Part shown: positions 1 through 64,000 of the stretch, one piece after another
Numbering within the stretch: the stretch's first letter is position 1
Layout: every line of letters starts with the position of its first letter
Origin: Bacteroidota bacterium
Lineage (GTDB): Bacteria > Bacteroidota > Bacteroidia > B-17B0 > Aurantibacillaceae
Assembly: GCA_030692515.1 (NCBI GenBank)
Contig: JAUXZS010000020.1
Coordinates: forward strand, 620,001-684,000
Direction: 5' to 3'
Length of the DNA stretch: 64,000 nt
Notes under the pieces: generated by a model
What the model was told of the DNA's origin: nothing
The model's database searches: none
Seen by the model: the letters and a program-made list of their open reading frames with translations, nothing else
Position numbers and translations under genes: made by a program

Positions 1-1
1 C

Positions 2-604
2 CTATTTAGCAACGAAACAAATTTGTTAGCAGCAATTTCTATTGCAGATAAAATTAAAGACACCTCGGCTGAAGCAATAAAACAATTGCAAACTAACGGC
101 ATTGAGGTTTACATGCTTACCGGCGACAACGAGCAAACTGCAAAAGCAGTATCGCAGCAAACAGGAATTGAACATTTTAAAGCTAATGTATTACCAGCAC
201 AAAAATCTGAATTCATTAAAGAGCTACAAGCAAAAGGTGAAATTGTGGCCATGGTAGGCGATGGTATAAATGACAGTAACGCATTGGCTCAAGCCGATGT
301 GAGCATTGCAATGGGTAAAGGAAGTGATATTGCCATGGACGTTGCTAAAATGACAATCATATCTAGCGATTTAAATAAAATACCTCAAGCCATAAAATTA
401 TCTAAGCATACTGTTTCAACTATTCGTCAGAATTTATTTTGGGCATTTATTTATAATATTATTGGTATTCCAATAGCCGCAGGTGTTTTATTTCCTATTA
501 ATGGCTTTTTATTAGATCCTATGATTGCTGGTGCAGCCATGGCATTAAGCAGCGTAAGTGTTGTTACAAATAGTTTATTATTGAAAACAAAGTATTTGAT
601 TTAA
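2..604 (+). CDS. copA: Copper-exporting P1B-type ATPase, C-terminal part (5' end outside window)
   Basis: The frame is open at the left edge, so only about the last 200 residues are present. They hold the end of the phosphorylation domain (MLTGDNEQTA), the hinge MVGDGINDSNALAQAD with the invariant GDGxNDxxAL, and the two closing membrane helices. Helix 7 carries a YN pair (AFIYNIIGIP) and helix 8 a MALSS motif, the combination known for Cu(I)-selective pumps of the CopA group. The HMA domain, the CPC helix and the DKTGT phosphorylation site lie upstream and cannot be checked. The protein would export Cu(I), or Ag(I), across the inner membrane at the cost of ATP. The next gene converges on it. 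Confidence 0.93.
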   Translation, partial: LFSNETNLLAAISIADKIKDTSAEAIKQLQTNGIEVYMLTGDNEQTAKAVSQQTGIEHFKANVLPAQKSEFIKELQAKGEIVAMVGDGINDSNALAQADVSIAMGKGSDIAMDVAKMTIISSDLNKIPQAIKLSKHTVSTIRQNLFWAFIYNIIGIPIAAGVLFPINGFLLDPMIAGAAMALSSVSVVTNSLLLKTKYLI

Positions 605-651
605 AAAAAGGAATTTTAGAGATAGTTTTGGCTTAAAGAAAATTATTAAAA

Positions 652-2997
652 TTAATTAATAATTACTTTAATGGTTTGTGAAATTCCTTCTGATTGTATA
701 GTGCAATAATAAATGCCTTTAGCTGCTTGTTCTTTTAAATTAATTTGAACCTGATTATTTTCTAATGATTGCGAGTAATAAGTATTTTTAAAAATGATTT
801 TTCCCGACTCAGAAACAATCACTACTTCTACCTCATGATTATTTTCGATTCCACTAAAATCAAAAGTAAATTGCCCGTTTCCTGGATTTGGAAATATTGA
901 AAAAACTGTATTACGCGACTTTTCTATATTAACACTAACAATATTATACTCCTGAGAACTTGCATCTTTATTGTTTAGTTTTAATTTATAATAAGATACT
1001 CCATCAAGTGGCTCTTTATCTATTAACAAATAATTTATTGTTTGGTTTGAATTACCACTTGCTTGTTTAGTTCCAATATCATTAAAATTAATTCCATCAA
1101 GAGAACGCTTTACTGTAAAAAAATCGCTGTTTGCCTCGGTGGCAGTTGTCCATTTAACATGAACATTTTTATCTTGTAGTTGAGCCGTAAAATGTAATAA
1201 AGTAATTGGTAATGGCGTACTAGTTGAATTTATTGAAGCAACTGTGTAAAACGCTCCTCCCGTTGTTGGTAAAGAGGCTGTAAAATAAGGGGCAGCATAA
1301 GCTCCGGCAATAACTGAAGCTCCGGCAAAAACGGCAGAATTACTTACTAATAATCTTAAGTCACTTCCTGTTAAGGGTGCAATTCCCGACATATCAAATC
1401 TAACTGTAATAGAGTTTGCAATACCGGTACTTGTTTTTTGAAATTTCCATACGCGCTGTAATCTTGATTGAATTCCTGGAGGTACATCTGTAAAATTTGC
1501 ACCTGTTGGAATTGAAATTCCATTGTGTCCTGTAGCAAAAAATGAATTATCATTTGTAATTGCAGCTACATTGTCAACTATCAACATAGCATTCCCCGTA
1601 TTTGATCCGGCATCAACATCAGTATTCACGGATTTTCCTTGTGTTAATCCGGAAGCATCATCTCTTCCAATAACCGTTAAATTATTATGGTATAAATTAT
1701 TTGCTGCAAAATTCCATAATACTGTTGTGCCATTTGATGCAAGATAACTTCTTTCATCTAAGCCGGCTGTTGTAGTATTATCTGTTAATGTTACTCCATA
1801 TTTTATTGCTAAGTAAGATCTAACCTGCTGAATTTCTGTACTTGATAGCATGGTATTAAACACCATGATTTCGCTTAAGTTAGAATTAAAATGTTGACTG
1901 TACGCACCTGCTACATTTCTTCTAACACCCACTGTAATAAAATCCACATCTGCCGAACCGTTTATTGACGATTGATTCAGTCCGTTAATATCAGAAAGAG
2001 TTAACCCACTACTTTTACCATTTCCTGAAATAATATTTACCCGAGTACTTTTAGTTATTGCAGCATTATTATTTGCCCCCACTCCCGCTCCATTTGCAAA
2101 TATTAATCTATCTGTTTGACCAAGGATGCGGCTATTATTCGTGCCTTGATGAGAAAATGGCATTAAGCCGTTGCTACCACCTTGATACACATAAAAAGCA
2201 GTTCCTCCTTCACCGGCTAGTGAGTTGTCTAAAAGATTTACTTTTGCTGTAATGTATTGCAAATATTCATTTGTTCCATTAAAAGTTATATAAGGATTAT
2301 AATTTGCTACAAGATTATTAGCAAGACTTGCTAAGCCGGTAAAATAATTTGGTGAATTCGCACATGGCGGTGTAAATGGTAAAGAAAATAATCCCTGAGA
2401 AATCCAACAATTCACATTTGTATTATTAGCACTATTAATTGTTTCAGCTTTTAACCATAAAGATAAATTTACATTTCCTACACCACCTGGGGATGAAAGT
2501 GGAGTAATTGAAATATCGTCTACCACCGTTCCACAAGTATTAACGTTTCCAGGACTAGTTAATTGTAAAGTATGTGTAGTCGCTGCATTATTTGTAAACG
2601 TATAAGAAAATACTGTTAATACATTTTGAGTGCTTGGTATAACTAGATTATTATTTAATACTCCAGGCGCATCGGTAAATCTTATTAATAAGTTCGTTGG
2701 ATTATTTGATGGCGCACATGAAGTTCTGTAGGCACAGCGAAAAGTTAATACGTATTGTGTTCCACTTGTAAACCCCGAAATTGTTTGCCTAGGTGAAGAC
2801 GCATTATCAACTTCCATCACATAATTAGTATTGCAACCACCCGCCAAATAAGCACTTTCAAAGGTTCCGGCATTAAAAGGCGCTTCTTGTCCATTCCAAT
2901 TAGCAGCATTAGAAATAGTACCATCAACTACTAAATTTTGAGATATTCCTCGACAAGTAAATACAAAAAATAATATACTTATAAAGGCATTTTTCAT
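652..2997 (-). CDS. Secreted T9SS type A protein with LamG/DUF8202-like region
   Basis: 781 residues. A signal peptide covers roughly residues 1-19 (FISILFFVFTCRGISQ). Residues about 20-168 look like a beta-sandwich carbohydrate-binding-type module. Residues about 175-590 resemble the concanavalin-like region found in many Bacteroidota surface proteins (LSLWLKAE, later SEIMVFNTMLSS and YLAIKYGVTL). The last 80 residues are a type A sorting tag, with the FPNPGNGQFTF motif and a closing GIYYC...KVIIN strand, so the protein should cross the outer membrane through T9SS and be anchored or released. No catalytic motif was recognised and the role is unknown; a surface adhesin or binding protein is a guess. 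It is transcribed alone, converging on the copper ATPase gene. Confidence 0.85.
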   Translation of the reverse strand: MKNAFISILFFVFTCRGISQNLVVDGTISNAANWNGQEAPFNAGTFESAYLAGGCNTNYVMEVDNASSPRQTISGFTSGTQYVLTFRCAYRTSCAPSNNPTNLLIRFTDAPGVLNNNLVIPSTQNVLTVFSYTFTNNAATTHTLQLTSPGNVNTCGTVVDDISITPLSSPGGVGNVNLSLWLKAETINSANNTNVNCWISQGLFSLPFTPPCANSPNYFTGLASLANNLVANYNPYITFNGTNEYLQYITAKVNLLDNSLAGEGGTAFYVYQGGSNGLMPFSHQGTNNSRILGQTDRLIFANGAGVGANNNAAITKSTRVNIISGNGKSSGLTLSDINGLNQSSINGSADVDFITVGVRRNVAGAYSQHFNSNLSEIMVFNTMLSSTEIQQVRSYLAIKYGVTLTDNTTTAGLDERSYLASNGTTVLWNFAANNLYHNNLTVIGRDDASGLTQGKSVNTDVDAGSNTGNAMLIVDNVAAITNDNSFFATGHNGISIPTGANFTDVPPGIQSRLQRVWKFQKTSTGIANSITVRFDMSGIAPLTGSDLRLLVSNSAVFAGASVIAGAYAAPYFTASLPTTGGAFYTVASINSTSTPLPITLLHFTAQLQDKNVHVKWTTATEANSDFFTVKRSLDGINFNDIGTKQASGNSNQTINYLLIDKEPLDGVSYYKLKLNNKDASSQEYNIVSVNIEKSRNTVFSIFPNPGNGQFTFDFSGIENNHEVEVVIVSESGKIIFKNTYYSQSLENNQVQINLKEQAAKGIYYCTIQSEGISQTIKVIIN

Positions 2998-3200
2998 TTG
3001 AGACCTGAAGATAAAACAAATATCTTTAAAAATTCAAATTTTCATCAATTAATAATATAAATTTAAGATGAAACGAAGGTTAAGCTGGAATTCAAAAATT
3101 TGGTGATATATATCCTTTTTATTGAAAAACCTTAATGATATCAAGTAATTTGAATGAAAATGAAGGGGATAATTAACGAAAACAAACTATGAAAGCCCTT

Positions 3201-3635
3201 TTATTTCTTACTATAAAAAGTAATCACAGCATCTTTTTCTGCTCTCAAGTTTTCATATAAAATTCGCATTGTATTTAACAACCATTCATAATTTTTCTTT
3301 AAGAGATTTGATTTTGTAGGATTACCGTAACTCTCTTTTAATAAATTTAAAAAAACAAAGCCTGTTCCATTTTTTGTTTGGATAGAAATAGAAGAAAGTT
3401 TATCTTTCAAAAATGTTACACGTATATATTCAAATTCGACACTATCAATTTTAATATCGTTTTCTTGTAAGGAATATAATTTAGTATTGTCTTCGTCAAT
3501 TTCTAAAGTCATATTTTTATGGGCACTGGGCGAATCACCAAATACAAAATCTTTAAAACCACTTTTGTTTTCTAATTTATTATTTTGAGTCAATCCAAAA
3601 AGCGGAATAATTAAAAGTAAAAATATTTTCTTCAT
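3201..3635 (-). CDS. Hypothetical secreted protein, 144 aa
   Basis: A hydrophobic N-terminus (KKIFLLLIIPLFGLTQ) predicts a cleaved signal peptide. The mature part contains KSGFKDFVFGDSPSAHKNMTLE, which resembles the short 'GFRGFKFGDSP' opening seen in small Bacteroidota periplasmic proteins, followed by alternating strands and a charged end. I do not recognise a named family and infer no function. It lies alone between two T9SS substrates. A TAnnTTTG-type -7 element lies about 26 bases ahead of the ATG. Confidence 0.72.
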   Translation of the reverse strand: MKKIFLLLIIPLFGLTQNNKLENKSGFKDFVFGDSPSAHKNMTLEIDEDNTKLYSLQENDIKIDSVEFEYIRVTFLKDKLSSISIQTKNGTGFVFLNLLKESYGNPTKSNLLKKNYEWLLNTMRILYENLRAEKDAVITFYSKK

Positions 3636-3660
3636 GCGACCGGGCCTTTGGAGATTAAAA

Positions 3661-3668
3661 CAAAGATA
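3661..3668 (-). promoter_or_regulatory. -7 promoter element of the 144-aa secreted protein gene
   Basis: On the minus strand this reads TATCTTTG, a full match to the Bacteroidota -7 consensus TAnnTTTG. It lies 25 bases upstream of the ATG. No clear TTTG -33 box is present at the usual spacing, so the call rests on one box. Confidence 0.5.
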
Positions 3669-3750
3669 TATTAATCACCAATTCCATTTTCCATTAATTG
3701 CCCAATTTACCAAAATTCTCTACGAATACTTTTAAATCTTCTACAAATGT

Positions 3751-4929
3751 CTAATTCTTTACAATTTTGTAGGCGCTTATACTGGTTCCTGATACATATA
3801 AAAAATAAATGCCAGGCTCCAAGCCACTTACATCAATATGAGAGGATATATAATTTACTTCTCCACTAACAACATTTCTTCCTGTATTATCAGTTAAATA
3901 ATACTTTAATCCAACTAATTCTGGCTCTACACTTATATTAATTTTATCTATAGTGGGGTTTGGAAATAGAACAAAACTTTTAGGTTTATAAATTTCAGAA
4001 ATTTTGGTTACAGGAGGTGTATAAAAAGAAACGCCATCCATTGTGCCAATCCATATATTACCATTGTTCTCACTAATTGAACAATTAATTTGGTATCCAA
4101 TTAAACCATTATTAGTATTATAATTTATAAATGTGTTTCCATCAAATTTTGAAACACCTTCAGAAATTGTTCCAAACCATTTATTATTAAATTTATCTAT
4201 AGTAATTGCCGTAACATTATTTCCGGCTAAGCCATTTGTGTTTGTATAACTTGTCCAAGTATTGCCATCAAACATTTTTAAATCTGTTGGTGTTCCAATC
4301 CAAATATTTCCATTACTAGCATCTGTTTTTATCGTTTGCACATAATTTACTTGATTATAAGTTGTCCAATTGTTATCTAAAAATTTTGATATTCCTCCAC
4401 CCCAAGTTCCAAACCAAATAGCATTTGTAGAATCTATAGCTATACACGTTACAATATTGTTTGATAAACCATTTGCGGTTGTATAAATTGTCCAGTTAAC
4501 ATCATTAAATTTTGAGATACCCATATTAGTTGTAAACCACTTATTACCATTTAAATCTATTTCAATAGCATACACCAAATTATTTGAGAGTCCATTAAAC
4601 GTGGTGTAATTAACCCAATTAACGCCATCAAATTTTGAAACACCTCCGTCTGTACCAATCCATAAATTACCAGCATTATCAAATTTAAGAGCTCTTACAA
4701 AATCACAAACTAAACCTTCGTCAACTGTATAAGTCGTCCAATTATTTCCATCAAATTTAGATATTCCACCACCATAAGTGCCAAACCACTTATTACCCGC
4801 GGCATCTATGGCAATAGCCTGCACATTGTTATTGGCTAATCCATTTGCAACGTCATAAGACATCCATGTTTGCGCCTTTAAAAATAAACCTGTAAGAATA
4901 AAACTTAATACTAGTACTTGTGTTTTCAT
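3751..4929 (-). CDS. Secreted seven-bladed two-component-regulator propeller with T9SS type A tag
   Basis: 392 residues. A signal peptide (MKTQVLVLSFILTGLFLKAQ) is followed by seven repeats of about 40 residues of the form NGLxxNxVxAIxID..NKWFGTxGGGISKFDGNxWTxY, the Reg_prop motif, which together should close one beta-propeller (residues about 22-305). Residues about 318-392 are a type A sorting tag (FVLFPNPTIDKINISV, later GIYFLYVSG). Reg_prop blades normally form the sensor of hybrid or phosphatase signalling proteins; here there is no membrane helix and no output domain, so it is a free exported propeller. The next gene upstream (1171 residues) carries a larger propeller of the same motif as its sensor. 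Ligand and role are unknown. Confidence 0.85.
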   Translation of the reverse strand: MKTQVLVLSFILTGLFLKAQTWMSYDVANGLANNNVQAIAIDAAGNKWFGTYGGGISKFDGNNWTTYTVDEGLVCDFVRALKFDNAGNLWIGTDGGVSKFDGVNWVNYTTFNGLSNNLVYAIEIDLNGNKWFTTNMGISKFNDVNWTIYTTANGLSNNIVTCIAIDSTNAIWFGTWGGGISKFLDNNWTTYNQVNYVQTIKTDASNGNIWIGTPTDLKMFDGNTWTSYTNTNGLAGNNVTAITIDKFNNKWFGTISEGVSKFDGNTFINYNTNNGLIGYQINCSISENNGNIWIGTMDGVSFYTPPVTKISEIYKPKSFVLFPNPTIDKINISVEPELVGLKYYLTDNTGRNVVSGEVNYISSHIDVSGLEPGIYFLYVSGTSISAYKIVKN

Positions 4930-5272
4930 GTTTGCTTTTGTTTTTAGATTAATTAATAATTATGAAACAAAATTCGGGTAAACACATATCAAAAACTTAC
5001 GAAAAAACGATGCAAGAAATAGTTTGGTATTAAAATCTGACAAAAGAGAAGTATTTAATTTTATTAGGCAGTTGTTTTTGCATTTTTTGCAATTTTAGTC
5101 TTATAGAAAAGTAATTTTAGCAAAAAATAAACTAATAGATTGGAAATTTCACGAAAAAAATGTGCTTTTGGAACACTTTTATTCATCAACGTTTATTCTA
5201 ATAAAACTAGAAAAATTAAGAGAAAACAGAAAGAAATTATCATTTAATACTCTTATGAGTGTGATTAATTGA
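4930..5272. other. 343-base intergenic stretch, nothing firm
   Basis: This AT-rich spacer separates the end of the propeller/SpoIIE gene from the start of the secreted propeller gene. It contains the perfect short dyad TTGCATTTTTTGCAA near its middle but no run of T placed to make a terminator. I found no full TAnnTTTG box on either strand, no RNA gene and no credible reading frame. It presumably holds the promoter of the downstream propeller gene. Confidence 0.5.
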
Positions 5273-8200
5273 CTAGATTTTAAAGCCAATTACCAAAATA
5301 TCGTCTACCTGCTCGTTATCACTCTTCCAGCTTAAATGAGCTTCTTTCAATTTCTGTTCTTGAGTGGCAAAATCTAATTCTGAATTTTCAATAATCAGTT
5401 CTTTAAATTTACCAGTACTGTATTTTTTATCTTTTGGTCCACCAAATTGATCAGCATAACCATCCGTAAAAATATAAAACGAATCGCCTTTATTTACTTT
5501 TAATGTATGAGTTGTAAACGCAATTTTATCTTCACGATCTTGTTGTTTAGTACCAATAGGAATTTTATCGGCCTTTATTTCAGTAATACTTTTATTATTC
5601 ACTATCCAAATTGGTCGCATAGCACCAGCATAATCAACAGTTCCATCCTCATGATTTATTTTACAGATAGCTACATCCATACCATCTTTAGATTCAGATT
5701 CATTTTTATAAAGAGCCTCTAAAACGCCTTTATTTAATTCAAATAAAATATCTTTTGGGTTAACTATTTTTTGTTCGTTTACTACTTTATTAAGTAGATT
5801 ATAACCTATTAAACTCATAAATGCACCCGGCACGCCATGCCCAGTACAATCAATTGCGGCAATAATACTACAATTATCAATGTGAGTAAACCAATAAAAA
5901 TCGCCACTTACAATATCTTTAGTCATGTAAAGTACAAAAGAATTTGGAATGGATTGTTTAATAACCGACAATTCAGGTAAGATAGCATGTTGTATTTTTC
6001 TGGCATACGAAATACTATCTAAAATATCTTTATTTTTTTGTTCGATTATTTTTTGCTGTCTTTTTGATTCTGTAATATCACTATCAATTATTATGATTTT
6101 TTTGATGTTATCGTTTTCATCAAAAATTGGCGTTAAGGTAGAAGCCTCCCATACTGAATTATCAGGGTTTTTTTGATTATATGATTCGTATTTAATTGAT
6201 TTTTTTGTGGCAATTGCCTCGCTTACAATATCTTTAATGCGAGAGTTATTGCTTGAAGTAAAAATATTTAATTTTTGCTCGAGAATTTCTTCTAAACTAA
6301 TTCTGTTTAATTTACTAAAACTTTCATTTACATATTCTATATCACCATTTGGTTTCAAAATCAAAACAACATTATCAGTTCTACTTGCAACAATAGACAA
6401 CTGTTCTAATTCTTTATTGGCTTCTGCAATAATTTCTGATTGTTTTTCTATTTCCTGAGTGCGCAGAGCAACTTTTTCTTCTAATATCAAATTCTCTTTC
6501 TGCAAAGCCTTTAATCTATATTTTAAAAAAGAATAAAGCGCTGAAGCAACAATAATAATTACTATAAGCCAAAACCACCATTTTTTCCAGATAGGCAATA
6601 ATATCACAAACGAAAATGTTGCCGGTTCACTCCAAACATCCTCCTCATTTTTAGACTGTACTACAAACGTGTAGGAGCCTGCCGTTAAATTATTATAATT
6701 CACTAACTTACTTTCAGTGGCATATAACCAATCTTCATCCTGACCTTCTAATCGAAATCTATAAGAAAGTTTGTCGGGATTTTTAAGCCAAATACCATCA
6801 AATGTAAAGGCTAAATTATTTTGCGAGTGGTTAAATTCAGAAACAGAATCAATCGGAAATGGCTTATAATTAATTTGTAATGCTTTAATGAAAACCTTTG
6901 GCTTAACAGAATCTAAAGCAATTTTACTGGTTCTGTATATTAAAATTCCATTATTAGTTCCGCTATATATTTTATCTCCGCATAAAAAAACTGCGTTTAA
7001 ACTTGGTTCTAAGTCCCCGTCAAATAAATCATAATAAGAAATGGAATTATTAATACAATCAATTTTATCGATGCCTTTAGAGTTGATTGAAAAAACCGTT
7101 CCATGCGAAGAAATAAGTTGAACAGGCTGTTCATCTCGAAGCCCTTCATTTAAGCCAATACTAATGATTGTTTTTCCATCATACTTAAGGATTCCGTTTG
7201 CATTAGATGATGCCCAAATTGAATTGAATTCATCTTTACAAAGAGAAATAATCGTATTTGATTTTATTTTAAATTTTTCTGTTAAGCTAATGAATTTATT
7301 ATTTTGATATGTTTGTAAACCACCGCCATCTGTTGCTATATAAAGTTTAGAGTTGCTATCTGTAATAGCCGCATAAACGTAATTACTTCCTAATCCTTCA
7401 TCCTCGGTGTAAATTTCATTAATTTTAAAATTAAACTTGTCAATGTCTACATTCACTTCAGCTTTAATTAAACCGCCACCAAGTGTAGAAATATAAGCCG
7501 TTTTATCATCAGCAAAATAAATGTTTGATATATTATCATTTGGTAAGGAGGATGTTTTAGAAGTGATGTTTGTTATTCCTTTTGTGCTCGGATTAAAAAT
7601 GCTTATTCCATTACCATAAGTACCAAACCATACACTACCCTCAGGCCCAATAGTAGCGCATGACAAAGTGTATTTAGTTCCTTCTAAAATTTTAGAAATA
7701 ACCAACTTACCTTTTTCATCCATCATCAATTTAGAAACCCCTTTGTTTGTTCCTACCCAAATTGCCTGATCGTTATCAGTAGCTATTGCTAGTATCTTAT
7801 CATCTTCTAAACCCCTTGAAGCGTTAATAAAATCATATCTTCTTTCAAAAAACTGACTAATTCCTTTTCGTGAGGCAATCCAAATTTGTTTCGACCTATC
7901 AATAAACATTTGATTGATACTGCTCGTTTGCAAATATTTTTCATAATCATAAATTGATATAACCCCATCTTTTAATTGCAAGAGGCCATTTCTTTCTGTT
8001 CCAACAATTGTGTTATTAGGAACCTGTGTACTCGCATTAACAATGGCTCCTAAGGTCCAATTTGCAAAAAAAGAAACTCTTTCAAGTTTAGATTCGTTAA
8101 TATCATAATAACAAACGCCTGAGTCTTGCATCGAAATCATCAGCTTTGATTTTTCGATAGAAATATCTCTTACAATATTATCGGGCAAGCCAACTTTATT

Positions 8201-8788
8201 AGAAATGATTTTATAGGATGGTTTGCTTAATACGTTTTTTATTTCGGTAAAACCGCCATCGGTAGCACACCAAATAGTATTTTTTGTGTTTGATACTATT
8301 TTATAAACAACGTCATCACTTAATCCGTTTTCAGAGGTAATATGTGTGGCTTTAGCTTTAGAGTAAATAAAAATTCCATTACCATAAGTACTGATGCAAA
8401 TAGCAGAATCAATTTCGCAAATTGAAGTGATTTTGTCTTCGTTGGCTGTTAGAAAATTAACGGAATCAATTTTATTTCCAAAAAAAGTAAATACTTTGCC
8501 ACTTTTAGTTCCAATCCACGCTTTATGTTTCTCATCGATATATATTGTAGTAATTGGCTGTTTAAATATTGAGCTACCTTTTGCTATTTGACTGGAAGTT
8601 TTTCCATCAAATTTATAAACTCCTTCATTGGTTCCTAACCACAAAAAGCCGTTTTTGTCTTGAACAACCACATTTACAGAAACATCTTTTTTTCCGGTAA
8701 AAGAAAAATAATTTTTTACGTAAAGTTGAGAAAATAAACTTTTTGAAAATAGCGCGATGATGAAAAGTATTTTATGCCCTTTTATCAT
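5273..8788 (-). CDS. Propeller / Y_Y_Y / PAS sensor with SpoIIE-type PP2C phosphatase output
   Basis: 1171 residues. A signal peptide is followed by a long periplasmic Reg_prop region (about 25-640, repeated W-x-G-T-x-x-G-V motifs), a Y_Y_Y domain (about 660-725, ending YTFVVQSKNEEDVWSEP), one membrane helix (about 733-755, WWFWLIVIIIVASALY), a coiled coil, a PAS domain (about 800-905), a linker ILDSISYARKIQHAILP and a SpoIIE/PP2C domain (about 955-1171). The phosphatase keeps the acidic metal motifs KDIVSGDFYWF, IDCTGHGVPGAFMS, FTDGYADQFGG and EQVDDILVIG. It should sense a periplasmic signal and dephosphorylate a serine/threonine-phosphorylated partner in the cytoplasm. No anti-sigma kinase or antagonist gene is adjacent, so the target is unknown. 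It starts 8 bases after the YceI gene, probably in one operon. Confidence 0.9.
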   Translation of the reverse strand: MIKGHKILFIIALFSKSLFSQLYVKNYFSFTGKKDVSVNVVVQDKNGFLWLGTNEGVYKFDGKTSSQIAKGSSIFKQPITTIYIDEKHKAWIGTKSGKVFTFFGNKIDSVNFLTANEDKITSICEIDSAICISTYGNGIFIYSKAKATHITSENGLSDDVVYKIVSNTKNTIWCATDGGFTEIKNVLSKPSYKIISNKVGLPDNIVRDISIEKSKLMISMQDSGVCYYDINESKLERVSFFANWTLGAIVNASTQVPNNTIVGTERNGLLQLKDGVISIYDYEKYLQTSSINQMFIDRSKQIWIASRKGISQFFERRYDFINASRGLEDDKILAIATDNDQAIWVGTNKGVSKLMMDEKGKLVISKILEGTKYTLSCATIGPEGSVWFGTYGNGISIFNPSTKGITNITSKTSSLPNDNISNIYFADDKTAYISTLGGGLIKAEVNVDIDKFNFKINEIYTEDEGLGSNYVYAAITDSNSKLYIATDGGGLQTYQNNKFISLTEKFKIKSNTIISLCKDEFNSIWASSNANGILKYDGKTIISIGLNEGLRDEQPVQLISSHGTVFSINSKGIDKIDCINNSISYYDLFDGDLEPSLNAVFLCGDKIYSGTNNGILIYRTSKIALDSVKPKVFIKALQINYKPFPIDSVSEFNHSQNNLAFTFDGIWLKNPDKLSYRFRLEGQDEDWLYATESKLVNYNNLTAGSYTFVVQSKNEEDVWSEPATFSFVILLPIWKKWWFWLIVIIIVASALYSFLKYRLKALQKENLILEEKVALRTQEIEKQSEIIAEANKELEQLSIVASRTDNVVLILKPNGDIEYVNESFSKLNRISLEEILEQKLNIFTSSNNSRIKDIVSEAIATKKSIKYESYNQKNPDNSVWEASTLTPIFDENDNIKKIIIIDSDITESKRQQKIIEQKNKDILDSISYARKIQHAILPELSVIKQSIPNSFVLYMTKDIVSGDFYWFTHIDNCSIIAAIDCTGHGVPGAFMSLIGYNLLNKVVNEQKIVNPKDILFELNKGVLEALYKNESESKDGMDVAICKINHEDGTVDYAGAMRPIWIVNNKSITEIKADKIPIGTKQQDREDKIAFTTHTLKVNKGDSFYIFTDGYADQFGGPKDKKYSTGKFKELIIENSELDFATQEQKLKEAHLSWKSDNEQVDDILVIGFKI

Positions 8789-8796
8789 TTACTATT

Positions 8797-9339
8797 TTAT
8801 GATTTTTTTTTAAGAGTAGCCGCCACACTTACCATAATAACTGAGGCGATTTTTTGATTTACTACTTTGGGAACGCTAATGTTATGATCTTCTAAAGGCA
8901 CTTCAAAGTTGGCATCTATAATTATCTCGGTATCAGTAACTACTATTTTTGCTTTTACAATTTTTTCTTTTTCAGTACCATGAATATTAAATTTTCCTTT
9001 TGCTCTTACCGTATAAGTACCATTTTTTTTAAAATCAATGTCTTCAATTATTTTACCTTTAAAAGTAGCGTTGGGATACTTCATGGTTTCTAAATAATTT
9101 TCTCTAAAATGTTCTTTTTGTAAACCGCTATTAAAGCCATTAAAAGAATCCACATTTACAGAAAACGCCACATTTTTGTTCCCACAATCAATTGCACCAA
9201 CAGTTTTAACAGATTCAGCCTTAATTAATTCTAAAGGAGCCTCTGATGTAAATTTAGTTTTACCATCCTTACACATAAATATCTGCGAAAAAGAATAGTT
9301 TGCAAAAATAAAACAAATAGCTAAAAGAGTGTTTTTCAT
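8797..9339 (-). CDS. YceI family periplasmic protein
   Basis: 180 residues. A signal peptide ends near Ser-18 (IFANYSFSQ). The mature part has the YceI lipocalin-like barrel pattern: DSFNGFNSGLQKEHFRENYLE, then MKYPNATFKGKI and GKFNIHGTEKEK. Family members bind long isoprenoid lipids in known structures; the ligand here is not known. Most YceI proteins continue with a polar FTF(D)L strand; this one ends in VIMVSVAATLKKK. It lies 8 bases ahead of the propeller/SpoIIE sensor, so the two are probably co-transcribed. Whether the barrel supplies the ligand sensed by the propeller is only an idea. Confidence 0.85.
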   Translation of the reverse strand: MKNTLLAICFIFANYSFSQIFMCKDGKTKFTSEAPLELIKAESVKTVGAIDCGNKNVAFSVNVDSFNGFNSGLQKEHFRENYLETMKYPNATFKGKIIEDIDFKKNGTYTVRAKGKFNIHGTEKEKIVKAKIVVTDTEIIIDANFEVPLEDHNISVPKVVNQKIASVIMVSVAATLKKKS

Positions 9340-9696
9340 TAATTTTATAATATTTATTGTTTAAATATACACAAAAGTTTTAATTTTTAAAATCCATCCT
9401 CTATTAGAGTTTTCCTTCCTTATTGGTGCTAATAAAAATTCAAGTCCGTTTAGCTTTATTTCGTATAGTGTATTTCCTAAAATCAAATTCAAAAAAAGTC
9501 AATTTATTCGGATATTTTGTCAATATTAGCTTCAAATACTCCAAAAAAAACTTAAATCAAATCGCTTTTGGTAAACCCCATAATTCTTATTAATTTAGGC
9601 ATATAGCAATTATTAAAATACAATTAAAACATCAGCTCTCGTTCTAAAACGTCTTTCAAATAAACTAAAAAAATCAATAAAATAAAATTTTACTTA
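9340..9696. other. 357-base divergent intergenic stretch with a gene remnant
   Basis: This spacer lies between the divergent YceI and TPR/SpoIIE genes and must hold both promoters, though no full TAnnTTTG box was found on the proper strand of either. Its one clear content is a fragment homologous to the DUF3820 gene located 2.3 kb away (listed separately). The remainder is AT-rich with no reading frame or RNA gene visible. Confidence 0.6.
9361..9490 (-). pseudogene. Remnant of a DUF3820 gene (C-terminal piece)
   Basis: Read on the minus strand, about 19 codons give GNTLYEIKLNGLEFLLAPI, against LNTLYEIKLNGLEFLLEQI in the intact DUF3820 gene 2.3 kb to the right. The nucleotide match is close over about 53 bases (9423-9475). 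An in-frame TGA lies a few codons upstream and the frame runs on to a TAA at the right side of the YceI start, so no complete protein can be made. The homology ends abruptly, as expected for a broken or partially duplicated copy. It may be left from an earlier duplication that included the neighbouring phosphatase gene end. Confidence 0.75.
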
Positions 9697-11778
9697 ATGA
9701 GAATCTTAGTCTTTTATTGCTTTCTTACCCCTTTACTTTCTTTTTCAATTAATATTGATTCTTTAACCTCAGTCCTTAGAAAAGAAAAAGAAGTTGATAA
9801 AAAAATTGATTTATATTCAATAATTTGTGAGAATTCAGAAGGCACACAATTGCTAAGAATTGCAAAAGAATATTATGCATTTAGTAAAACTAATCGCTCA
9901 GAAAAAGGCGTTGCTCAAGCCTGTGACAACCTTGGATATTATTATCAAATAAATAAACCCGATTCGGCTATTTACTTTTATAAACAAGCACTTAGCTTTT
10001 ACGAAAAACAAAAAGACCCATTTCGCATTTCTACTTTTCATAATCAACTTGGTGTTTGTTATTTCACTAAAGGAGATCTAAATGCTGCGCTCGATCATTT
10101 TTTAAAATGCACTGAGTATACGGATAAAAAAAAGGGATTTGTTTTAAATAATATTGCACAAATATATGTTAAGCTAGGGCAATTAGATAAAGCCATGGCT
10201 ACTTATTCGCAATCTATCAATTATTTTAATTTAGAGGGAGATACCACAATGGCTGCGGCAATAAACCAAAATATTGGAATGATGTATTTAGAAAAATTTG
10301 AATATGATAAAGCCGAAAAATACCTATTAAGCGCGCTTAATAAAATTTCGCCACAACACTATTCGTACACGCAAGCATTAGCAAATTTAGGTCTAAATTA
10401 TTCATTAAAAGGAGAGCCCGAAAAAGGAAAAATTTATTTACTAAAAGCGGCTTCATTATTCAGAAAAGAAAATAACTTGCAAGGATTAGCATTTACACTT
10501 GCTAACTTAGGAACCACATATAGCCTTTTGGGGAAGGATTACGAGGCTTTAACGAATTGCATTGAAGGTTATGAATTAAGCAAAAAACTAGGCTTTCTTG
10601 AAAACATAGAAAAAACTTCGCGCATGCTTGCTCGCATTTATGAAAAAAAAGGAGACTACAAAAATTCATTAAAGTATACTAAAATCTATCATCAAAGTAA
10701 AGACTCTCTTGTTTCTGAAAAAATAGCAAACAAATTAAACGAATCAAATATAAAATATGAGACTACACTAAAGGATCTTGAATTAATTAAACAGGCTGAA
10801 AAAATAGGAAAAAGTGAAATAGTTATTCAAAAACAAAATGTTGAGGCAGAAAAAAAACAAAAATTTATTTTTATACTATCACTCTTTGGACTGTTTGTTT
10901 TTTCTTTCTCTATTTTTATTTTTAGAGCATACAAACAAAAGCAACAAGCAAACAAAGTTATAACTCAGCAAAAAAACGAGGTAGAAAAGCAAAAACAAAT
11001 AATTGAACAACAAAAAGAAATTGTTGAAGAGCATCAAAAAGAAATTCTTGATTCAATTCATTATGCAAAACGTATTCAAAATACACTACTAGCGCATCAA
11101 GATTTTGTAGATGAAAATTTACCACAAAATTTTATATTTTTTAACCCCAAGGATATAGTAAGTGGTGATTTTTATTGGGCTGCAAAAAAAGGAGACAAGT
11201 TTTACATTGCCGCTTGCGATAGTACCGGCCATGGAGTTCCGGGAGCATTTATGAGCTTATTAAATATCGGATTCCTATCTGAGGCCATAAATGAAAAAGG
11301 AATTGAAAAACCAAATGAGGTTTTAAATTTTGTAAGAGAGCGTCTAATTGCCAACATAAGTAAAGAGGGGCAACAAGATGGTTTTGATGGCGTTTTAGTT
11401 TGCTTTGATAATAAGAACAAACAAATAACCTATAGCGCAGCAAATAACTCACCTCTCTTGATCCAAAATAATTTAATTATTAACTTAGAAGGAGATAGGA
11501 TGCCGGTTGGAATTGGAGAAAGAAAAGAAGATTTTAAATTATACACTATTAATGCCAACCCCGGCGATACGCTTTACTTATACACAGATGGTTACGCAGA
11601 TCAATTTGGCGGACCAAAAGGGAAAAAATTTAAATATAAACCATTGAACGAATTATTACTGCAAAATAATAGTCAACCTTTGCATGAACAAAAAAATAAA
11701 TTGAAAATAAATTTCGAGAATTGGAAAGGAACTCTTGAACAGGTTGACGATGTTTGCGTAATTGGAATTAAAATCTAA
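9697..11778 (+). CDS. TPR-repeat sensor with SpoIIE-type PP2C phosphatase output
   Basis: 693 residues. A signal peptide (MRILVFYCFLTPLLSFS) is followed by about seven tetratricopeptide repeats (roughly residues 60-340), a membrane helix (about 388-411, FIFILSLFGLFVFSFSIFIF), a coiled coil rich in K, Q and E (412-450), the linker ILDSIHYAKRIQNTLL and a SpoIIE/PP2C domain (about 480-693). Metal-binding motifs are intact: KDIVSGDFYWA, CDSTGHGVPGAFMS, YTDGYADQFGG, EQVDDVCVIG. The linker and phosphatase are clearly homologous to those of the 1171-residue sensor on the other side of the divergent spacer, while the sensor part differs. The stop codon overlaps the stop of the convergent DUF3820 gene by 4 bases. 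Confidence 0.9.
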   Translation: MRILVFYCFLTPLLSFSINIDSLTSVLRKEKEVDKKIDLYSIICENSEGTQLLRIAKEYYAFSKTNRSEKGVAQACDNLGYYYQINKPDSAIYFYKQALSFYEKQKDPFRISTFHNQLGVCYFTKGDLNAALDHFLKCTEYTDKKKGFVLNNIAQIYVKLGQLDKAMATYSQSINYFNLEGDTTMAAAINQNIGMMYLEKFEYDKAEKYLLSALNKISPQHYSYTQALANLGLNYSLKGEPEKGKIYLLKAASLFRKENNLQGLAFTLANLGTTYSLLGKDYEALTNCIEGYELSKKLGFLENIEKTSRMLARIYEKKGDYKNSLKYTKIYHQSKDSLVSEKIANKLNESNIKYETTLKDLELIKQAEKIGKSEIVIQKQNVEAEKKQKFIFILSLFGLFVFSFSIFIFRAYKQKQQANKVITQQKNEVEKQKQIIEQQKEIVEEHQKEILDSIHYAKRIQNTLLAHQDFVDENLPQNFIFFNPKDIVSGDFYWAAKKGDKFYIAACDSTGHGVPGAFMSLLNIGFLSEAINEKGIEKPNEVLNFVRERLIANISKEGQQDGFDGVLVCFDNKNKQITYSAANNSPLLIQNNLIINLEGDRMPVGIGERKEDFKLYTINANPGDTLYLYTDGYADQFGGPKGKKFKYKPLNELLLQNNSQPLHEQKNKLKINFENWKGTLEQVDDVCVIGIKI

Positions 11779-12014
11779 GCGTTTTTATGTTGCTCTCTTT
11801 TTATTTGTTCCAACAAAAATTCAAGTCCGTTTAACTTTATTTCGTAAAGCGTATTTAAAAGCATCCCTAATTTTCCATCCGGAAAACCTTTGCGGTTAAA
11901 CCATTCTAAATACTCAACAGGTAATTTATAAAGTATTATGCCTTTGTACTTACCATAAGGCATTTGCATATTTACAAGGTCAATTAATAATTGTGGATTA
12001 GCCTGCTCTATCAT
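11775..12014 (-). CDS. DUF3820 family protein, 79 aa
   Basis: Contains the family signature MPYGKYKGIILYKLPVEYLEW followed by FPDGKLGMLLNTLYEIK, typical of the small DUF3820 proteins (Pfam name 'putative quorum-sensing-regulated virulence factor'). It has no signal peptide or membrane helix and is probably cytoplasmic. The biochemical role of the family is not known to me. It starts 1 base after the stop of the upstream 159-residue gene, so the two form an operon. A broken copy of its C-terminus lies near 9.4 kb. Confidence 0.88.
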   Translation of the reverse strand: MIEQANPQLLIDLVNMQMPYGKYKGIILYKLPVEYLEWFNRKGFPDGKLGMLLNTLYEIKLNGLEFLLEQIKREQHKNA

Positions 12015-12015
12015 T

Positions 12016-12495
12016 TTAATTAATAATTTTTTCGATATCCACTAAAAAATCATTTTGTAAATCGGGGTGTAGGGTGTTTATTAAAGTATTAATTTTTTTT
12101 AATTGCTGTTCCATTAAATTAACTAACATCTGACTTTTATGATAAGGTATGCCGGAGTTTTTTAATTTCAAACAAAAGTAAATATACATTTCAGCAGAAA
12201 GACCTTTATCATCAATGTACTTAGTATACTTTGTAATTATTCGCAGTAATTTACGCAAACTCTTTTTTACATAATATAGATTCGATTGTGATTTTAAAAT
12301 TTCAAAATGTTCATTTATCTCTTCTTTTACTCCCTTAATAAATTCTAATTTATCATGCGCATCAAATAATAAATATCCTAAATATTCTTTATTATCTTTT
12401 TTATATTTAGCAAGAGCAATACATAAATCCAACAACTCTTTTGGTGGTAAGTGTTCTAATTCTTTTTTTATGTCGCTTAAGGCAGCAGCTTTCAT
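12016..12495 (-). CDS. Hypothetical cytoplasmic helical protein, 159 aa
   Basis: An all-helical, charged protein without signal peptide. It begins MKAAALSDIKKELEHLPPKELLDLCIALAKYKKDNKEYLGYLLFDA, a pattern recurring in unnamed Bacteroidota proteins. Helices heavy in Leu and Lys continue to the end (KSLRKLLRIITKYTKYI). I do not recognise a domain name. It lies directly upstream of the DUF3820 gene (1-base gap) and downstream of a strong terminator, so it must have its own promoter within a short spacer. A shared function with the DUF3820 protein is likely but unknown. Confidence 0.78.
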   Translation of the reverse strand: MKAAALSDIKKELEHLPPKELLDLCIALAKYKKDNKEYLGYLLFDAHDKLEFIKGVKEEINEHFEILKSQSNLYYVKKSLRKLLRIITKYTKYIDDKGLSAEMYIYFCLKLKNSGIPYHKSQMLVNLMEQQLKKINTLINTLHPDLQNDFLVDIEKIIN

Positions 12496-12521
12496 TTTAG
12501 ATTTTTGATATTGCAGAAAAT

Positions 12522-12552
12522 AAAAAACCCTTCCTGTTTACTAGGAAGGGTT
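12522..12552 (-). terminator. Rho-independent terminator after the DoxX-like gene
   Basis: A perfect 10-base-pair stem (AACCCTTCCT / AGGAAGGGTT) with a 7-base loop is followed, on the minus strand, by TTTTTTATTTT. It ends the transcript of the BT_3928-type gene just upstream and separates it from the 159-residue gene. Confidence 0.9.
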
Positions 12553-12558
12553 ACATTT

Positions 12559-13890
12559 TTACTTCATATGTTTTTGCTTTACATCGCTAAACGAAGGGAA
12601 GTTGTTATGATGCCAATTAGCAATTACAACTCCATCTTTAATTAGCATTAAACCCGGATTACTACGAATCATTGTTTTTAAAACAATTCCATCAACAGTA
12701 GCAAAATCGTATAGTGCATTATGTTTGTGTTTAAACTCATCAACATCGTTTGGTCCGCTTGCCGTTAATGCAATAAATTTAAATTTTTCTTGCGTCGCTA
12801 ATTTATAAAAATCGCTTATTTCAGCTATTAGACTTGGATCATCTTCTGTTTTTTTAAGATCGTAAACTACTAACCAAAAACTGTAATTTTTGTCATTCAA
12901 AAGAGAATCTGTAATTGGCACACCATCACTATTATTCACAGTAAAATCAGTAATCTTTGGCGGGTTTATTGCCTCTTGTATAACCGCATTTTCTGTAGCC
13001 ACCCATTTCCAAGTAACCGTATCTTGCCAAGGATAATTTTTTAAATCAAATTCCTTAACGGTATGGTCTTTTAAATTTTCATATTTAAATCGCGTTTCAT
13101 ATTTAGCAGGTTCATAATCGTCGCCGGCCTTCATGTTTTCTTTGATGTTTGCGCCCGGATGATAGGCTCTAAAATCCAGTGGCGGTAAGTTTCTATATGC
13201 ATAAATTGGAAATCCTAAAGAAAAAACTACACCAATTAAAAATAAAGTACTAATTATCATTGGCGCAAACAATTCATTAATATGACTTCTACCGGCAAAT
13301 AAAACTGTAATTAAAATCATGAGGGCAATATCTTTCCAGAAACTTTCCCAAGGTTTAAGTTGAAGAAAATCTCCGAAACAACCACAATGTGTTACCTTAT
13401 TAAAACAAGCAGAATAAAAAGTTAAGAAGGTAAAAAATGCAATTTGAGCAAATAATAACCATAAGGTTAATTTGGTTCTAAAGCCAATTAACAACATTAC
13501 ACCCAAAATAATTTCGCTGGCACAAATAATAATTGCTAGTGGTAAAGCGATGTGAGCAAACCATTCAAAGAAAGCAAAACCAGTGTCGTTTTTAAAAACT
13601 TCAAAATACTCTTGTAATTTATACGAAAAACCTAATGGATCGTTTGCCTTAATAAATCCCGAAAAAATAAATAATCCTCCAACTAAAAACCTGGCAATAT
13701 GAGTTACCATTGGTAATTTAGCAATATAACCGGCGCCATTAATTAAAACTAATTGTATTAATAATAATATAGCTAAAGTTGTTTTACTAAAACTATCATT
13801 AAAACAAGGTGGGCAAATAAAATAAATTATTGCAGCTAAGGCAGTCGACCAAATAAAACGAAATACATTTGAGGCGAAAAATTTTTTCAT
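12559..13890 (-). CDS. BT_3928-type protein: DoxX/MauE-like membrane domain plus thioredoxin-like end
   Basis: 443 residues. About eight membrane helices fill residues 10-235; within them, GGLFIFSGFIKANDPLGFSYKL is the DoxX-like opening and FNKVTHCGCFGDFLQLKPW matches the CGCFGD loop of MauE/redox-associated membrane proteins. The soluble C-terminal third (from about 310, YSFWLVVYDLKKTEDD, ending in GLMLIKDGVVIANWHHN) resembles a thioredoxin fold but has no CxxC pair, so it is not expected to be redox-active itself. Homologues in Bacteroidota stand next to DUF1599 and folP genes, as here. Role unknown, perhaps in envelope redox or quinone chemistry. Confidence 0.85.
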   Translation of the reverse strand: MKKFFASNVFRFIWSTALAAIIYFICPPCFNDSFSKTTLAILLLIQLVLINGAGYIAKLPMVTHIARFLVGGLFIFSGFIKANDPLGFSYKLQEYFEVFKNDTGFAFFEWFAHIALPLAIIICASEIILGVMLLIGFRTKLTLWLLFAQIAFFTFLTFYSACFNKVTHCGCFGDFLQLKPWESFWKDIALMILITVLFAGRSHINELFAPMIISTLFLIGVVFSLGFPIYAYRNLPPLDFRAYHPGANIKENMKAGDDYEPAKYETRFKYENLKDHTVKEFDLKNYPWQDTVTWKWVATENAVIQEAINPPKITDFTVNNSDGVPITDSLLNDKNYSFWLVVYDLKKTEDDPSLIAEISDFYKLATQEKFKFIALTASGPNDVDEFKHKHNALYDFATVDGIVLKTMIRSNPGLMLIKDGVVIANWHHNNFPSFSDVKQKHMK

Positions 13891-13971
13891 ACTTATAAAT
13901 TTATGTTTTAAAGGTATTTAGTAAAGGTTTTATAAAAATTAAATTAAATATTTTTAACAAAAGAAAAATAA

Positions 13972-14517
13972 TTAAACGGGCTCATGCTCAATTTTAATCA
14001 AAGCAAAAACAGAATAATTAATCATGTCCATGTAATTGGCATCAACGCCTTCGCTAATAATAGTTTTACCCATATTATCTTCAATTTGCTTTACTCTAAA
14101 CACTTTCATTAAAATTAAATCTGTTAAAGAACTTAATCGCATATCGCGCCATGCTTCGCCATAATCATGGTTTTTATCTTCCATTAACTGCTTAGTTTGC
14201 TTGGCATTTTTTTCGTACAAATTGGCAACCTCATCATAAGGAACATCAACCCTACTATCACCTGCTAAATCAAGTTGTATGAGGGCAATAATACAATAGT
14301 TTATAATCCCTATATATTCGCCTTTAATATCATCCACTATTTTTTGAGTTCCTTTTTCTTCAATACTTTTTATTCGTTGGGCCTTAATAAAAATTTGGTC
14401 GGTTAAAGAGGTTGGTCGTAAATTGCGCCAAGCAGTGCCATAGTCTTTCATCTTCTTTAAAAAGATATCTTTGCACTGAGAAATTGCTGCGTCGTATTGT
14501 TTAGATGTAGTTTGCAT
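13972..14517 (-). CDS. DUF1599 protein with two tandem repeats of the domain
   Basis: 181 residues made of two homologous halves. Half one has KMKDYGTAWRNLRPTSLTD...INYCIIALIQL and half two NHDYGEAWRDMRLSSLTD...INYSVFALIKI. DUF1599 is linked in databases to nucleotide metabolism or modification, with an all-alpha fold like that of nucleotide pyrophosphohydrolases; the substrate is unknown. The shared conserved residues are the DYG-AWR-R-SLTD block and the INY block. It diverges from folP with only 6 bases between the two start codons, a neighbourhood conserved in this phylum. A role connected with folate or nucleotide pools is an inference from context. Confidence 0.88.
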   Translation of the reverse strand: MQTTSKQYDAAISQCKDIFLKKMKDYGTAWRNLRPTSLTDQIFIKAQRIKSIEEKGTQKIVDDIKGEYIGIINYCIIALIQLDLAGDSRVDVPYDEVANLYEKNAKQTKQLMEDKNHDYGEAWRDMRLSSLTDLILMKVFRVKQIEDNMGKTIISEGVDANYMDMINYSVFALIKIEHEPV

Positions 14518-14523
14518 AAAAAA

Positions 14524-15375
14524 ATGATGACTAAAAATAGCGAAATTAAACCAATTGAATACACTTGCAATGGCAAATCATTAACATTTATTAAACCTTT
14601 GGTTATGGCCATTGTAAACATTACTCCCGATAGTTTTTACGATGGTGGCAAATACAGCAATTTGGATGATGTTTTAAGGGATATTGAAGAAAAAATAGCC
14701 CAAGGAGCTGATATTATTGATGTAGGCGCCGCTTCTTCTCGCCCAAACTCTAAAGTAATTACCAAGGAGGAAGAATGGCAACGCCTGACGCTTTATTTAC
14801 CAGAAATAAGAAAAAAATTCCCTAATGTCTTCATTAGTATTGATACTTTTCATTCAGGTATAGCTAAAAAAAGTGCTGAAATGGGTGTAGATATTATTAA
14901 CGATATAAGTGGGGGGAATCTTGATGAAAACATGTTTGATACAGTGGCCAAATTAAATTTACCCTACATTTTAATGCATATACAAGGCACACCGCAAACT
15001 ATGCAAAAAAACCCTTTATATAACAATGTTGTTTTAGAGGTAAAGGATGAATTATCAAAAAAAATTGAACAACTGAAAAATTTAAATTTTAAAAAAATAA
15101 TAGTTGATGTAGGTTTTGGTTTTGGTAAAACACAAGAACACAACTATACACTCTTAAAAAACTTAACGGAATTTAATCACTATCCAATATTGGCGGGCTT
15201 TTCAAGAAAAAGCATGATTACAAAAATAATTGGTACTAATCCCGTAACTTCTTTAAACGGAACAACGGTTTTAAATACAATAGCTTTATTAAACGGCGCT
15301 TCTATTTTAAGAGTGCACGATGTAACTGAAGCAAAACAAGCTATTGATTTGATAGAATTTTATAAAAGTGTTTAA
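14524..15375 (+). CDS. folP: Dihydropteroate synthase
   Basis: 283 residues from the chosen ATG. Condenses p-aminobenzoate with dihydropterin pyrophosphate in folate synthesis; cytoplasmic TIM barrel. All family signatures are present: MAIVNITPDSFYDGG, DIIDVGAASSRP, FISIDTF, INDISGG, MHIQGTPQTMQ, DVGFGFGKT, LAGFSRKSMI and the closing RVHDV. A longer open frame starting 27 bases earlier would run into the divergent DUF1599 gene and add nine residues before the family's normal start, so the MMTKNSEIKP start was preferred (the next codon is also ATG). It is likely first gene of a plus-strand group with DUF4159, DUF5686 and TonB-like genes, though a 92-base gap follows. Confidence 0.97.
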   Translation: MMTKNSEIKPIEYTCNGKSLTFIKPLVMAIVNITPDSFYDGGKYSNLDDVLRDIEEKIAQGADIIDVGAASSRPNSKVITKEEEWQRLTLYLPEIRKKFPNVFISIDTFHSGIAKKSAEMGVDIINDISGGNLDENMFDTVAKLNLPYILMHIQGTPQTMQKNPLYNNVVLEVKDELSKKIEQLKNLNFKKIIVDVGFGFGKTQEHNYTLLKNLTEFNHYPILAGFSRKSMITKIIGTNPVTSLNGTTVLNTIALLNGASILRVHDVTEAKQAIDLIEFYKSV

Positions 15376-15467
15376 TAACAAATTTTAAATAAACTTTTAA
15401 AAACAATAAGCTCAAATTACACGAATTATCACTAATTTAATGCTTCAAAAAAATTAAATTTATTCAA

Positions 15468-16175
15468 ATGCAATTTCTCAAAAAAATAGTTTGTCTTTTT
15501 TTTATTTTATTTTTTTCAGAAGCAAAATCTGTTTTAAAAATTGGAGACTATTATGTTATTCCTCCCTACAGTTTTCAAATTGCAGTATTAAAATATAACG
15601 GCGGCGGCGATTGGTATGCCAATTTAGAAACCTCTGTTCCTAACCTTATTAAATTTTGTAACGATAACCTTAAAACAACTATTAATCCCGAACAAGCAAC
15701 TGTGGATGCGGGAAGTATCGAAATTTACAATTATCCCTTTGTGCATATGACCGGACATGGGAATGTTATATTCTCAAATCAAGAGGCCGAAAATTTAAGA
15801 AATTATTTAATTGCTGGTGGCTTTTTGCATGTGAGCGATAATTACGGTATGGATAAATTTATTAGACCTCAATTAAAAAAAGTATTTCCAGAATTAGACC
15901 TTGTTGAATTACCTTTCGCGCATCCTATTTATCATCAAAAATATGATTTCCCAAACGGCTTACCAAAAATTCATGAACACGAAAATGGTGCGCCAAAAGG
16001 TTACGGCTTAATTTATAAAGGACGAGTTGTTTGTTTTTATGATTTTGAATGCGACCTAGGGGATGGCTGGGAAAGTCCAGAAATACACAAAGACAGCGAA
16101 GATGCACGAATAAAGGCTTTTAAAATGGGTGCCAATTTAATATCATACGCTTTTTTAGGATTTGATAAAAAATAA
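15468..16175 (+). CDS. DUF4159 domain-containing secreted protein
   Basis: 235 residues with an N-terminal signal peptide (FLKKIVCLFFILFFSEAKS). The mature protein has the DUF4159 pattern: IAVLKYNGGGDWYA-like opening, FVHMTGHGNVIFS, then AGGFLHVSDNYGMDKFIRP and PFAHPIYHQKYDFPNG. The fold resembles glutamine-amidotransferase-like ThuA domains, but a catalytic nucleophile is not evident. The gene is followed after 3 bases by the DUF5686 gene, so the two are surely co-transcribed. Function unknown. Confidence 0.9.
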   Translation: MQFLKKIVCLFFILFFSEAKSVLKIGDYYVIPPYSFQIAVLKYNGGGDWYANLETSVPNLIKFCNDNLKTTINPEQATVDAGSIEIYNYPFVHMTGHGNVIFSNQEAENLRNYLIAGGFLHVSDNYGMDKFIRPQLKKVFPELDLVELPFAHPIYHQKYDFPNGLPKIHEHENGAPKGYGLIYKGRVVCFYDFECDLGDGWESPEIHKDSEDARIKAFKMGANLISYAFLGFDKK

Positions 16176-16178
16176 TTT

Positions 16179-18653
16179 ATGCTCAAACAAAAAAGTTATA
16201 AATTAAGTTTAGTTTTTATTTTATCTTTTTTTCTGCAAACGCTTTTTGCGCAACAATATACTTTATCTGGAAAAATTACAAGTAGTGGTGAGAATTTACC
16301 CTTTGCTACCATTTATTTAAAAGGAACAACCAAAGGTGTTACCAGCAATGATGATGGCAACTACTCAATAAAACTAGATAAAGGAAAATACACTGTTGTT
16401 TTTCAATATGTTGGATATTCCAAACAAGAAGTTATTGTTGATATCACAGAAAATAAAATTCTTAACATCAATTTAAAATCGGACGGAATTGCCTTACAAG
16501 AAATTATTGTAAAAGCAGGAGAAGACCCCGCCTACCCCATTATGCGAAAAGCTATTAAGAAAAGGAAACTATATTCTAATCAAGTAGAGGAATATTCTTG
16601 TCAATCTTATATAAAAGGCTTGCAGCGCTTAATTAATTTACCTGAACAATTTAAAAAACTAATTAAAATAACAAGCGGCGAAAAAGTTGACTCAAGCTTA
16701 TATGGTGTTATTTATTTAAGCGAAAGCGAAAGTAATTATTATTATAAAAAACCAAATAAGGAAAAAGAAATTATGTTTAGTAGCCGAGTTAGCGGCGAAA
16801 GTAAAAGTTTTAGCTTTAATCAACTTAGTCAAATGAAATTTAATTTTTATGAAAATCTAATTTCAATAAGAGGCATTAGCGATAGACCTTTTGTATCACC
16901 ACTAAATGCTAACGCTTTTTTATATTATAAATTTAGATTGCTTGGAACTATTAACGAGGACGGCAAAATATTTAATAAAATTCAAGTAATACCAAAACGC
17001 AAAACAGACCCTTGTTTTATGGGGATGATTTATATTCAAGAAAATTCGTGGCGACTTACAAGTGTTGATCTTAAATTAACCAAAGACAATAAACTTAATT
17101 TTGTAGACACCTTATCAATTAGACAACTTCACGCTCCTATTGCCGGCGATAGCATTTGGATGCCCATTAATCATAATTTTAGTTTCTATTTTAAATTTTT
17201 TGGTATTTCGGGAGATGGTTATTTTAATGCCACTGTAAAAAATTATAACCTGACACCAAATTTAGATGATAAATTTTTTAGCAACGAAATATTTGTTGTT
17301 GAAGATGGCGCCAATAAAAAAGATTCTAATTACTGGACATCAAATAGACCAGCACCTTTAACTTCAGAAGAAAATAAAGACTATAGAAAAAAAGATAGTA
17401 CCGAAAAAGTTCAAGATACAGATAGATATAAAGATTCGGTTGACAAAAAATCTAACAAATTGCGAGCGGCAGATATTTTTGTAGGATACACCTACAATAA
17501 AACAAAAGATAGAATTTCTGTTTCAATACCCGGCATAATAACCAATGGTATACAATACAACACCGTTGAAGGGGTTAATTTAATTTATAATTTTTCTGTA
17601 AATAAAGAATACGAAAACTTAAAAGCTCATCGTTTTAATGGAAAATTAAGATATGGCTTTAGTAATTATTTGTGGGGTGGCGAAGTTGGGTACAATTATT
17701 TTTACAATCCAAAAAAATTCTCGCGCATTGGAATTAAAGCAAAATCTATTATTGAACAATACAATCAACTCGACCCCATCTCTCCCTTAGTAAATTCAAT
17801 TTACACGCTTTTTAGAAACGAAAATTTCATGAAAGCCTTTAAAGAAACAGGTGTTGAAACTAGTTATTTTACCGAATTGACCAACGGAGTGTTTTTTTCA
17901 TCCTTAGTAAAGTATGTTGAACGAGATGCATTAAGAAATACGAGCGACCGTTTAATAATAGATGATAAAACAAAATTATTTTCGAGCAACGACCCACGCA
18001 ATGATTTTAACCACGATTCGTTATTTAAAACTAACAATGCATTTACGGGTGAAATAACATTCTCGTTTCGCTTCAAACAAAAATATGTAAGCCTGCCCAA
18101 CCAAAAAATTGTTACAGGAACAAAATATCCAAAATTAAGTGTAACGTATAAAAAAGCTTTTCCGGTATTAAATACCACTGCCGATTATGATTTGGCAAGC
18201 GCCATGATTTATGATGAAATAAATTTAGGATTATTTGGTCGCTTAGGAATACGCTTAAAAGGTGGTGGTTTTGTAAACACCAAAAAATTATTGTTTATGG
18301 ATTTTAAATATTTTTTAGGGAACCAAACCATCTTTAATACCAATGATTATTTAAGCAGCTTTAGATTATTACCCTATTATACTTTTAGCGCCGATAAATG
18401 GTTTACAGAAGCCCATGCCGAACATCATTTTAATGGCTTTATTATTAATAAAATTCCAATATTAAAAAAATTAAAATTTCAAGAGGTAGTTGGTGCACAT
18501 TTGTTAATGAGCAATAAATTAAAACAGTATTATGAAATAAATTTTGGTTTAGAAAATATATTTAATGTATTACGAGTTGATTATGTACTTGGCTACGGAA
18601 TTAATAATAAAGTAAATTCTGGCTTTACGATAGGCATAAATACAAAGTTGTAA
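16179..18653 (+). CDS. DUF5686 family outer-membrane protein with carboxypeptidase-regulatory-like N-domain
   Basis: 824 residues. A signal peptide ends at LQTLFAQ. Residues about 25-110 form the CarboxypepD_reg-like beta sandwich (YTLSGKITSSGENLPFATI, GVTSNDDGNYSI) typical of TonB-dependent receptors and their relatives. The remaining 700 residues match DUF5686 (LQEIIVKAGEDPAYPIMRKAI, then long beta-strand repeats ending in VLGYGINNKVNSGFTIG), and should form an outer-membrane beta barrel. There is no plug domain. It overlaps neither neighbour and follows DUF4159 by 3 bases. Transported substrate and partner are unknown. Confidence 0.92.
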   Translation: MLKQKSYKLSLVFILSFFLQTLFAQQYTLSGKITSSGENLPFATIYLKGTTKGVTSNDDGNYSIKLDKGKYTVVFQYVGYSKQEVIVDITENKILNINLKSDGIALQEIIVKAGEDPAYPIMRKAIKKRKLYSNQVEEYSCQSYIKGLQRLINLPEQFKKLIKITSGEKVDSSLYGVIYLSESESNYYYKKPNKEKEIMFSSRVSGESKSFSFNQLSQMKFNFYENLISIRGISDRPFVSPLNANAFLYYKFRLLGTINEDGKIFNKIQVIPKRKTDPCFMGMIYIQENSWRLTSVDLKLTKDNKLNFVDTLSIRQLHAPIAGDSIWMPINHNFSFYFKFFGISGDGYFNATVKNYNLTPNLDDKFFSNEIFVVEDGANKKDSNYWTSNRPAPLTSEENKDYRKKDSTEKVQDTDRYKDSVDKKSNKLRAADIFVGYTYNKTKDRISVSIPGIITNGIQYNTVEGVNLIYNFSVNKEYENLKAHRFNGKLRYGFSNYLWGGEVGYNYFYNPKKFSRIGIKAKSIIEQYNQLDPISPLVNSIYTLFRNENFMKAFKETGVETSYFTELTNGVFFSSLVKYVERDALRNTSDRLIIDDKTKLFSSNDPRNDFNHDSLFKTNNAFTGEITFSFRFKQKYVSLPNQKIVTGTKYPKLSVTYKKAFPVLNTTADYDLASAMIYDEINLGLFGRLGIRLKGGGFVNTKKLLFMDFKYFLGNQTIFNTNDYLSSFRLLPYYTFSADKWFTEAHAEHHFNGFIINKIPILKKLKFQEVVGAHLLMSNKLKQYYEINFGLENIFNVLRVDYVLGYGINNKVNSGFTIGINTKL

Positions 18654-18695
18654 AAGCCTTTTTTTTAGTTTAGAAATTTTAAATTATCTTTAAGT

Positions 18696-19490
18696 ATGTT
18701 TAAGAAATACTTCCTTCTATTAATTTTAGCAATTGGAACAACTTCATTTGCGCAGACATCAAGTACAAGTCCAGAATATGAAGGAAAAGTGGTTGGTGGA
18801 AAAGAACAAATTGAACAGATATTGCAAACGCAATTAACCTTACCTAAAACAATTTTAACTTCTAATTTTGATGTTGAAATAACTTGCTTTTTTGATATTG
18901 ATACTGCCGGAAATGCAGTAAATATTAAAATGGAAGGCGTTACAAACAATGTTTTGCGTAACGAACTAAAACGCATCTTTAATTTTTTTAAGTTTTTTAA
19001 AACTTTAAACTTACCCAACGAAAGCAGACCCTACTTTTTAATTTTTAAATTATCTACAGAAAAATACAATCGTTACTTTAAACAAAAAAACAAATTAAAT
19101 TTTAAAAACCCATTACCTGCCGATACAAGCTTTGTGATTTATACGAAAGCAGATAAGTCGCCGGAATATTATAAAAATGGTGATGACGGATTAGCAGAAC
19201 TTATTCTTTCAAAAATGGAATATCCAAAATTGGCAATAGAAAAATCTGTAGAAGGTACAGTAGTAATAGAGTTTGTTGTAGAAGCCAATGGCTACTTAAG
19301 TAATATAGCCGTAAAACAACCAGTGGGCGCAGGTTGCACCGAAGAAGCGTTAAGAGTAATAAAACTTACCAGATGGCAACCAGCAGTTGTAAATAATAAA
19401 TTTGCACGATACAAAACCCAATACCCAATTACGTTTAGTTTACGAAATATAAATAAGGATAACACCGGTGCAAATTCAATGGGGCAGTAA
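18696..19490 (+). CDS. TonB C-terminal domain protein (energy-transducer-like)
   Basis: 264 residues with a signal peptide (FKKYFLLLILAIGTTSFAQ). Residues about 165-250 are a TonB C-terminal domain: MEYPKLAIEKSVEGTVVIEF, then VKQPVGAGCTEEALRVI and WQPAVVNNKFARY. The N-terminus looks cleavable rather than a membrane anchor and there is no proline-rich spacer, so it probably acts in the periplasm as a soluble relative instead of as a true ExbBD-coupled TonB. An N-terminal region (residues 25-140) looks like a second, degenerate copy of the same fold. It follows the DUF5686 barrel gene by 42 bases. Confidence 0.88.
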   Translation: MFKKYFLLLILAIGTTSFAQTSSTSPEYEGKVVGGKEQIEQILQTQLTLPKTILTSNFDVEITCFFDIDTAGNAVNIKMEGVTNNVLRNELKRIFNFFKFFKTLNLPNESRPYFLIFKLSTEKYNRYFKQKNKLNFKNPLPADTSFVIYTKADKSPEYYKNGDDGLAELILSKMEYPKLAIEKSVEGTVVIEFVVEANGYLSNIAVKQPVGAGCTEEALRVIKLTRWQPAVVNNKFARYKTQYPITFSLRNINKDNTGANSMGQ

Positions 19491-19570
19491 TATTAGAGAG
19501 TTAATGGTAATTTTTAAAAGGAAAACAAATAACCATGAATACGACATTGACAATAAACAGAATTAACAAT

Positions 19571-20398
19571 ATGAAAATAATAAAAAAACTTTTAATAATT
19601 GTACTGACCCTTTTCCTGCTAACAAATTGCAAACAGTACATTCAGGTTTTCGACACAGCCTCAAAGACAGTTAAAATATCAGACACCCTTGCAATTTTTG
19701 AAACAGACAGCGTTAAAATATCTTATACTTTTTGGTCCGACAAAGGACTAATGTCTTTTTCTATTTTCAATAAACTTGACAAGCCAATTTATATTGATTG
19801 GAAAAGTTGCGCTTTCATCGACAATGGTAATAAACTTAATTATTGGGATGACGGGCAGTTGACAATCACTGATATGAAATCTCGCTACGGCAGTTACTTT
19901 TATAGCGGACCTTTATTAGAACCTGGCTTTACATTAAACAAAGGTGTTCAAATTACAACTTCAACCTCAAAAGTAATTAAACCTGAACGAATCACATTTA
20001 TACCACCTAAATCTAACTATACAAGGACACAATTCTATTTAATGCCGAACAGAAATTTCTATTCTATTGATCGGAAAGTTGCTACTAAAACTAAAGTTAA
20101 ACGCAATGATAAACCTAGAAAAAAGACTGACATTCACGAACTAAAATATGATTACAATAATTCTCCTTTTAAAATCAGAAATTATCTAGCCTTTTCTCTT
20201 AGCGAAAATTCTTCTAATTTCTTTTATGTCGACAATGAATTCTTCCTAACATCTGTAAAAGAAATGGACTACAGGCACTATCAAGGACGCCACGTTATGG
20301 ACAATGGAAAAATCAGTAAAAAAGAATGGATGCCATTTACAAAACCATCTTCATTCTTCTTAAAACTCGAAGGTGTTGACAACATAGAAAGTAGATAA
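19571..20398 (+). CDS. Hypothetical lipoprotein, 275 aa, atypical codon use
   Basis: The start was chosen at MKIIKKLLIIVLTLFLLTNC, a lipoprotein signal with a lipobox (LLTNC); an upstream ATG would prefix twelve polar residues before it. The mature protein has alternating strands (DKPIYIDWKSCAFIDNG, TRTQFYLMPNRNFYSI) reminiscent of unnamed Bacteroidota lipoproteins; no family is recognised. Aspartate is written mostly GAC (about 12 of 17), whereas neighbouring genes mostly use GAT, so it may be a recent arrival. A GC-richer imperfect stem-loop follows the stop codon. Function unknown. Confidence 0.78.
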   Translation: MKIIKKLLIIVLTLFLLTNCKQYIQVFDTASKTVKISDTLAIFETDSVKISYTFWSDKGLMSFSIFNKLDKPIYIDWKSCAFIDNGNKLNYWDDGQLTITDMKSRYGSYFYSGPLLEPGFTLNKGVQITTSTSKVIKPERITFIPPKSNYTRTQFYLMPNRNFYSIDRKVATKTKVKRNDKPRKKTDIHELKYDYNNSPFKIRNYLAFSLSENSSNFFYVDNEFFLTSVKEMDYRHYQGRHVMDNGKISKKEWMPFTKPSSFFLKLEGVDNIESR

Positions 20399-20423
20399 GC
20401 AATGAGGCGCTAAAATCAAGCAA

Positions 20424-20454
20424 TTGCGCAATGCGGGTTTTCGGCACATCGCAA
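20424..20454. repeat. Imperfect stem-loop behind the atypical lipoprotein
   Basis: Arms TTGCGCAATGC and GCACATCGCAA pair at both ends around a symmetric 3-base internal loop, enclosing the loop GGGTTTTCG. It is clearly GC-richer than the surroundings. No T run follows, so it is not a standard terminator. It may be a cassette border or a recombination-type hairpin; no GTTRRRY integron core is visible. Confidence 0.5.
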
Positions 20455-20470
20455 GATTAATTCAAAAAAT

Positions 20471-20899
20471 TTAAAATTTCTTTAAAGCCCAATTCTCTTT
20501 ATCACGCATTAGTTTAGAATCTTTTGCGGTTTTATCTTTGTATCCACAAAGGTGAAGTATGCCGTGAATGATGACACGTTTTATTTCTGTTTCAAAATTT
20601 GCATCAAACTTTTTAGCATTTTCTTTTACGCGCTCTACGCTAATAATGATATCGCCGTTAATTAAATTTCCTTCGCAATAATCAAACGTAATAATATCTG
20701 TGTAGGTAGAATGATTCAGGAATTGAATGTTAGTTTTTAAAAGTTCTTCGTCCGTAGTAAAAACAAAATTTATTTGTCCTAATTTTTTCTTTTCTAACTC
20801 AATAATTTTTTTTACCCACTGTTTAGTTTTTATCTTTTCAGATAATTTAAAGTGAATTGGTCTAGAATCTATTTCTTGATTTTGAAAGGAGATAGCCAT
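20471..20899 (-). CDS. ybeY: Endoribonuclease YbeY (rRNA maturation)
   Basis: 142 residues. YbeY is a zinc metalloprotein needed for 3' processing of 16S rRNA and ribosome quality control. The signature region reads VIIHGILHLCGYKDKTAKDS: two histidines of the HxxxHLxGYxH motif are present, but the usual third histidine is replaced (GYKD). I recall the same KDK variant in other Bacteroidota, so this is probably lineage-normal and not a defect. LNHSTYTDIITFDY is also typical. It follows the lipoprotein gene by 2 bases, which in turn follows serS by 2 bases, forming a serS-lipoprotein-ybeY operon. Confidence 0.93.
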   Translation of the reverse strand: MAISFQNQEIDSRPIHFKLSEKIKTKQWVKKIIELEKKKLGQINFVFTTDEELLKTNIQFLNHSTYTDIITFDYCEGNLINGDIIISVERVKENAKKFDANFETEIKRVIIHGILHLCGYKDKTAKDSKLMRDKENWALKKF

Positions 20900-20901
20900 A
20901 A

Positions 20902-21492
20902 TTATAAGGAAAGCGTGTCTTTAATGACTACTGGTAATTGCCCATTATTTCTCACTTTTATTAAAGCCTCAATGCCTTTTAAAGAGGTTTTAAATTCTTG
21001 TAGGCTAGTGTAAAATATTTTTTGTTGCGCTTGTCCGGCATCCACTAAATTATTGGCTTGTTTTTTTTCGAGGTTGGTATATTCAATTAATTTTTCCTCG
21101 TCAATTACTTTATTTTTGGCGTCGCTTTTTAATTTCTCTAATTGAGAGTTAACTAATTTTATTCTTGCTACCACAGACTTTCTATTTAAATCAAAATTTA
21201 CTAAGCTATTTCCACTCGCATAAAACTGTTGTATAAAATCTGCTTCTGTTTTACTAACAGTATCGGTAATGTTTTGCTGAATAAATTGTTTGTATTGATT
21301 ATAGCGTAAAATAGCTTTATTTAAAATAAGCGTGTCTGTTTTTTCAGACTCTTTTGCAAAAGCATTTACGGCTCCGCTTAAACTATCTAAGGCTTTTATT
21401 TCTAAGGCATAAATATCGTTTCTATTACAGGACTGAAAAATTAATCCAGCAAAAAATAAAAAAACAAAACAATATTTAAATCCTTGAATCAT
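20902..21492 (-). CDS. Hypothetical lipoprotein with coiled coil, 196 aa
   Basis: The N-terminus (FKYCFVFLFFAGLIFQSC) is a lipoprotein signal ending in a lipobox cysteine. The rest is helical and charged with heptad-like stretches (VARIKLVNSQLEKLKSDAKN, IEYTNLEKKQANNLVDA), so it probably forms a coiled coil in the periplasm. No family name is recognised. It sits between serS and ybeY with 2-base gaps on both sides, hence it is made from the same transcript. Confidence 0.8.
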   Translation of the reverse strand: MIQGFKYCFVFLFFAGLIFQSCNRNDIYALEIKALDSLSGAVNAFAKESEKTDTLILNKAILRYNQYKQFIQQNITDTVSKTEADFIQQFYASGNSLVNFDLNRKSVVARIKLVNSQLEKLKSDAKNKVIDEEKLIEYTNLEKKQANNLVDAGQAQQKIFYTSLQEFKTSLKGIEALIKVRNNGQLPVVIKDTLSL

Positions 21493-21494
21493 TA

Positions 21495-22769
21495 TTAGTT
21501 TATAATATCAAAACCACAATATGGCACTAACACTTTTGGAATTTTTATACCCTCAGGAGTTTGATTGTTTTCTAATAAAGCAGCAACAATTCTTGGTAAA
21601 GCTAAAGCGCTTCCGTTTAAGCTGTGCGCCAATTGTGTTTTTCCATTGGCATCTTTAAATCTGCATTTTAAACGGTTGGTTTGAAATGTTTCAAAATTAC
21701 TAACACTACTAACCTCTAACCATCTTTCTTGCGCTGCGCTCCATACTTCCATATCATACGTTAAAGCACTTGCAAAACTCATATCGCCACCACATAATTT
21801 TAAAGTTCTAAATGGTAATTCCAATTCTTTTAATAAACCAGCAACATACTCGCGCATTTCTTCTAACGTCTCGTAGCTTTTATCAGGATGCGTTATTTGT
21901 ACAATTTCTACTTTATCAAATTGATGCAAACGATTTAATCCACGTACATCTTTTCCGTAGCTTCCTGCTTCTCTTCTAAAGCAAGGAGTATAGGCAGTAT
22001 TTTTAACCGGCAAATCGGCTTCCTTTAAAATAACATCGCGGTAAATATTTGTTACCGGCACCTCAGCTGTTGGTATTAAATATAAATTATCAACGGTGCA
22101 ATGATACATTTGTCCTTCTTTATCCGGTAATTGTCCGGTACCATATCCACTATCTTCATTCACAACAATTGGTGGTTGAATTTCTAAATAACCTTTTGCT
22201 GTTGCGCGATCTAAAAAGAAATTAATTAAGGCGCGTTGTAAGCGTGCGCATTTACCTTTGTAAACCGGAAAACCTGCGCCTGCAATTTTAACCCCTAATT
22301 CAAAATCAATTAAATTATATTTTGTTGTTAAATCCCAATGCGGCACAAAACCCGGAGCGAGTTTTGGTTTTTCGCCATGTTCAAAAACTACTTCATTATC
22401 TTCGGGAGTTTTACCTAAGGGCACAGTTAAATTTGGCGTGTTGGGAACTAAAACTAATAGCTGATGAATTTCATCTTCCACTAACTTTAATTGCTCGTCT
22501 AGTTCTTTTTCTTTTTGCTTTAATTCGGTAGTTCTAATTTTTACTTTTTCAGCTTCTTCTTTTTTACCACTTTTCATTAACTCACCAATTTGTTTTGCAA
22601 TTTGGTTTGCTTCAGCTTTTATATTATCTCCTTCACCCTGAATAGCTCTGCGTTGCGCATCTTTTTCTAAAACCGAATTTAGTATACTTTCAGCATCTTT
22701 AAAATTTTTGATTGCCAAACGTTTTAAAACATCTTCTTTATTTTCTCTGATATTAATTAATTGCAACAT
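21495..22769 (-). CDS. serS: Seryl-tRNA synthetase
   Basis: 424 residues, normal length. Class II synthetase that charges tRNA-Ser and tRNA-Sec with serine. The N-terminal helical arm (residues 1-110, with the KQIGELMKSGKKEEAEKVK coiled coil) binds the tRNA. The catalytic core shows motif 2 (CFRREAGSYGKDVRGLNRLH) and motif 3 (LNGSALALPRIVAALLEN), and the C-terminus is PYCGFDII. It is first gene of the serS-lipoprotein-ybeY operon; a TAAATTTG -7 box lies about 25 bases ahead of the ATG. Confidence 0.98.
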   Translation of the reverse strand: MLQLINIRENKEDVLKRLAIKNFKDAESILNSVLEKDAQRRAIQGEGDNIKAEANQIAKQIGELMKSGKKEEAEKVKIRTTELKQKEKELDEQLKLVEDEIHQLLVLVPNTPNLTVPLGKTPEDNEVVFEHGEKPKLAPGFVPHWDLTTKYNLIDFELGVKIAGAGFPVYKGKCARLQRALINFFLDRATAKGYLEIQPPIVVNEDSGYGTGQLPDKEGQMYHCTVDNLYLIPTAEVPVTNIYRDVILKEADLPVKNTAYTPCFRREAGSYGKDVRGLNRLHQFDKVEIVQITHPDKSYETLEEMREYVAGLLKELELPFRTLKLCGGDMSFASALTYDMEVWSAAQERWLEVSSVSNFETFQTNRLKCRFKDANGKTQLAHSLNGSALALPRIVAALLENNQTPEGIKIPKVLVPYCGFDIIN

Positions 22770-22793
22770 AGTGTTCGGTTTTTATTTAGAGTA

Positions 22794-22801
22794 CAAATTT
22801 A
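22794..22801 (-). promoter_or_regulatory. -7 promoter element of serS
   Basis: Reads TAAATTTG on the minus strand, a full match to the TAnnTTTG consensus, placed 24 bases before the serS ATG. A -33 TTTG box is not found at normal spacing. Confidence 0.5.
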
Positions 22802-22860
22802 ATTTTTTAAACGAAGGTATTATTTTTGAGGGGCATTGTTTTTAAGAACTTTAATAAACA

Positions 22861-22891
22861 GAAAAAGCCCACCAATTTAACGGAGGGCTTT
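22861..22891 (-). terminator. Terminator of the rplU-rpmA operon
   Basis: Arms AAAGCCC / GGGCTTT, extended by a CC/GG pair, enclose an AT-rich loop and are followed on the minus strand by TTTTTC. It lies 20 bases beyond the rpmA stop and upstream of serS. Confidence 0.85.
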
Positions 22892-22910
22892 ATTCTAAAA
22901 AAAATATTTA

Positions 22911-23171
22911 TTATCCTTCGATAGGAACAATAGATACATAAGATCTATCGTCTCTTTTCTTTTTGAAAACAACTTTACCATCAACTAAAGCGTATAAAGT
23001 ATGGTCTTTACCAATACCAACACCTTCGCCTGGGTTATGTTTAGTTCCACGTTGACGAACAATAATGTTTCCTGCGATACAAGCTTGTCCACCAAAGATT
23101 TTAACGCCTAAACGTTTACTATGCGAATCTCTACCATTATCTGATGAACCCGCGCCTTTTTTGTGTGCCAT
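22911..23171 (-). CDS. rpmA: 50S ribosomal protein L27
   Basis: 86 residues, normal length. The N-terminus [20 protein letters not shown] is the family hallmark, and this tail reaches the peptidyl-transferase centre. [20 protein letters not shown] and [18 protein letters not shown] follow. The protein starts directly with the mature-type sequence and has no cleavable Firmicutes-type extension. It is co-transcribed with rplU, 71 bases downstream, and followed by a terminator. Confidence 0.98.
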
Positions 23172-23242
23172 TTTATTTTAATTTAAATTTATGATTCAAG
23201 ATTTAAGAGTTCTTACATCTTATATCTAACTTCTTAAATTGG

Positions 23243-23731
23243 TTAATCTTTTTTCTTAGCTACTTTTTTTGCAGCAGCCTTTTTAGGCGCAGCTTTTTTT
23301 GCTGGAGCTTTTTTAACAGCAGCAACTTTTTCAACTACTACAGCATCAGCTTTTTTAACTAATCCTTGAGTACGAATTTTACGAGTTGCAGTTAATTCAG
23401 TTTCTTTTAATGTTTCACCTTTTGGCAATACACCTTGAATAAGAATTTGAGTTAAACATTGACGGTGATTATTCCATTTTTGATACCCCTTACGGCGCTT
23501 CTTCTTGAAAATAATTACTTTATCACCTTTAAGGTGACTGATTACTGTGGCAGCTACTTTAGCGCCATCTACGGTTGGGTTTCCAACTGAAATTTTTCCT
23601 CCGTTATCTAATAAGAAAACTTTGTCAAATTCAATTTTCTCGCCCTCGTTAGCCTCTAGGCGGTGAACGTAAACTTTGTTTCCACGTTCCACTTTAAATT
23701 GTTGCCCGGCTATTTCTACAATTGCGTACAT
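23243..23731 (-). CDS. rplU: 50S ribosomal protein L21 with Lys/Ala-rich C-terminal extension
   Basis: 162 residues against about 103 in most bacteria. Residues 1-102 are a normal L21 (MYAIVEIAGQQFKVERG, KVIIFKKKRRKGYQKWNNHRQ), which binds 23S rRNA domain. The extra 60 residues (KADAVVVEKVAAVKKAPAKK, followed by KKAAAKK-type repeats) are highly basic and probably disordered, as seen in some other Bacteroidota ribosomal proteins. The promoter upstream matches the phylum consensus perfectly, and a 13-base hairpin (CCCTTAAAAAGGG) lies at the predicted 5' end of the mRNA, which might serve in leader control. Confidence 0.96.
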   Translation of the reverse strand: MYAIVEIAGQQFKVERGNKVYVHRLEANEGEKIEFDKVFLLDNGGKISVGNPTVDGAKVAATVISHLKGDKVIIFKKKRRKGYQKWNNHRQCLTQILIQGVLPKGETLKETELTATRKIRTQGLVKKADAVVVEKVAAVKKAPAKKAAPKKAAAKKVAKKKD

Positions 23732-23758
23732 TTAATTTGGTTTTAATTGTTAATAAAT

Positions 23759-23771
23759 CCCTTAAAAAGGG
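23759..23771 (-). promoter_or_regulatory. Short hairpin in the rplU leader
   Basis: CCCTT-AAA-AAGGG (palindromic, so the same on both strands) lies about 28 bases ahead of the rplU ATG and directly behind the predicted transcription start. An r-protein leader role is possible; it is too small to assign to a known family. Confidence 0.3.
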
Positions 23772-23775
23772 GACG

Positions 23776-23806
23776 CAAATATACTTAATTCTTATTAACC
23801 TACAAA
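23776..23806 (-). promoter_or_regulatory. Consensus Bacteroidota promoter of rplU-rpmA
   Basis: On the minus strand: TTTG, 19 bases, TATATTTG. Both boxes match the housekeeping sigma (SigABfr-type) consensus exactly with the usual spacing, as expected for a highly expressed ribosomal operon. Confidence 0.8.
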
Positions 23807-23808
23807 AA

Positions 23809-24681
23809 TTAATCTCGGTTTATCAAATAAACGCTCAAAATAATTACCACAATGCTAAAAATCTGGTAAAAATTAACTAATTCCCCGTCAAAAAGTCCCC
23901 AACCAATAGCCACAATAGGTATTAAATAGGTGCAACTGCTCGCAAAGACAGTTCCGGAGTTTTTTATGAGAACATTATAGGCAATTACGGATAATGCAGT
24001 ACCTACAATGGCTAAAATACTAATGTAGCCTAGCGAAGATAAAGCTTGCGGAGAGGTAGCCATGTGGGTTGTAAAGTCTGAAAAACCAAAGAGGTAGATT
24101 AAAGCAATTGGTCCGGTAATACAAAAAGCCCAAACTGTTGCTGTTATTGAATTTATATCGCTCAAATATTTTTTAATACCACTAATGCTAATGGCGTAAA
24201 AGAAAGTAGCGGCTAATACCAATAAACCATAGAGTATATTATTAGAATTATTACTCCCCGCATCAAAAATCATTAAACAAGTAGCCCCAATAAAACCAAC
24301 TATTATCCCTACAATCTGCATTGGCTTTGGTTTTACCTTTAACCAAAACAAACCAACTAAAACCGTAAACAAAGGCGTTAAAGCATTAAGCATGCCTGTT
24401 AAGCTGCTGCTAATTTGAGTTTCGGCCTTAGTAAATAAAAATGCCGGAATTAAATTCCCAAAAACACCCATTAAAATTAAACCTTTCCAATATTTTTTGA
24501 AATCGATTTTATAATATTTTACTAGTAGAGGAGCTAAAAATATAAAAGCAATTGAGATTCTTAAAGCAGCCACTTCATCGCTTGAAAAGGCATCTAAACC
24601 TCGCTTCATTAAAATAAACGAACTTCCCCATACAACAGACAAAATAATTAATAATGTCCAGGCAAGTTTTTTGTTTTGCAT
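23809..24681 (-). CDS. EamA (DMT superfamily) transporter
   Basis: 290 residues with ten predicted membrane helices arranged as two EamA repeats (helices 1-5 with SVVWGSSFILMKRGLDAFSS; helices 6-10 with LVLAATFFYAISISGIKKYL). Family members export amino acids, nucleotides or other metabolites at the inner membrane; the substrate is not predictable. The gene ends 2 bases from the rplU promoter and is transcribed on its own. Confidence 0.93.
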   Translation of the reverse strand: MQNKKLAWTLLIILSVVWGSSFILMKRGLDAFSSDEVAALRISIAFIFLAPLLVKYYKIDFKKYWKGLILMGVFGNLIPAFLFTKAETQISSSLTGMLNALTPLFTVLVGLFWLKVKPKPMQIVGIIVGFIGATCLMIFDAGSNNSNNILYGLLVLAATFFYAISISGIKKYLSDINSITATVWAFCITGPIALIYLFGFSDFTTHMATSPQALSSLGYISILAIVGTALSVIAYNVLIKNSGTVFASSCTYLIPIVAIGWGLFDGELVNFYQIFSIVVIILSVYLINRD

Positions 24682-24725
24682 GCGGCGAATTTAAGGGGAA
24701 ATTGCGAGATTGCCACGGAATAAAA

Positions 24726-24772
24726 TTAGCCACTAATTTCACTAATTACACAAATTGAATTTCTTAAAGCAA
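24726..24772. repeat. Intergenic repeat unit (copy 1)
   Basis: Begins TTAGCCACTAATTTCACTAA and ends TTAAAGCAA. It shares 24 of its first 30 positions, and the TTAAAGCAA end, with a second copy near 54.0 kb. It lies in the spacer between the divergent EamA and S1-protein genes. A GTGGC further right (24815-24819 region) could form the opposite arm of a larger dyad. Confidence 0.6.
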
Positions 24773-24867
24773 GAGCTTCCAAAAAAACCTGTATGAATCC
24801 ATAATCCCGATAACTATTGGGTCTGTGGCAAAAATAAACCTTATCTTCGTGCAAAAATTAAAGAAGA

Positions 24868-25743
24868 ATGATTGAGATTGGAAAAATAAATAACCTTACG
24901 ATATTAAGAGAAACCACAGTAGGTTTATATTTAGGAGATGATGAACGCAACGATGTATTGTTACCTAACTCATTTATAAAAGAAGAGCATAAAGTTGGAG
25001 ATAAGTTAGATGTTTTTATTTATAACGATTCGGAAGACAGAATAATAGCAACAACTAAAAACCCTTACGTTAAAATAAATGAGTTTGCTTATTTACGCGT
25101 TGTTTCTGTATCTGAAGTTGGCGCGTTTTTAGATTGGGGCTTGGAAAAAGATTTATTGGTTCCCTATAGCGAACAAAAACATAAAATGAGTGAAGATAAT
25201 TTTTATGTAGTGTATGTTTATTTAGATGAAGTAACCAATAGGATTGTAGCTTCTAATAAAATTGATAAGTTTTTAGATAACGAAACCATACAATTAACAG
25301 AGGGCGAACCTGTTGATTTAATTATTTACGAAGAATCACCGCTTGGCTTCAGTTGCATTATTAACGGGGCACACAAAGGTTTAATTTATCATAACGATAT
25401 TTTTAAGGAAGTTTTTATTGGTGATGAAATGGAAGGGTTTGTAAAAACCATTAGAGAAGATAAATTGATTGATATCAGCTTTCAAAAAAGTGGTTTTAAA
25501 AATGTTTTAGATTCTACTGAAGTGGTGATGGAATATCTTCAAAAAAATAATGGTTTTTTAAATTTACATGACAAAAGCACTCCAGAAGAAATATCTATTA
25601 GATTAAGTATGAGTAAAGCAACATTTAAAAAAGCTATAGGTATTTTATATCGCCATCGTAAAGTTTTAATAAAACCCGATGGTGTTTATTTGGTAAAAGA
25701 AGAAACTCCAAAAGAGGAACCAAAAGATGCAGAAGCAGAATAA
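24868..25743 (+). CDS. S1-like RNA-binding protein of the CvfB family
   Basis: 291 residues. Three successive S1-type OB folds (residues about 5-65, 72-140 and 150-215, for example LRVVSVSEVGAFLDWGLEKDLLVPYSEQ) are followed by a winged-helix end (MSKATFKKAIGILYRHRKVL). Staphylococcal CvfB binds RNA and affects virulence factor levels; in Bacteroidota the role is unknown. An acidic tail (KEEPKDAEAE) follows. It is probably co-transcribed with asd, 37 bases downstream. A near-consensus TATCTTCG box lies 19 bases before the ATG. Confidence 0.9.
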   Translation: MIEIGKINNLTILRETTVGLYLGDDERNDVLLPNSFIKEEHKVGDKLDVFIYNDSEDRIIATTKNPYVKINEFAYLRVVSVSEVGAFLDWGLEKDLLVPYSEQKHKMSEDNFYVVYVYLDEVTNRIVASNKIDKFLDNETIQLTEGEPVDLIIYEESPLGFSCIINGAHKGLIYHNDIFKEVFIGDEMEGFVKTIREDKLIDISFQKSGFKNVLDSTEVVMEYLQKNNGFLNLHDKSTPEEISIRLSMSKATFKKAIGILYRHRKVLIKPDGVYLVKEETPKEEPKDAEAE

Positions 25744-25780
25744 AAATATATTAATTTTACAAAAAAAATAAATCAATAAA

Positions 25781-26773
25781 ATGAAAATTGCAGTTGTTGG
25801 CGCCACTGGATTAGTAGGCACAAAAATGTTAGAAGTTTTAGCGGAAAGAAATTTTCCGGTTACAGAATTAATACCTGTTGCATCAGAAAGATCGGTAGGA
25901 AAAGAAATTACATTTAAGGATAAAAAATATAGCGTTCATTCGATGGAACAAGCTATTGCCGCTAAACCGCAAATTGCTTTATTTTCTGCCGGTGGCGATA
26001 CTTCAAAAGAATGGGCACCTAAATTTGCAGCAGCTGGAATTACAGTAATTGATAATTCATCTGCTTGGAGAATGGACCCAGCAAAAAAACTAGTTGTACC
26101 AGAAGTTAATGCAAACGCATTATCAAAAGACGATAAAATAATTGCTAATCCAAATTGTTCAACCATACAAATGGTGGTGGTATTAAATCCACTTCATAAA
26201 AAATATAAAATAAAAAGAGTTGTTGTATCAACCTACCAAAGTGTTACAGGCACTGGTGTAAAAGCAGTATCACAATTAATGAACGAAAGAAAAGATGGTA
26301 AGAGTGATGAGATGGCGTATAAATATAAAATTGATTTAAATGTTATTCCACAAATAGATGTTTTTTTAGAAAACGGTTACACCAAAGAAGAAATGAAAAT
26401 GGTGAACGAAACTAAAAAAATAATGCAAGATGATGCGATTGCCTTAACTGCTACAACAGTTCGTATTCCTGTAATGGGCGGGCATAGCGAAAGTGTAAAT
26501 ATTGAATTTGAAAATGAATTTGTTGTAGAAGATATTTTTAAAATGATGGCGAACACACCTGGAATTATTTTGGAAGATGATATTAAAAATCAAATTTATC
26601 CAATGCCATTAAACGCTCATAACAAAGATGAAGTTTTTGTTGGCAGAATAAGAAGAGACGAATCTCAACCAAAAACTTTAAACCTTTGGATAGTTGCCGA
26701 TAATTTAAGAAAAGGCGCTGCAACCAATGCTGTTCAAATTGCTGAATACCTTTTAGCATCGAAGCTAATTTAA
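25781..26773 (+). CDS. asd: Aspartate-semialdehyde dehydrogenase
   Basis: 330 residues. NADPH-dependent reduction of aspartyl phosphate in the lysine, threonine, methionine and diaminopimelate pathways. The Rossmann start GATGLVGTKML, the catalytic NPNCSTIQ (Cys about 126), the substrate-binding RIPVMGGHSES and the closing IAEYLLASKL are all present; length is normal. It follows the CvfB-like gene by 37 bases. A structured inverted-repeat element lies immediately behind the stop codon. Confidence 0.97.
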   Translation: MKIAVVGATGLVGTKMLEVLAERNFPVTELIPVASERSVGKEITFKDKKYSVHSMEQAIAAKPQIALFSAGGDTSKEWAPKFAAAGITVIDNSSAWRMDPAKKLVVPEVNANALSKDDKIIANPNCSTIQMVVVLNPLHKKYKIKRVVVSTYQSVTGTGVKAVSQLMNERKDGKSDEMAYKYKIDLNVIPQIDVFLENGYTKEEMKMVNETKKIMQDDAIALTATTVRIPVMGGHSESVNIEFENEFVVEDIFKMMANTPGIILEDDIKNQIYPMPLNAHNKDEVFVGRIRRDESQPKTLNLWIVADNLRKGAATNAVQIAEYLLASKLI

Positions 26774-26978
26774 AACCACATAGGTCACATAGAGTTAGGC
26801 TAAGCCATAAATGAAATGCGCCATGTGTTTGAAGCGCAGCTTCTAACCTATATGAATCTTTTAAAGTCTCCTAAAGGAATTTCAATTTTTCGAATATTTT
26901 TACTGAAGGTCAAAAAAATTTCGTGAATAGCTTTTCTTAAAAAAATTGCCCTCAAATCTATGTATCTCCTATGTGGTT
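26774..26978. repeat. 205-base intergenic element with perfect terminal inverted repeats
   Basis: The left end AACCACATAGG-tc-ACATAGA and right end TCTATGT-atct-CCTATGTGGTT are inverted repeats of 11 and 7 perfect bases. Inside lie smaller dyads, GAAGCgcaGCTTC and TCCtaaAGGA. No reading frame or transposase is present, and no target duplication is evident. It may be a MITE-like or REP-like intergenic element, or a long structured 3' end of asd. Confidence 0.65.
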
Positions 26979-27035
26979 GAAAATTTTTTTATAAAACATT
27001 ACTGATAAAACCATTTTAAATCGTAAATTTAGTCT

Positions 27036-27557
27036 ATGGTAACTCGCCCCTTTAATTTCAAAAAATGGATTGACGAAAATCGTCATTTATTAAAACCACC
27101 TGTAAACAATAAAGTAGTTTATAAGGATGCAGAATTTATTGTAATGGTTGTAGGTGGACCAAATTCAAGAAAAGATTTCCATTACAACGAAAGCGAAGAG
27201 TTTTTTTACCAACTAGAAGGAAATGCTGTGGTTCAAATTCAAGAAGATGGCAAAGCAGTTGATGTGCCTGTAAATGAAGGCGATATTTTTTTATTACCTC
27301 CAAAAGTTCCCCATAATCCTAAACGTTTTGCAAATTCAATTGGTTTGGTAATAGAAAGAAAACGAAAAGCTGATGAAAAAGATGGTTTATTATGGTTTTG
27401 CGAAAAATGTAATCATCCTTTACATGCAGCTTATTTTACTTTAACAGACATTACATCTCAGTTTCAAACAGAATTTAAACTCTTTTACGAAAACAAAGAT
27501 TTAAGAACTTGTAAAAAATGTGGGACTATTATGGAACCACCCCCAGTAATATCTTAA
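27036..27557 (+). CDS. nbaC: 3-hydroxyanthranilate 3,4-dioxygenase
   Basis: 173 residues, cupin fold. Opens the ring of 3-hydroxyanthranilate to the precursor of quinolinate in tryptophan breakdown via kynurenine, feeding NAD synthesis. Iron ligands match the family: His49 and Glu55 (KDFHYNESEEFFYQ) and His93 (PPKVPHNP). The C-terminal half has two Cys pairs, C122xxC125 and C159xxC162, the rubredoxin-like metal site of the bacterial enzymes. No other kynurenine-pathway gene is in the window; nadE lies 30 kb away. A weak hairpin with a T run overlaps the stop codon. Confidence 0.96.
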   Translation: MVTRPFNFKKWIDENRHLLKPPVNNKVVYKDAEFIVMVVGGPNSRKDFHYNESEEFFYQLEGNAVVQIQEDGKAVDVPVNEGDIFLLPPKVPHNPKRFANSIGLVIERKRKADEKDGLLWFCEKCNHPLHAAYFTLTDITSQFQTEFKLFYENKDLRTCKKCGTIMEPPPVIS

Positions 27558-27581
27558 TTTTCAATAAATTAGCGTTTTTTT
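27555..27581 (+). terminator. Weak terminator overlapping the dioxygenase stop codon
   Basis: TAATTT-TCAAT-AAATTA forms a 6-base-pair AU stem followed by GCG and a run of seven T. The stop codon TAA is its first three bases. The weak stem lowers the confidence. Confidence 0.4.
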
Positions 27582-27768
27582 AATAATTTTTTTTAGGCAA
27601 TTCTATATCGCAAATTCAAAATTTATCTCGTTTTATTATTAACATTTATGTGAAATGTTGTGTGAAAGTTCGAAATTGAATGAGTAAACGACCTCTTTCA
27701 CTTATTAAAATAGGGGCAGATTTATTTTGTTTTGAAGTATCTTAGTACAATAATTATTTCTATAAATT

Positions 27769-28164
27769 ATGAAGACAAATATTAAACTACTTTTCATCGG
27801 CATTTTTGCTTTTATGTCGTTTTTTTCATTCTCACAAGACTGGAGTAAAATTAAATTAGACCCTACTAAGGAGCAAAAATTTGAACCGTATTTAGTATTC
27901 AGACATGGAAGTGCAGGACAAGATTATCAAACTTGGAAAGCCAACAATAAATTTCAATACGTAAAAGAAATGTGGTATTTCTCAGAATCATTTTATGTTA
28001 AACGTAATTATAGTAATGAAGGGGCTACACTAAATGAAGAAATAATTGATATTAGTCGCTTTGAATCTAACAGAAAAGCAAACGAAGAAGCCATTGTTAC
28101 TCTACCAGGCTTTAAAGATGTTATTGTTCTATTACCAACTTCTAAATTAATTTACAAACCGTAA
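27769..28164 (+). CDS. Hypothetical secreted protein, 131 aa
   Basis: A signal peptide (KLLFIGIFAFMSFFSFSQ) precedes a short mature part with NKFQYVKEMWYFSESFYVKR and an end VIVLLPTSKLIYKP. It is related in appearance to small unnamed Bacteroidota secreted proteins. It is 11 bases upstream of the giant adhesin gene, so the two are probably co-transcribed, and the small protein might assist the adhesin's secretion or folding; that is inference from position only. Confidence 0.78.
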   Translation: MKTNIKLLFIGIFAFMSFFSFSQDWSKIKLDPTKEQKFEPYLVFRHGSAGQDYQTWKANNKFQYVKEMWYFSESFYVKRNYSNEGATLNEEIIDISRFESNRKANEEAIVTLPGFKDVIVLLPTSKLIYKP

Positions 28165-28175
28165 TTTATTATTAA

Positions 28176-31100
28176 ATGAAAAATATACTAAATAAAATAA
28201 GCTTTATTATACTGGTAGGATTAATGTTCTCTCAGGTAAAAATTAATGCCCAAGCGTTAGTTCCTCCAACACCTTATTGTTTTCCATTGTATTCTCAAAT
28301 ACCATGTAATCAGCCAGGGCCATCAAATTCGGCAGGTAATTTTATTAATGATTTTATTAATAGTTTTAGCACTACAGGTGGAGTATCTAATATTACAAAT
28401 AACAACTCTGGTTGCAATGCTCAAAATTTTATTGGAACGGGAATTAGAAATTATTTTTATTTTGGTTGTTCTCAATATTTAGTGGCAAATCCAGGCCAGG
28501 TAATTACTTGTACTTTTCAATCAGGTAATGTTTACGCACAAGGAATGACGTGTTTTATTGATTGGAATCAAAATGGTGTTTATAATTTGCCTGGAGAACG
28601 TGTTTGTTCTATTGCAGGGGTACCGCCTGCTGCAAGTTTTAATAGTGCAAACTTTACAGTACCTATTGGTCAAGCACCAGGTGTTTATAGAATGCGTGTA
28701 AGATGTGCTTATGCGACTTCAGGCCCACTTATTGACCCATGTAACAACTATGGTTATGGTGAGACAGAAGAATACAATGTATATATTAGTACAACACCTG
28801 CAGGTGTAGTAACTGCAACAGCTTCTACTAGCACGCCTTCATTATGTGCTGGTCAAACAATTAGTTTATCTGTAGTTGGTTCAGGAACGGCTGCATTATC
28901 TTATACTTGGACTGGTCCGGGAAGTTATTCATCAACTACTCAAAACCCAGTAATTCCAAATGCTACTGCAACTATGAGTGGAGTTTATAATGTTACTGTT
29001 TCTCCAGGATCTTGTCCTGCAACGGGTTCAGTTAATATTTTAGTAACAAATTATCCAACTTATACAGTAGCTCCAATGACTGTAACTGTTTGTCAGGGTG
29101 GGATTTTCACACCTTCTGTTATTTTAGGAACTTTACCAGGTACGCCATGTTCAACAGTTGGTGTTGGTCCAGCTTGCGCTAGCCCACCATTATTTACCGT
29201 TGGAACTTCGGCCACCTTTAATTCATCATGGCAAACACCTTCGCCTTATAATAAATATTATTACGATCATCATCAACAAATTTTATACCGTGCTTCTGAA
29301 TTATTAGCATCGGGGGTTTCCGCAGGTTATTTAACAAGTTTAGCTTTTGATGTTGCCACAACAAATGGCGTTTCAAATATGGCTAACTACACTATCAAAA
29401 TAAAATGTACTACAAACTCAGTAGTAACAGCTTTTGATAATGCAGGATTGACACAAGTTTTTAGTCAAGCTTTATTAACTCCTGTTGTAGGTTGGAATAC
29501 ACATACATTTACAACTCCTTATTATTGGGACGGTGTTTCAAATATCTTAGTTGACATATGCAGAAGCAGTACTCCTTGGACTTTCGTTAATTCATCTGTA
29601 AGATATACTTCTACAACGTACAACTCTACTATTTGGGGTGGCGGTACAAATGCAACTATTGTTAGTTGCGGTGGTACAAATAGTAATGGATTATCAATGA
29701 ATAGATCAAATACAAGATTTGGAAATTGTGTTTCAGTATTGCCAACTAACTTTACTTATAGCTGGAGTCCTGGTCCTGGTATCGCGGCACCTACTGCTAC
29801 AAGCACACAAATAACAACTCAACCAATAACTGGAACTTTGGCGACAGTTTTTTACAGCATAGTAGTTACGCCTACAGTGTATAGTTGCCCTACATTACAA
29901 ACTTTAACGGTTACTGTAATAAATCCATTATCACCAACCATAACTCCACTTCCGCCTTTATGTAATACAAGCGGGACAGTGGCATTAATAGCTACACCAG
30001 GAGGAGGCAGTTTCACGACAAATTCAGCAATTAGCGCACCTGGAATTGTTACGCCATCTTTAGCCGCAATTGGAACCAGTACAGTTTTATATACTGTTGG
30101 TGTAGGTTCATGTATTGCCACAAATACTGCTGCTATAAGCGTTTCGCAATTTAATACTGCTAATCTTACTGGTAGTATAGTGCCACTTTGTGTTACAAGT
30201 CCTACTCAAAATTTAATGGCGCTTGTGCAAAGTACCGTTAACGGTATTTGGAGTGGCTTAGGGGTTACTTCAAATGTTTTTGATCCCGCTACAGGAGGAG
30301 GTAATTATATACTTACCTATAACACTACCTCAAGCCCAAACCCAACTGTTTGTCCAAGTTCTAGTACATTAGCAGTTTCAGTTACTGCAACATTAGTACC
30401 TACTATTACGCCAGTTAATCCTATTTGTACAAATGCTTCACCAGTTACACTTAATGCCAATCCATCTGGAGGAAATTGGTTTGGAAACGCTGGTGTTTCA
30501 ACTGCGGGTATTTTTACTCCCTCTTTAACATCAATTGGTTTATCAATAGTGAATTACTCTGTAAATGTTGGACCTTGCGTAGTAACAAATACAACAACGT
30601 TAGATGTTTCTCAATATAATACAGCTGCCTTAACAGGTTTAATAGCTAATATGTGTAACACATTTACACCAGTAAGCTTATTTAGTATCGTTCAAAGCAC
30701 TGTTAACGGATCTTGGAGTGGTACAGGAGTTTCTGCAAACGTATTTAATCCAAACTTAGCAACAGGTATTTATACTGTAACATACAATACTACATCAGCT
30801 CCAAATGCAACGCTGTGTCCTGATGTACAAACAACAACTATTTCTGTATTAAATCCTCCTCAGCCCACAATTTCTCAAGTTGGACCGTATTGTAACAATG
30901 CACCAAACTTTCAATTAATTGTTTCTCCTACTAGTGGAACTTGGACTCCTACATTATACAATAACACTTCAGGAACTTTTAGCCCTGCCCTTGCTACAAT
31001 TGGTAATAATGTGGTACAATATGTAGTTGGAACCAGCACATGTAATGTTCAAGATACCAAAACGATTAGTATTGAAGCTTATGTTCCTGCTGTAATTACT

Positions 31101-32585
31101 GGAAGTGTACCTGATTTATGCGTTACTTCATCGCCAGTAAGTTTATTTCCTATTACCACTAACAACCTTGGCGTATGGAGTGGCTCAGGAGTTTTAGGAA
31201 CAATATTTGACCCTGCAACATCTGGTGTTGGAAGCATTCTTTTAACTTATACTACCGCCTCTTCACCAAGCGGCTTATGTCCTGCTCAGGCAACTACTGC
31301 TGTTAACGTTTATTCATTAGCGTTACCTGCCATTACACCGGTTGGTCCGTTTTGTAATACCGCAGCGCCACTTCAATTACAAGTTTCACCATTAGGTGGA
31401 GTATTTGGGGGTGCAAATAATGGTGCAACCACTCCAATCGGAGGTTTTAATCCTGCTTTTGCAATAATTGGTAATAATATTATTAATTACAGTGTAACAT
31501 CTGGCCCTTGTATTGCTTTTGCACAAACTACAATTTCGATAGAGAAATTTATTTCTGCCGATTTTTCACAATATGCTGGACCTTATTGTAGAAATGATGC
31601 TCCCATTAACTTAAATAGTATTGTTCAAAATCCGGGAGGAGTTTGGACTGGACCGGGAGTTGTTGGGAGTTTATTCACACCAGCAAATGCTAATATTGGA
31701 AATAATAATGTTATTACTTATTTAACCCACTCTATGCCAACAGCTGGTTTATGCCCTGACACTAGTTCTGTTCGTATTCAAGTTAATGAAATACCAGTTG
31801 TATCGGTAGTTAGTAATACAGAAAAAGGTTGCTCGCCTGTTGAGGTAATTTTTAATACTCCAAGCGCAAATACAGGAAGTGGACAATGGAATTTAGGAGA
31901 TGGATCAGATCCGGTATCTGGTTTAACAGTTACACACATTTATACAACTCCTGGTTCTTATACTATTACATTTAATTATCAAGATGAAATTGGATGTTCA
32001 ACGCAGGCAATACTAAGTCATCCGATTGATGTTTATGAAATGCCTAGAGCTAATTTCAATTACAATCCAGATGAAGTAACTATTGCTAATCCAGAAGTTC
32101 AATTTTCTAACCTGAGCACAATTTTAGGAAACAATACATATCAATGGCAAATTTCTAATCTATATCAATTAAACGATGTTAATCCAAAAGTAATTTTCCC
32201 TTCTGCGGGTGATTATGAAATCATGTTAACTGCAACAACTATTCATGGTTGTAAAGATGTTGTTTCAAAAGTTGTTCAAGTATTAAATGATTATGGTATC
32301 TATATTCCAACATCATTTACTCCAAACTTTGATGGCTTAAACGATTACTTTATTCCAGTTTTCTCGCCATATGGCTTAGACCTTAAAACATATGATATGG
32401 AAGTGTTTGATCGTTGGGGACACTCAATGTTCCATACAAAAGACTTTACAAAAGGATGGGACGGAACGGTTAACAATAAGGGGGATGAAATTTTAAAACA
32501 AGATGTTTATGTTTACAAAGTTAGATTTAAAGACATTGATGGAAAAATTCATAACAAAACCGGACATGTTACTTTAATGAAATAA
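28176..32585 (+). CDS. Giant secreted adhesin-like protein with T9SS type B (gliding-motility CTD) tag
   Basis: 1469 residues. A signal peptide ends near LVPPTP. A GEVED-type domain (about 100-205: MTCFIDWNQNGVYN...GYGETEEYNVYIS) is followed by an Ig-like domain (210-300), an unnamed beta domain with PYYWDGVSNILVDIC (about 335-510), then four tandem copies of a two-part super-repeat of about 155 residues (about 585-1205), a PKD domain (about 1225-1290, QWNLGDGSDPVSG), a second PKD-like domain and the gliding-motility-associated C-terminal domain (YIPTSFTPNFDGLNDYFIP, FDRWGHSMFH, GWDGTVNNKG, VYVYKVRFKD). Type B tags send proteins through T9SS to the surface, often with a PorP-type partner. Likely a surface filament or adhesin; ligand unknown. 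Confidence 0.92.
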   Translation: MKNILNKISFIILVGLMFSQVKINAQALVPPTPYCFPLYSQIPCNQPGPSNSAGNFINDFINSFSTTGGVSNITNNNSGCNAQNFIGTGIRNYFYFGCSQYLVANPGQVITCTFQSGNVYAQGMTCFIDWNQNGVYNLPGERVCSIAGVPPAASFNSANFTVPIGQAPGVYRMRVRCAYATSGPLIDPCNNYGYGETEEYNVYISTTPAGVVTATASTSTPSLCAGQTISLSVVGSGTAALSYTWTGPGSYSSTTQNPVIPNATATMSGVYNVTVSPGSCPATGSVNILVTNYPTYTVAPMTVTVCQGGIFTPSVILGTLPGTPCSTVGVGPACASPPLFTVGTSATFNSSWQTPSPYNKYYYDHHQQILYRASELLASGVSAGYLTSLAFDVATTNGVSNMANYTIKIKCTTNSVVTAFDNAGLTQVFSQALLTPVVGWNTHTFTTPYYWDGVSNILVDICRSSTPWTFVNSSVRYTSTTYNSTIWGGGTNATIVSCGGTNSNGLSMNRSNTRFGNCVSVLPTNFTYSWSPGPGIAAPTATSTQITTQPITGTLATVFYSIVVTPTVYSCPTLQTLTVTVINPLSPTITPLPPLCNTSGTVALIATPGGGSFTTNSAISAPGIVTPSLAAIGTSTVLYTVGVGSCIATNTAAISVSQFNTANLTGSIVPLCVTSPTQNLMALVQSTVNGIWSGLGVTSNVFDPATGGGNYILTYNTTSSPNPTVCPSSSTLAVSVTATLVPTITPVNPICTNASPVTLNANPSGGNWFGNAGVSTAGIFTPSLTSIGLSIVNYSVNVGPCVVTNTTTLDVSQYNTAALTGLIANMCNTFTPVSLFSIVQSTVNGSWSGTGVSANVFNPNLATGIYTVTYNTTSAPNATLCPDVQTTTISVLNPPQPTISQVGPYCNNAPNFQLIVSPTSGTWTPTLYNNTSGTFSPALATIGNNVVQYVVGTSTCNVQDTKTISIEAYVPAVITGSVPDLCVTSSPVSLFPITTNNLGVWSGSGVLGTIFDPATSGVGSILLTYTTASSPSGLCPAQATTAVNVYSLALPAITPVGPFCNTAAPLQLQVSPLGGVFGGANNGATTPIGGFNPAFAIIGNNIINYSVTSGPCIAFAQTTISIEKFISADFSQYAGPYCRNDAPINLNSIVQNPGGVWTGPGVVGSLFTPANANIGNNNVITYLTHSMPTAGLCPDTSSVRIQVNEIPVVSVVSNTEKGCSPVEVIFNTPSANTGSGQWNLGDGSDPVSGLTVTHIYTTPGSYTITFNYQDEIGCSTQAILSHPIDVYEMPRANFNYNPDEVTIANPEVQFSNLSTILGNNTYQWQISNLYQLNDVNPKVIFPSAGDYEIMLTATTIHGCKDVVSKVVQVLNDYGIYIPTSFTPNFDGLNDYFIPVFSPYGLDLKTYDMEVFDRWGHSMFHTKDFTKGWDGTVNNKGDEILKQDVYVYKVRFKDIDGKIHNKTGHVTLMK

Positions 32586-32602
32586 TAAAACTTAATTTAT
32601 TC

Positions 32603-32634
32603 AAAAGCCTTACCTTTACGGTAAGGCTTTTTTT
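32603..32634 (+). terminator. Strong rho-independent terminator abutting the next start codon
   Basis: A perfect 12-base-pair stem (AAAAGCCTTACC / GGTAAGGCTTTT) with loop TTTAC continues into further T residues. It ends the adhesin transcript. The T run ends exactly one base before the ATG of the HerA-like gene. Confidence 0.9.
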
Positions 32635-34179
32635 ATGGGACAAATAGAAGATTTTAAAAAACAACTTATTAAAGGAAATGATACAAGTGGAGAATTTATT
32701 ACACTTGGCGCAGCTTTGTTTGAAAATGAACCACAAAAAGATGTCCAAATAAAACTTCCATTAAGAACATTAAACAGACATGGTTTAATTGCTGGTGCTA
32801 CTGGAACTGGAAAAACTTTAACCCTGCAAGTTATTGCAGAGAATATGTGTAATGCAGGTATACCAGTTCTACTTATGGATTTGAAAGGAGATTTAAGTGG
32901 AATTTCTAAAGCTGGTGTTATTAATCCAAAAATAGAGGAGCGTCATAATTTAATTGGAATAGATTTTAACCCAATTGGAATAACCACTGAGTTCTTAAGT
33001 TTATCAAAAGAAAATGGGGTAAGATTACGTGCAACCGTTTCGGAATTTGGACCAGTTTTATTTTCCAAAATATTAGATTTAAACGATACTCAAAGTGGTA
33101 TTGTTGCTGTGTTATTTAAATATGCCGATGATAAAAAGTTACCATTATTGGATTTAAAAGATTTCAAACAACTTCTTCAATTTTCAACAGACGGAGGTAA
33201 ACTAGAAATCCAAAAACAATATGGAAACATTCCAACATCAAGTACCTCAATTATATTAAGAAAAATTATAGAATTAGAAAGTCAAGGTGCCGAATTATTT
33301 TTTGGAGAAAAAAGTTTTGAGGTATCAGACTTAGTTAGAAAAGATAGTTCTGGAAAAGGAATTGCTTCGGTTATTAGATTAACAGATATTCAAGATAAAC
33401 CCAAATTATTTTCAACATTTATGCTAAGTTTATTGGCTGAAGTATACGCTTCATTTCCAGAAGCAGGCGATTTAGAAAAACCAAAACTGTGCATCTTTAT
33501 TGATGAAGCTCATATAATATTTAATGAAGCATCAAAAGCTTTATTAGATCAAATCGAATCGATAATAAAACTAATTCGTTCTAAAGGAGTTGGAATATTT
33601 TTTATCACTCAAAATCCATACGATATACCCGATTCTGTGCTTTCACAACTTGGTCTCAAAGTACAACACGCTTTGAGAGCATTTACCGAAAAAGATAGGA
33701 AAGCCATTAAAAAAACAGCCGAAAATTATCCAATATCTGAATTTTATAAAACAGATGAGTTATTGACTAGTTTAGGGATTGGGCAGGCATTAGTAACTGC
33801 TTTAAACGAAAAAGGTATACCTACTCCATTAGCAGCGGTTCATTTAAGGGCGCCATCAAGTAGAATTGGGATTTTATCTTCGGAAGAGATTTTAGAAAAT
33901 GTAAACGCAAGTAGCTTAGCTTTAAAATATAGTGAAGTTATAGATAGAGAAAGTGCCTACGAAATATTAAATGATAAAATAAATTCAACGGCTGATGAGG
34001 AAAAATCTGCTGACAAACCTAAAACAAAACAAAAGGAAGAAAAAACCGTTTTAGAAAAGGCCTCTGAAAACACAATGGTTAGACAAATTGGAAGAACTGT
34101 AATGAAAGAAGTTGCAAGAGGTCTACTTGGAGTATTAGGCTTAGGCGGAACCAACAAAAAGAAAAAAGGTTGGTTTTAA
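32635..34179 (+). CDS. HerA-like ATPase (DUF853 family)
   Basis: 514 residues. Walker A is GATGTGKTLTLQ, Walker B is LCIFIDEAHIIF, with RSKGVGIFFITQNPYDIPDS as the sensor segment; this is the helicase HerA/FtsK-like fold of the DUF853 group. The C-terminus is Lys-rich and ends with a Gly/Leu helix (ARGLLGVLGLGGTNKKKKGW). Family role is uncertain, perhaps DNA or protein translocation. The start MGQIEDFKKQLIKGND is the family start. It lies immediately after the terminator of the adhesin gene, so either the mRNA starts within that hairpin or the gene depends on read-through. It is followed by purQ with its own promoter. Confidence 0.9.
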   Translation: MGQIEDFKKQLIKGNDTSGEFITLGAALFENEPQKDVQIKLPLRTLNRHGLIAGATGTGKTLTLQVIAENMCNAGIPVLLMDLKGDLSGISKAGVINPKIEERHNLIGIDFNPIGITTEFLSLSKENGVRLRATVSEFGPVLFSKILDLNDTQSGIVAVLFKYADDKKLPLLDLKDFKQLLQFSTDGGKLEIQKQYGNIPTSSTSIILRKIIELESQGAELFFGEKSFEVSDLVRKDSSGKGIASVIRLTDIQDKPKLFSTFMLSLLAEVYASFPEAGDLEKPKLCIFIDEAHIIFNEASKALLDQIESIIKLIRSKGVGIFFITQNPYDIPDSVLSQLGLKVQHALRAFTEKDRKAIKKTAENYPISEFYKTDELLTSLGIGQALVTALNEKGIPTPLAAVHLRAPSSRIGILSSEEILENVNASSLALKYSEVIDRESAYEILNDKINSTADEEKSADKPKTKQKEEKTVLEKASENTMVRQIGRTVMKEVARGLLGVLGLGGTNKKKKGWF

Positions 34180-34236
34180 ATTAAATCTTCTTAACAGTAT
34201 GTTAAAAACCAATATTTTTTAATTTAATAGATTTGG

Positions 34237-34244
34237 TAATTTTG
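34237..34244 (+). promoter_or_regulatory. -7 promoter element of purQ
   Basis: TAATTTTG matches TAnnTTTG and lies 18 bases upstream of the purQ ATG. No exact TTTG at -33 was found. Confidence 0.5.
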
Positions 34245-34262
34245 TAATCTAAAATAACAAAA

Positions 34263-34955
34263 ATGAAATTTGGCGTAGTTGTATTTCCCGGCTCTAATTG
34301 TGACGAAGACATGGTGTATGTTTTAAAAAACATCATGAAACAAGAAACGATAAAACTTTGGCATAAAGATACTGATCTTCAAGGCTGCACTCATATAATT
34401 TTACCAGGTGGTTTTTCTTATGGTGATTATTTAAGAAGTGGTGCCATCGCAAGATTTTCGCCAATAATGGAGAGTGTTATTAAACACGCAAATAATGGTG
34501 GCTTTTTATTTGGAGTTTGTAATGGCTTTCAAATTTTATGCGAAAGTGGTTTGTTACCCGGTGCATTATTGCATAACAACACTCGTAAATTTATTTGTAA
34601 AAACGTTTATATTAAATCGCAAACACCTAACTCACTAATAACTTCTCAGGTTCCAGAAAATAAAGCATTAAAAATTCCGATTGCTCATGGTGAAGGAAAA
34701 TATTTTGCAGATACAGAAACCATGAAAAAACTAAATGAAAACAAACAAATTTTATTTAGGTATTGTGATGAAAATGGAAACATTACCGATGAGGCTAATC
34801 CAAATGGTGCATTAGAAAATGTTGCAGGTGTTTGTAATGAAAAACGTAACGTATTTGGCATGATGCCTCATCCTGAAAGGGCAGCCGATGGATTACTTGG
34901 AAACGAAGATGGTAAATTTTTGTTTGAGAGTATTATTAATCTAGTAGTGGCTTAA
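34263..34955 (+). CDS. purQ: Phosphoribosylformylglycinamidine synthase subunit PurQ (glutaminase)
   Basis: 230 residues, normal length. Supplies ammonia from glutamine to PurL in the fourth step of purine synthesis. The class I amidotransferase triad is visible: catalytic Cys86 in GVCNGFQIL and His/Glu in MMPHPERA. The N-terminus [15 protein letters not shown] and the [16 protein letters not shown] motif are typical. The small-subunit form implies separate PurS and PurL, which are not in the window. Its stop overlaps the convergent DUF2304 stop by 4 bases. Confidence 0.96.
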
Positions 34956-35299
34956 TTAGCTTTTTTTTCTGAAACTTTTTCTTTCAAAAGTGCAATTTCT
35001 TGTGCCAATTTTTTTATTTGCTCATGCTGCTTTGAGTTTACGACAGAAAGGTGAATTAAAAAAATAAAAATCATAAAAAAGAAGAAAATAAAAATAAGTG
35101 CCGGCGCATAATAAACACCAAAAAATTTTGCCAGCAAATCTAAACTCTCTCTCCACACAGAAAACACCAAGAAAATTAACCCCATCAATATCCAAATTAT
35201 AGAATATTCAGTCCTTAATTTTCCCTTTATTATAAACCTAGAAATTAATCCTATAAAAAATAAAACTGCAATAATTGCTACGATTTGAATTTTATCCAT
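34952..35299 (-). CDS. DUF2304 family small membrane protein
   Basis: 115 residues with three membrane helices (IVAIIAVLFFIGLISRFII; YSIIWILMGLIFLVF; ALIFIFFFFMIFIFLIHLS) and a charged coiled-coil tail. DUF2304 proteins commonly accompany dolichyl-phosphate-mannose-synthase-like GT2 enzymes, as here, where it overlaps the GT2 gene by 8 bases; they are thought to assist membrane attachment or flipping of the lipid-linked sugar. Last gene of the long minus-strand block. Confidence 0.88.
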   Translation of the reverse strand: MDKIQIVAIIAVLFFIGLISRFIIKGKLRTEYSIIWILMGLIFLVFSVWRESLDLLAKFFGVYYAPALIFIFFFFMIFIFLIHLSVVNSKQHEQIKKLAQEIALLKEKVSEKKAN

Positions 35300-36011
35300 T
35301 TGACTTCATTTTTAAATGTAAAAACAGTGTATTTAAAGATACCTTAATCATATAGTATATACTTGTAAATTTTCTTATTGAAGATACTCCAGCCAAACGT
35401 TCTTGCATCAAAACAGACACTTCTTTTATTTTTAATTTTTTATGCGTTAAATAAACAATAGCTTCTGGCTCTGGATATTCATCTGGATAATAATTAATAA
35501 GCTCGCTAATCGCCTTTCTATTGTATGCACGATAGCCAGACGTAGAATCCTTAATTGAAATACCTACCAGCAATTTATTCAACTTCGAAAAAAAATCAAT
35601 ACCAAATCTTCTCAGTGCTGATGATTGAAAGCCTTCCTTATCAATATATCGGGAACCTATAATAACATCTGCCTCATTGTTTACTAATGGTAAAATAATT
35701 TTATGTAATTCAGATGGAGGGTGTTGTCCATCACCATCCATTTGTATTGCAAAATCAAAATTATTTTCAAAAGCGTACATAAATCCAAGTTGAACAGTTC
35801 CACCTATACCCAAATTTATGGGATTGTCTAAAAAAGTAGCACCAATTTTTTCCAAGTTATTTAATGTATTATCACTAGAGCAATCATTTATGAAGAGTGG
35901 TGTTATTTGACAATTTTCAATTCTTAAAGCCTGCAATTGTTCAAATAAAACAGACACATTATCTTGTTCGTTATAACAGGGAATAATTATGAGTAGTTTT
36001 TTATTGATCAC
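35292..36011 (-). CDS. GT2 family glycosyltransferase (polyprenyl-phosphate sugar synthase type)
   Basis: About 239 residues. Starts with LLIIIPCYNEQDN and continues with NDCSSDNTL, the nucleotide-sugar DxD-type motif MDGDGQHPPSEL and IGSRY, the pattern of dolichyl-phosphate-mannose-like synthases. No C-terminal membrane helices are present, and the DUF2304 protein encoded next may supply them. There is no ATG; a GTG start (VINKKLLIII) overlaps the upstream stop by 11 bases, and another GTG 12 bases earlier is possible. It probably makes a lipid-linked sugar used by the upstream membrane glycosyltransferases. Confidence 0.9.
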   Translation of the reverse strand: MINKKLLIIIPCYNEQDNVSVLFEQLQALRIENCQITPLFINDCSSDNTLNNLEKIGATFLDNPINLGIGGTVQLGFMYAFENNFDFAIQMDGDGQHPPSELHKIILPLVNNEADVIIGSRYIDKEGFQSSALRRFGIDFFSKLNKLLVGISIKDSTSGYRAYNRKAISELINYYPDEYPEPEAIVYLTHKKLKIKEVSVLMQERLAGVSSIRKFTSIYYMIKVSLNTLFLHLKMKSNG

Positions 36012-37410
36012 GATCTTCCCCACTTCTTAATTTTTCATAATCAGGACTTGTCAAATTATCCCAATAAAAACTTTCATCAATTTTTTTAAATTCTCTAAAA
36101 TTTTTCCAATAAATTTTTTCATTCATAGCATTAAAATGAATGAAATTTTTTGTGTACTGATAGGTTTGACCAATGTTTAAACAAACACATAGTATTATAA
36201 AAACAGTAGTTGCTAATATTACAAGAGGTTTTAAAAAATATTTTTTATTGGAGTAGAAAATAAAATCTACAAAAAAAGCAATTGGGATTGAAAGGTATGC
36301 AATATGTTGACAAAAACCTCTAGCTCCAAAACTTCCTCCAAAAAACCAATCCCACCAACAACTTAAAACATAAATAAATAAACAAGTAACAAAAATAAAT
36401 ACCCATTTAGAAATAGGAAAATCTTTTTTGATAAAGAAAAAGCCAATGAAAGCAGTTATAATAATTGGGGTGTAGGTAAGCCAACCTTTTCGGTAACTAA
36501 ATAAAATATTAATTATTTGCGGGTCGTTCCAAAAAAAACGTTCTCCGGGATATGAAAAATAAAGATATGTTCCTGTTTGATTTTTCCAAAAAATAAACTG
36601 TGGAGTCCAAAGCAAAAATCCAATAATTGCTATAATTATAAAATGAAAATAATTAGACAGAAAAAATTTAAATTTAGTTTTAAGGTCTGCCACAGACTTT
36701 ACATTCCAAAAAATAAAAAATAACAGAATTATAATTTCTGTCGGTCGGATAAGCGAAATAAGACCTATTACAATTCCCAGCAAAACAGTATAAATAATTT
36801 TTTGTTCTTTATGCCATTTGTATGTTAAACTTAAAAAAGCAGAAAAAAGAAAAAACAAATAACTATGACTCATCTCATTAACACAATAAGTATAGTAGAA
36901 AAGCATGGTTCCAAAAAAAACTGATATCAATGTTATTGTAGTGACAATTTCATTAAAAAAATTCTTTAAAAAATTTCGAAGGATAATCATCCCAAGCATC
37001 ACATAAAAAATACCTCCCCAGTAATTACAGGTTGCAAATGGTTCGCTAAAACCATCCATAGGACTTTTTTGGTTATAGGCTATTTTGTAGCCAAGCGCAA
37101 AAAAAGGAGCGTATAAAACAGACATGCCATAGGTTGTTTTTGGCATATGTGTTCCTTTTGGCCCAACTGCCAGATAACCTGCATATCTACTATCAAATTC
37201 AAAGGAATTGCTATTACAAAATTTGTAGGGCAAATAACTATAATAATGCATGGCGTCCCAAGAAAAACCAGATTCACCCTTAGATGAATTCCATGGACGC
37301 CAAAAGTCAACAAACCAAAAAGAAAAACAAAAACTAAAAATTAATAAAATAACACTTGGTTTTTTTAAAGTAGCTTCAGAAAAAAAATATTTAGAAAAAT
37401 TAAATTTCAT
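36001..37410 (-). CDS. Polytopic membrane protein, probable GT-C-type glycosyltransferase
   Basis: 469 residues with about eleven membrane helices. The first loop (residues about 35-110) contains KGESGFSWDAMHYYSYLPYK and the acidic residues expected in the catalytic loop of lipid-sugar-dependent GT-C enzymes; LISLIRPTEIIILLF is also typical. No exact family was recognised (it resembles unnamed DUF-type relatives of the PMT/GT39 clan). It stands between two other glycosylation genes and overlaps the GT2 gene, so it probably transfers a sugar from a polyprenyl carrier on the periplasmic side. Confidence 0.8.
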   Translation of the reverse strand: MKFNFSKYFFSEATLKKPSVILLIFSFCFSFWFVDFWRPWNSSKGESGFSWDAMHYYSYLPYKFCNSNSFEFDSRYAGYLAVGPKGTHMPKTTYGMSVLYAPFFALGYKIAYNQKSPMDGFSEPFATCNYWGGIFYVMLGMIILRNFLKNFFNEIVTTITLISVFFGTMLFYYTYCVNEMSHSYLFFLFSAFLSLTYKWHKEQKIIYTVLLGIVIGLISLIRPTEIIILLFFIFWNVKSVADLKTKFKFFLSNYFHFIIIAIIGFLLWTPQFIFWKNQTGTYLYFSYPGERFFWNDPQIINILFSYRKGWLTYTPIIITAFIGFFFIKKDFPISKWVFIFVTCLFIYVLSCWWDWFFGGSFGARGFCQHIAYLSIPIAFFVDFIFYSNKKYFLKPLVILATTVFIILCVCLNIGQTYQYTKNFIHFNAMNEKIYWKNFREFKKIDESFYWDNLTSPDYEKLRSGEDRDQ

Positions 37411-37437
37411 TTTATATCAATTATTTTCTCTCGACTC

Positions 37438-39036
37438 TTATCTTAGTTTGTAAATGATTAAACCTCGATGAGTTGAAATTACTTTATCACTAATATCTTT
37501 ACCATACATTTTATTAAACATAACAGAGTCGGTTAAAACAAAATACTTAAATTTTGGGTTATTCATTGTGATATCTAAACCTTCTTTGGAAATTCCCTGA
37601 TCAAAACTATAACCTAATTGATTTGAAAGGTACAATGCGTTACAGAAAGATATATCAAACCCGATCAAAACCTTATCAGATCTCCTAATTCCTAATGCTC
37701 TTAATTTTGGCTCCAGGTCTTCGAACTGCCTGTAATTCCCATAAAAATCTATTGCGTACTCACTATACCTATCATTATATACCAACTTTGTCCTTACTAA
37801 ACATTCTTTCACATTAAAAAACAAAACTATGAATAAAATGAATTTAGTGATTGAAAGATATTTTTCGGAAATTGTATTTACTAGATCAGCAAATGTTAAA
37901 AACAAAAGGAAAACACAGGGTAAAATTGCTATGATATAATAATCATGCCATCTAAATTGGTTAAAGAAAAAGTAAACATAAAAGACACAACCTAAAACAT
38001 AAAGTAAAGTAATTGAAAACAAAAAACGATTTACTAGCTTGTAACTTAGCGCAAAAAATAAAATTATACCGCAAATAAAAACATAAGTTTCATAAGGATA
38101 ATAATCAAACATCCATAAATTTTTTACAGTATCAAAAATGCTTTTAGCAACTTCCAAATCATTAACCATTACTGGCGATAAGGAAAAAGTTTCGTTATGA
38201 TGAGCCATGCTCAACCATGAGGCATAAAAATACCAAGCAAATACTACTAGCATTCCTCCAGTAATTCTTAAAAAAACTGCCTTTTTATTTTTAAATATGT
38301 GTAACTCTTGTTTAGTTTTAAAAAACTTTAAGTGATCCAAAATCAATAAACAAATAATGGCTACAAATCCAATAATTGCAATTGATTTAATTAAAGCGGC
38401 AAGAGTAGCAAAAAATATAAACCAATTAAGGTCTTTATTTTTATTTGAACTTAAGTACTTAAAAAAGAAATACCAAGAGGTTAGCGTAAATGCAAGACTG
38501 GGGACATCCGGCATAAAGCTTGGGGAATAATAGAGCAATACCGGAGAACAAATAACCGCCGCTACAATTCCAATAGAAAGCAAATAATTTTTTATAAACC
38601 GCAACACTAATAAATTAAAGAAAACTAAACCTAGTGTAATAATTAACAAACCAATAATTCTTAGATATATCTCATTAAACCCAAATAGTTTATACATTAC
38701 AGCTCCTCCGTAATATACTATTGGAAATTCTAACCCAGTAATTCCAACCCCAACAGAATCTTTTTGAACCATTGGCTTAAAAAAATTCATCTCGTTCTCA
38801 TAATAATTAAGAGCAACAGAAGCTCTCTGGCATTGGGCAGAAGAATGAATAGAACGAGGTCTCTTTTCAATATATTTATAGACGCCGACGTAGTAATAAA
38901 AAAAATGCAAAAAAATCAAAAATAAAAGAGTAGGTATTACTTTTTTTAACATTGGATTTTGAATTTCAAACTTCTTAGAAATCAAATTCACTTTGTTATT
39001 CAAATAACTTATATTGTTTTTTAATTTACTAAGCAC
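37438..39036 (-). CDS. Probable GT39 (ArnT-like) glycosyltransferase
   Basis: Up to 532 residues with about eleven membrane helices. The first periplasmic loop carries RSIHSSAQCQRASVALNYYE and the second FYYSPSFMPDVPSLAFTLTS, as in GT39/PMT_2 proteins using polyprenyl-phosphate sugars. The longest start is a GTG 3 bases after the preceding stop; an ATG 84 bases further in (MLKKVIPTLLFLIF) gives 504 residues starting right at the first helix and may be the true start. Part of the glycosylation tail of the minus-strand block; the acceptor is unknown. Confidence 0.85.
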   Translation of the reverse strand: MLSKLKNNISYLNNKVNLISKKFEIQNPMLKKVIPTLLFLIFLHFFYYYVGVYKYIEKRPRSIHSSAQCQRASVALNYYENEMNFFKPMVQKDSVGVGITGLEFPIVYYGGAVMYKLFGFNEIYLRIIGLLIITLGLVFFNLLVLRFIKNYLLSIGIVAAVICSPVLLYYSPSFMPDVPSLAFTLTSWYFFFKYLSSNKNKDLNWFIFFATLAALIKSIAIIGFVAIICLLILDHLKFFKTKQELHIFKNKKAVFLRITGGMLVVFAWYFYASWLSMAHHNETFSLSPVMVNDLEVAKSIFDTVKNLWMFDYYPYETYVFICGIILFFALSYKLVNRFLFSITLLYVLGCVFYVYFFFNQFRWHDYYIIAILPCVFLLFLTFADLVNTISEKYLSITKFILFIVLFFNVKECLVRTKLVYNDRYSEYAIDFYGNYRQFEDLEPKLRALGIRRSDKVLIGFDISFCNALYLSNQLGYSFDQGISKEGLDITMNNPKFKYFVLTDSVMFNKMYGKDISDKVISTHRGLIIYKLR

Positions 39037-39039
39037 AAC

Positions 39040-39567
39040 TTATAATTTAGTTTTTATTTTAACTATTAAGGTATCTAAATCAAATTTCTCGATATTTGTA
39101 TTACCCAAGCATGCAGAAACCTCAATAAAATTAAAAGTTTTATTGTCACGTTGCTGCCCAACCTCAATTGAATCAGAGAACCAACACCATTTATTCACAT
39201 CAAGATAACTATACTTTAAAGGCATATTTTTCCATATCAACACTTTATTACTATCCTCTTGCAAAACTGTTATGTTAAAAAAAGAATTTGTATAAACCTG
39301 ATTTGTTCTACCCTTTGCTTTAAAAATAATCCAAAGTTTTTTATCTTTAAATTCATCTTTTAGTTTATAAACGCTTCCTAAACCGTAAGAATTTGGCTTC
39401 ACTAATCTTGAAAATTTAAAATTTAAAATAGAATCATGTAAAAGTGAGTCGTCTCTTAATTTTGCTTTATTTACCACAACTACTTCTTCATAAATTGTTA
39501 TATACTTTTGGTTACACCCAAATAGCGTAAATGAAATAGCAAGACATATAAAAAACTTATTCAACAT
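39040..39567 (-). CDS. Hypothetical lipoprotein, 175 aa
   Basis: Signal and lipobox: MLNKFFICLAISFTLFGC. The mature part is beta-rich (KKLWIIFKAKGRTNQVYTNS, LIWKNMPLKYSYLDVNKW) and may be a small sandwich domain; no family is recognised. Its start codon overlaps the stop of the CoA-transferase subunit B gene by one base and its stop is 3 bases ahead of the GT39 gene, so it is translated from the same message. It may serve the glycosylation genes; inference from place only. Confidence 0.78.
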   Translation of the reverse strand: MLNKFFICLAISFTLFGCNQKYITIYEEVVVVNKAKLRDDSLLHDSILNFKFSRLVKPNSYGLGSVYKLKDEFKDKKLWIIFKAKGRTNQVYTNSFFNITVLQEDSNKVLIWKNMPLKYSYLDVNKWCWFSDSIEVGQQRDNKTFNFIEVSACLGNTNIEKFDLDTLIVKIKTKL

Positions 39568-40223
39568 TATATTACCATCTCTTTTATATCACCATCAATA
39601 ATTAATTTTCCGGCTGTAGCATTTTTAATTTGTTCGATACTTATTCCGGGAGCTCTTTCTAATAATTTAAAGCCGCCCTCGGGTAAAATTTCATACACAC
39701 CTAATTCTGTTACAATTTTTTTAACGCAACTTACGCCAGTTAGTGGCAAATCGCATTTTGATAATAGTTTTGATTGACCAGCTTTATTAACCTGTTGCAT
39801 TGCTACAATAATATTTTTAGCACTTGCCACAAGGTCCATTGCGCCACCCATTCCTTTAACCATTTTCCCTGGAATCTTCCAGTTGGCTATATCTCCATTC
39901 TCACTCACTTCCATTGCCCCTAAGATGGTGAGGTGAACTTTTTGAGAACGAATCATTCCAAAACTCATTGCGCTGTCAAAAATAGAAGCGCCTGGAAGTA
40001 AAGTTACTGTTTGTTTGCCAGCGTTAATAAGGTCGGCGTCTTCTTCTCCTTCAAATGGAAATGGTCCCATTCCTAAAATACCATTTTCACTTTGCAGCTC
40101 AACATTTATTCCTTCTGGAATATAATTTGCGACTAAAGTTGGGATACCAATTCCTAAGTTTACAAACATTCCATCTTTAACTTCTTTTGCAATTCGTTTT
40201 GCTATACCGTTTTTGTCTAACAT
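39567..40223 (-). CDS. scoB: CoA-transferase subunit B (3-oxoacid CoA-transferase type)
   Basis: 218 residues, normal for the beta subunit. The signature SENGILGMGPFPFEGEEDAD contains the catalytic glutamate motif (SENG) that forms the covalent CoA thioester. GIAKRIAKEVKDGMFVNLGIGIPTLVANYIPEG is the typical start. Together with subunit A it would move CoA between succinyl-CoA (or acetyl-CoA) and acetoacetate or a related oxoacid. Unusually the A subunit gene is not adjacent: an MBOAT gene and its partner lie between them, all in one tightly packed minus-strand run (2-base gap upstream, 1-base overlap downstream). Confidence 0.95.
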   Translation of the reverse strand: MLDKNGIAKRIAKEVKDGMFVNLGIGIPTLVANYIPEGINVELQSENGILGMGPFPFEGEEDADLINAGKQTVTLLPGASIFDSAMSFGMIRSQKVHLTILGAMEVSENGDIANWKIPGKMVKGMGGAMDLVASAKNIIVAMQQVNKAGQSKLLSKCDLPLTGVSCVKKIVTELGVYEILPEGGFKLLERAPGISIEQIKNATAGKLIIDGDIKEMVI

Positions 40224-40225
40224 AA

Positions 40226-41269
40226 TTAATACGCTTTTTTATATTGTTTTGAAAATTGTTTCCTTAATGAGTCTGCTAAATTTTTCGCAATTATCATTCG
40301 TCCTTTATAACCATAATGTTCAGTAGTCCAAGTTTGATCTGTAAATTCTAATCCATCAACTTTTTCTAAATTATCTACAACAGTGCAATTATTTTTAGAA
40401 TACCTTTTAACTAAAAAATCTCGGTTTTGTTTCATTAAAAATACTAATTCTTTACCAACTAAACTATCAGCATATTCAATATTCTCGGCCATTAAATTGA
40501 GATATAAATTAATCTCATTTTTATTGCACCAGTTAGCAATCTCATCAAAATCTTTAATTCTTGGATTATTTTCGCTTATATTAAATGCATAACCTTTAAT
40601 ATAATGACAAGCAAGGGTTATCTTTTCCGAGTCCCAACTTCCGTCTTCTCTCAAAAAACTTCCTTGACCCATTGCATTATCCCATTCTCTAACGGTTTTA
40701 TATTTAAATGTATAAGGAAATTTGAGTTGAGTAGTGCTCCAATCCTTAAGCATGGCAGACTCACGTTGTTGCTCTATTTTGTTATCAAAGGCCTGAAGAG
40801 AAAGTAAAAATCGATTGATTAAATTAGGATATGATTGAACTAAAACAATCGATTCTTGAAGTTGCGTTTCTAATTTTGAATTTATCCATGCTGCGTCAAA
40901 GGATCGCATATTTAAAGTAACAATAACTGCTTTGGGTTTATGATCATTTACATCAATTTGTTTAATCCAATATTTATAAATTCCTGCGTGTGTTGCTGCT
41001 TTATTTATGGTGGTTAATTTTAATGATGGGAAAAACAAGCCCGTTATTTCTGAAATATATTTTTTTATTGAATCGTTTTCGCGAACATTAAAATTTGAAG
41101 ATTCACCAAAATAAAAAATATCAGTTGAAGCTTGCGAATTTTGTATTTCAATTATTTGTTCACATTTCTCTGCAAGATCATTTTCATATAGAGTATAACT
41201 ATAAATGAAATTAAGACCAATTATAATTACAATTAATGAGCCAATTTTTATGAAAATTTTATTTAGCAT
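40226..41269 (-). CDS. SGNH/DltD-like membrane-anchored protein, partner of the MBOAT acyltransferase
   Basis: 347 residues from the MLNKIFIK start, whose ATG shares one base with the MBOAT stop (TAATG); an open extension of 28 codons lies within the MBOAT gene and was rejected. One N-terminal anchor helix (KIGSLIVIIIGLNFIYSYTL) precedes a periplasmic domain. IFYFGESSNFNVREND resembles SGNH block I (GES in place of GDS), VIVTLNMRSFD block III, and WTTEHYGYKGRM the C-terminal block with a possible catalytic His. MBOAT proteins of the AlgI/DltB/PatA type work with such SGNH partners to move acyl groups onto polysaccharide or peptidoglycan. The acceptor is unknown. Confidence 0.78.
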   Translation of the reverse strand: MLNKIFIKIGSLIVIIIGLNFIYSYTLYENDLAEKCEQIIEIQNSQASTDIFYFGESSNFNVRENDSIKKYISEITGLFFPSLKLTTINKAATHAGIYKYWIKQIDVNDHKPKAVIVTLNMRSFDAAWINSKLETQLQESIVLVQSYPNLINRFLLSLQAFDNKIEQQRESAMLKDWSTTQLKFPYTFKYKTVREWDNAMGQGSFLREDGSWDSEKITLACHYIKGYAFNISENNPRIKDFDEIANWCNKNEINLYLNLMAENIEYADSLVGKELVFLMKQNRDFLVKRYSKNNCTVVDNLEKVDGLEFTDQTWTTEHYGYKGRMIIAKNLADSLRKQFSKQYKKAY

Positions 41270-42675
41270 TAAAACTGAAAGTAAATAAATGTGAATTTTT
41301 GAGTACCCGAAAGCGCCATTAAACAAAATAAAATTAAACTGTAAAATGCCCATCTATATAGGGTTTTAAAGGTGTTTAACTTCGAATCAAATCTTGAGTT
41401 ATAGAGAAAAATATCAAAAACAATAATTAATCCCGAAAACATTAAAGCATACAAAACATCTATATCGATAGCTGGAGCACTATGATTTTTAGCGATAGCT
41501 TTAAACATATCTTTTGCTTTTTGAAAATTTTCAGCTCTAAAAAATATCCAGATAAACGAAGTAATAATAAATGTTTTAATTACAAGAAATATATTTAATA
41601 AGCTCCACTTGCTTTTAATTTCAAACTTAAATAGTTTAGAAAAATAACGTTCTATCAAAAGCACAAGTCCATGCAATGCACCCCATACTACAAAGGTCCA
41701 GCTTGCACCATGCCACAATCCACTAATCATAAAAACTATCAAAATATTTAAGCTCCACCTTGGAATTTTAACCCTATTGCCTCCTAGAGGAATATATAAA
41801 TAATCTCTGAACCAAGTACTAAGTGAAATATGCCAGCGTGTCCAAAATTCAGAAACACTTTTTGCAAGGTACGGAGTTTTAAAATTATCCATAATATTAA
41901 CGCCTAATAATTTTGCGCTACCTAATGCAATCGTTGAATAACCAAAAAAATCGGCATAAATCTGAAAAGAAAATAAAAAAACTGAAAGTAATACTTGTGA
42001 AGAACTATATTTTAAAGGATCTAAATAAATTTGATTTACGTATGGAGCAATGTTATCAGCTACGGCCATCTTAATAAATAAACCAAAAAGAATTAATTTG
42101 AATCCATCTGAAAAATTTTGATATAAAGGTTTATGTTCTGATTTTAAACTGTTCCCAAGTGTTTCGTAACGCTCTATTGGCCCAGCAACCATTTGTGGAA
42201 AGAACAAAACATAATTTGCAAAATAACCTAAATGTCTTTCTGCTTTTTGTTTTCCTCTATACACTTCGATCGTATAACTCATTGATTGAAATGTATGAAA
42301 CGAAAGACCTATTGGTAAAATGATATTGAAATTGGCAGATTGAAATTCCATTCCAAATAAAGAAAATACAGAAGCCAGATTCTCATTAAAAAAATTAAAA
42401 TATTTGAAGAAAGCTAAAAGACCAATGTTTGCAGTTAAACTTGCTATAAGGTAAAATAATTTTAGTCTTCCGTTTACACGTTCAATCGTGAGTGCAGAGA
42501 TATAATCAATAATAATAATTAGAAAAAGAATAAGAATGTATTCTGGCACAAACACCATGTAAAAGTAACAACTCGCAAAAAAGATTAATACCCATCTATA
42601 TTTTTGAGGCAATAAATAATATAGACCAACAACAATTGGTAAGAATAATAAAAAATGAAGCGAATTAAATAACAT
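41269..42675 (-). CDS. MBOAT family O-acyltransferase (AlgI/PatA-like)
   Basis: 468 residues with about eleven membrane helices. The opening MLFNSLHFLLFLPIVVGLYY and the middle FFPQMVAGPIERY, then FWTRWHISLSTWFRDYLYIP and GLWHGASWTFVVWGALHG are the MBOAT signature, with the invariant His near residue 322. These enzymes pass an acyl group, usually acetyl from acetyl-CoA, across the inner membrane to a periplasmic O-acetylation partner; the next gene encodes a fitting SGNH-like protein. It follows CoA-transferase subunit A by 6 bases. Substrate could be peptidoglycan, given the class A PBP and mre/rod genes upstream, or the glycan made by the genes downstream. Confidence 0.93.
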   Translation of the reverse strand: MLFNSLHFLLFLPIVVGLYYLLPQKYRWVLIFFASCYFYMVFVPEYILILFLIIIIDYISALTIERVNGRLKLFYLIASLTANIGLLAFFKYFNFFNENLASVFSLFGMEFQSANFNIILPIGLSFHTFQSMSYTIEVYRGKQKAERHLGYFANYVLFFPQMVAGPIERYETLGNSLKSEHKPLYQNFSDGFKLILFGLFIKMAVADNIAPYVNQIYLDPLKYSSSQVLLSVFLFSFQIYADFFGYSTIALGSAKLLGVNIMDNFKTPYLAKSVSEFWTRWHISLSTWFRDYLYIPLGGNRVKIPRWSLNILIVFMISGLWHGASWTFVVWGALHGLVLLIERYFSKLFKFEIKSKWSLLNIFLVIKTFIITSFIWIFFRAENFQKAKDMFKAIAKNHSAPAIDIDVLYALMFSGLIIVFDIFLYNSRFDSKLNTFKTLYRWAFYSLILFCLMALSGTQKFTFIYFQF

Positions 42676-42681
42676 TCCTTA

Positions 42682-43392
42682 TTATTTTTTCCTCACCGTT
42701 CTTTGTTCAATTCTCTTTTCGTATTTCTCACCTTGAAAAATTCTATGTACGTAAATTCCGGGTGTATGAATATGATTGGGGTCTAATTCGCCGGCAGGAA
42801 CTAAATGCTCAACCTCAGCAATTGTAATTTTTCCTGCCATTGCCATTACAGGATTAAAATTACGAGCTGTGCTTTTGTAAATTAAATTTCCGGCAGTATC
42901 ACCTTTCCATGCCTTAACAATTGCGAAATCAGCTTCAAAAGCTTTTTCCATTAAATATTCTTTCTCTTCTCCGTTATATTTAAATTTTCTGGTTTCTTTT
43001 CCAATGGCTACTTCTGTGCCAACACCCGCAGGTGTAAAAATTACAGGCATGCCATAACCAGCAGCCATACAGCGCGTTGCTAAAGTACCTTGCGGCACTA
43101 ATTCTACTTCAAGTTCTCCACTTAACATTTGACGTTCAAATTCATCGTTTTCACCAACATAACTAGATATCATTTTTTTTATCTGTTTTGTTTGAAGCAA
43201 TAATCCCAAACCAAAATCATCTACACCGGCATTATTACTTATACAAGTTAAATTTTTAACTTTCATTTTAACTAACTCGGCGATACAATTCTCGGGAATA
43301 CCACATAAGCCAAAGCCACCAAGCATAATTGTCATACCATCTGTTATTCCTACAACTGCTTCTTCAACATTTTTTACAACTCTATTAATCAT
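42682..43392 (-). CDS. scoA: CoA-transferase subunit A (3-oxoacid CoA-transferase type)
   Basis: 236 residues. The start [33 protein letters not shown] contains the CoA-transferase motif [11 protein letters not shown], and [14 protein letters not shown] and FTPAGVGTE follow, all as in ScoA/AtoD-type alpha subunits. It needs subunit B, which in most genomes is the next gene. Here subunit B is 2.5 kb downstream, separated by the MBOAT and SGNH-like genes. It begins 1 base after the PBP1A-type gene. Confidence 0.95.
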
Positions 43393-43393
43393 A

Positions 43394-45655
43394 TTATTGT
43401 TCTTTTAAATTATCAAATTCATTTTCATCACCAGAATCTTGAAATAAATCACTATCGTATTTACTACAATCCATTTCTAAATTAGGGTCTAAATTTTTTG
43501 GCCGCGGAAAATCTCCTTTGCTTACGTTTAATTTTTTATCGGCATAAACTTTACTAAAAAATTTACCCCAAATTGGTAAAGCCATACTTGCACCCTGCCC
43601 TTCAACCATCGAGTTAAAATGAACACTTCTATCTTCTCCCCCAACCCATGCACCTGCAACTAACTCTGGTGTTAATCCAATAAACCAACCGTCGGCATTT
43701 TTTTGTGTTGTACCGGTTTTACCAGCGATTTGATTCATTAATTTATGTCTGGAGCGTAAACGACTACCCGTTCCTCCATCCACAACACCACGCATTAATT
43801 GTATCATAACATATGCTTTTTCTTCGCTAAATATTTCATCAGAATTTGGGATAAATTCTTCTAGCACTTTACCATTCTTATCTTCTATTCGCGAAATAAA
43901 TGTTGGTTGAATATAAGTTCCCTTATTAACAAACGTTGCATTAGCGGCAACCATCTCAATTACGTTTATATCTGCAGTTCCTAAACATATGGAAGGCACT
44001 TCTGGAATTTCGGAAGTAATTCCCAATCTTTTTACTAGGGAAACAACTGCATGAGGACCATATTGCTTCATAATCCAAACCGTTATATAATTTATGGAAT
44101 TAGCTAATGCCTTTTTTAAAGTAATCATCTTCCCATTATTTTTATCGTTTGGTCCGTCAGAATTACTTGGACACCATTCTTTTCCATCAGGTAAAGAAAT
44201 ACAAGTGCGCACATTTGCAACCTGATGACAGGGAGAAAATCCTTCCTGAATTGCTAAAGCATAAACAAATGGTTTAAACGTTGAACCAACCTGACGGCGA
44301 CTAACTTTAACGTGATCGTATTTAAAATGTTTATGATTAATTCCTCCAACCCAAGCTTTAACATAACCCGTTTGAGGCTCCATTGCCATAAATCCAGTTT
44401 GTAAAAAACTTTTATAATATTTAATACTATCAAAAGGTGTAAGAACAGTGTCAATATCTCCACGTAAACTATAAACAGTCATTGCAACCGGTTTATAAAA
44501 CGATGCAATGATATCATCATGACTTAAGCCTTGTCTTTTTCCTGCTCTATAGCGTTCGCTTCTTTTTATAGAAGCATTCATGATGTTTTCAATTTCATCT
44601 TTTGAAACATTCCAGGCAAAAGGATAATTCTTTTTTGTTTTTAAATCTTTGTCGAAAATTTTCTGAAGATCTTGCATGTGCTCATAAACAGCCTCTTCTG
44701 CATACTGCTGCATTCGAGAATCGATAGTTGTATAAATTCTTAAACCATCTTTATAAATATTATAAGGCTTGTTTGTTTCTGGATTAATATTTTTTTCGCA
44801 CCAATTCTTTAAAAAATTATCGCGAATATATTCTCTTAAATATGGCGCTAAACCATCGTTATGATCTTCTGGACGGAAACTTAAATCCAGAGGTAATAAT
44901 TTTAAACTATCGTATTTTTGTTTGGATAGATAGCCATACTTCACCATTTGATTCATAACAACATTTCTGCGGTGCTTTGTGGTATCAGCATGTCTAATTG
45001 GATTAAACAGTGAAGGATTTTTTGCCATTCCAATTAACATTGCTGCTTGTTCAATCTTTAAACTATCTTGTGTACGGTTAAAATAAATTTGCGTAGCTGA
45101 TTTTACACCTACTGCTAAATTTAAAAAATCAAATTTATTTAGATAGAGTGCCATTATCTCATCCTTAGTGTAGTACTTTTCTAAACGAGTGGCAATAATC
45201 CATTCTTTCATTTTACGAATCACTAACTCTGGCTTAGTTAATTTTTCGCGAGGAAACATCATTTTAGCTAATTGCTGAGTAATAGTACTTCCTCCACCTT
45301 TATTACCACCAGTAAATGCACCAAGAAAAGAACGGCCTAAAGCTTTAATATCTACTCCGCTGTGTTCATAAAATCGAGCATCTTCAGTGGCTACTAAAGC
45401 ATTCACTAAATCTTTATCAAGTTCATTAAAGTTTACATTTACCCGATTCTCGCTATAATATTTTCCTAAAATTTTCATGTCGCCACTATAAACAATAGTG
45501 GCTAAATTATTTTTTGGATTTACTAATTCTTCTACATCGGGTAAAGAGCCAAAAGTTCCTATCCCTGTTAGGGTAACAATAGAGAAAATTATAAGGATTG
45601 GGCTAAGAAAAATTAGCCACAGCCATATTACGTATTTACTTGATTTTTGAGCCAT
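43394..45655 (-). CDS. Class A penicillin-binding protein (transglycosylase/transpeptidase, PBP1A type)
   Basis: 753 residues. A short cytoplasmic tail and one membrane helix ([20 protein letters not shown]) lead to a GT51 glycosyltransferase domain (about 60-240: [28 protein letters not shown]) that polymerises lipid II. The transpeptidase domain (about 420-700) has SxxK as GSTFK, SxN as SINYI and KTG as GKTGTTQ. It cross-links peptidoglycan in the periplasm. The C-terminus is acidic. It stands 84 bases after rodA, directly upstream of CoA-transferase subunit A (1 base), linking cell-wall synthesis with the acyl genes. Confidence 0.95.
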
Positions 45656-45739
45656 TTTGAAAGGGTAAAAATAACAAAAAGCCTCAATCTACAATGGTAA
45701 AATATGCGAAATTTATCACTATTAAATTATGAAACCTGA

Positions 45740-47047
45740 CTACCTTAAAATCAATAACCTATTAGCATCGAGTTTAATAAAAATAAAGAGTAAAATGGTA
45801 AAAGACCATAAAGAAGAGCCTCCATAACTAAAGAATGGTAAAGGAATGCCGATAACAGGCATTAAACCAATAGTCATTCCAATATTTACAGCAAGGTGAA
45901 AAAACAAAACAGAAGCCACACCATAGCCATAAATCCTGCTAAAATCTGATCGTTGTCTTTCTGCCAAAAAAATAACTCTTAGTATTAAAAATAATTCTAA
46001 AAATATTACTACCGTACTTCCAAGAAAGCCCCACTCTTCGCCTACGGTACAAAAAATAAAATCAGTGTCTTGCTCTGGTACAAAATCGTATTTCGTTTGC
46101 GTTCCTTGCAAATAACCTTTTCCTAAAAGACCGCCGCTACCAATTGCTATTTTTGCTTGATTTACATTGTATCCCTCTTTTTTTAAATTTACAGTGCCTC
46201 TTCCTAGTAAAACATCAATCCTCACTTTTTGATGATCCTCCATATGATTATAAACATAATTAGTAGCTAACACAACCCCTGCCGCAGCAATGTATACCAG
46301 CAAAACAACAATTAAATTTTTTCTAGTTCTTCTAATAAATAAAAAAGAAGCGGCCGCAATGACGGCTAATGTGATAAGAAGTCCGGAAAGATTAGTTACA
46401 ATCAAGGACACCACAAATAGAATTGCAGCTAATAAACCAAATATTAAAAACCCTACGCTTAACCCTTCTCGATATAAAACAATAATAAATGAAATAAACA
46501 CAATGGCCAATCCAGTTTCATTTTGCAATTTTATAATGATGATTAAAGGTGCGATTATAAAGAGTAAGGCAAAAATTGTGTTTTTATAGTTCTTAATTAA
46601 ATCTTTTAATCTTAAACGAAATTGCTGATTTACAACAATATTTTGATTACTTAAAAATTTTGCCAAGGCCAGACTTGTAGCAAACTTCATGAATTCAGCC
46701 GGTTGAATTCCAAATTTACCAAACCTAAACCATGAATGACTACCCTTTACTTCTCTCCCCAGAAATAAAACCAAAATATTTGCCACAATAAAAAATCCGT
46801 AAAATGCATAAGCAAACACGGTGTAAAAATTTGCATCAATTAATAAAATACTAAATGCGATTACAGCTGCTCCTCCAATCCAAATTAATTGCATGCCGTA
46901 CTTTTGGGAAGTATCAAAAATATTTTGATGCTCTTCGTTATATACAGCAGCATAAATGTTTAACCAACCCATAATTACAAGCGTAACATAAACTAGTAAA
47001 CTTACCCTGTCTACGCCATAAAATATACTATTTTCGTTACGTCCCAT
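45740..47047 (-). CDS. rodA: RodA, SEDS peptidoglycan glycosyltransferase
   Basis: 435 residues with about ten membrane helices and the SEDS signatures GLLGKGYLQGTQTKYDFVPE, TDFIFCTVGEEWGFLG and PVIGIPLPFFSYGGSS. It polymerises glycan strands together with the class B PBP MrdA during side-wall growth. The loop after helix 5-8 (residues about 215-260, with VLLVYIAAAGVVLATNYV) is longer than in many RodA proteins because of additional helices. Its ATG overlaps the last base of the mrdA stop. Confidence 0.95.
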   Translation of the reverse strand: MGRNENSIFYGVDRVSLLVYVTLVIMGWLNIYAAVYNEEHQNIFDTSQKYGMQLIWIGGAAVIAFSILLIDANFYTVFAYAFYGFFIVANILVLFLGREVKGSHSWFRFGKFGIQPAEFMKFATSLALAKFLSNQNIVVNQQFRLRLKDLIKNYKNTIFALLFIIAPLIIIIKLQNETGLAIVFISFIIVLYREGLSVGFLIFGLLAAILFVVSLIVTNLSGLLITLAVIAAASFLFIRRTRKNLIVVLLVYIAAAGVVLATNYVYNHMEDHQKVRIDVLLGRGTVNLKKEGYNVNQAKIAIGSGGLLGKGYLQGTQTKYDFVPEQDTDFIFCTVGEEWGFLGSTVVIFLELFLILRVIFLAERQRSDFSRIYGYGVASVLFFHLAVNIGMTIGLMPVIGIPLPFFSYGGSSLWSFTILLFIFIKLDANRLLILR

Positions 47048-48912
47048 TAATGTTGCCCTGATCCTAAAACATTTATTCCGTGAATTAAATCTGCTGCTAT
47101 AACTCGCTTTTCTAACTCCAAGCGTTCTGTTTTTCCTTTTAAATATTTTTCAATCATTAAAGAAACAATAGGAGCGCTTGTAACACCACCAAAACCAGCA
47201 TTTTCAACAATACATGCAATTGCAATTTTTGGGTTATCGCGTGGCGCAAATGCCAAAAAAACTGCGTGTGATTGGCCGTGAGGATTTTGTGCTGTACCAG
47301 TTTTTCCACAAACAACAACATCTTTAACACGAGAAGCATAAGCTGTTCCTCCAGGTTCCATTGCACCTTGCATGCCATCAATTACATTTAAATAAGCTGT
47401 TGGGTCCTGCACACCCGAATAATGTTTTTCTTTAAATCGTTGATCTAATTTTTTTTCAATTCCAACACCGCTAACACTATGAGGCGTGTAATAATAGCCT
47501 CTATTAGCAATAATAGCCACCACGTTCGCCATTTGGAGTGGCACCAGTGTTAATTCCGCTTGACCAATTCCTAAAGAAACAATTGTATTACTTCGCCAGC
47601 CATTTTTTCCAAAAACTTTATTATAATATTCAACAGAGGGAACGTTTCCCGGTTTGTCGTAAGGTAAATCTGTTCCCAATCTAGTTCCAGGACCAAAAGA
47701 CTTAACCATATCCCGCCAGTGATTGTAGCCATCAATAAAATTTGGATATTTGCGTTGATCTACAATTTCTCTAAAAACATAACTATAATAAGAATTACAG
47801 GATGCTGAAATTGAACCCGGCAAATTTTTACCACCTCCGTGAGCATGGCATTTAGGTTTTCCTCCCATTGGTGGATATCCCATTTGACAAGGAAAAACTG
47901 TGCTTCGATTTATTAAATTATCTTGTTGTGCAATTAATGCATCTATTAATTTAAAAATAGAACCGGGTGGATACATTGCTGTTAACGCGCGATTAAATAA
48001 GGGTAAATTTAAACTATCATAATATAGTTTTGTAAAATTTTTAGAACGCTCTTTACCACCAACTAATAAATTTGGATCGTAGGATGGGCCAGAAATTAAA
48101 CATAAAATTTCGCCGGTTGAAGGTTCAATTGCAACGATAGCTCCTTTTTTTCCTGTCAACAATTTTTCTCCGTACTCTTGAAGATCTCTATCGATACTAC
48201 AATACAAAGGCTTACCTGGAATTGCTAGGGTATCGTATTTGCCATCCATGTATCGGCCAATAATTTTATTATGAACATCTGTAATGGCAATTCGTGTTCC
48301 TTTTTTTCCTCGTAAAACATCTTCGTAACTTCTTTCTAAGCCAGTTATTCCAATGTAATCGCCCTCTTTATAATAAACTTCTTTTGCAGCTTTTTCTTTT
48401 GAGATTTCTCCAACATAACCCAAAAGATGTGCTGCGATTGGCTTGGGGTATTTTCTTACTGTACGTTTTTGAACGAAAAACCCTTTAAAACGATATAACT
48501 TTTCTTGCAATGTAGCATAAGTTTGTGCTGACATTTGTTTTTCAAAGATGCTTTCTTTACGCGGAGAATTTGGAGCTTGAGAAGCTTTTTTAATTCTCTT
48601 TAAATATTCTTTTTTAGTAATCTGCAACACTTCGCAAACGCCGAGAGTGTCACAACCTTTTGTCTCACGCGGAATAACCATTAAATCATAAGATGGCGCA
48701 TTAAAAACTAATAATTTTCCTTTACGGTCATAAATATAGCCTCGCACAGGATACTCAGTCATGTATCTGAAAGCGTTTTTTTCAGCATCTAATTTATATT
48801 GATCGTCAATTACCTGAATATAAAACAGGCGACATAAATATATAATAACAATTAAGCAAAAAAATCCGCCAATAATTAATTTTCTATTTCCAAGTTGTGA
48901 ATTACTACTCAT
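47047..48912 (-). CDS. mrdA: Penicillin-binding protein 2 (class B transpeptidase)
   Basis: 621 residues. An N-terminal membrane helix (KLIIGGFFCLIVIIYLCRLF) is followed by the pedestal (NAFRYMTEYPVRGYIYDRKG) and the transpeptidase: SxxK as PPGSIFKLI, SxN as SASCNSYYSY and KTG as GKTGTAQN. It cross-links glycan made by RodA in the elongasome. It overlaps mreD by 4 bases and rodA by 1, so the three are translationally coupled. Confidence 0.96.
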   Translation of the reverse strand: MSSNSQLGNRKLIIGGFFCLIVIIYLCRLFYIQVIDDQYKLDAEKNAFRYMTEYPVRGYIYDRKGKLLVFNAPSYDLMVIPRETKGCDTLGVCEVLQITKKEYLKRIKKASQAPNSPRKESIFEKQMSAQTYATLQEKLYRFKGFFVQKRTVRKYPKPIAAHLLGYVGEISKEKAAKEVYYKEGDYIGITGLERSYEDVLRGKKGTRIAITDVHNKIIGRYMDGKYDTLAIPGKPLYCSIDRDLQEYGEKLLTGKKGAIVAIEPSTGEILCLISGPSYDPNLLVGGKERSKNFTKLYYDSLNLPLFNRALTAMYPPGSIFKLIDALIAQQDNLINRSTVFPCQMGYPPMGGKPKCHAHGGGKNLPGSISASCNSYYSYVFREIVDQRKYPNFIDGYNHWRDMVKSFGPGTRLGTDLPYDKPGNVPSVEYYNKVFGKNGWRSNTIVSLGIGQAELTLVPLQMANVVAIIANRGYYYTPHSVSGVGIEKKLDQRFKEKHYSGVQDPTAYLNVIDGMQGAMEPGGTAYASRVKDVVVCGKTGTAQNPHGQSHAVFLAFAPRDNPKIAIACIVENAGFGGVTSAPIVSLMIEKYLKGKTERLELEKRVIAADLIHGINVLGSGQH

Positions 48913-49427
48913 GACCTTTTTCTAGTAGTGAAAAACAAGAATTGTAAAAGGTAAATCAAAATAAAAGTTCCAATGCTACTTAACGCTGCTCTTGAAAAAG
49001 TTCTAAAAAATTCAGAGAAACGAAATACCTCCAGATAAAAAAAGAAAAAATGATGGATAAGAACTAAGGTTCCTGCGTAACTTAAAAACCAAGCTAAGCC
49101 CATATCTGTAACGGTTGGTTGCACGCCAACATCATAACCATCGCGAGGCGAAATAAATTTTAAAACATAATACCTACTAAAACCCATTAATGTGCAAGCT
49201 GATGCGTGAAGACCTGATGAATCAAAAAAGTAATCGATTATTATTCCTAAAAAAAAAGAAATAAATAAAACGGTTAATCGCGATAATTCAAAAGGCAATA
49301 AAATAATTACCAATACATAAGGTAAAAGAATAACGTAGCTAGATAAGTTAATGTTTTGTATAATTAAAACCTGAACTAATATTAGCAATATAAATCGAAA
49401 AATATTTTTAGCTATCTCAGTCGTCAA
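48909..49427 (-). CDS. mreD: Rod shape-determining protein MreD
   Basis: 172 residues with about five membrane helices (FILLILVQVLIIQNINLSSY, LLPYVLVIILLPFELS, LFISFFLGIIIDYFFDSSG). MreD is an inner-membrane member of the elongasome that bridges MreC and the synthases. No ATG is available near the beginning of the open frame; a TTG overlapping mreC by 11 bases is the best start. It overlaps mrdA by 4 bases. Assignment rests on topology, the FFDSSGLHA-type motif and position between mreC and mrdA. Confidence 0.92.
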   Translation of the reverse strand: MTTEIAKNIFRFILLILVQVLIIQNINLSSYVILLPYVLVIILLPFELSRLTVLFISFFLGIIIDYFFDSSGLHASACTLMGFSRYYVLKFISPRDGYDVGVQPTVTDMGLAWFLSYAGTLVLIHHFFFFYLEVFRFSEFFRTFSRAALSSIGTFILIYLLQFLFFTTRKRS

Positions 49428-50256
49428 TTTGTTTTTGTGTTAAGGTTTCTAAAGAATCGCGCTCTGTTTTAAATTTATTTTTAATTACATAAACATGGTT
49501 TACTTTTTTAAGATCGGCACTTAATTTTATTTTAGCGGTATAAAAACTTTCGTTTTGGCGTCGCTCATAGCTGTCTACTATTCCAACCATAATACCTTCA
49601 GGAAAAATACCAGACAACTCGCTCGTAATAACAGTATCGCCCGCTTTAATTTTTGAATGCGTAGGAATATCTGTTAAAGAACAGTAACGATAATCTTTAC
49701 CATCCCAAATTAAAGGACCATAACTTCCATCTTTTTTTAATTGACAATTTACTCTAACATCTTTGTGTAAAACACTCATAACGCTTGCGAAGTTGGTTGA
49801 GGCATTAGTTACAATGCCTACTATCCCTTCGCTGCTCATAACAGCCATATCTCTTCCAATTCCTTGTTCAGTTCCAACATTAAGCGTTAAAAAATTTCTA
49901 CGTTTATTTACCGAAGAGTTAACAACCTTTGCGCTCATAAAAGAATATTGTTGTTTATAGAGTGTATCATTTTTCTTAAATTCCTTTAATGGCAAAATAG
50001 AATAATTTGATTTTAAAAAATTTCGTAAAACAGAGTTTTCTAACGCCAATTTATCATTTTCTTGTTTCAACGAAAAATAGTCTGAAGTATTTGCCGCTGC
50101 TGTATAAACTCCGGCAACTATTTGATTGGAAGAATTTAAAACTTGCGAGCCTTGATAGCCATTATGATTTACCATAAACCAAACACATATCATTTGTAAA
50201 AACAAAAAAACAAAAATAAAGTGATGCTTTATTACAAATGCAAGTAGATTTTTCAC
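49417..50256 (-). CDS. mreC: Rod shape-determining protein MreC
   Basis: 279 residues. A membrane helix near the start (HFIFVFLFLQMICVWFMV), a coiled coil (DYFSLKQENDKLALENSVLR) and the periplasmic MreC beta domains with LNVGTEQGIGRDMAVMSSEGIVG and VITSELSGIFPEGIMVGIV. It positions the peptidoglycan synthases along MreB. The start is GTG (VKNLLAF), 63 bases after the mreB stop, and the end overlaps mreD. Confidence 0.95.
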   Translation of the reverse strand: MKNLLAFVIKHHFIFVFLFLQMICVWFMVNHNGYQGSQVLNSSNQIVAGVYTAAANTSDYFSLKQENDKLALENSVLRNFLKSNYSILPLKEFKKNDTLYKQQYSFMSAKVVNSSVNKRRNFLTLNVGTEQGIGRDMAVMSSEGIVGIVTNASTNFASVMSVLHKDVRVNCQLKKDGSYGPLIWDGKDYRYCSLTDIPTHSKIKAGDTVITSELSGIFPEGIMVGIVDSYERRQNESFYTAKIKLSADLKKVNHVYVIKNKFKTERDSLETLTQKQIDD

Positions 50257-50319
50257 GAGTTAATTATTAGTAAATGAACAAAAATCGCATTATTTAAAGC
50301 TACGCGGTGGTTAAGCGTG

Positions 50320-51342
50320 TTACTTGATAAGGAAAGGGAATTTATGAACATTTTTAAGTGCAATTCCGGTACCACGAGCAACAGCACGAAGTGGATCTTC
50401 GCAAACGTGAACGGGTAATTTTGTTTTCATTGAAATACGTTTATCCAAACCTCTTAATAAAGAACCGCCACCCGCCATATAAATTCCTTTGCGGTAAATA
50501 TCGGCCGCCAATTCAGGAGGCGTCATTTCTAAGGCATTTAAAATTGCTTCTTCTATTTTTGAAATTGATTTATCTAAACAATGGGCTATTTCAACATAGC
50601 TGATGTAAACTTCTTTTGGAATACCACTCATCAAATCGCGCCCTTGAACGGCATAATCAGCAGGAGGATTATCAATTTCTGTCATTGCTGCGCCAACTTC
50701 TATTTTCACACGTTCAGCACTACGTTCACCAATTAAAATATTGTGTTGACGACGCATATACTCTTCAATATTTGCATTAAAATCATCTCCGGCAATACGT
50801 GTAGATTTATCGCAAACAATACCTCCTAAAGCAATTACAGCAATTTCAGAAGTACCACCACCAATATCAATAATCATATTACCCATTGGTTCTTCAACAT
50901 CTATTCCCATACCAATTGCAGCAGCCATTGGTTCATGAATCATATAAACTTCTTTTGCGCCTGCATGTTCTGCACTATCTCGAACCGCACGTTTCTCAAC
51001 TTCAGTAATACCACTTGGAATACAAATTACCATTCGTAAAGAGGGTTTAAAAAAACGATTTCCAGGATTAATCATTTTTATCATTCCTTTAATCATCTCT
51101 TCTGCAGCCTGAAAATCAGCAATAACTCCATCTTTTAATGGACGAATTGTTTTTATGTTTTCATGCGTTTTACCATGCATTAATTGTGCTTGTCGACCAA
51201 CTGCTATTACTCTACCGGTAGTTCTATCAACTGCAACAATACTTGGTTCATCAACAACAACTTTATCATTATGAATAATAATAGTGTTTGCAGTACCTAA
51301 GTCAATTGCAATATCTTGAGTTAAAAAGTCGAATAAAGCCAT
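50320..51342 (-). CDS. mreB: Rod shape-determining protein MreB (actin-like)
   Basis: 340 residues, standard length. Actin-fold phosphate loops IDLGTANTIII and IIDIGGGTSEIAVIALGGIV, the connect region VICIPSGITEVEKRAVRDSAEHAGA, and the adenosine motif MAGGGSLLRGLDKRI are all intact. MreB filaments guide lateral cell-wall synthesis, so the organism is expected to be rod-shaped or at least to keep the elongasome. First gene of the mreBCD-mrdA-rodA run and of the 15-gene minus-strand block. Confidence 0.98.
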   Translation of the reverse strand: MALFDFLTQDIAIDLGTANTIIIHNDKVVVDEPSIVAVDRTTGRVIAVGRQAQLMHGKTHENIKTIRPLKDGVIADFQAAEEMIKGMIKMINPGNRFFKPSLRMVICIPSGITEVEKRAVRDSAEHAGAKEVYMIHEPMAAAIGMGIDVEEPMGNMIIDIGGGTSEIAVIALGGIVCDKSTRIAGDDFNANIEEYMRRQHNILIGERSAERVKIEVGAAMTEIDNPPADYAVQGRDLMSGIPKEVYISYVEIAHCLDKSISKIEEAILNALEMTPPELAADIYRKGIYMAGGGSLLRGLDKRISMKTKLPVHVCEDPLRAVARGTGIALKNVHKFPFLIK

Positions 51343-51468
51343 AAAAATCTAATGTAATATGTTGTAAAGTTATAAAATAACGAAGGCAGTACCTATTAAA
51401 AAAATCCGATTTATTAGAAAGATTTAAAGAAGAAGTTAACAAGCCAAATCGATGTTTTTTTAAGACAT

Positions 51469-51541
51469 ATTTACAATTTAGCGATTTACAATTGCCAATT
51501 TAATTAAGCAATTCTAAATTGTCAATCTATCAATTGTAAAT
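51469..51541. repeat. Intergenic palindrome behind arginine decarboxylase
   Basis: ATTTACAATTG (51484-51494) and CAATTGTAAAT (51531-51541) are perfect inverted 11-mers; inside them CCAATTTA and TAAATTGT nearly pair too. A direct copy, ATTTACAATTT, precedes the left arm. It could fold as a long hairpin at the 3' end of the decarboxylase transcript. No T tract of terminator type follows. Confidence 0.55.
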
Positions 51542-51545
51542 AATT

Positions 51546-52943
51546 TTAATATCCTAAAATCTTAAGCATGCTTTTATAACTCTGCTCTTTTGCAAAAAGA
51601 CGAGTTGAAAATTTTCCATCTTCATCTCTATCAATTAAAACATGTTTTGGCGCGGGAATTAAACAATGCTGCGTTCCACCATAACCGCTCAAAGCCTCTT
51701 GGTAGGCGCCAGTATGAAAGAATCCAATGTACTGCGGCTGCTTTTGATTTTTATCGATTTTAGGTAAAAAAACCTGATTGGTATGAGCTTCTGTATTATA
51801 ATAATCCATACTATCACAAGTCATTCCCCCAAGATTAACCGGCCCATAAGGCTTTTCCCAGTTATTAATAGCCAATAAAATAAAACGCTGATTAATACCC
51901 CAGGTGTCAGGAAGCGTGGTAATAAAACTGCTATCTATGAAGTACCAGGTTTCACGGTCGTTTTGTTGCTTTTGATCAACAACCGAAAATAATGTTGCGC
52001 CACTTTCTCCAACTGTATATGAACCAAATTCTGTAAAAATATTTGGTTCAGGAATATCGTTTTGATTACAAAAAGATTTTATTTGCGCCACAATTTCTTC
52101 AATCATGTATTCGTAATCGTACTCAAAGCTAAGAGATGTGCGAATTGGTAATCCTCCACCAATATTCAAAGAATCTAAAGTGGGGCAAATCTCCCTTAAT
52201 TCTTTATAAATCATTAAACATTTGTTTAATTCTGTCCAATAATAAATGGTGTCTTTTATTCCGGTATTAATGAAAAAATGTAAAAGTTTTAAACTGAATT
52301 TTGGATTTGTTTTTATTTTCTCCTTATATAAATTCATTATTTCGCTGCTGCGAATACCTAAACGAGACGTGTAAAATAAAAAAGAAGGTTCTTCTTCGGT
52401 ACTAATTCTTATTCCAAGATTTACATTATCAACCTTACAATGTTTTTTATAATATTCAATCTCATCTAAGTGGTCTAAAACCGGAATAACATTAAATCCT
52501 TCATTAATCAACTCGGTAATGTTTTGCTTATAGTTTTGACGCTTATAACCGTTACAAATAATATATGTATCTTTGTTTAATGCTTTTTTTTGAAATTGCT
52601 CTTTGATAATATTTAAATCAAATGCCGACGAAGTCTCTATATGAACCTCGTTTTTAAGAACCTCATCGAGTACAAAACTAAAATGAGAGCTTTTAGTGCA
52701 ATAACAATAAACGTATTTGCCTTTATAATCTACTTTTGCCATTGCAACGTTAAATAATCGCTTGGCTTTTTGTATTTGCGAGCTGATTTTAGGCAAATAA
52801 CTTATACGCAAAGGTGTTCCGTATTGCTTTATAATATCCATTAAATGGATGTCATTAAAGTATAATTCATCATCTTTTACTTCAAATCCCTCTTGAGGAA
52901 AGTTAAAAGTTTGGTTAATTAGTGTCGAATACTGGTTATTCAT
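51546..52943 (-). CDS. speA: Arginine decarboxylase (fold type III, Bacteroidota type)
   Basis: 465 residues. Decarboxylates arginine to agmatine, the first step of polyamine synthesis by the agmatine route. The alanine-racemase-like barrel has the PLP lysine in YCYCTKSSHF, the glycine-rich phosphate loop LNIGGGLPIRTS and the C-terminal substrate/dimer cysteine in GGMTCDSMD. Much shorter than proteobacterial SpeA (about 630-660), as usual for this phylum. It diverges from an arginase-family gene with a 97-base spacer holding a -7 box (TATTTTTG) and two palindromes placed in its leader. Related diaminopimelate decarboxylases are an alternative, but the sequence follows the Bacteroidota arginine decarboxylases. 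Confidence 0.88.
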   Translation of the reverse strand: MNNQYSTLINQTFNFPQEGFEVKDDELYFNDIHLMDIIKQYGTPLRISYLPKISSQIQKAKRLFNVAMAKVDYKGKYVYCYCTKSSHFSFVLDEVLKNEVHIETSSAFDLNIIKEQFQKKALNKDTYIICNGYKRQNYKQNITELINEGFNVIPVLDHLDEIEYYKKHCKVDNVNLGIRISTEEEPSFLFYTSRLGIRSSEIMNLYKEKIKTNPKFSLKLLHFFINTGIKDTIYYWTELNKCLMIYKELREICPTLDSLNIGGGLPIRTSLSFEYDYEYMIEEIVAQIKSFCNQNDIPEPNIFTEFGSYTVGESGATLFSVVDQKQQNDRETWYFIDSSFITTLPDTWGINQRFILLAINNWEKPYGPVNLGGMTCDSMDYYNTEAHTNQVFLPKIDKNQKQPQYIGFFHTGAYQEALSGYGGTQHCLIPAPKHVLIDRDEDGKFSTRLFAKEQSYKSMLKILGY

Positions 52944-52947
52944 TTTA

Positions 52948-52999
52948 AATGTAAGTTAGTTACTTGTTTAAATATTTATTAAAGTAAGTTGTTTACTTT
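52948..52999. promoter_or_regulatory. Two tandem operator-like palindromes in the decarboxylase leader
   Basis: The stronger site is AAAGTAA-GTTGT-TTACTTT (52981-52999), a perfect 7-base inverted repeat with a 5-base spacer. The weaker site AATGTAA-GTTAG-TTACTTG (52948-52966) keeps the GTAA...TTAC core. Their centres are 33 bases apart, close to three helical turns. They lie between the predicted -7 box and the decarboxylase ATG, a position suited to repression. The regulator is unknown. Confidence 0.55.
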
Positions 53000-53002
53000 C
53001 TA

Positions 53003-53010
53003 CAAAAATA
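53003..53010 (-). promoter_or_regulatory. -7 promoter element of arginine decarboxylase
   Basis: Reads TATTTTTG on the minus strand, matching TAnnTTTG, about 60 bases ahead of the ATG, and sits just upstream of the stronger palindrome. No clear -33 TTTG. Confidence 0.45.
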
Positions 53011-53040
53011 AAGCTTATTATTAATAAAAAGTTAAATTAT

Positions 53041-53994
53041 ATGATAAAACCTATTAAAATTATTGAAGTTAAGAGTGAAATTGGTGCAGGAACTCGTGGT
53101 TCTAGTATGGGAGTCGATGCTATAAAAATTGCCGCTTTAGATTTTGGTAGCGCCTTTTTTAAGCGTTATAAGTCTGTAGAAATACCTAATGAGAACAACC
53201 TATTGCTTGAGCCCGTTGTACATGATTATGCAAAACGCATCAAAGGAGTGTTTAATTTAAACGACCGCATTAGCAAAGAAATTCAAAAAACGTTAAAGGC
53301 CGATCAGGTTCCTATTGTCCTAGCCGGCGACCATAGTTCTGCTTTAGGTACAATAAGTGGAATAAGAATGGCTTATCCAGATAAGCGCCTTGGCGTAATT
53401 TGGATTGATGCCCATGCCGACCTTCACACTCCTTATACTACACCAAGTGGTAATATGCATGGCATGCCGCTTGCTTGTGTTTTAAATGAAGATAATCGTG
53501 ATAGACAACAAAATAAACCTGATGATGAAACGGTCGAATATTGGGAAAAATTAAAGAATTTAGGTGGAATTTGTCCTAAAATTAAATATTCTGACCTTGT
53601 TTTTATTGCTTTACGCGATTTTGAGCCTCAAGAAGACTATTTGATTAAAAAGAATAAGATAAGAGTTTTTAATCTGCAAGAAATTAGAAAAAAAGCCGTT
53701 GAACGTGTTGCAATTGAGTCTTTAAACTATCTAGACCATTGTGATATTATATATGTAAGTTTTGATGTAGATAGTATGGATTCAAGAATTTCGAGCGGAA
53801 CGGGCACTCCAGTTCCTAACGGAATTACTGAAAAGGAAGCCGGAAACCTTATTTATTACATTATGCGTAGTAAAAAAATTGTTTGCTTCGAAATGGTTGA
53901 AATAAATCCCACTTTAGATCGAGAAAATTTAATGGCAGAAAATGCTTTTGAGATTCTACAAAAAACAACCAATCAATTAAGTAACGATTTTTAA
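53041..53994 (+). CDS. Arginase family protein (ureohydrolase)
   Basis: 317 residues. Manganese-binding motifs are complete: VLAGDHSSALG (His), WIDAHADLHTP (Asp-His-Asp) and SFDVDSMD (Asp-Asp). The start EVKSEIGAGTRGSSMGVDAI and the loop TPSGNMHGMPLA match arginases in this phylum, which release ornithine and urea; agmatinase activity on the product of the divergent decarboxylase cannot be excluded from sequence alone. Length is normal. It shares the short control region with arginine decarboxylase. Confidence 0.9.
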   Translation: MIKPIKIIEVKSEIGAGTRGSSMGVDAIKIAALDFGSAFFKRYKSVEIPNENNLLLEPVVHDYAKRIKGVFNLNDRISKEIQKTLKADQVPIVLAGDHSSALGTISGIRMAYPDKRLGVIWIDAHADLHTPYTTPSGNMHGMPLACVLNEDNRDRQQNKPDDETVEYWEKLKNLGGICPKIKYSDLVFIALRDFEPQEDYLIKKNKIRVFNLQEIRKKAVERVAIESLNYLDHCDIIYVSFDVDSMDSRISSGTGTPVPNGITEKEAGNLIYYIMRSKKIVCFEMVEINPTLDRENLMAENAFEILQKTTNQLSNDF

Positions 53995-54005
53995 TTACAA
54001 AACTA

Positions 54006-54097
54006 TTAGCCACAGATTTCGCAAATAACACAGATTATTTTTTAAAGCAAAAACAAATCTTTAAACAATCTGATAAATCGGTGAAATTAGCGGCTTA
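54006..54097. repeat. Intergenic imperfect inverted repeat (copy 2 of the TTAGCCAC family)
   Basis: The left part TTAGCCACAGATTTCGCAAA is homologous to the copy near 24.7 kb. The right part, read in reverse complement, begins TAAGCCGCTAATTTCACCGA, so the whole is an imperfect palindrome with about 30-base arms. It lies between convergent genes and overlaps the stop of the serine hydrolase; it may act as a bidirectional terminator. Confidence 0.6.
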
Positions 54098-55396
54098 ATT
54101 AATAATTATCTTTTTTACAAAGCTTGTATTAGCTAACGAAGTAATCGTTATAAAATACAGGCCTTTTTGTAATTGAGAAATATCTAATTTATCATTATTC
54201 AACTTTACATCAAAAGTTTGCCCAAGACAATTTGTTATTAATACCGATTTAATTTGAATGTCAGATTTAATAGTAATAATATCTTTAACCGGATTTGGAT
54301 AAATATTAATTTTTTGATTCAAATCTAACTCGTTAATTGAGTTACTAGTACAATTTAATTTGTTAATATAATCCCATAAAACATTATCAAAACCAGAAGC
54401 GGCCAAATTAAAACCACCTGCTGTATTTCCCTGCCTGATTACTACAAGGTTTTGACTTGGCACAACATAAATTTTTTGATCATTTTTACCTAATGCCGCA
54501 AACATATCTGAAGGAGCATTAGACATTAGAGTTCCTGGAAACACTATTTGTAAGCTTGGCGACATAAAACTTACTTTCCCATTAAGCCACCATAAATAAC
54601 CATAAGAATAATTTAAATTTTGCGATGAATTTACCATTTGTTTAAAATAAACTGAATCTTTCATTATAGTATCTGTATTCCAAATTCCTTTATTTAAATT
54701 TAATAAACCAAAGCGGGCCATGTCTCTGGCTTTGCTATAGTAAACATTTTGATACCAGAGGCCACTCATTCCAATTTTAGACTTTACCCAATTAGTTGTA
54801 ATTGTGTTATAAGGTAAAGCAGCAGCTGCAGAAACAACATCATGAGTTTTAATATATACCCCTGTATGATAAGCCCATCTCGTTCCAGCATCAACTTGAT
54901 ATAATAGACAAGCTTTAGCGGTATCTTCATTATCGCAAGGTAATGGCGGCCCATCATTTAAACCACTCGTCATTTGCAATAAATTTTTTACGGTAATTAA
55001 ATTTTCTTTTTGCAGAGGGGCGCTTGTCCATCCAGTACCAATGTATTGAGATACTTTAGTATTAATATTAATTAAACCTTTTTGTTGAGCAATACCTGTA
55101 ATAAATCCCGCTAAACTTTTACCTGCAGAGGCCCAATACCAAGAAGAATCTGAAGTAAAAGTTCCAAAATATTTTTCTAAAACTATTTTGCCGTTTTTTA
55201 AAATAATAAACGATTTTGTGTTTTTTGCCTGAAGATAATTGTAAAGAGAATCAATTCTTGGCTGGCACCAATTAAGACTTTGAGGGGAAATAGTATCCCA
55301 AGCTGACCCAACTAAAGGAGGAAAATAAAGCGATTGTGATTGTATTAAAAAAGTGTTTAATACAAAACACAAAAATAAAATATAAATTTTTTTCAT
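54095..55396 (-). CDS. Secreted serine hydrolase (class C beta-lactamase fold) with T9SS type A tag
   Basis: 433 residues. A signal peptide (YILFLCFVLNTFLIQSQ) is followed by a beta-lactamase/PBP-like domain (about 45-350). The nucleophile motif is SxxK in WASAGKSLAGF; the second motif is probably YHT (RWAYHTGVYI) in place of YxN. Residues about 360-433 are a T9SS sorting tag (INIYPNPVKDIITIKSD, GLYFITI...KKIIIN). It should be a surface or secreted esterase, peptidase or amidase; resistance to beta-lactams is not implied. Transcribed alone. Confidence 0.9.
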   Translation of the reverse strand: MKKIYILFLCFVLNTFLIQSQSLYFPPLVGSAWDTISPQSLNWCQPRIDSLYNYLQAKNTKSFIILKNGKIVLEKYFGTFTSDSSWYWASAGKSLAGFITGIAQQKGLININTKVSQYIGTGWTSAPLQKENLITVKNLLQMTSGLNDGPPLPCDNEDTAKACLLYQVDAGTRWAYHTGVYIKTHDVVSAAAALPYNTITTNWVKSKIGMSGLWYQNVYYSKARDMARFGLLNLNKGIWNTDTIMKDSVYFKQMVNSSQNLNYSYGYLWWLNGKVSFMSPSLQIVFPGTLMSNAPSDMFAALGKNDQKIYVVPSQNLVVIRQGNTAGGFNLAASGFDNVLWDYINKLNCTSNSINELDLNQKINIYPNPVKDIITIKSDIQIKSVLITNCLGQTFDVKLNNDKLDISQLQKGLYFITITSLANTSFVKKIIIN

Positions 55397-55496
55397 AACG
55401 ATTGGACTATTTAAATTTACAAAAGTTTAATCATAGAAATGATAAATAACTGTTATATTTAAAATTAAAATTACCTACTAATTTTTAAATAAAAAT

Positions 55497-55949
55497 ATGG
55501 ATAGTTTGTTTAAACCTGAAATTGCGCAAAAATATATTAGCAGAATTAATAGCTTAAACAATCAATCTCCAGCTCAATGGGGGAAAATGAATGTGGGGCA
55601 AATGCTAACGCATTGTCAAAAACCAATATTAATAGCCACAGGTGATCTTATTCCAACAGTGAATCCGCTGCTAAAGTTTTTATTTGGTAAAAGCGCTAAA
55701 AAACAAGCAGTAGGAGATAAAGAATTTAAAAAAAATTTACCAACTTTTAAAGAAGCCATAATAGTTGACCAAAGAGTTTTTGACTCGGAAAAAAATAAAT
55801 TAATAAGCCTTATTGAAACATACCAGCAAAAAGGCGAAGCAGGTTTAACTAAAAATTCGCATCCATTTTTTGGAGAGATGAGTGTGAGCGACTGGAATGC
55901 TTTACAGGTGAAACATCTAGACCATCACTTAAAACAATTTGGCGCTTAA
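55497..55949 (+). CDS. DUF1569 family protein (DinB-like)
   Basis: 150 residues. The pattern QWGKMNVGQMLTHCQKPI, NSHPFFGEMSVSDWNALQ and VKHLDHHLKQFG matches DUF1569, a four-helix DinB/YfiT-like fold whose conserved histidines (THC, HLDHHL) bind a divalent metal. Members are thought to be metal-dependent hydrolases or thiol-transferases; the substrate is unknown. It precedes the enoyl-CoA hydratase gene by 38 bases. Confidence 0.88.
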   Translation: MDSLFKPEIAQKYISRINSLNNQSPAQWGKMNVGQMLTHCQKPILIATGDLIPTVNPLLKFLFGKSAKKQAVGDKEFKKNLPTFKEAIIVDQRVFDSEKNKLISLIETYQQKGEAGLTKNSHPFFGEMSVSDWNALQVKHLDHHLKQFGA

Positions 55950-55987
55950 TTTTATTTTACAAACTAAATTTTTAATTATAAAAAACT

Positions 55988-56764
55988 ATGTCATTTATTT
56001 TAACGGAACAAAAAAACAACGTTTTAATTATCACATTAAATCGTGCAGATAAATTTAACAGCTTTAATCGCGAAATGGCTTTGCAACTTATTTCAGAATT
56101 AGAAAAAGCCGAAAGAGATAAAACTGTTAGGGCTATTGTTTTAACTGGAGCAGGCAAAGCCTTTTGTGCGGGACAAGATTTAGGAGAAGCAATTGATCCA
56201 AACGGACCTGGAATTAGAAAAATTGTGAATGAACACTATAACCCAATAATTTTACTCATAAGAAATATTGAAAAGCCAATAATTGCTGCCGTTAATGGTG
56301 TTGCAGCAGGCGCAGGTGCAAATATAGCCTTGGCTTGCGATATTGTTTTAGCAGGAAAATCAGCCAGTTTTATTCAAGCGTTTAGTAAAATTGGTTTAAT
56401 ACCGGATAGCGGTGGAACTTTTACTTTACCACGTTTAGTTGGATTTAACATGGCAAGCGCTTTAATGATAACCGGCGATAAGGCAACATCTGAAGAAGCC
56501 ATGCAGTATGGTATGGTATACAAAGTTTTTGCAGACGATGCATTATTAGCACAGGCAATTGTTAACGCGCAGCACATTGCCGCAATGCCAACCAAAGCTA
56601 TTGGTTTAACAAAACGTTTATTAAACCAAACATACAACAATACTTTAGCGCAACAGCTGGAAGCTGAAAGAGACACACAAATTGAAGCCGCAAATGGTTA
56701 TGATTATAACGAAGGCGTAAAAGCTTTTTTAGAAAAACGTAAACCAGATTTTAAAGGGGAGTAA
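55988..56764 (+). CDS. Enoyl-CoA hydratase/isomerase family protein (PaaG-like)
   Basis: 258 residues. Crotonase fold with oxyanion-hole motifs GAGKAFCAGQDLGE and GVAAGAGANIALACD, then LIPDSGGTFTLPRLVG with Asp in the position typical of PaaG-type isomerases (2-(1,2-epoxy-1,2-dihydrophenyl)acetyl-CoA isomerase) and no second catalytic Glu of classical hydratases. Phenylacetate-degradation or another acyl-CoA pathway is possible; no other paa gene is in the window. The C-terminal EGVKAFLEKRKPDFKGE is the standard family end. Confidence 0.92.
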   Translation: MSFILTEQKNNVLIITLNRADKFNSFNREMALQLISELEKAERDKTVRAIVLTGAGKAFCAGQDLGEAIDPNGPGIRKIVNEHYNPIILLIRNIEKPIIAAVNGVAAGAGANIALACDIVLAGKSASFIQAFSKIGLIPDSGGTFTLPRLVGFNMASALMITGDKATSEEAMQYGMVYKVFADDALLAQAIVNAQHIAAMPTKAIGLTKRLLNQTYNNTLAQQLEAERDTQIEAANGYDYNEGVKAFLEKRKPDFKGE

Positions 56765-56768
56765 CTTT

Positions 56769-57281
56769 CTACTTAAACCAACTACTGTACATTAAATAAT
56801 TATTGGCTATTCTGTCAATTTCGCCATGAATTAATTCTTGCGAAATATCTTTTACTTTTTTAGCAGGCACACCAGCAAATATACAACCGCTTGGCACAAC
56901 CGTTCCTTCTGTTACAACTGCTCCGGCAGCAATAATGGTATTGCTTCCAATTTCACAATTATCCATTACAATGGCACCCATACCAATTAATACATTATCA
57001 TGCACGGTGCAACCATGCACAATAGCATTGTGCCCGATAGAAACATTATTACCTAAATTAACTTTTGTTTTTTGGTAAGTGCAATGTAACACTGCGCCAT
57101 CTTGAATATTAACTTTATTGCCAATGCGTATACTATTTACGTCGCCACGAATTACAGCATTAAACCAAACACTACAATCGTTTCCCATAACAACATCACC
57201 AACAATGGTTGCATTGGGAGCTACAAAACAATTTTCTCCTAATTTTGGGGAGATGCCTTTAACTGGTAATATAAGTGCCAT
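56769..57281 (-). CDS. Gamma-class carbonic anhydrase family protein
   Basis: 170 residues forming a left-handed beta helix of hexapeptide repeats (VGDVVMGNDCSVWFNAVIRG, then IGMGAIVMDNCEIGS). Three histidines in SIGHNAIVHGCTVHDN are the metal ligands of gamma carbonic anhydrases. Members of this YrdA-like subgroup often show weak or untested activity. It converges on the enoyl-CoA hydratase gene with 4 bases between stops. Confidence 0.92.
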   Translation of the reverse strand: MALILPVKGISPKLGENCFVAPNATIVGDVVMGNDCSVWFNAVIRGDVNSIRIGNKVNIQDGAVLHCTYQKTKVNLGNNVSIGHNAIVHGCTVHDNVLIGMGAIVMDNCEIGSNTIIAAGAVVTEGTVVPSGCIFAGVPAKKVKDISQELIHGEIDRIANNYLMYSSWFK

Positions 57282-57352
57282 AATTGTTTAATTTTATTTC
57301 TTTTTTAAAAATTCTGCTCCAACTTTTTCTTGATAAAATTTAGCAAAAATTC

Positions 57353-57658
57353 TTACATCCCTGGCAACATTCCGCCAGCAGCTTTTTTCATTTCTTCTTC
57401 GTTTAATTTATCTGCTGCTTGTATGGCTTTATTTAAAGTTACAGTTAGTTGTTCTTCCAACTCTTCTTTATCCCCATGTTGCAAGCCAGACGCAATCACT
57501 AAACTTTTAACTTTTTTATTGCCAGTAATTTCAATTATTATATCACCTCCTGCACCATCAATTTTTAAAATTGTATCGTCTAACTTTAATTTTATTTCGT
57601 CCGCCTTCTTCTTCATCTCCTGAAGTTTGCCCATCATATCTCCAAATTTTCCAAGCAT
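57353..57658 (-). CDS. YbaB/EbfC family nucleoid-associated protein
   Basis: 101 residues. The family shape is clear: MMGKLQEMKKKADEIKLKLD helix, DGAGGDIIIEITGNKKVKSL strands, then a helix and the glycine-methionine-rich end AAGGMLPGM. YbaB proteins bind DNA as dimers. It starts 4 bases after nadE and is co-transcribed. The 71-base gap downstream to the carbonic anhydrase gene holds nothing of note. Confidence 0.93.
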   Translation of the reverse strand: MLGKFGDMMGKLQEMKKKADEIKLKLDDTILKIDGAGGDIIIEITGNKKVKSLVIASGLQHGDKEELEEQLTVTLNKAIQAADKLNEEEMKKAAGGMLPGM

Positions 57659-57662
57659 AGTT

Positions 57663-58442
57663 TTAGTTTTTTAAATTGTTAGGTATTAAACAAACCGGTA
57701 TAGGGTCTACTTTGTGTTTGTTTGCATTATGTCGTTTAGTATAAATATCTAAAACTTCTTTTTCGCGCATGGTTAATTCGCGCATTTCTTTTTTAGCAAG
57801 ATATTCCATTGCCCATTCTAATTCTGGATAGGTAGCACCAATTTGATCTTCATCGGTTCTTCCATCCGCAAATAAGCCATCTGTTGGTTTTGCATTTAGT
57901 ATATTATTTACTACACCCATTTCTCTTGCTAATTCAAACACTTCTGTTTTATATAAATCTGCAATCGGACTAACATCCACTCCCCCATCGCCATATTTTG
58001 TAAAAAAACCAATTCCAAAATCTTCAACTTTATTTCCTGTTCCAGCAACTAAAAGTTTATGATGCCCAGCAAAAGCATAAAGAGTAGTCATTCTCAATCT
58101 TGCTCTTGTATTTGCCATGGTTAAAAAATCCTGAATATTTGTTGGCAGCGTTTTTTCAAAACTTTCTAGAGAAAGTGTTAAATCCACAGTTTCTACCCGC
58201 ACATTTTTATAATTGTTTTTTAACCAATTACAATGTTCGCAACTTAGGTCGAATTCCTTTTTAAATTGACGAATGGGTAAATTTAAAGCAATAACTTTTT
58301 TGCCAGTTAAGGCGCAAAGTGTAGATGTAACAGCGCTATCAATTCCCCCAGAAACACCAATTACAAAACCCTCTGTTTTTGATTTATCGGAGTACTCTTT
58401 TAACCAATTAACAATATGTTCAATTACAAGTTTAGATTTCAT
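57663..58442 (-). CDS. nadE: Ammonia-dependent NAD(+) synthetase
   Basis: 259 residues, the short form without glutaminase domain. The ATP pyrophosphatase P-loop GVSGGIDSAV, then AGTGNKVEDFGIGFFTKYGDGGVDVSPI and the loop GLFADGRTDEDQIG, are typical. It amidates nicotinate adenine dinucleotide to NAD with ammonia. Upstream partner of ybaB (4-base gap). Confidence 0.96.
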   Translation of the reverse strand: MKSKLVIEHIVNWLKEYSDKSKTEGFVIGVSGGIDSAVTSTLCALTGKKVIALNLPIRQFKKEFDLSCEHCNWLKNNYKNVRVETVDLTLSLESFEKTLPTNIQDFLTMANTRARLRMTTLYAFAGHHKLLVAGTGNKVEDFGIGFFTKYGDGGVDVSPIADLYKTEVFELAREMGVVNNILNAKPTDGLFADGRTDEDQIGATYPELEWAMEYLAKKEMRELTMREKEVLDIYTKRHNANKHKVDPIPVCLIPNNLKN

Positions 58443-58506
58443 TTTGATTAACCAAAATATGTTGGTAAAGTTAAGCTTTTGACTAAATTATTTATCTAAA
58501 GATAAT

Positions 58507-58514
58507 TAAATTTG
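58507..58514 (+). promoter_or_regulatory. -7 promoter element of the SprT-like gene
   Basis: TAAATTTG matches TAnnTTTG and lies only 4 bases before the GTG start. The expected transcription start would then fall at or very near the start codon, suggesting a leaderless message. A TTTG at 58478-58481 is somewhat far (25-base gap). Confidence 0.45.
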
Positions 58515-58518
58515 TTGA

Positions 58519-59166
58519 GTGGATATAAGAGCAGTTCAATATCAAAGAAATTCGGAAATATTAAAAAAATATTTACCTGAAGAAACCGTTGAACTAATTT
58601 CTGAATGGATAATAGACTACGACTTTAAATTAAAAATCACTAAAGAAAGAAAAACGCGCTTAGGAGATTACACCTCTCCGCGTGATGGATTAAATCATAC
58701 CATTACCATAAACTACAATCTTAATAAATACGCTTTTTTAATTACTTTGGTGCATGAGATAGCACATTTGGTTACGTTTAACGAACACAAAAACAGAGTA
58801 AATCCTCATGGTTTAGAGTGGAAACAAAATTTTCAAAAAATGATGCAACCCTTTTTAACTCCAGATATTTTTCCTTTAGAAATTTTTGCAGCTTTACGAA
58901 AGTATCTCCAAAACCCAGCTGCTTCTAGCTGCAGCGACATTCAATTATTAAGAACACTTAAACTTCATGATGCAGATAGCGACACCATTTTTTTAGAGCA
59001 TTTACCACTTAATACCTTGTTTTTATACAACGGCTCTCGCATCTTTAAAAAAGGCGAAAGAATTAGAAAAAGATTTAAGTGTGTGGAAATAAAAAGTAAC
59101 GTAGTTTACTTATTTAATCCTTTAACTGAAGTCGAAATTTTTGACTCTAACGCTCAATTAGTTTAG
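58519..59166 (+). CDS. SprT-like domain protein (predicted zinc metalloprotease)
   Basis: 215 residues. The zinc motif HEIAH occurs in FLITLVHEIAHLVTFNEH with a downstream HGLEWKQNF as third-ligand region, as in SprT/Spartan-like proteins. Family roles include degrading DNA-protein crosslinks in eukaryotes; bacterial roles are unclear. The start is GTG because an in-frame TGA stands directly in front of it and no early ATG exists. The C-terminal part (RIRKRFKCVEIKSNVVYLFN) is a small beta domain. Its end overlaps the convergent LacI gene by 20 bases. Confidence 0.88.
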   Translation: MDIRAVQYQRNSEILKKYLPEETVELISEWIIDYDFKLKITKERKTRLGDYTSPRDGLNHTITINYNLNKYAFLITLVHEIAHLVTFNEHKNRVNPHGLEWKQNFQKMMQPFLTPDIFPLEIFAALRKYLQNPAASSCSDIQLLRTLKLHDADSDTIFLEHLPLNTLFLYNGSRIFKKGERIRKRFKCVEIKSNVVYLFNPLTEVEIFDSNAQLV

Positions 59167-60157
59167 TTGAAAGTACAATATTAGATTTATTAGTTTGTTT
59201 GCCATCCATAATATCTAAAATTAAAAAAGAAGCGTTTTTACCAATTTCCTCAACCGGTTGTGATACTGAAATGACCGGCTTATCAATAATATTAAATAAT
59301 TCTACGTCATCAAAACAAGCAATTTTTATTTTAATGAACTTGTCAGCAAATTGTTTTTTCTTAATGATTTTTAGAAGTGTAGTTGCTATATTATTATTCA
59401 AAGCAAAAACAGCATCCAAATCAGGTTGCGTTTTCAAAAGCTCTACCAAAGCATTTTCAACATCACGTTCAACATTTTCAAAATTAATTGGCTTAAGTAA
59501 AGATGGGTCAAATTTTAATTTATTTTTAGATAAAGCATCTTTATATCCATTTACACGATCTTCTATTGTACTGATGTAAGAAGGCGTAATAGAAAAACAA
59601 GCAATTTTTGTACAGCCCTTATTAATTAAATGATTGGTTATTTCGAATGCGCCCCCGTAATTATCTATTACAACATAATTGGTATTAAATAAAGGCAAAA
59701 CACGATCGATAAATACAATTGGCAGAGATGTGTAACGCGGTTGATCGTAAAAAGAAGAATCCTTAAAAGTGGAAGCAATAATCAAACCATCAACACCTTG
59801 CTGATTAATCATCATTTCAACTAAACGTTTTTCTTTTTCTTCATTCTCATCGGTACTACACACCATTAAATTGTAGTTTTTTTCAAACAAAACGCCTTCA
59901 ATGTTTTTTGCTATTTTAGAATAAAATGGATTGGCAATATCGGCAACTATTAATCCAATAAAATTACTTTTACCAGTGCGCAATGCCTTTGCAAATTTAT
60001 TTGGAGTATAGTCTAGTTTTGCTACCGCTTCTAAAACTTCGGCTTGCGTTTTTTTACTAATACCATACTGATTACCTTTTCCATTTAAAACCATCGAAAT
60101 AAGAGTTTTTGAAAACCCTAATTGCTTCGATAAATCTTCTAACTGCAATCTTTTCAT
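59147..60157 (-). CDS. LacI-type transcriptional regulator
   Basis: 336 residues. The helix-turn-helix RLQLEDLSKQLGFSKTLISMVLNGK and hinge (ALRTGKSNFIGLIVADIANPFYS) are followed by a periplasmic-binding-like sensor domain (about 60-335). It would bind a palindromic operator and respond to a sugar-like or other small ligand. No sugar-utilisation genes are next to it; the divergent neighbour is an aminotransferase, 241 bases away, which could be a target. A -7 box (TAGATTTG) lies about 58 bases upstream. Confidence 0.94.
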   Translation of the reverse strand: MKRLQLEDLSKQLGFSKTLISMVLNGKGNQYGISKKTQAEVLEAVAKLDYTPNKFAKALRTGKSNFIGLIVADIANPFYSKIAKNIEGVLFEKNYNLMVCSTDENEEKEKRLVEMMINQQGVDGLIIASTFKDSSFYDQPRYTSLPIVFIDRVLPLFNTNYVVIDNYGGAFEITNHLINKGCTKIACFSITPSYISTIEDRVNGYKDALSKNKLKFDPSLLKPINFENVERDVENALVELLKTQPDLDAVFALNNNIATTLLKIIKKKQFADKFIKIKIACFDDVELFNIIDKPVISVSQPVEEIGKNASFLILDIMDGKQTNKSNIVLSTKLIER

Positions 60158-60214
60158 AAGCCGAGATTTTTAAATAAAATGGTTGAAAAATAATTTACTG
60201 TTCCTTTTGATATA

Positions 60215-60222
60215 CAAATCTA
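60215..60222 (-). promoter_or_regulatory. -7 promoter element of the LacI-type gene
   Basis: Reads TAGATTTG on the minus strand, a full TAnnTTTG match. The expected -33 position has no exact TTTG. Confidence 0.5.
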
Positions 60223-60328
60223 AACATAATTTAGTAAATTTAAAAGGATTTAGACGGGGCTTGACGAGAAATAGACGATTATTGATAATTTAAAGCTAAG
60301 GATTAATAATTAACATATCAAGATTTAA

Positions 60329-60360
60329 TTTGAAAACTTATAAAAATAAAATTAGGTTTG
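60329..60360 (+). promoter_or_regulatory. Consensus Bacteroidota promoter of the aminotransferase gene
   Basis: TTTG, 20 bases, TAGGTTTG: both boxes and the spacing match the housekeeping promoter of this phylum. The predicted start leaves a leader of about 30 bases before the ATG. Confidence 0.75.
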
Positions 60361-60398
60361 TAGCCAGTATTAAAAAACAAGCGTAAAAACATAGTAAA

Positions 60399-61655
60399 AT
60401 GAAGGTTTCTAAGTTAGCAGAGAACATAATTGGTTCTGAAATAATAAAATTAGCCGCAGAGGTTAACGAAAAAATAAAACAAGGCGAAAAGATATACAAT
60501 TTCACGATTGGTGATTTTAACCCAAATGAATTTCCCATTCCTGAAGAATTAAAACAGTTTATAATTGCCGAATACATTGCAAACCAAACAAACTACCCTG
60601 CAGCGGATGGTATGCTTGAGTTACGCACTGCTGTTAGTAGCTTGCTAAAACAACGTGGCGCCATAGATTATAAACCCGATGAAATTTTAATAGCAGGCGG
60701 GGCCAGACCTGTAATTTATAGTATTTTTAAAGCTTTGGTTGACCCAGGAGACACTGTCATTTTTGCCGTTCCTTCTTGGAATAACAATCATTACACCTAC
60801 TTAAATGGTGCAATTCCTGTTATTATTGAAGCATCGCCAGAACAAAACTTCATGCCTCAGGCAAAAGACATTAAACCTTACATTTCAAAAGCAACTCTTG
60901 TTGCCTTATGTTCGCCTCAAAATCCAACGGGTACCGTATTTACAAAAGAAGGCTTAGAGCAAATATGCGATATGATTCTTGAAGAAAATAAAAAACGCGA
61001 CCCTTCGCAAAAGCCTGTGTACTTAATGTATGACCAAATTTATTGGGCCCTAACTTTTGGCGATGTTAAACATTACAATCCGGTAAGCTTAAGACCCGAA
61101 ATGAAAAACTATACTGTTTTTGTAGATGGAATTTCTAAATCTCTTGCAGCAACCGGCGTGCGTGTTGGATGGAGTATGGGACCAAAATTTATTATTGATA
61201 AAATGCGTGCTATTTTAACGCATGTTGGTGCATGGGCGCCAAAAGCAGAACAATTAGCTACTGCAAAATATTTAACTGACTTAAATAAATACGATTCTTT
61301 TATCGAAGTTCAAAAAGAAAAAATTAATGCACGCTTAACTGGTTTTTACAATGGCTTTCAATCTCTTAAAGCCGCTGGTTACAAAGTGGATGCTATTACA
61401 CCGCAAGCTGCAATTTATTTAACCGTTCAATTTAATTTGCACGGACAAAAAACAGCCGACGGCAATGTGTTGGCTACAACAAAAGATATTACAAAATATT
61501 TATTGGATGAAGCTAAATTAGCTATTGTACCTTTTTCTGCATTTGGCGCCTCGGTAGATTCTAGTTGGTATCGCCTATCGGTTGGCACATGTAAATTAGA
61601 AGATGTTGATGGCGTAATTGCAAATTTAAAAACTGCGCTGAGTAAGCTATCATAA
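60399..61655 (+). CDS. Class I/II PLP-dependent aminotransferase
   Basis: 418 residues. Fold type I enzyme with the substrate/PLP motifs NYPAADGMLELRTAV, CSPQNPTGTVF, YLMYDQIYWAL and the Schiff-base lysine in VDGISKSLAATGVRVGW; Arg in the C-terminal WYRLSVGTC binds the substrate carboxylate. Related to aspartate or aromatic aminotransferases of the subgroup I-gamma type; the true amino donor cannot be told. Single gene with its own strong promoter, divergent from a LacI-type regulator. Confidence 0.92.
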   Translation: MKVSKLAENIIGSEIIKLAAEVNEKIKQGEKIYNFTIGDFNPNEFPIPEELKQFIIAEYIANQTNYPAADGMLELRTAVSSLLKQRGAIDYKPDEILIAGGARPVIYSIFKALVDPGDTVIFAVPSWNNNHYTYLNGAIPVIIEASPEQNFMPQAKDIKPYISKATLVALCSPQNPTGTVFTKEGLEQICDMILEENKKRDPSQKPVYLMYDQIYWALTFGDVKHYNPVSLRPEMKNYTVFVDGISKSLAATGVRVGWSMGPKFIIDKMRAILTHVGAWAPKAEQLATAKYLTDLNKYDSFIEVQKEKINARLTGFYNGFQSLKAAGYKVDAITPQAAIYLTVQFNLHGQKTADGNVLATTKDITKYLLDEAKLAIVPFSAFGASVDSSWYRLSVGTCKLEDVDGVIANLKTALSKLS

Positions 61656-61657
61656 TT

Positions 61658-62515
61658 TTAATTTTGGAATAAATCACTTTCGAAATTTTTTATTTTTTCC
61701 TTAATTATTTCGCTTTCAAGATAAGAATCTTGTCCCCTATGAACAGATTTAATGGGTCTATCAAATAAATTAATTTCTTTACTTATTTGTGATGAAAAAT
61801 AATTTTTTTCAAAAACATCTTTATAAGTTATTTTTTGATCAGATAAATAATTCTTTGCGATAAATGCATTAAATAATCCCTCCCATTCTGAATAGTATAA
61901 CCAAAATAAAGGAACAGCCTTATCTGTTCTTTTATCCCGAACCAACGGCGCAATTGCAATAATAAATTTTTCTAACTGTCCCGAGTAACTATTAATTATC
62001 CAATCCTCTTTTATTAAAAAATTTACAATGTCTTTAGCAATAAGATATCTTTTTTCAACAACTAAATTTTTTGTTTCATTACCATTGGAATCAAAGCTTA
62101 CAAACTCCGATGAATCTTTATAAGAAAGTGTAAGTGATAATTGTTTAGAACTCATCACCGTTTTTTCGGCCTCTGAAAAATTATCACTGTAAAATGCGTT
62201 CAGCTTTTTGTCGAATAGACCAAATTTTATTATTTCTATTAAACTTATCTGCTCACATTTTTTATCCGTTGAAAGCAATAATTTATTTTGTTTATTTTCC
62301 AAGTCTACTGTGCGCCATATAGTGCTCCCTTTTAAAATATAATTTGATTTAAACGGTTTGCTTTTAAATCCGGAGTAAAAAAAAGAATCCAGAAAACAGT
62401 CTTTAACATTGTATTCTGAATAATTACCAGGACTCCCGACACCGCCTTTCATTTGCGAAAAAGCGACCACACAAACAAAACAAAGCAAAAAAATATAGAA
62501 ATATTTAATTTTCAC
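61658..62515 (-). CDS. Hypothetical secreted protein, about 285 aa
   Basis: No ATG is available at the N-terminus. A GTG start gives VKIKYFYIFLLCFVCVVAFS, a good signal peptide; a TTG seven codons earlier is less likely. The mature part has no recognised domain: GGVGSPGNYSEYNVKDCFLD, a central LTLSYKDSSEFVSFDSNG strand pair and a helical VPLFWLYYSEWEGLFNAFIA stretch. It converges on the aminotransferase with 2 bases between stops and diverges from pheT. Function unknown. Confidence 0.75.
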   Translation of the reverse strand: MKIKYFYIFLLCFVCVVAFSQMKGGVGSPGNYSEYNVKDCFLDSFFYSGFKSKPFKSNYILKGSTIWRTVDLENKQNKLLLSTDKKCEQISLIEIIKFGLFDKKLNAFYSDNFSEAEKTVMSSKQLSLTLSYKDSSEFVSFDSNGNETKNLVVEKRYLIAKDIVNFLIKEDWIINSYSGQLEKFIIAIAPLVRDKRTDKAVPLFWLYYSEWEGLFNAFIAKNYLSDQKITYKDVFEKNYFSSQISKEINLFDRPIKSVHRGQDSYLESEIIKEKIKNFESDLFQN

Positions 62516-62602
62516 AAGTATAAATATATAACACAACTCTTCATAAAAGTCACAGTTTTTTAAGCGAAATTTTACCTATCTTTAGTCTCTTATTTTTATT
62601 AA

Positions 62603-64000
62603 ATGAAAATCTCGTTCAACTGGCTTAAAACCCTCATAAATATTGATATATCTGCGCAAGAAACTGCCGACTATTTAACTGCCTCTGGACTTGAAGTAGA
62701 AGGTATTGAATCTTTTGAAAGCCTTAAAGGTGGCTTAAAAGGTTTAGTGGTTGGTTATGTTTTAGAATGTATTAAACATCCCGATGCCGATAAATTAAAA
62801 TTAACCAAAGTTGATATAGGCGCGGCAGAACCATTATCCATTGTTTGTGGTGCACCAAATGTTGAAGCTGGTCAAAAAGTGATTATTGCAACTATTGGTA
62901 CAAAATTATTTCCGACAGAAGGCGAACCATTTGAAATTAAAAAATCAAAAATAAGAGGCGCCGTAAGTGAAGGCATGATTTGTGCTGAAGATGAATTTGG
63001 TTTAGGAAAAAGTCATGATGGCATTTTAGTTTTACCTGCCGATACACAAATTGGTTTACCTGCATCAGAGTATTTTAAAATTGAAACTGATACTGTATTT
63101 GAAATTGGTTTAACGCCAAATAGAAGTGATGCCGCTTCGCACTTAGGTGTTGCAAGAGATATTATTGCCATATTAAATTCAATTAAAGACACCACTAACT
63201 ATCAATTATATTTAAGCGGTTTAAATCCTTTACAAGAAGCCACAAATTTAAACACTGTAGAAATTACTGTAGAGAATCCGGAGGCTTGCCAACGTTATTC
63301 AGGAATTGTAATTAGTGGTATTAGCGTTGCAGAAAGTCCAAACTGGTTAAAAAATCGATTGAATGCAATTGGCTTGCGCCCCATAAATAACATTGTGGAT
63401 GTTACTAATTTTGTTTTGCATGAATTAGGACAACCTTTACACGCATTTGATCTTGATAAAATTACCGGGAATAAAGTAATAGTAAGAACCGCTAAACAAG
63501 GAGAAAAATTTAAAACTTTAGATGGTGCTGAGCGTATATTAAACTCAAACGATTTAATGATTTGTAATGAAAATGAACCCATGTGTATTGCCGGTGTTTT
63601 TGGTGGTTTAGAAAGTGGTGTTACAGAAAAAACAACTTCCATTTTTTTAGAGAGTGCTTATTTTGACTCTGGCTATATTCGTAAAACATCGAAACAACAT
63701 GCTTTAAAAACAGATGCCTCTTTTAGATTTGAAAGAGGAACAGATCCTGACATGACTATTCCTGCTTTATTGAGAGCAGCCAATTTGATTTTTGAATTAG
63801 CAGGGGGAAGATTAAGTATGGATGTTGTAGACATTTATCCCGAAATTCTTGAGCCCTATCGCGTAGCATTTTCTTATACCAATTGCGATGCTCTTATTGG
63901 AAAAGAAATTGACAGAACTACAGTAAAAAATATTATCACCAATTTAGGAATTACAGTTGACTCTGAAGGCTCTGATGGTTTATTATTATTAGTGCCGCGA
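62603..64000 (+). CDS. pheT: Phenylalanyl-tRNA synthetase beta subunit (3' end outside window)
   Basis: 466 codons are present of the usual 800 or so; the frame is open to the window end. The start MKISFNWLKTLINIDISAQE is followed by the EMAP-like tRNA-binding domain (about 40-150, HPDADKLKLTKVDIG, VCGAPNVEAGQKV, IRGAVSEGMICAEDEFG), the editing B3/B4 domain (about 215-390, NIVDVTNFVLHELGQPLHAFD, RFERGTDPDM) and the beginning of B5. Together with PheS it charges tRNA-Phe and edits mischarged Tyr. A TATCTTTA near-consensus -7 box lies 18 bases ahead. Confidence 0.97.
   Translation, partial: MKISFNWLKTLINIDISAQETADYLTASGLEVEGIESFESLKGGLKGLVVGYVLECIKHPDADKLKLTKVDIGAAEPLSIVCGAPNVEAGQKVIIATIGTKLFPTEGEPFEIKKSKIRGAVSEGMICAEDEFGLGKSHDGILVLPADTQIGLPASEYFKIETDTVFEIGLTPNRSDAASHLGVARDIIAILNSIKDTTNYQLYLSGLNPLQEATNLNTVEITVENPEACQRYSGIVISGISVAESPNWLKNRLNAIGLRPINNIVDVTNFVLHELGQPLHAFDLDKITGNKVIVRTAKQGEKFKTLDGAERILNSNDLMICNENEPMCIAGVFGGLESGVTEKTTSIFLESAYFDSGYIRKTSKQHALKTDASFRFERGTDPDMTIPALLRAANLIFELAGGRLSMDVVDIYPEILEPYRVAFSYTNCDALIGKEIDRTTVKNIITNLGITVDSEGSDGLLLLVPR

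Follow-up and report, generated by a model that had tools for sequence, protein, structure and literature searches.

A lipoprotein gene trailed by half an attC-like site: a probable relict cassette of an integron-like system in a Bacteroidota genome

Why does a lone lipoprotein gene stand between a TonB-domain gene and ybeY in a Bacteroidota bacterium, with a GC-rich hairpin directly behind it? The original prediction, made from the letters of the locus, likened the gene and its trailing structured element to a mobile cassette. We analyzed the locus within a stretch of 64,000 nucleotides (here called the window), and its features are collected in Table 1. We conclude with high confidence that the gene and its trailing element are a relict cassette, derived from an integron-like system located elsewhere in the genome. 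That source is very probably a gene-capture system consisting of a tyrosine recombinase of ∼380 amino acids, an attI-like site, and an array of cassettes.

Table 1. Features of the lipoprotein locus, in window coordinates
Feature	Position	Strand	Basis
TonB C-terminal domain gene, left host flank	18696..19490	+	Pfam TonB_C, 8e-15
Cassette-start-like GTTA-ATGGT-AA, weak	19500..19515	+	Fits start grammar GTTA-N5-AA
Lipoprotein gene (275 aa) within the relict cassette	19571..20398	+	GAC in 12 of 18 Asp codons
Cassette-end flank GCAATGAGGCGC	20399..20410	+	Like the bases preceding TAAC at intact sites, e.g., gcaacgaggca-TAAC
5' half of attC-like site with a decayed core (TAAA in place of TAAC); 3' half absent	20411..20454	+	41/44 identity to intact same-genome copies
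Local hairpin, left arm TTGCGCAATGC	20424..20434	+	Read in sequence
Local hairpin, right arm GCACATCGCAA	20444..20454	+	Read in sequence
ybeY, right host flank	20471..20899	-	Pfam YbeY, 3e-27

The lipoprotein gene and its broken site

The lipoprotein gene, which an alternative ATG at 19535 would lengthen by 12 amino acids, has no Pfam match at an E value of 0.001. Its codon use is as unusual as the original prediction stated: aspartate is encoded by 12 GAC and 6 GAT codons, the highest GAC share of 45 window open reading frames (ORFs) chosen mechanically (at least 150 amino acids and at least 8 Asp codons; 175 GAC and 718 GAT pooled, the lipoprotein gene included). In 19 cassette ORFs of the same genome, picked by hand from array stretches L007 to L010, 146 of 200 Asp codons are GAC, which explains the codon signal of the lipoprotein gene.

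The predicted imperfect hairpin behind the gene is also present, and the 44 nucleotides around its arms are 45% GC, compared to 32% for the window. This 44-nucleotide stretch has five more copies in the same 4.33-Mb genome (E values of 7e-13 to 5.5e-8), all on other contigs. Given this recurrence, and since the next-best ungapped match to an intact copy in the window reaches only 25/44, the half-site is not a chance resemblance. The intact copies, on contigs C9, C10, C16, C18, and C31, are longer sites of the form TAAC-A-stem ... centre ... stem-AAAAC-GTTA, with the second arm ∼120 to 130 nucleotides further downstream. At these copies, the relevant pairing joins the half to its distant second arm and is not that of the local hairpin alone. 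The original prediction covered just the local hairpin, which is not itself the recombination site; the relevant pairing uses an arm that this copy has lost. Four exact right-arm patterns, searched on both strands of the window between 16 and 25 kb, were absent. In the 725,112 bases of the genome examined, every other left arm of this pattern belongs to a called site, with the window half-site as the one exception. The prediction correctly stated that no canonical attC core or integrase is visible, as there is no intact core at the locus and the 13 Phage_integrase matches of the genome all fall outside the window. An attC-site finder that requires TAAC and GTTA with paired, anchored arms returned a single weak palindrome from the window (TAAC...GTTA, 183 bp, positions 51682 to 51864; -11.9 kcal/mol on one strand and -11.6 on the other), which we take to be chance.

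We then compared the locus with those of relatives. Among 30 ybeY loci examined, the TonB-domain gene adjoins ybeY in 15 relatives, and the lipoprotein gene is absent between the two in all 15. The stop codons of the flanking genes are 8 to 13 bp apart in six of these relatives, and a gap of 46 to 508 bp with other sequence separates the genes in the remaining nine; in the window the gap is 980 bp. Because the content of the gap differs among relatives, the spot between the TonB-domain gene and ybeY is variable, and the lipoprotein gene is either an inserted gene or what survives of an insertion. Of the nine, five near relatives (L237 to L241) carry 459 to 508 bp there that look alike by eye, possibly a different small gene. 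Of the order's other 86 genomes, 7 encode homologues of the lipoprotein, at 28 to 33% identity. The idea that it is a known array cassette elsewhere was rejected, as these homologues have no forward attC-like site in the flanks examined.

The 41/44 match of the half-site, the absence of the gene from the 15 relatives, and its cassette-like codon use together point to a relict cassette. A gene conserved at this position with normal codon use would have spoken against the original prediction, and neither property was found. Could the hairpin nevertheless be a transcription terminator or an RNA element of a resident gene, with no tie to mobility? Its position directly behind the stop codon is in keeping with such a role. 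However, the identity to the 5' half of array sites and the gene's absence from relatives and codon use all argue against it, and Rfam returned zero family matches at an E value of 0.1 on an array with nine such sites (L104, scanned in place of the window copy). We regard a terminator or resident RNA element as extremely improbable.

The predicted cassette nature is thus supported, with the correction that this copy is broken. The 3' arm was not found, TAAA stands in the place of TAAC, and the start-like sequence at 19500 has no complementarity to the cassette's own end (GGCGC). Such a mismatch between start and end may come from two fused cassettes or from the decay of one. Half of the site was probably lost after the window copy had left an array or entered a secondary site. 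Like CALINs (clusters of attC sites lacking an integrase) and stranded single cassettes, it is an isolated piece with no Phage_integrase match in the window; unlike them, it keeps just half a site.

attC-like sites, cassettes, and the attI-like site

The site finder called sites on all five contigs that carry intact copies. In the 725,112 bases of the genome, 29 sites at -13 or better and ending in CGTTA lie behind unrelated genes, compared to 0 in nineteen control regions (355,388 bases). The original prediction had proposed looking for the hairpin behind unrelated single genes, and such copies were found both in the same genome and in other Bacteroidota. In total, 139 distinct sites were collected, and by sequence they resemble attC: imperfect palindromes with conserved cores, variable sequence, and a centre that varies greatly in length. 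One unpaired base follows TAAC and five precede GTTA in 100 of the 139 sites, in contrast to VCR sites, where the spacer from core to stem is about 4 to 5 on both arms. Extra unpaired bases lie on the 5' arm in 42 sites and on the 3' arm in 12, with equal numbers in 85; for canonical attC, extrahelical bases are described on the 5' (R''-L'') arm (PMC2727003).

Mostly one gene lies between two sites, and the longest ORF runs along the array in 17 of 18 cassettes of the genome. Cassette contents include PemK and ParE toxins with small partner ORFs, a GmrSD-type protein, and lipoprotein-like ORFs. Toxin-antitoxin genes and genes of unknown function are typical of the cassettes of large integron arrays, and both are found here. 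Between attC-like sites of contig C16 (L010, positions 6810 to 11717), two large DNA-methylase-like proteins and a helix-turn-helix protein are encoded; named by eye, these genes resemble a restriction-modification or defence island within the array.

Cassette starts carry ∼5 private bases after GTTA whose complement precedes TAAC at the cassette's own end, a property that sets these arrays apart from class 1 and Vibrio chromosomal integrons. In 68 of 84 pairs of adjacent sites the complementarity spans at least 4 nucleotides, compared to a mean of 3.9 and a maximum of 13 such pairs in 5000 shuffles; this measure is independent of the finder, which ignores those bases. Since the private ends move together with their cassette, the exchange is placed at or before GTTA. 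Natural junctions are consistent with this: when the same cassette lies behind different sites, identity begins at GTTA or a few consensus bases before it. Over the 60 nucleotides compared, identity was 100% for the pair C62/C12 and 95% for C40/C16, both of the same genome, 100% for attI/attC of one Crocinitomicaceae contig, and 82% between attI of another genus of the family and attC of this genome. As read from sequence, such junctions would fit site-specific recombination at GTTA. On a Crocinitomicaceae contig (L168, positions 11181 to 12097), what seems to be the same cassette occurs twice in tandem, behind attI and behind attC.

Is there an attI-like site in cis? Of the 42 recombinase loci of the order, 20 have an attC-like site, and 19 of these have a candidate GTTA behind the recombinase, identified through complementarity to the end of the first cassette. 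The distance from the end of the recombinase match to this GTTA is 93 to 105 bp in 15 loci, 142 bp in one, and 663 to 869 bp in three. The one locus without a candidate at the 4-nucleotide threshold (L095) also contains the attI motif. All 19 candidates have TATA at -13 to -10 and an A directly before GTTA. At 51 of 105 loci, the resulting motif, TATA-W-NNN-A-GTTA, lies no more than 200 bp from the end of the recombinase, compared to 4 of 4687 upstream windows. An imperfect palindrome usually precedes the attI GTTA, which is a further difference from integrons.

A recombinase family beside the arrays

Two recombinases of 382 and 385 amino acids (contigs C62 and C12) lie upstream of attC-like sites in the genome. 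Another tyrosine recombinase, at the end of contig C50 (L034, positions 6174 to 7184), was set aside: it has no attC-like site in the 7.3 kb examined and a different C terminus, and it resembles the recombinases that accompany IS91-type elements. Homologues at an E value of 1e-60 or better were found in 56 of the 87 genomes of the order, leaving 31 without one; flanks were retrieved for 40 of the 64 matches in the order, plus the genome's own two. By profile at an E value of 1e-90, the family is present in 96 of 247 sampled genomes of the window's class, taken as Bacteroidia. Among the best 80 of 577 loci, it occurs in named Flavobacterium species (F. palustre, F. limicola, F. soli, F. suncheonense, F. 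psychrophilum, and F. cheongpyeongense), in Kaistella, Pedobacter, Algoriphagus, Rufibacter, Arundinibacter, Marinilabilia, and others, and in one metagenome-assembled genome labelled Ignavibacteria and two labelled Nitrospirae. Some of the loci in named genomes have no sites, while F. limicola DSM 15094 has three downstream of the recombinase and F. soli DSM 19725 has two.

The position of the sites relative to the recombinase is strongly one-sided. Across 119 loci (122 minus three duplicate records, with one further duplicate pair, L126 and L084, remaining), 119 forward attC-like sites were called in 446,180 bp downstream and 4 in 967,708 bp upstream; sites in reverse orientation number 3 in all. 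A site is present in 43 of the 60 loci with at least 1500 bp downstream. The other 17 have no attC-like site at the threshold, and 12 of these also lack an attI motif within 1 kb, indicating that not every member of the family sits in such a platform. In 59 of the 119 loci the sequence ends less than 1500 bp downstream of the recombinase, as expected if arrays break assemblies.

We infer from these arrangements that the adjoining recombinase is the enzyme of the attC-like sites. Alternatively, the arrays could be remnants of an ordinary canonical integron (CALINs), served in trans by a classical IntI and lying next to this recombinase incidentally. The general layout would suit that explanation, with TAAC/GTTA cores, imperfect stems, a bias of extra bases toward the 5' arm, and mostly one-gene cassettes. 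Canonical IntI is also found in other classes of the phylum, exceeding its cut-off in 84 of 296 sampled genomes (of 85 genomes with a match, one is from the class of the window), and, with arrays broken across contigs, another enzyme could lie in a gap. However, a canonical IntI over the cut-off occurs in only 1 of the 87 genomes of the order, as a gene with an in-frame stop, and none is over the cut-off in the window's own genome. The sites lie almost solely on one side of the recombinase and the attI-like site directly behind its stop codon, neither of which suits an incidental neighbour. We therefore give the canonical remnant very little credence. The single genome with the interrupted IntI (L265; in-frame TGA, G042:C26:4401-5339) also carries the array recombinase, with an in-frame stop and then three attC-like sites.

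Relation to integrons and to Xer recombinases

Integrons are the best-known natural gene-capture devices. With class 1 and Vibrio chromosomal integrons, the system shares a recombinase gene next to an attI-like site, followed by cassettes, mostly of one gene, that all point the same way; these cassettes likewise end in imperfect palindromes that have TAAC/GTTA cores and carry their extra bases more frequently on the R''-L'' side. In Treponema integrons, the integrase is described as read towards attI and along the cassettes, as here (PMC3607928); the enzyme there is called IntI, whereas the recombinase of the present arrays is not IntI by its domains.

Six residues of the recombinase are invariant in 38 aligned proteins (R239, K264, H329, R332, H355, and Y364), and we take them to be the catalytic residues. 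The genome's two recombinases score 211.6 and 211.3 bits against the IntI model TIGR02249 (cut-off, 265) and 211.8 and 218.9 bits against NF040815 (XerA type; XerC/XerD), narrowly below its cut-off of 220; some plasmid members of the family are annotated under the latter name. The interval from the Lys box to HxLRH, which contains the I2 region in IntI, is 64 to 69 residues in 117 of 119 entries (a few of them duplicates), compared to 106 in IntI, where the regular expression measured 7 of 30 proteins. IntI4 (2A3V) aligns at residues 10 to 181 and 242 to 318, and its intervening 60 residues (182 to 241) face 18 in the recombinase; XerA aligns in one stretch with no large insertion. In contrast to XerA and XerC/XerD, the recombinase has an SPFDxL C terminus, an N-terminal domain, and a place beside attC-like arrays. 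This C terminus is like that of IntI (SPVDGL, SPFDGL) and unlike those of the other tyrosine recombinases listed for the genome. The best solved match was the integron integrase 2a3v, followed by XerA, in a fold search, and archaeal XerA, ahead of the integron integrase, in a sequence search. In a tree of 61 proteins (the family, IntI, and other recombinases of the genome), IntI forms one clade, and long branches leave the family unplaced relative to IntI and Xer. By sequence, then, the system has the sites, array, and attI-like element of an integron, and its enzyme falls outside IntI on the defining comparison, so that we classify it as a variant rather than a member. Integron surveys are described as requiring the IntI-specific domain (PMC2426708, PMC9668308).

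We propose that the recombinase would join circular cassettes to the attI-like site ∼100 bp downstream of its own gene or, alternatively, to the attC-like site of another cassette. Exchange at the conserved GTTA would line up cassettes head to tail behind the recombinase gene. The enzyme may act on folded single strands as IntI does, perhaps helped by its N-terminal domain.

Might the repeats instead be double-stranded binding sites, Xer/dif-like or transposon-like, with cassettes moving as double-stranded circles and no strand folding at all? The insertion with which IntI reads extrahelical bases is missing from the recombinase, and its best solved match by sequence is XerA, both of which would suit such an enzyme. 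On the other hand, the arms vary widely in sequence and yet stay paired: the mean pairing energy is -18.6 for a site's own arms and -9.0 for arms swapped between sites, a difference that is partly circular, as the finder selects sites on pairing. Variation of the arms with persistence of their pairing fits recognition of shape rather than of sequence. We consider double-stranded sites unlikely, while giving them real weight.

A further and tentative proposal, which we hold to be possible but somewhat short of probable, is that Bacteroidia contain a second kind of integron, in which folded single-stranded attC is recombined without the I2 helix, and hairpin shape is read instead by an N-terminal domain similar to HARP/XPB. 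The family would then be a separate solution or a branch of IntI from before I2. Residues 1 to 77 form a separate alpha/beta domain in the predicted structure (pLDDT of about 90 over residues 1 to 70), with the motif WSxTxKxWYxPY. Its likeness to HARP of SMARCAL1 and to the N-terminal domain of XPB, domains that bind DNA junctions, is weak and not significant in both sequence and fold. Weak Pfam matches were to DUF5710 (7 of 32 members; best E value, 0.0034) and to HARP (PF07443; 2 of 32 members; best E value, 0.012). Foldseek placed Escherichia coli YciH first (E value, 0.065) and SMARCAL1 HARP 4o66 second (E value, 0.17), and VIA-align placed XPB first (Z score, 5.9), tied with eIF1-type folds (5.8), none of them significant. 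A search of solved structures with the N-terminal profile returned ankyrin-type proteins and leghaemoglobin and no HARP. We advance the shape-reading role for this domain purely as a hypothesis.

If the recombinase is the integrase, a large share of Bacteroidia (96 of the 247 genomes sampled) may carry a gene-capture system missed by IntI-domain searches, on chromosomes and probably on some plasmids. In a RefSeq survey with IntI models, one complete integron is reported for Bacteroidetes proper, in Salinibacter ruber M1 (PMC9024848), and a review counts Bacteroidota among the phyla with integrons (PMC8618304). The system would also bear directly on the question of how an enzyme for double strands became able to recombine folded single strands, a shift that has been tied to the I2 helix; this helix is described as recognizing the extrahelical bases of attC (PMC7790495). 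Among the matches listed from openly licensed PubMed Central papers, no title or abstract opening dealt with such a system, which may nevertheless be described elsewhere.

Plasmid records with a match to the recombinase at an E value of 1e-40 number 157, and in 9 of them at least 80% of the protein is covered. The two best matches are Chryseobacterium plasmids at 54 to 55% identity. In NZ_CP094530.1 the attI motif is intact, and no attC-like site was found in 10 kb. NZ_CP041688.1 has an attC-like site 1.4 kb downstream of the recombinase and GTTG as its attI core, and this plasmid is possibly a mobile form of the system. Between positions 9974 and 19960 of this plasmid (L274), the recombinase, the attI-like stretch, and the single attC-like site are accompanied by a group II intron and an IS110 element.

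Follow-up and report, generated by a model that had tools for sequence, protein, structure and literature searches.

A putative helically phased double operator at the arginine decarboxylase promoter of Bacteroidia

Our analysis revealed two palindromic sites, a fixed distance apart, in the leader of an arginine decarboxylase-like gene in a 64-kb stretch of Bacteroidota DNA (the window: the whole stretch that was analyzed). The best explanation for the pair, and one that we consider highly probable, is that a dedicated repressor of arginine decarboxylase acts through it as a helically phased double operator.

Two palindromes in the decarboxylase leader

The promoter-proximal palindrome (site 1, Table 1) reads AAAGTAAGTTGTTTACTTT on the plus strand and is a perfect 7+5+7 inverted repeat; it is the only place in the 64-kb window that matches AAAGTAAN5TTACTTT with 0 mismatches. 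The plus-strand letters of site 2 are AATGTAAGTTAGTTACTTG, in which the GTAA-N5-TTAC core is present. The centers of the two sites are 33 bp apart, which corresponds to about three helical turns. Site 2 ends 4 bases before the decarboxylase ATG, which is located at 52943 on the minus strand. Since the -7 box match lies at 53010-53003, both sites are located between this box and the ATG. The first-pass annotation of this DNA had described the perfect repeat, a second copy of the core with its center 33 bases away, and the position of both between a -7 box and the start codon; the coordinates bear out all of these.

Table 1. Coordinates of the features discussed, as positions of the window
Feature	Position	Strand	Remark
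Putative operator site 1, promoter-proximal	52981..52999	-	AAAGTAAACAACTTACTTT in decarboxylase orientation
Putative operator site 2	52948..52966	-	CAAGTAACTAACTTACATT in decarboxylase orientation
-7 box match TATTTTTG	53003..53010 (minus strand, 53010-53003)	-	fits Bacteroidota TAnnTTTG; decarboxylase promoter
Arginine decarboxylase-like gene	51546..52943	-	465 aa, short SpeA type; gene followed by the putative operator
Arginase-family gene, divergent	53041..53994	+	common spacer with decarboxylase
LacI-family regulator	59147-60157	-	Peripla_BP_1; LacI HTH just below cut-off

The best NCBIfam matches of the decarboxylase were PRK05354 and TIGR01273 (speA), both under the curated cut-offs, and its substrate is therefore assigned from the family. 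Its Pfam match was Orn_Arg_deC_N, and its best PDB match was 3n2o, a biosynthetic arginine decarboxylase. The divergent gene scored 231.7 bits with TIGR01229 (rocF; cut-off 227.6) and 77 bits with the agmatinase model (cut-off 174.3). Thus, the neighbor of the decarboxylase scores as an arginase and not as an agmatinase; agmatine, the decarboxylase product, would have to be processed by an agmatinase or via the deiminase route. Outside the window genus, several genomes that bear the operator carry, after the arginase gene, a gene that reads as arginyl-tRNA synthetase-like. Elsewhere in the window, the minus strand at 54095-55396 encodes a protein with a beta-lactamase fold and, at its C-terminus, a Por secretion (type IX) sorting domain.

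A symmetric 19-bp matrix fitted to decarboxylase leaders yielded the consensus AAWSYRASTNASTYRSWTT, a 9-1-9 palindrome with the half-site consensus AAWSYRAST. The half-sites take two main forms, AAAGTAA/AATGTAA and AATCCGA/AATCTAA, which occur in free combination. Single sites were not enriched: a loose pattern with up to 3 mismatches gave 30 matches in the 64-kb window against 30.1 expected, which is chance level, and the single-site consensus gave 72 matches in the whole genome against 66 for the reversed control, which is no excess. In contrast to the single palindromes, the pair was sharply distinguished. With a matrix derived from 30 distant loci only, site 2 was the best and site 1 the second-best match of the 64 kb, and the pair scored 34.1 bits in the window, where the next best place scored 15.0. 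The whole-genome pair model gave 43.5 bits at the decarboxylase leader, 25.9 bits at the same leader on the other strand, and 19.1 bits at the next place. The significance of the element rests with the pair and its recurrence in relatives, not with the single palindromes.

Conservation of the pair, its spacing and its target

Conservation in orthologous spacers, on which the first-pass annotation had staked its reading, was tested with decarboxylase orthologues from 80 loci of other species, together with whole genomes, and the pair proved to be conserved. At a site threshold of 8 bits, and with the spacing restricted to 31-36 for this count, both sites reached at least 8 bits in 62/80 leaders. 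These comprised 38 of the 39 nearer loci and 24 of the 41 more distant loci, which are mostly from Bacteroidales; one clear site or none was present in the other 17 of the 41. The spacing was 33 in 44 of the 62 leaders and 34 in 18. When the matrix trained on the nearer loci was applied to 45 distant loci with the spacing free from 19 to 79, a spacing of 33 was found in 26 and a spacing of 34 in 5 of the 38 loci that scored above 12 bits. The best of 1600 dinucleotide shuffles was surpassed at 64 of the 80 loci, on which this matrix had itself been trained. Within the genus, identity was 0.75 and 0.76 in the columns of the two sites, 0.35-0.43 in the spacer and 0.52 upstream.

These data bear on the idea that the palindromes arose by chance in AT-rich DNA. 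The counts of single sites do match expectation in both window and genome, as this idea would have it; however, divergent lineages keep the pair, its spacing and its position, the pair is restricted to the decarboxylase gene, and the cross-lineage test with the nearer-trained matrix on distant loci rules chance out, so that we regard its probability as negligible.

Carriers of the pair are the window's genus, several further families of the class and the majority of the sampled Bacteroidales. It was absent, with shuffle-like scores and scattered spacings, from sampled genomes with a decarboxylase at most about 64% identical, other lineages of the phylum included. Two genomes with a decarboxylase 64% identical had one good site (G047) and a weak pair (G052, C2:125025-125067), respectively. 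Where the decarboxylase is more diverged, as in Flavobacteriaceae-like lineages and others, the pair was also absent, and therefore it does not accompany the enzyme in general.

Strong pair-model matches fetched from 60 relatives and from 33 operator-bearing genomes were all located directly upstream of the decarboxylase. The other pair-model matches inspected were ordinary or at chance level, many of them inside coding frames, and had no common target. The pair occurs once per genome searched, at the decarboxylase; further targets among arginine or polyamine genes, which the first-pass annotation had proposed to look for, were not found. The same annotation had assigned the element to the spacer shared with the arginase-family gene. 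This part of its operator reading did not stand, since the element is kept in loci without a divergent arginase gene and thus belongs to the decarboxylase; the part that did stand is a conserved pair of fixed phase on the decarboxylase promoter.

Position of the pair relative to the promoter

The -7 box consensus of Bacteroidota is TAnnTTTG, which was taken as -12 to -5 (PMC9723704), and the transcription start was placed from the position of this box. Relative to site 1, a TAnnTTTG box starts at -11/-10 in 18 loci of the genus, at +13 in 13 other loci, where it overlaps the right arm, and at -21/-20 in 12 loci. Site 2 is located 33 or 34 bp downstream of site 1. Accordingly, site 1 of the window genus would span about -1 to +18, and site 2 of the window about +33 to +51, in the same predicted start coordinates. 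In the second group, site 1 would lie at -25 to -7, with its right arm itself forming the -7 box, and in the third group at about +9 to +27. Across these three common arrangements the element shifts relative to the -7 box, yet it overlaps or closely follows it, and the overall geometry appears to be that of a repressor.

The same pair might instead be the operator of an activator, or of a factor with a dual effect, rather than of a pure repressor. The weak pair of G052 apparently precedes a TATTTTTG box instead of following it, and this placement could suit an activator. However, the three common arrangements overlap or follow the -7 box, which is the typical place of a repressor site, and none of them places the pair at -40 to -70. 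We consider an activator or dual-effect factor unlikely.

The palindromes could also act as RNA, either as two small leader hairpins controlling translation or the stability of the transcript, or as a riboswitch-like element. Both sites are probably transcribed in the window genus, and site 1 is able to form a 7-bp hairpin. In contrast, the leader folded no better than shuffled sequences (z -0.67), and an Rfam scan of the leader gave no match. Mirrored mismatches showed no preference for G-U over A-C (23 vs 42 at the nearer loci, 53 vs 42 at the distant loci), and the left and right half-sites did not co-vary (5.84 vs 5.89 when shuffled). Furthermore, the -7 box lies inside site 1 in the 13 loci of the second group, where site 1 would not be transcribed, and an RNA mechanism is therefore unlikely. 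Taking these observations together, we regard it as very improbable.

We favor a DNA operator for a repressor. Most likely, both 19-bp palindromes are bound from one face of the double-stranded DNA by a dimeric transcription factor. The bound factor, as a tetramer or a cooperative pair, would cover the -7 box and the start site and thereby block initiation or early elongation at the decarboxylase. Derepression would tune the synthesis of agmatine and polyamines to need. We infer protein binding, repression over activation, and cooperativity, and the ligand may be arginine, agmatine or a polyamine.

Candidate binding proteins

The first-pass annotation had stated that the palindrome was not an ArgR box that it knew, and the distribution of ArgR agrees with this: a PF01316 homologue was found in 0/60 genomes, the window's own included, and the same search was positive in 9/14 control genomes. 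Lrp operators contain phased multiple sites, and HxlR operators contain GTAA...TTAC-like palindromes; however, neither Lrp/AsnC (PF01037) nor HxlR (PF01638) proteins are encoded in the window genome. Among 30 tested genomes, 16 lacked an AsnC_trans_reg protein, several of them operator-bearing. GntR (PF00392) was likewise not found in the window genome, and it exceeded the cut-off in 2/30 genomes. By their absence, ArgR, Lrp/AsnC, HxlR and GntR proteins were rejected as binders.

Gene neighborhoods gave no candidate. There was no recurrent transcription factor within 3 kb of the decarboxylase at 80 loci and no recurrent regulator within about 10 kb of it in 20 operator-bearing genomes. The LacI-family gene of the window (Table 1) was rejected as the regulator, as only close relatives have it in the vicinity of the decarboxylase. 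This gene is divergent from an aminotransferase gene at 60399.

The binder may be the single, universal Fur-family protein, which would place the decarboxylase under metal or redox control. Fur boxes are 19-bp 9-1-9 palindromes that often overlap the core promoter, and the present element resembles them in this symmetry and in its core-promoter overlap. The window genome encodes exactly one Fur homologue, and in G039 the Fur gene follows immediately downstream of the decarboxylase, in the same orientation. However, this adjacency was seen only in G039 among the loci searched, and Fur is equally present in operator-lacking genomes, with at least one copy in 30/30. A Fur motif would be expected at several metal or iron genes, whereas the pair model found the decarboxylase leader only; this holds for the paired form, single sites being indistinguishable from chance. 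The present element also differs from Fur boxes in its one target per genome and its consensus, with no link to iron genes seen. Therefore, we consider control by Fur improbable. In many genomes, the single Fur-family gene is clustered with genes that read as a STAS-like (anti-sigma antagonist-like) protein and an adenylosuccinate synthase-like protein, often with a RelA/SpoT-like gene upstream.

Discussion

The double operator proposed here has an architecture of a known kind. The NrdR boxes of E. coli nrdHIEF have a 15-bp spacer (PMC12051234); the spacer of the present pair is 14 or 15 bp. As in that system, the two palindromes of the decarboxylase leader are an integer number of helical turns apart (33 or 34 bp, about three turns), and the target operons are few. 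In contrast, the targets of NrdR are ribonucleotide reductase operons, whereas the target here is arginine decarboxylase. The NrdR box consensus is of the ACACWATATATWGTGT type, and it differs from AAWSYRASTNASTYRSWTT in both sequence and length. Most likely, the present element acts like an NrdR-box arrangement, though it is not an NrdR box. ARG boxes come in pairs in arginine-gene promoters; each is a palindrome of about 18 bp, and the two are about 21 bp apart, center to center. The present palindromes share with them the pairing, a similar size and the location at an arginine-gene promoter; however, they are 33 or 34 bp apart and have a different consensus. In the open-access literature, we found nothing on this operator or on the transcriptional control of arginine decarboxylase in Bacteroidia, and both the element and its factor appear to be undescribed in the searchable literature.

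A single-target factor that is not encoded nearby and is kept across a class is unusual. We tentatively suggest, as a reading with somewhat less than an even chance of being right, that a factor of this kind, shared by Bacteroidales and related Bacteroidia, is encoded at a distance from its target, belongs to none of the usual families of arginine or polyamine regulators, and controls the entry into polyamine synthesis via a double operator with a constant internal phase and a place on the promoter that shifts between lineages.

A one-target operator that is sharply defined and phylogenetically deep is a ready bait for its regulator, and this work shows that ArgR is not that regulator in the lineage of the window. 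Both in the gut and in the environment, Bacteroidia make up a major part of the microbiota, and the polyamines they produce are of importance to hosts.
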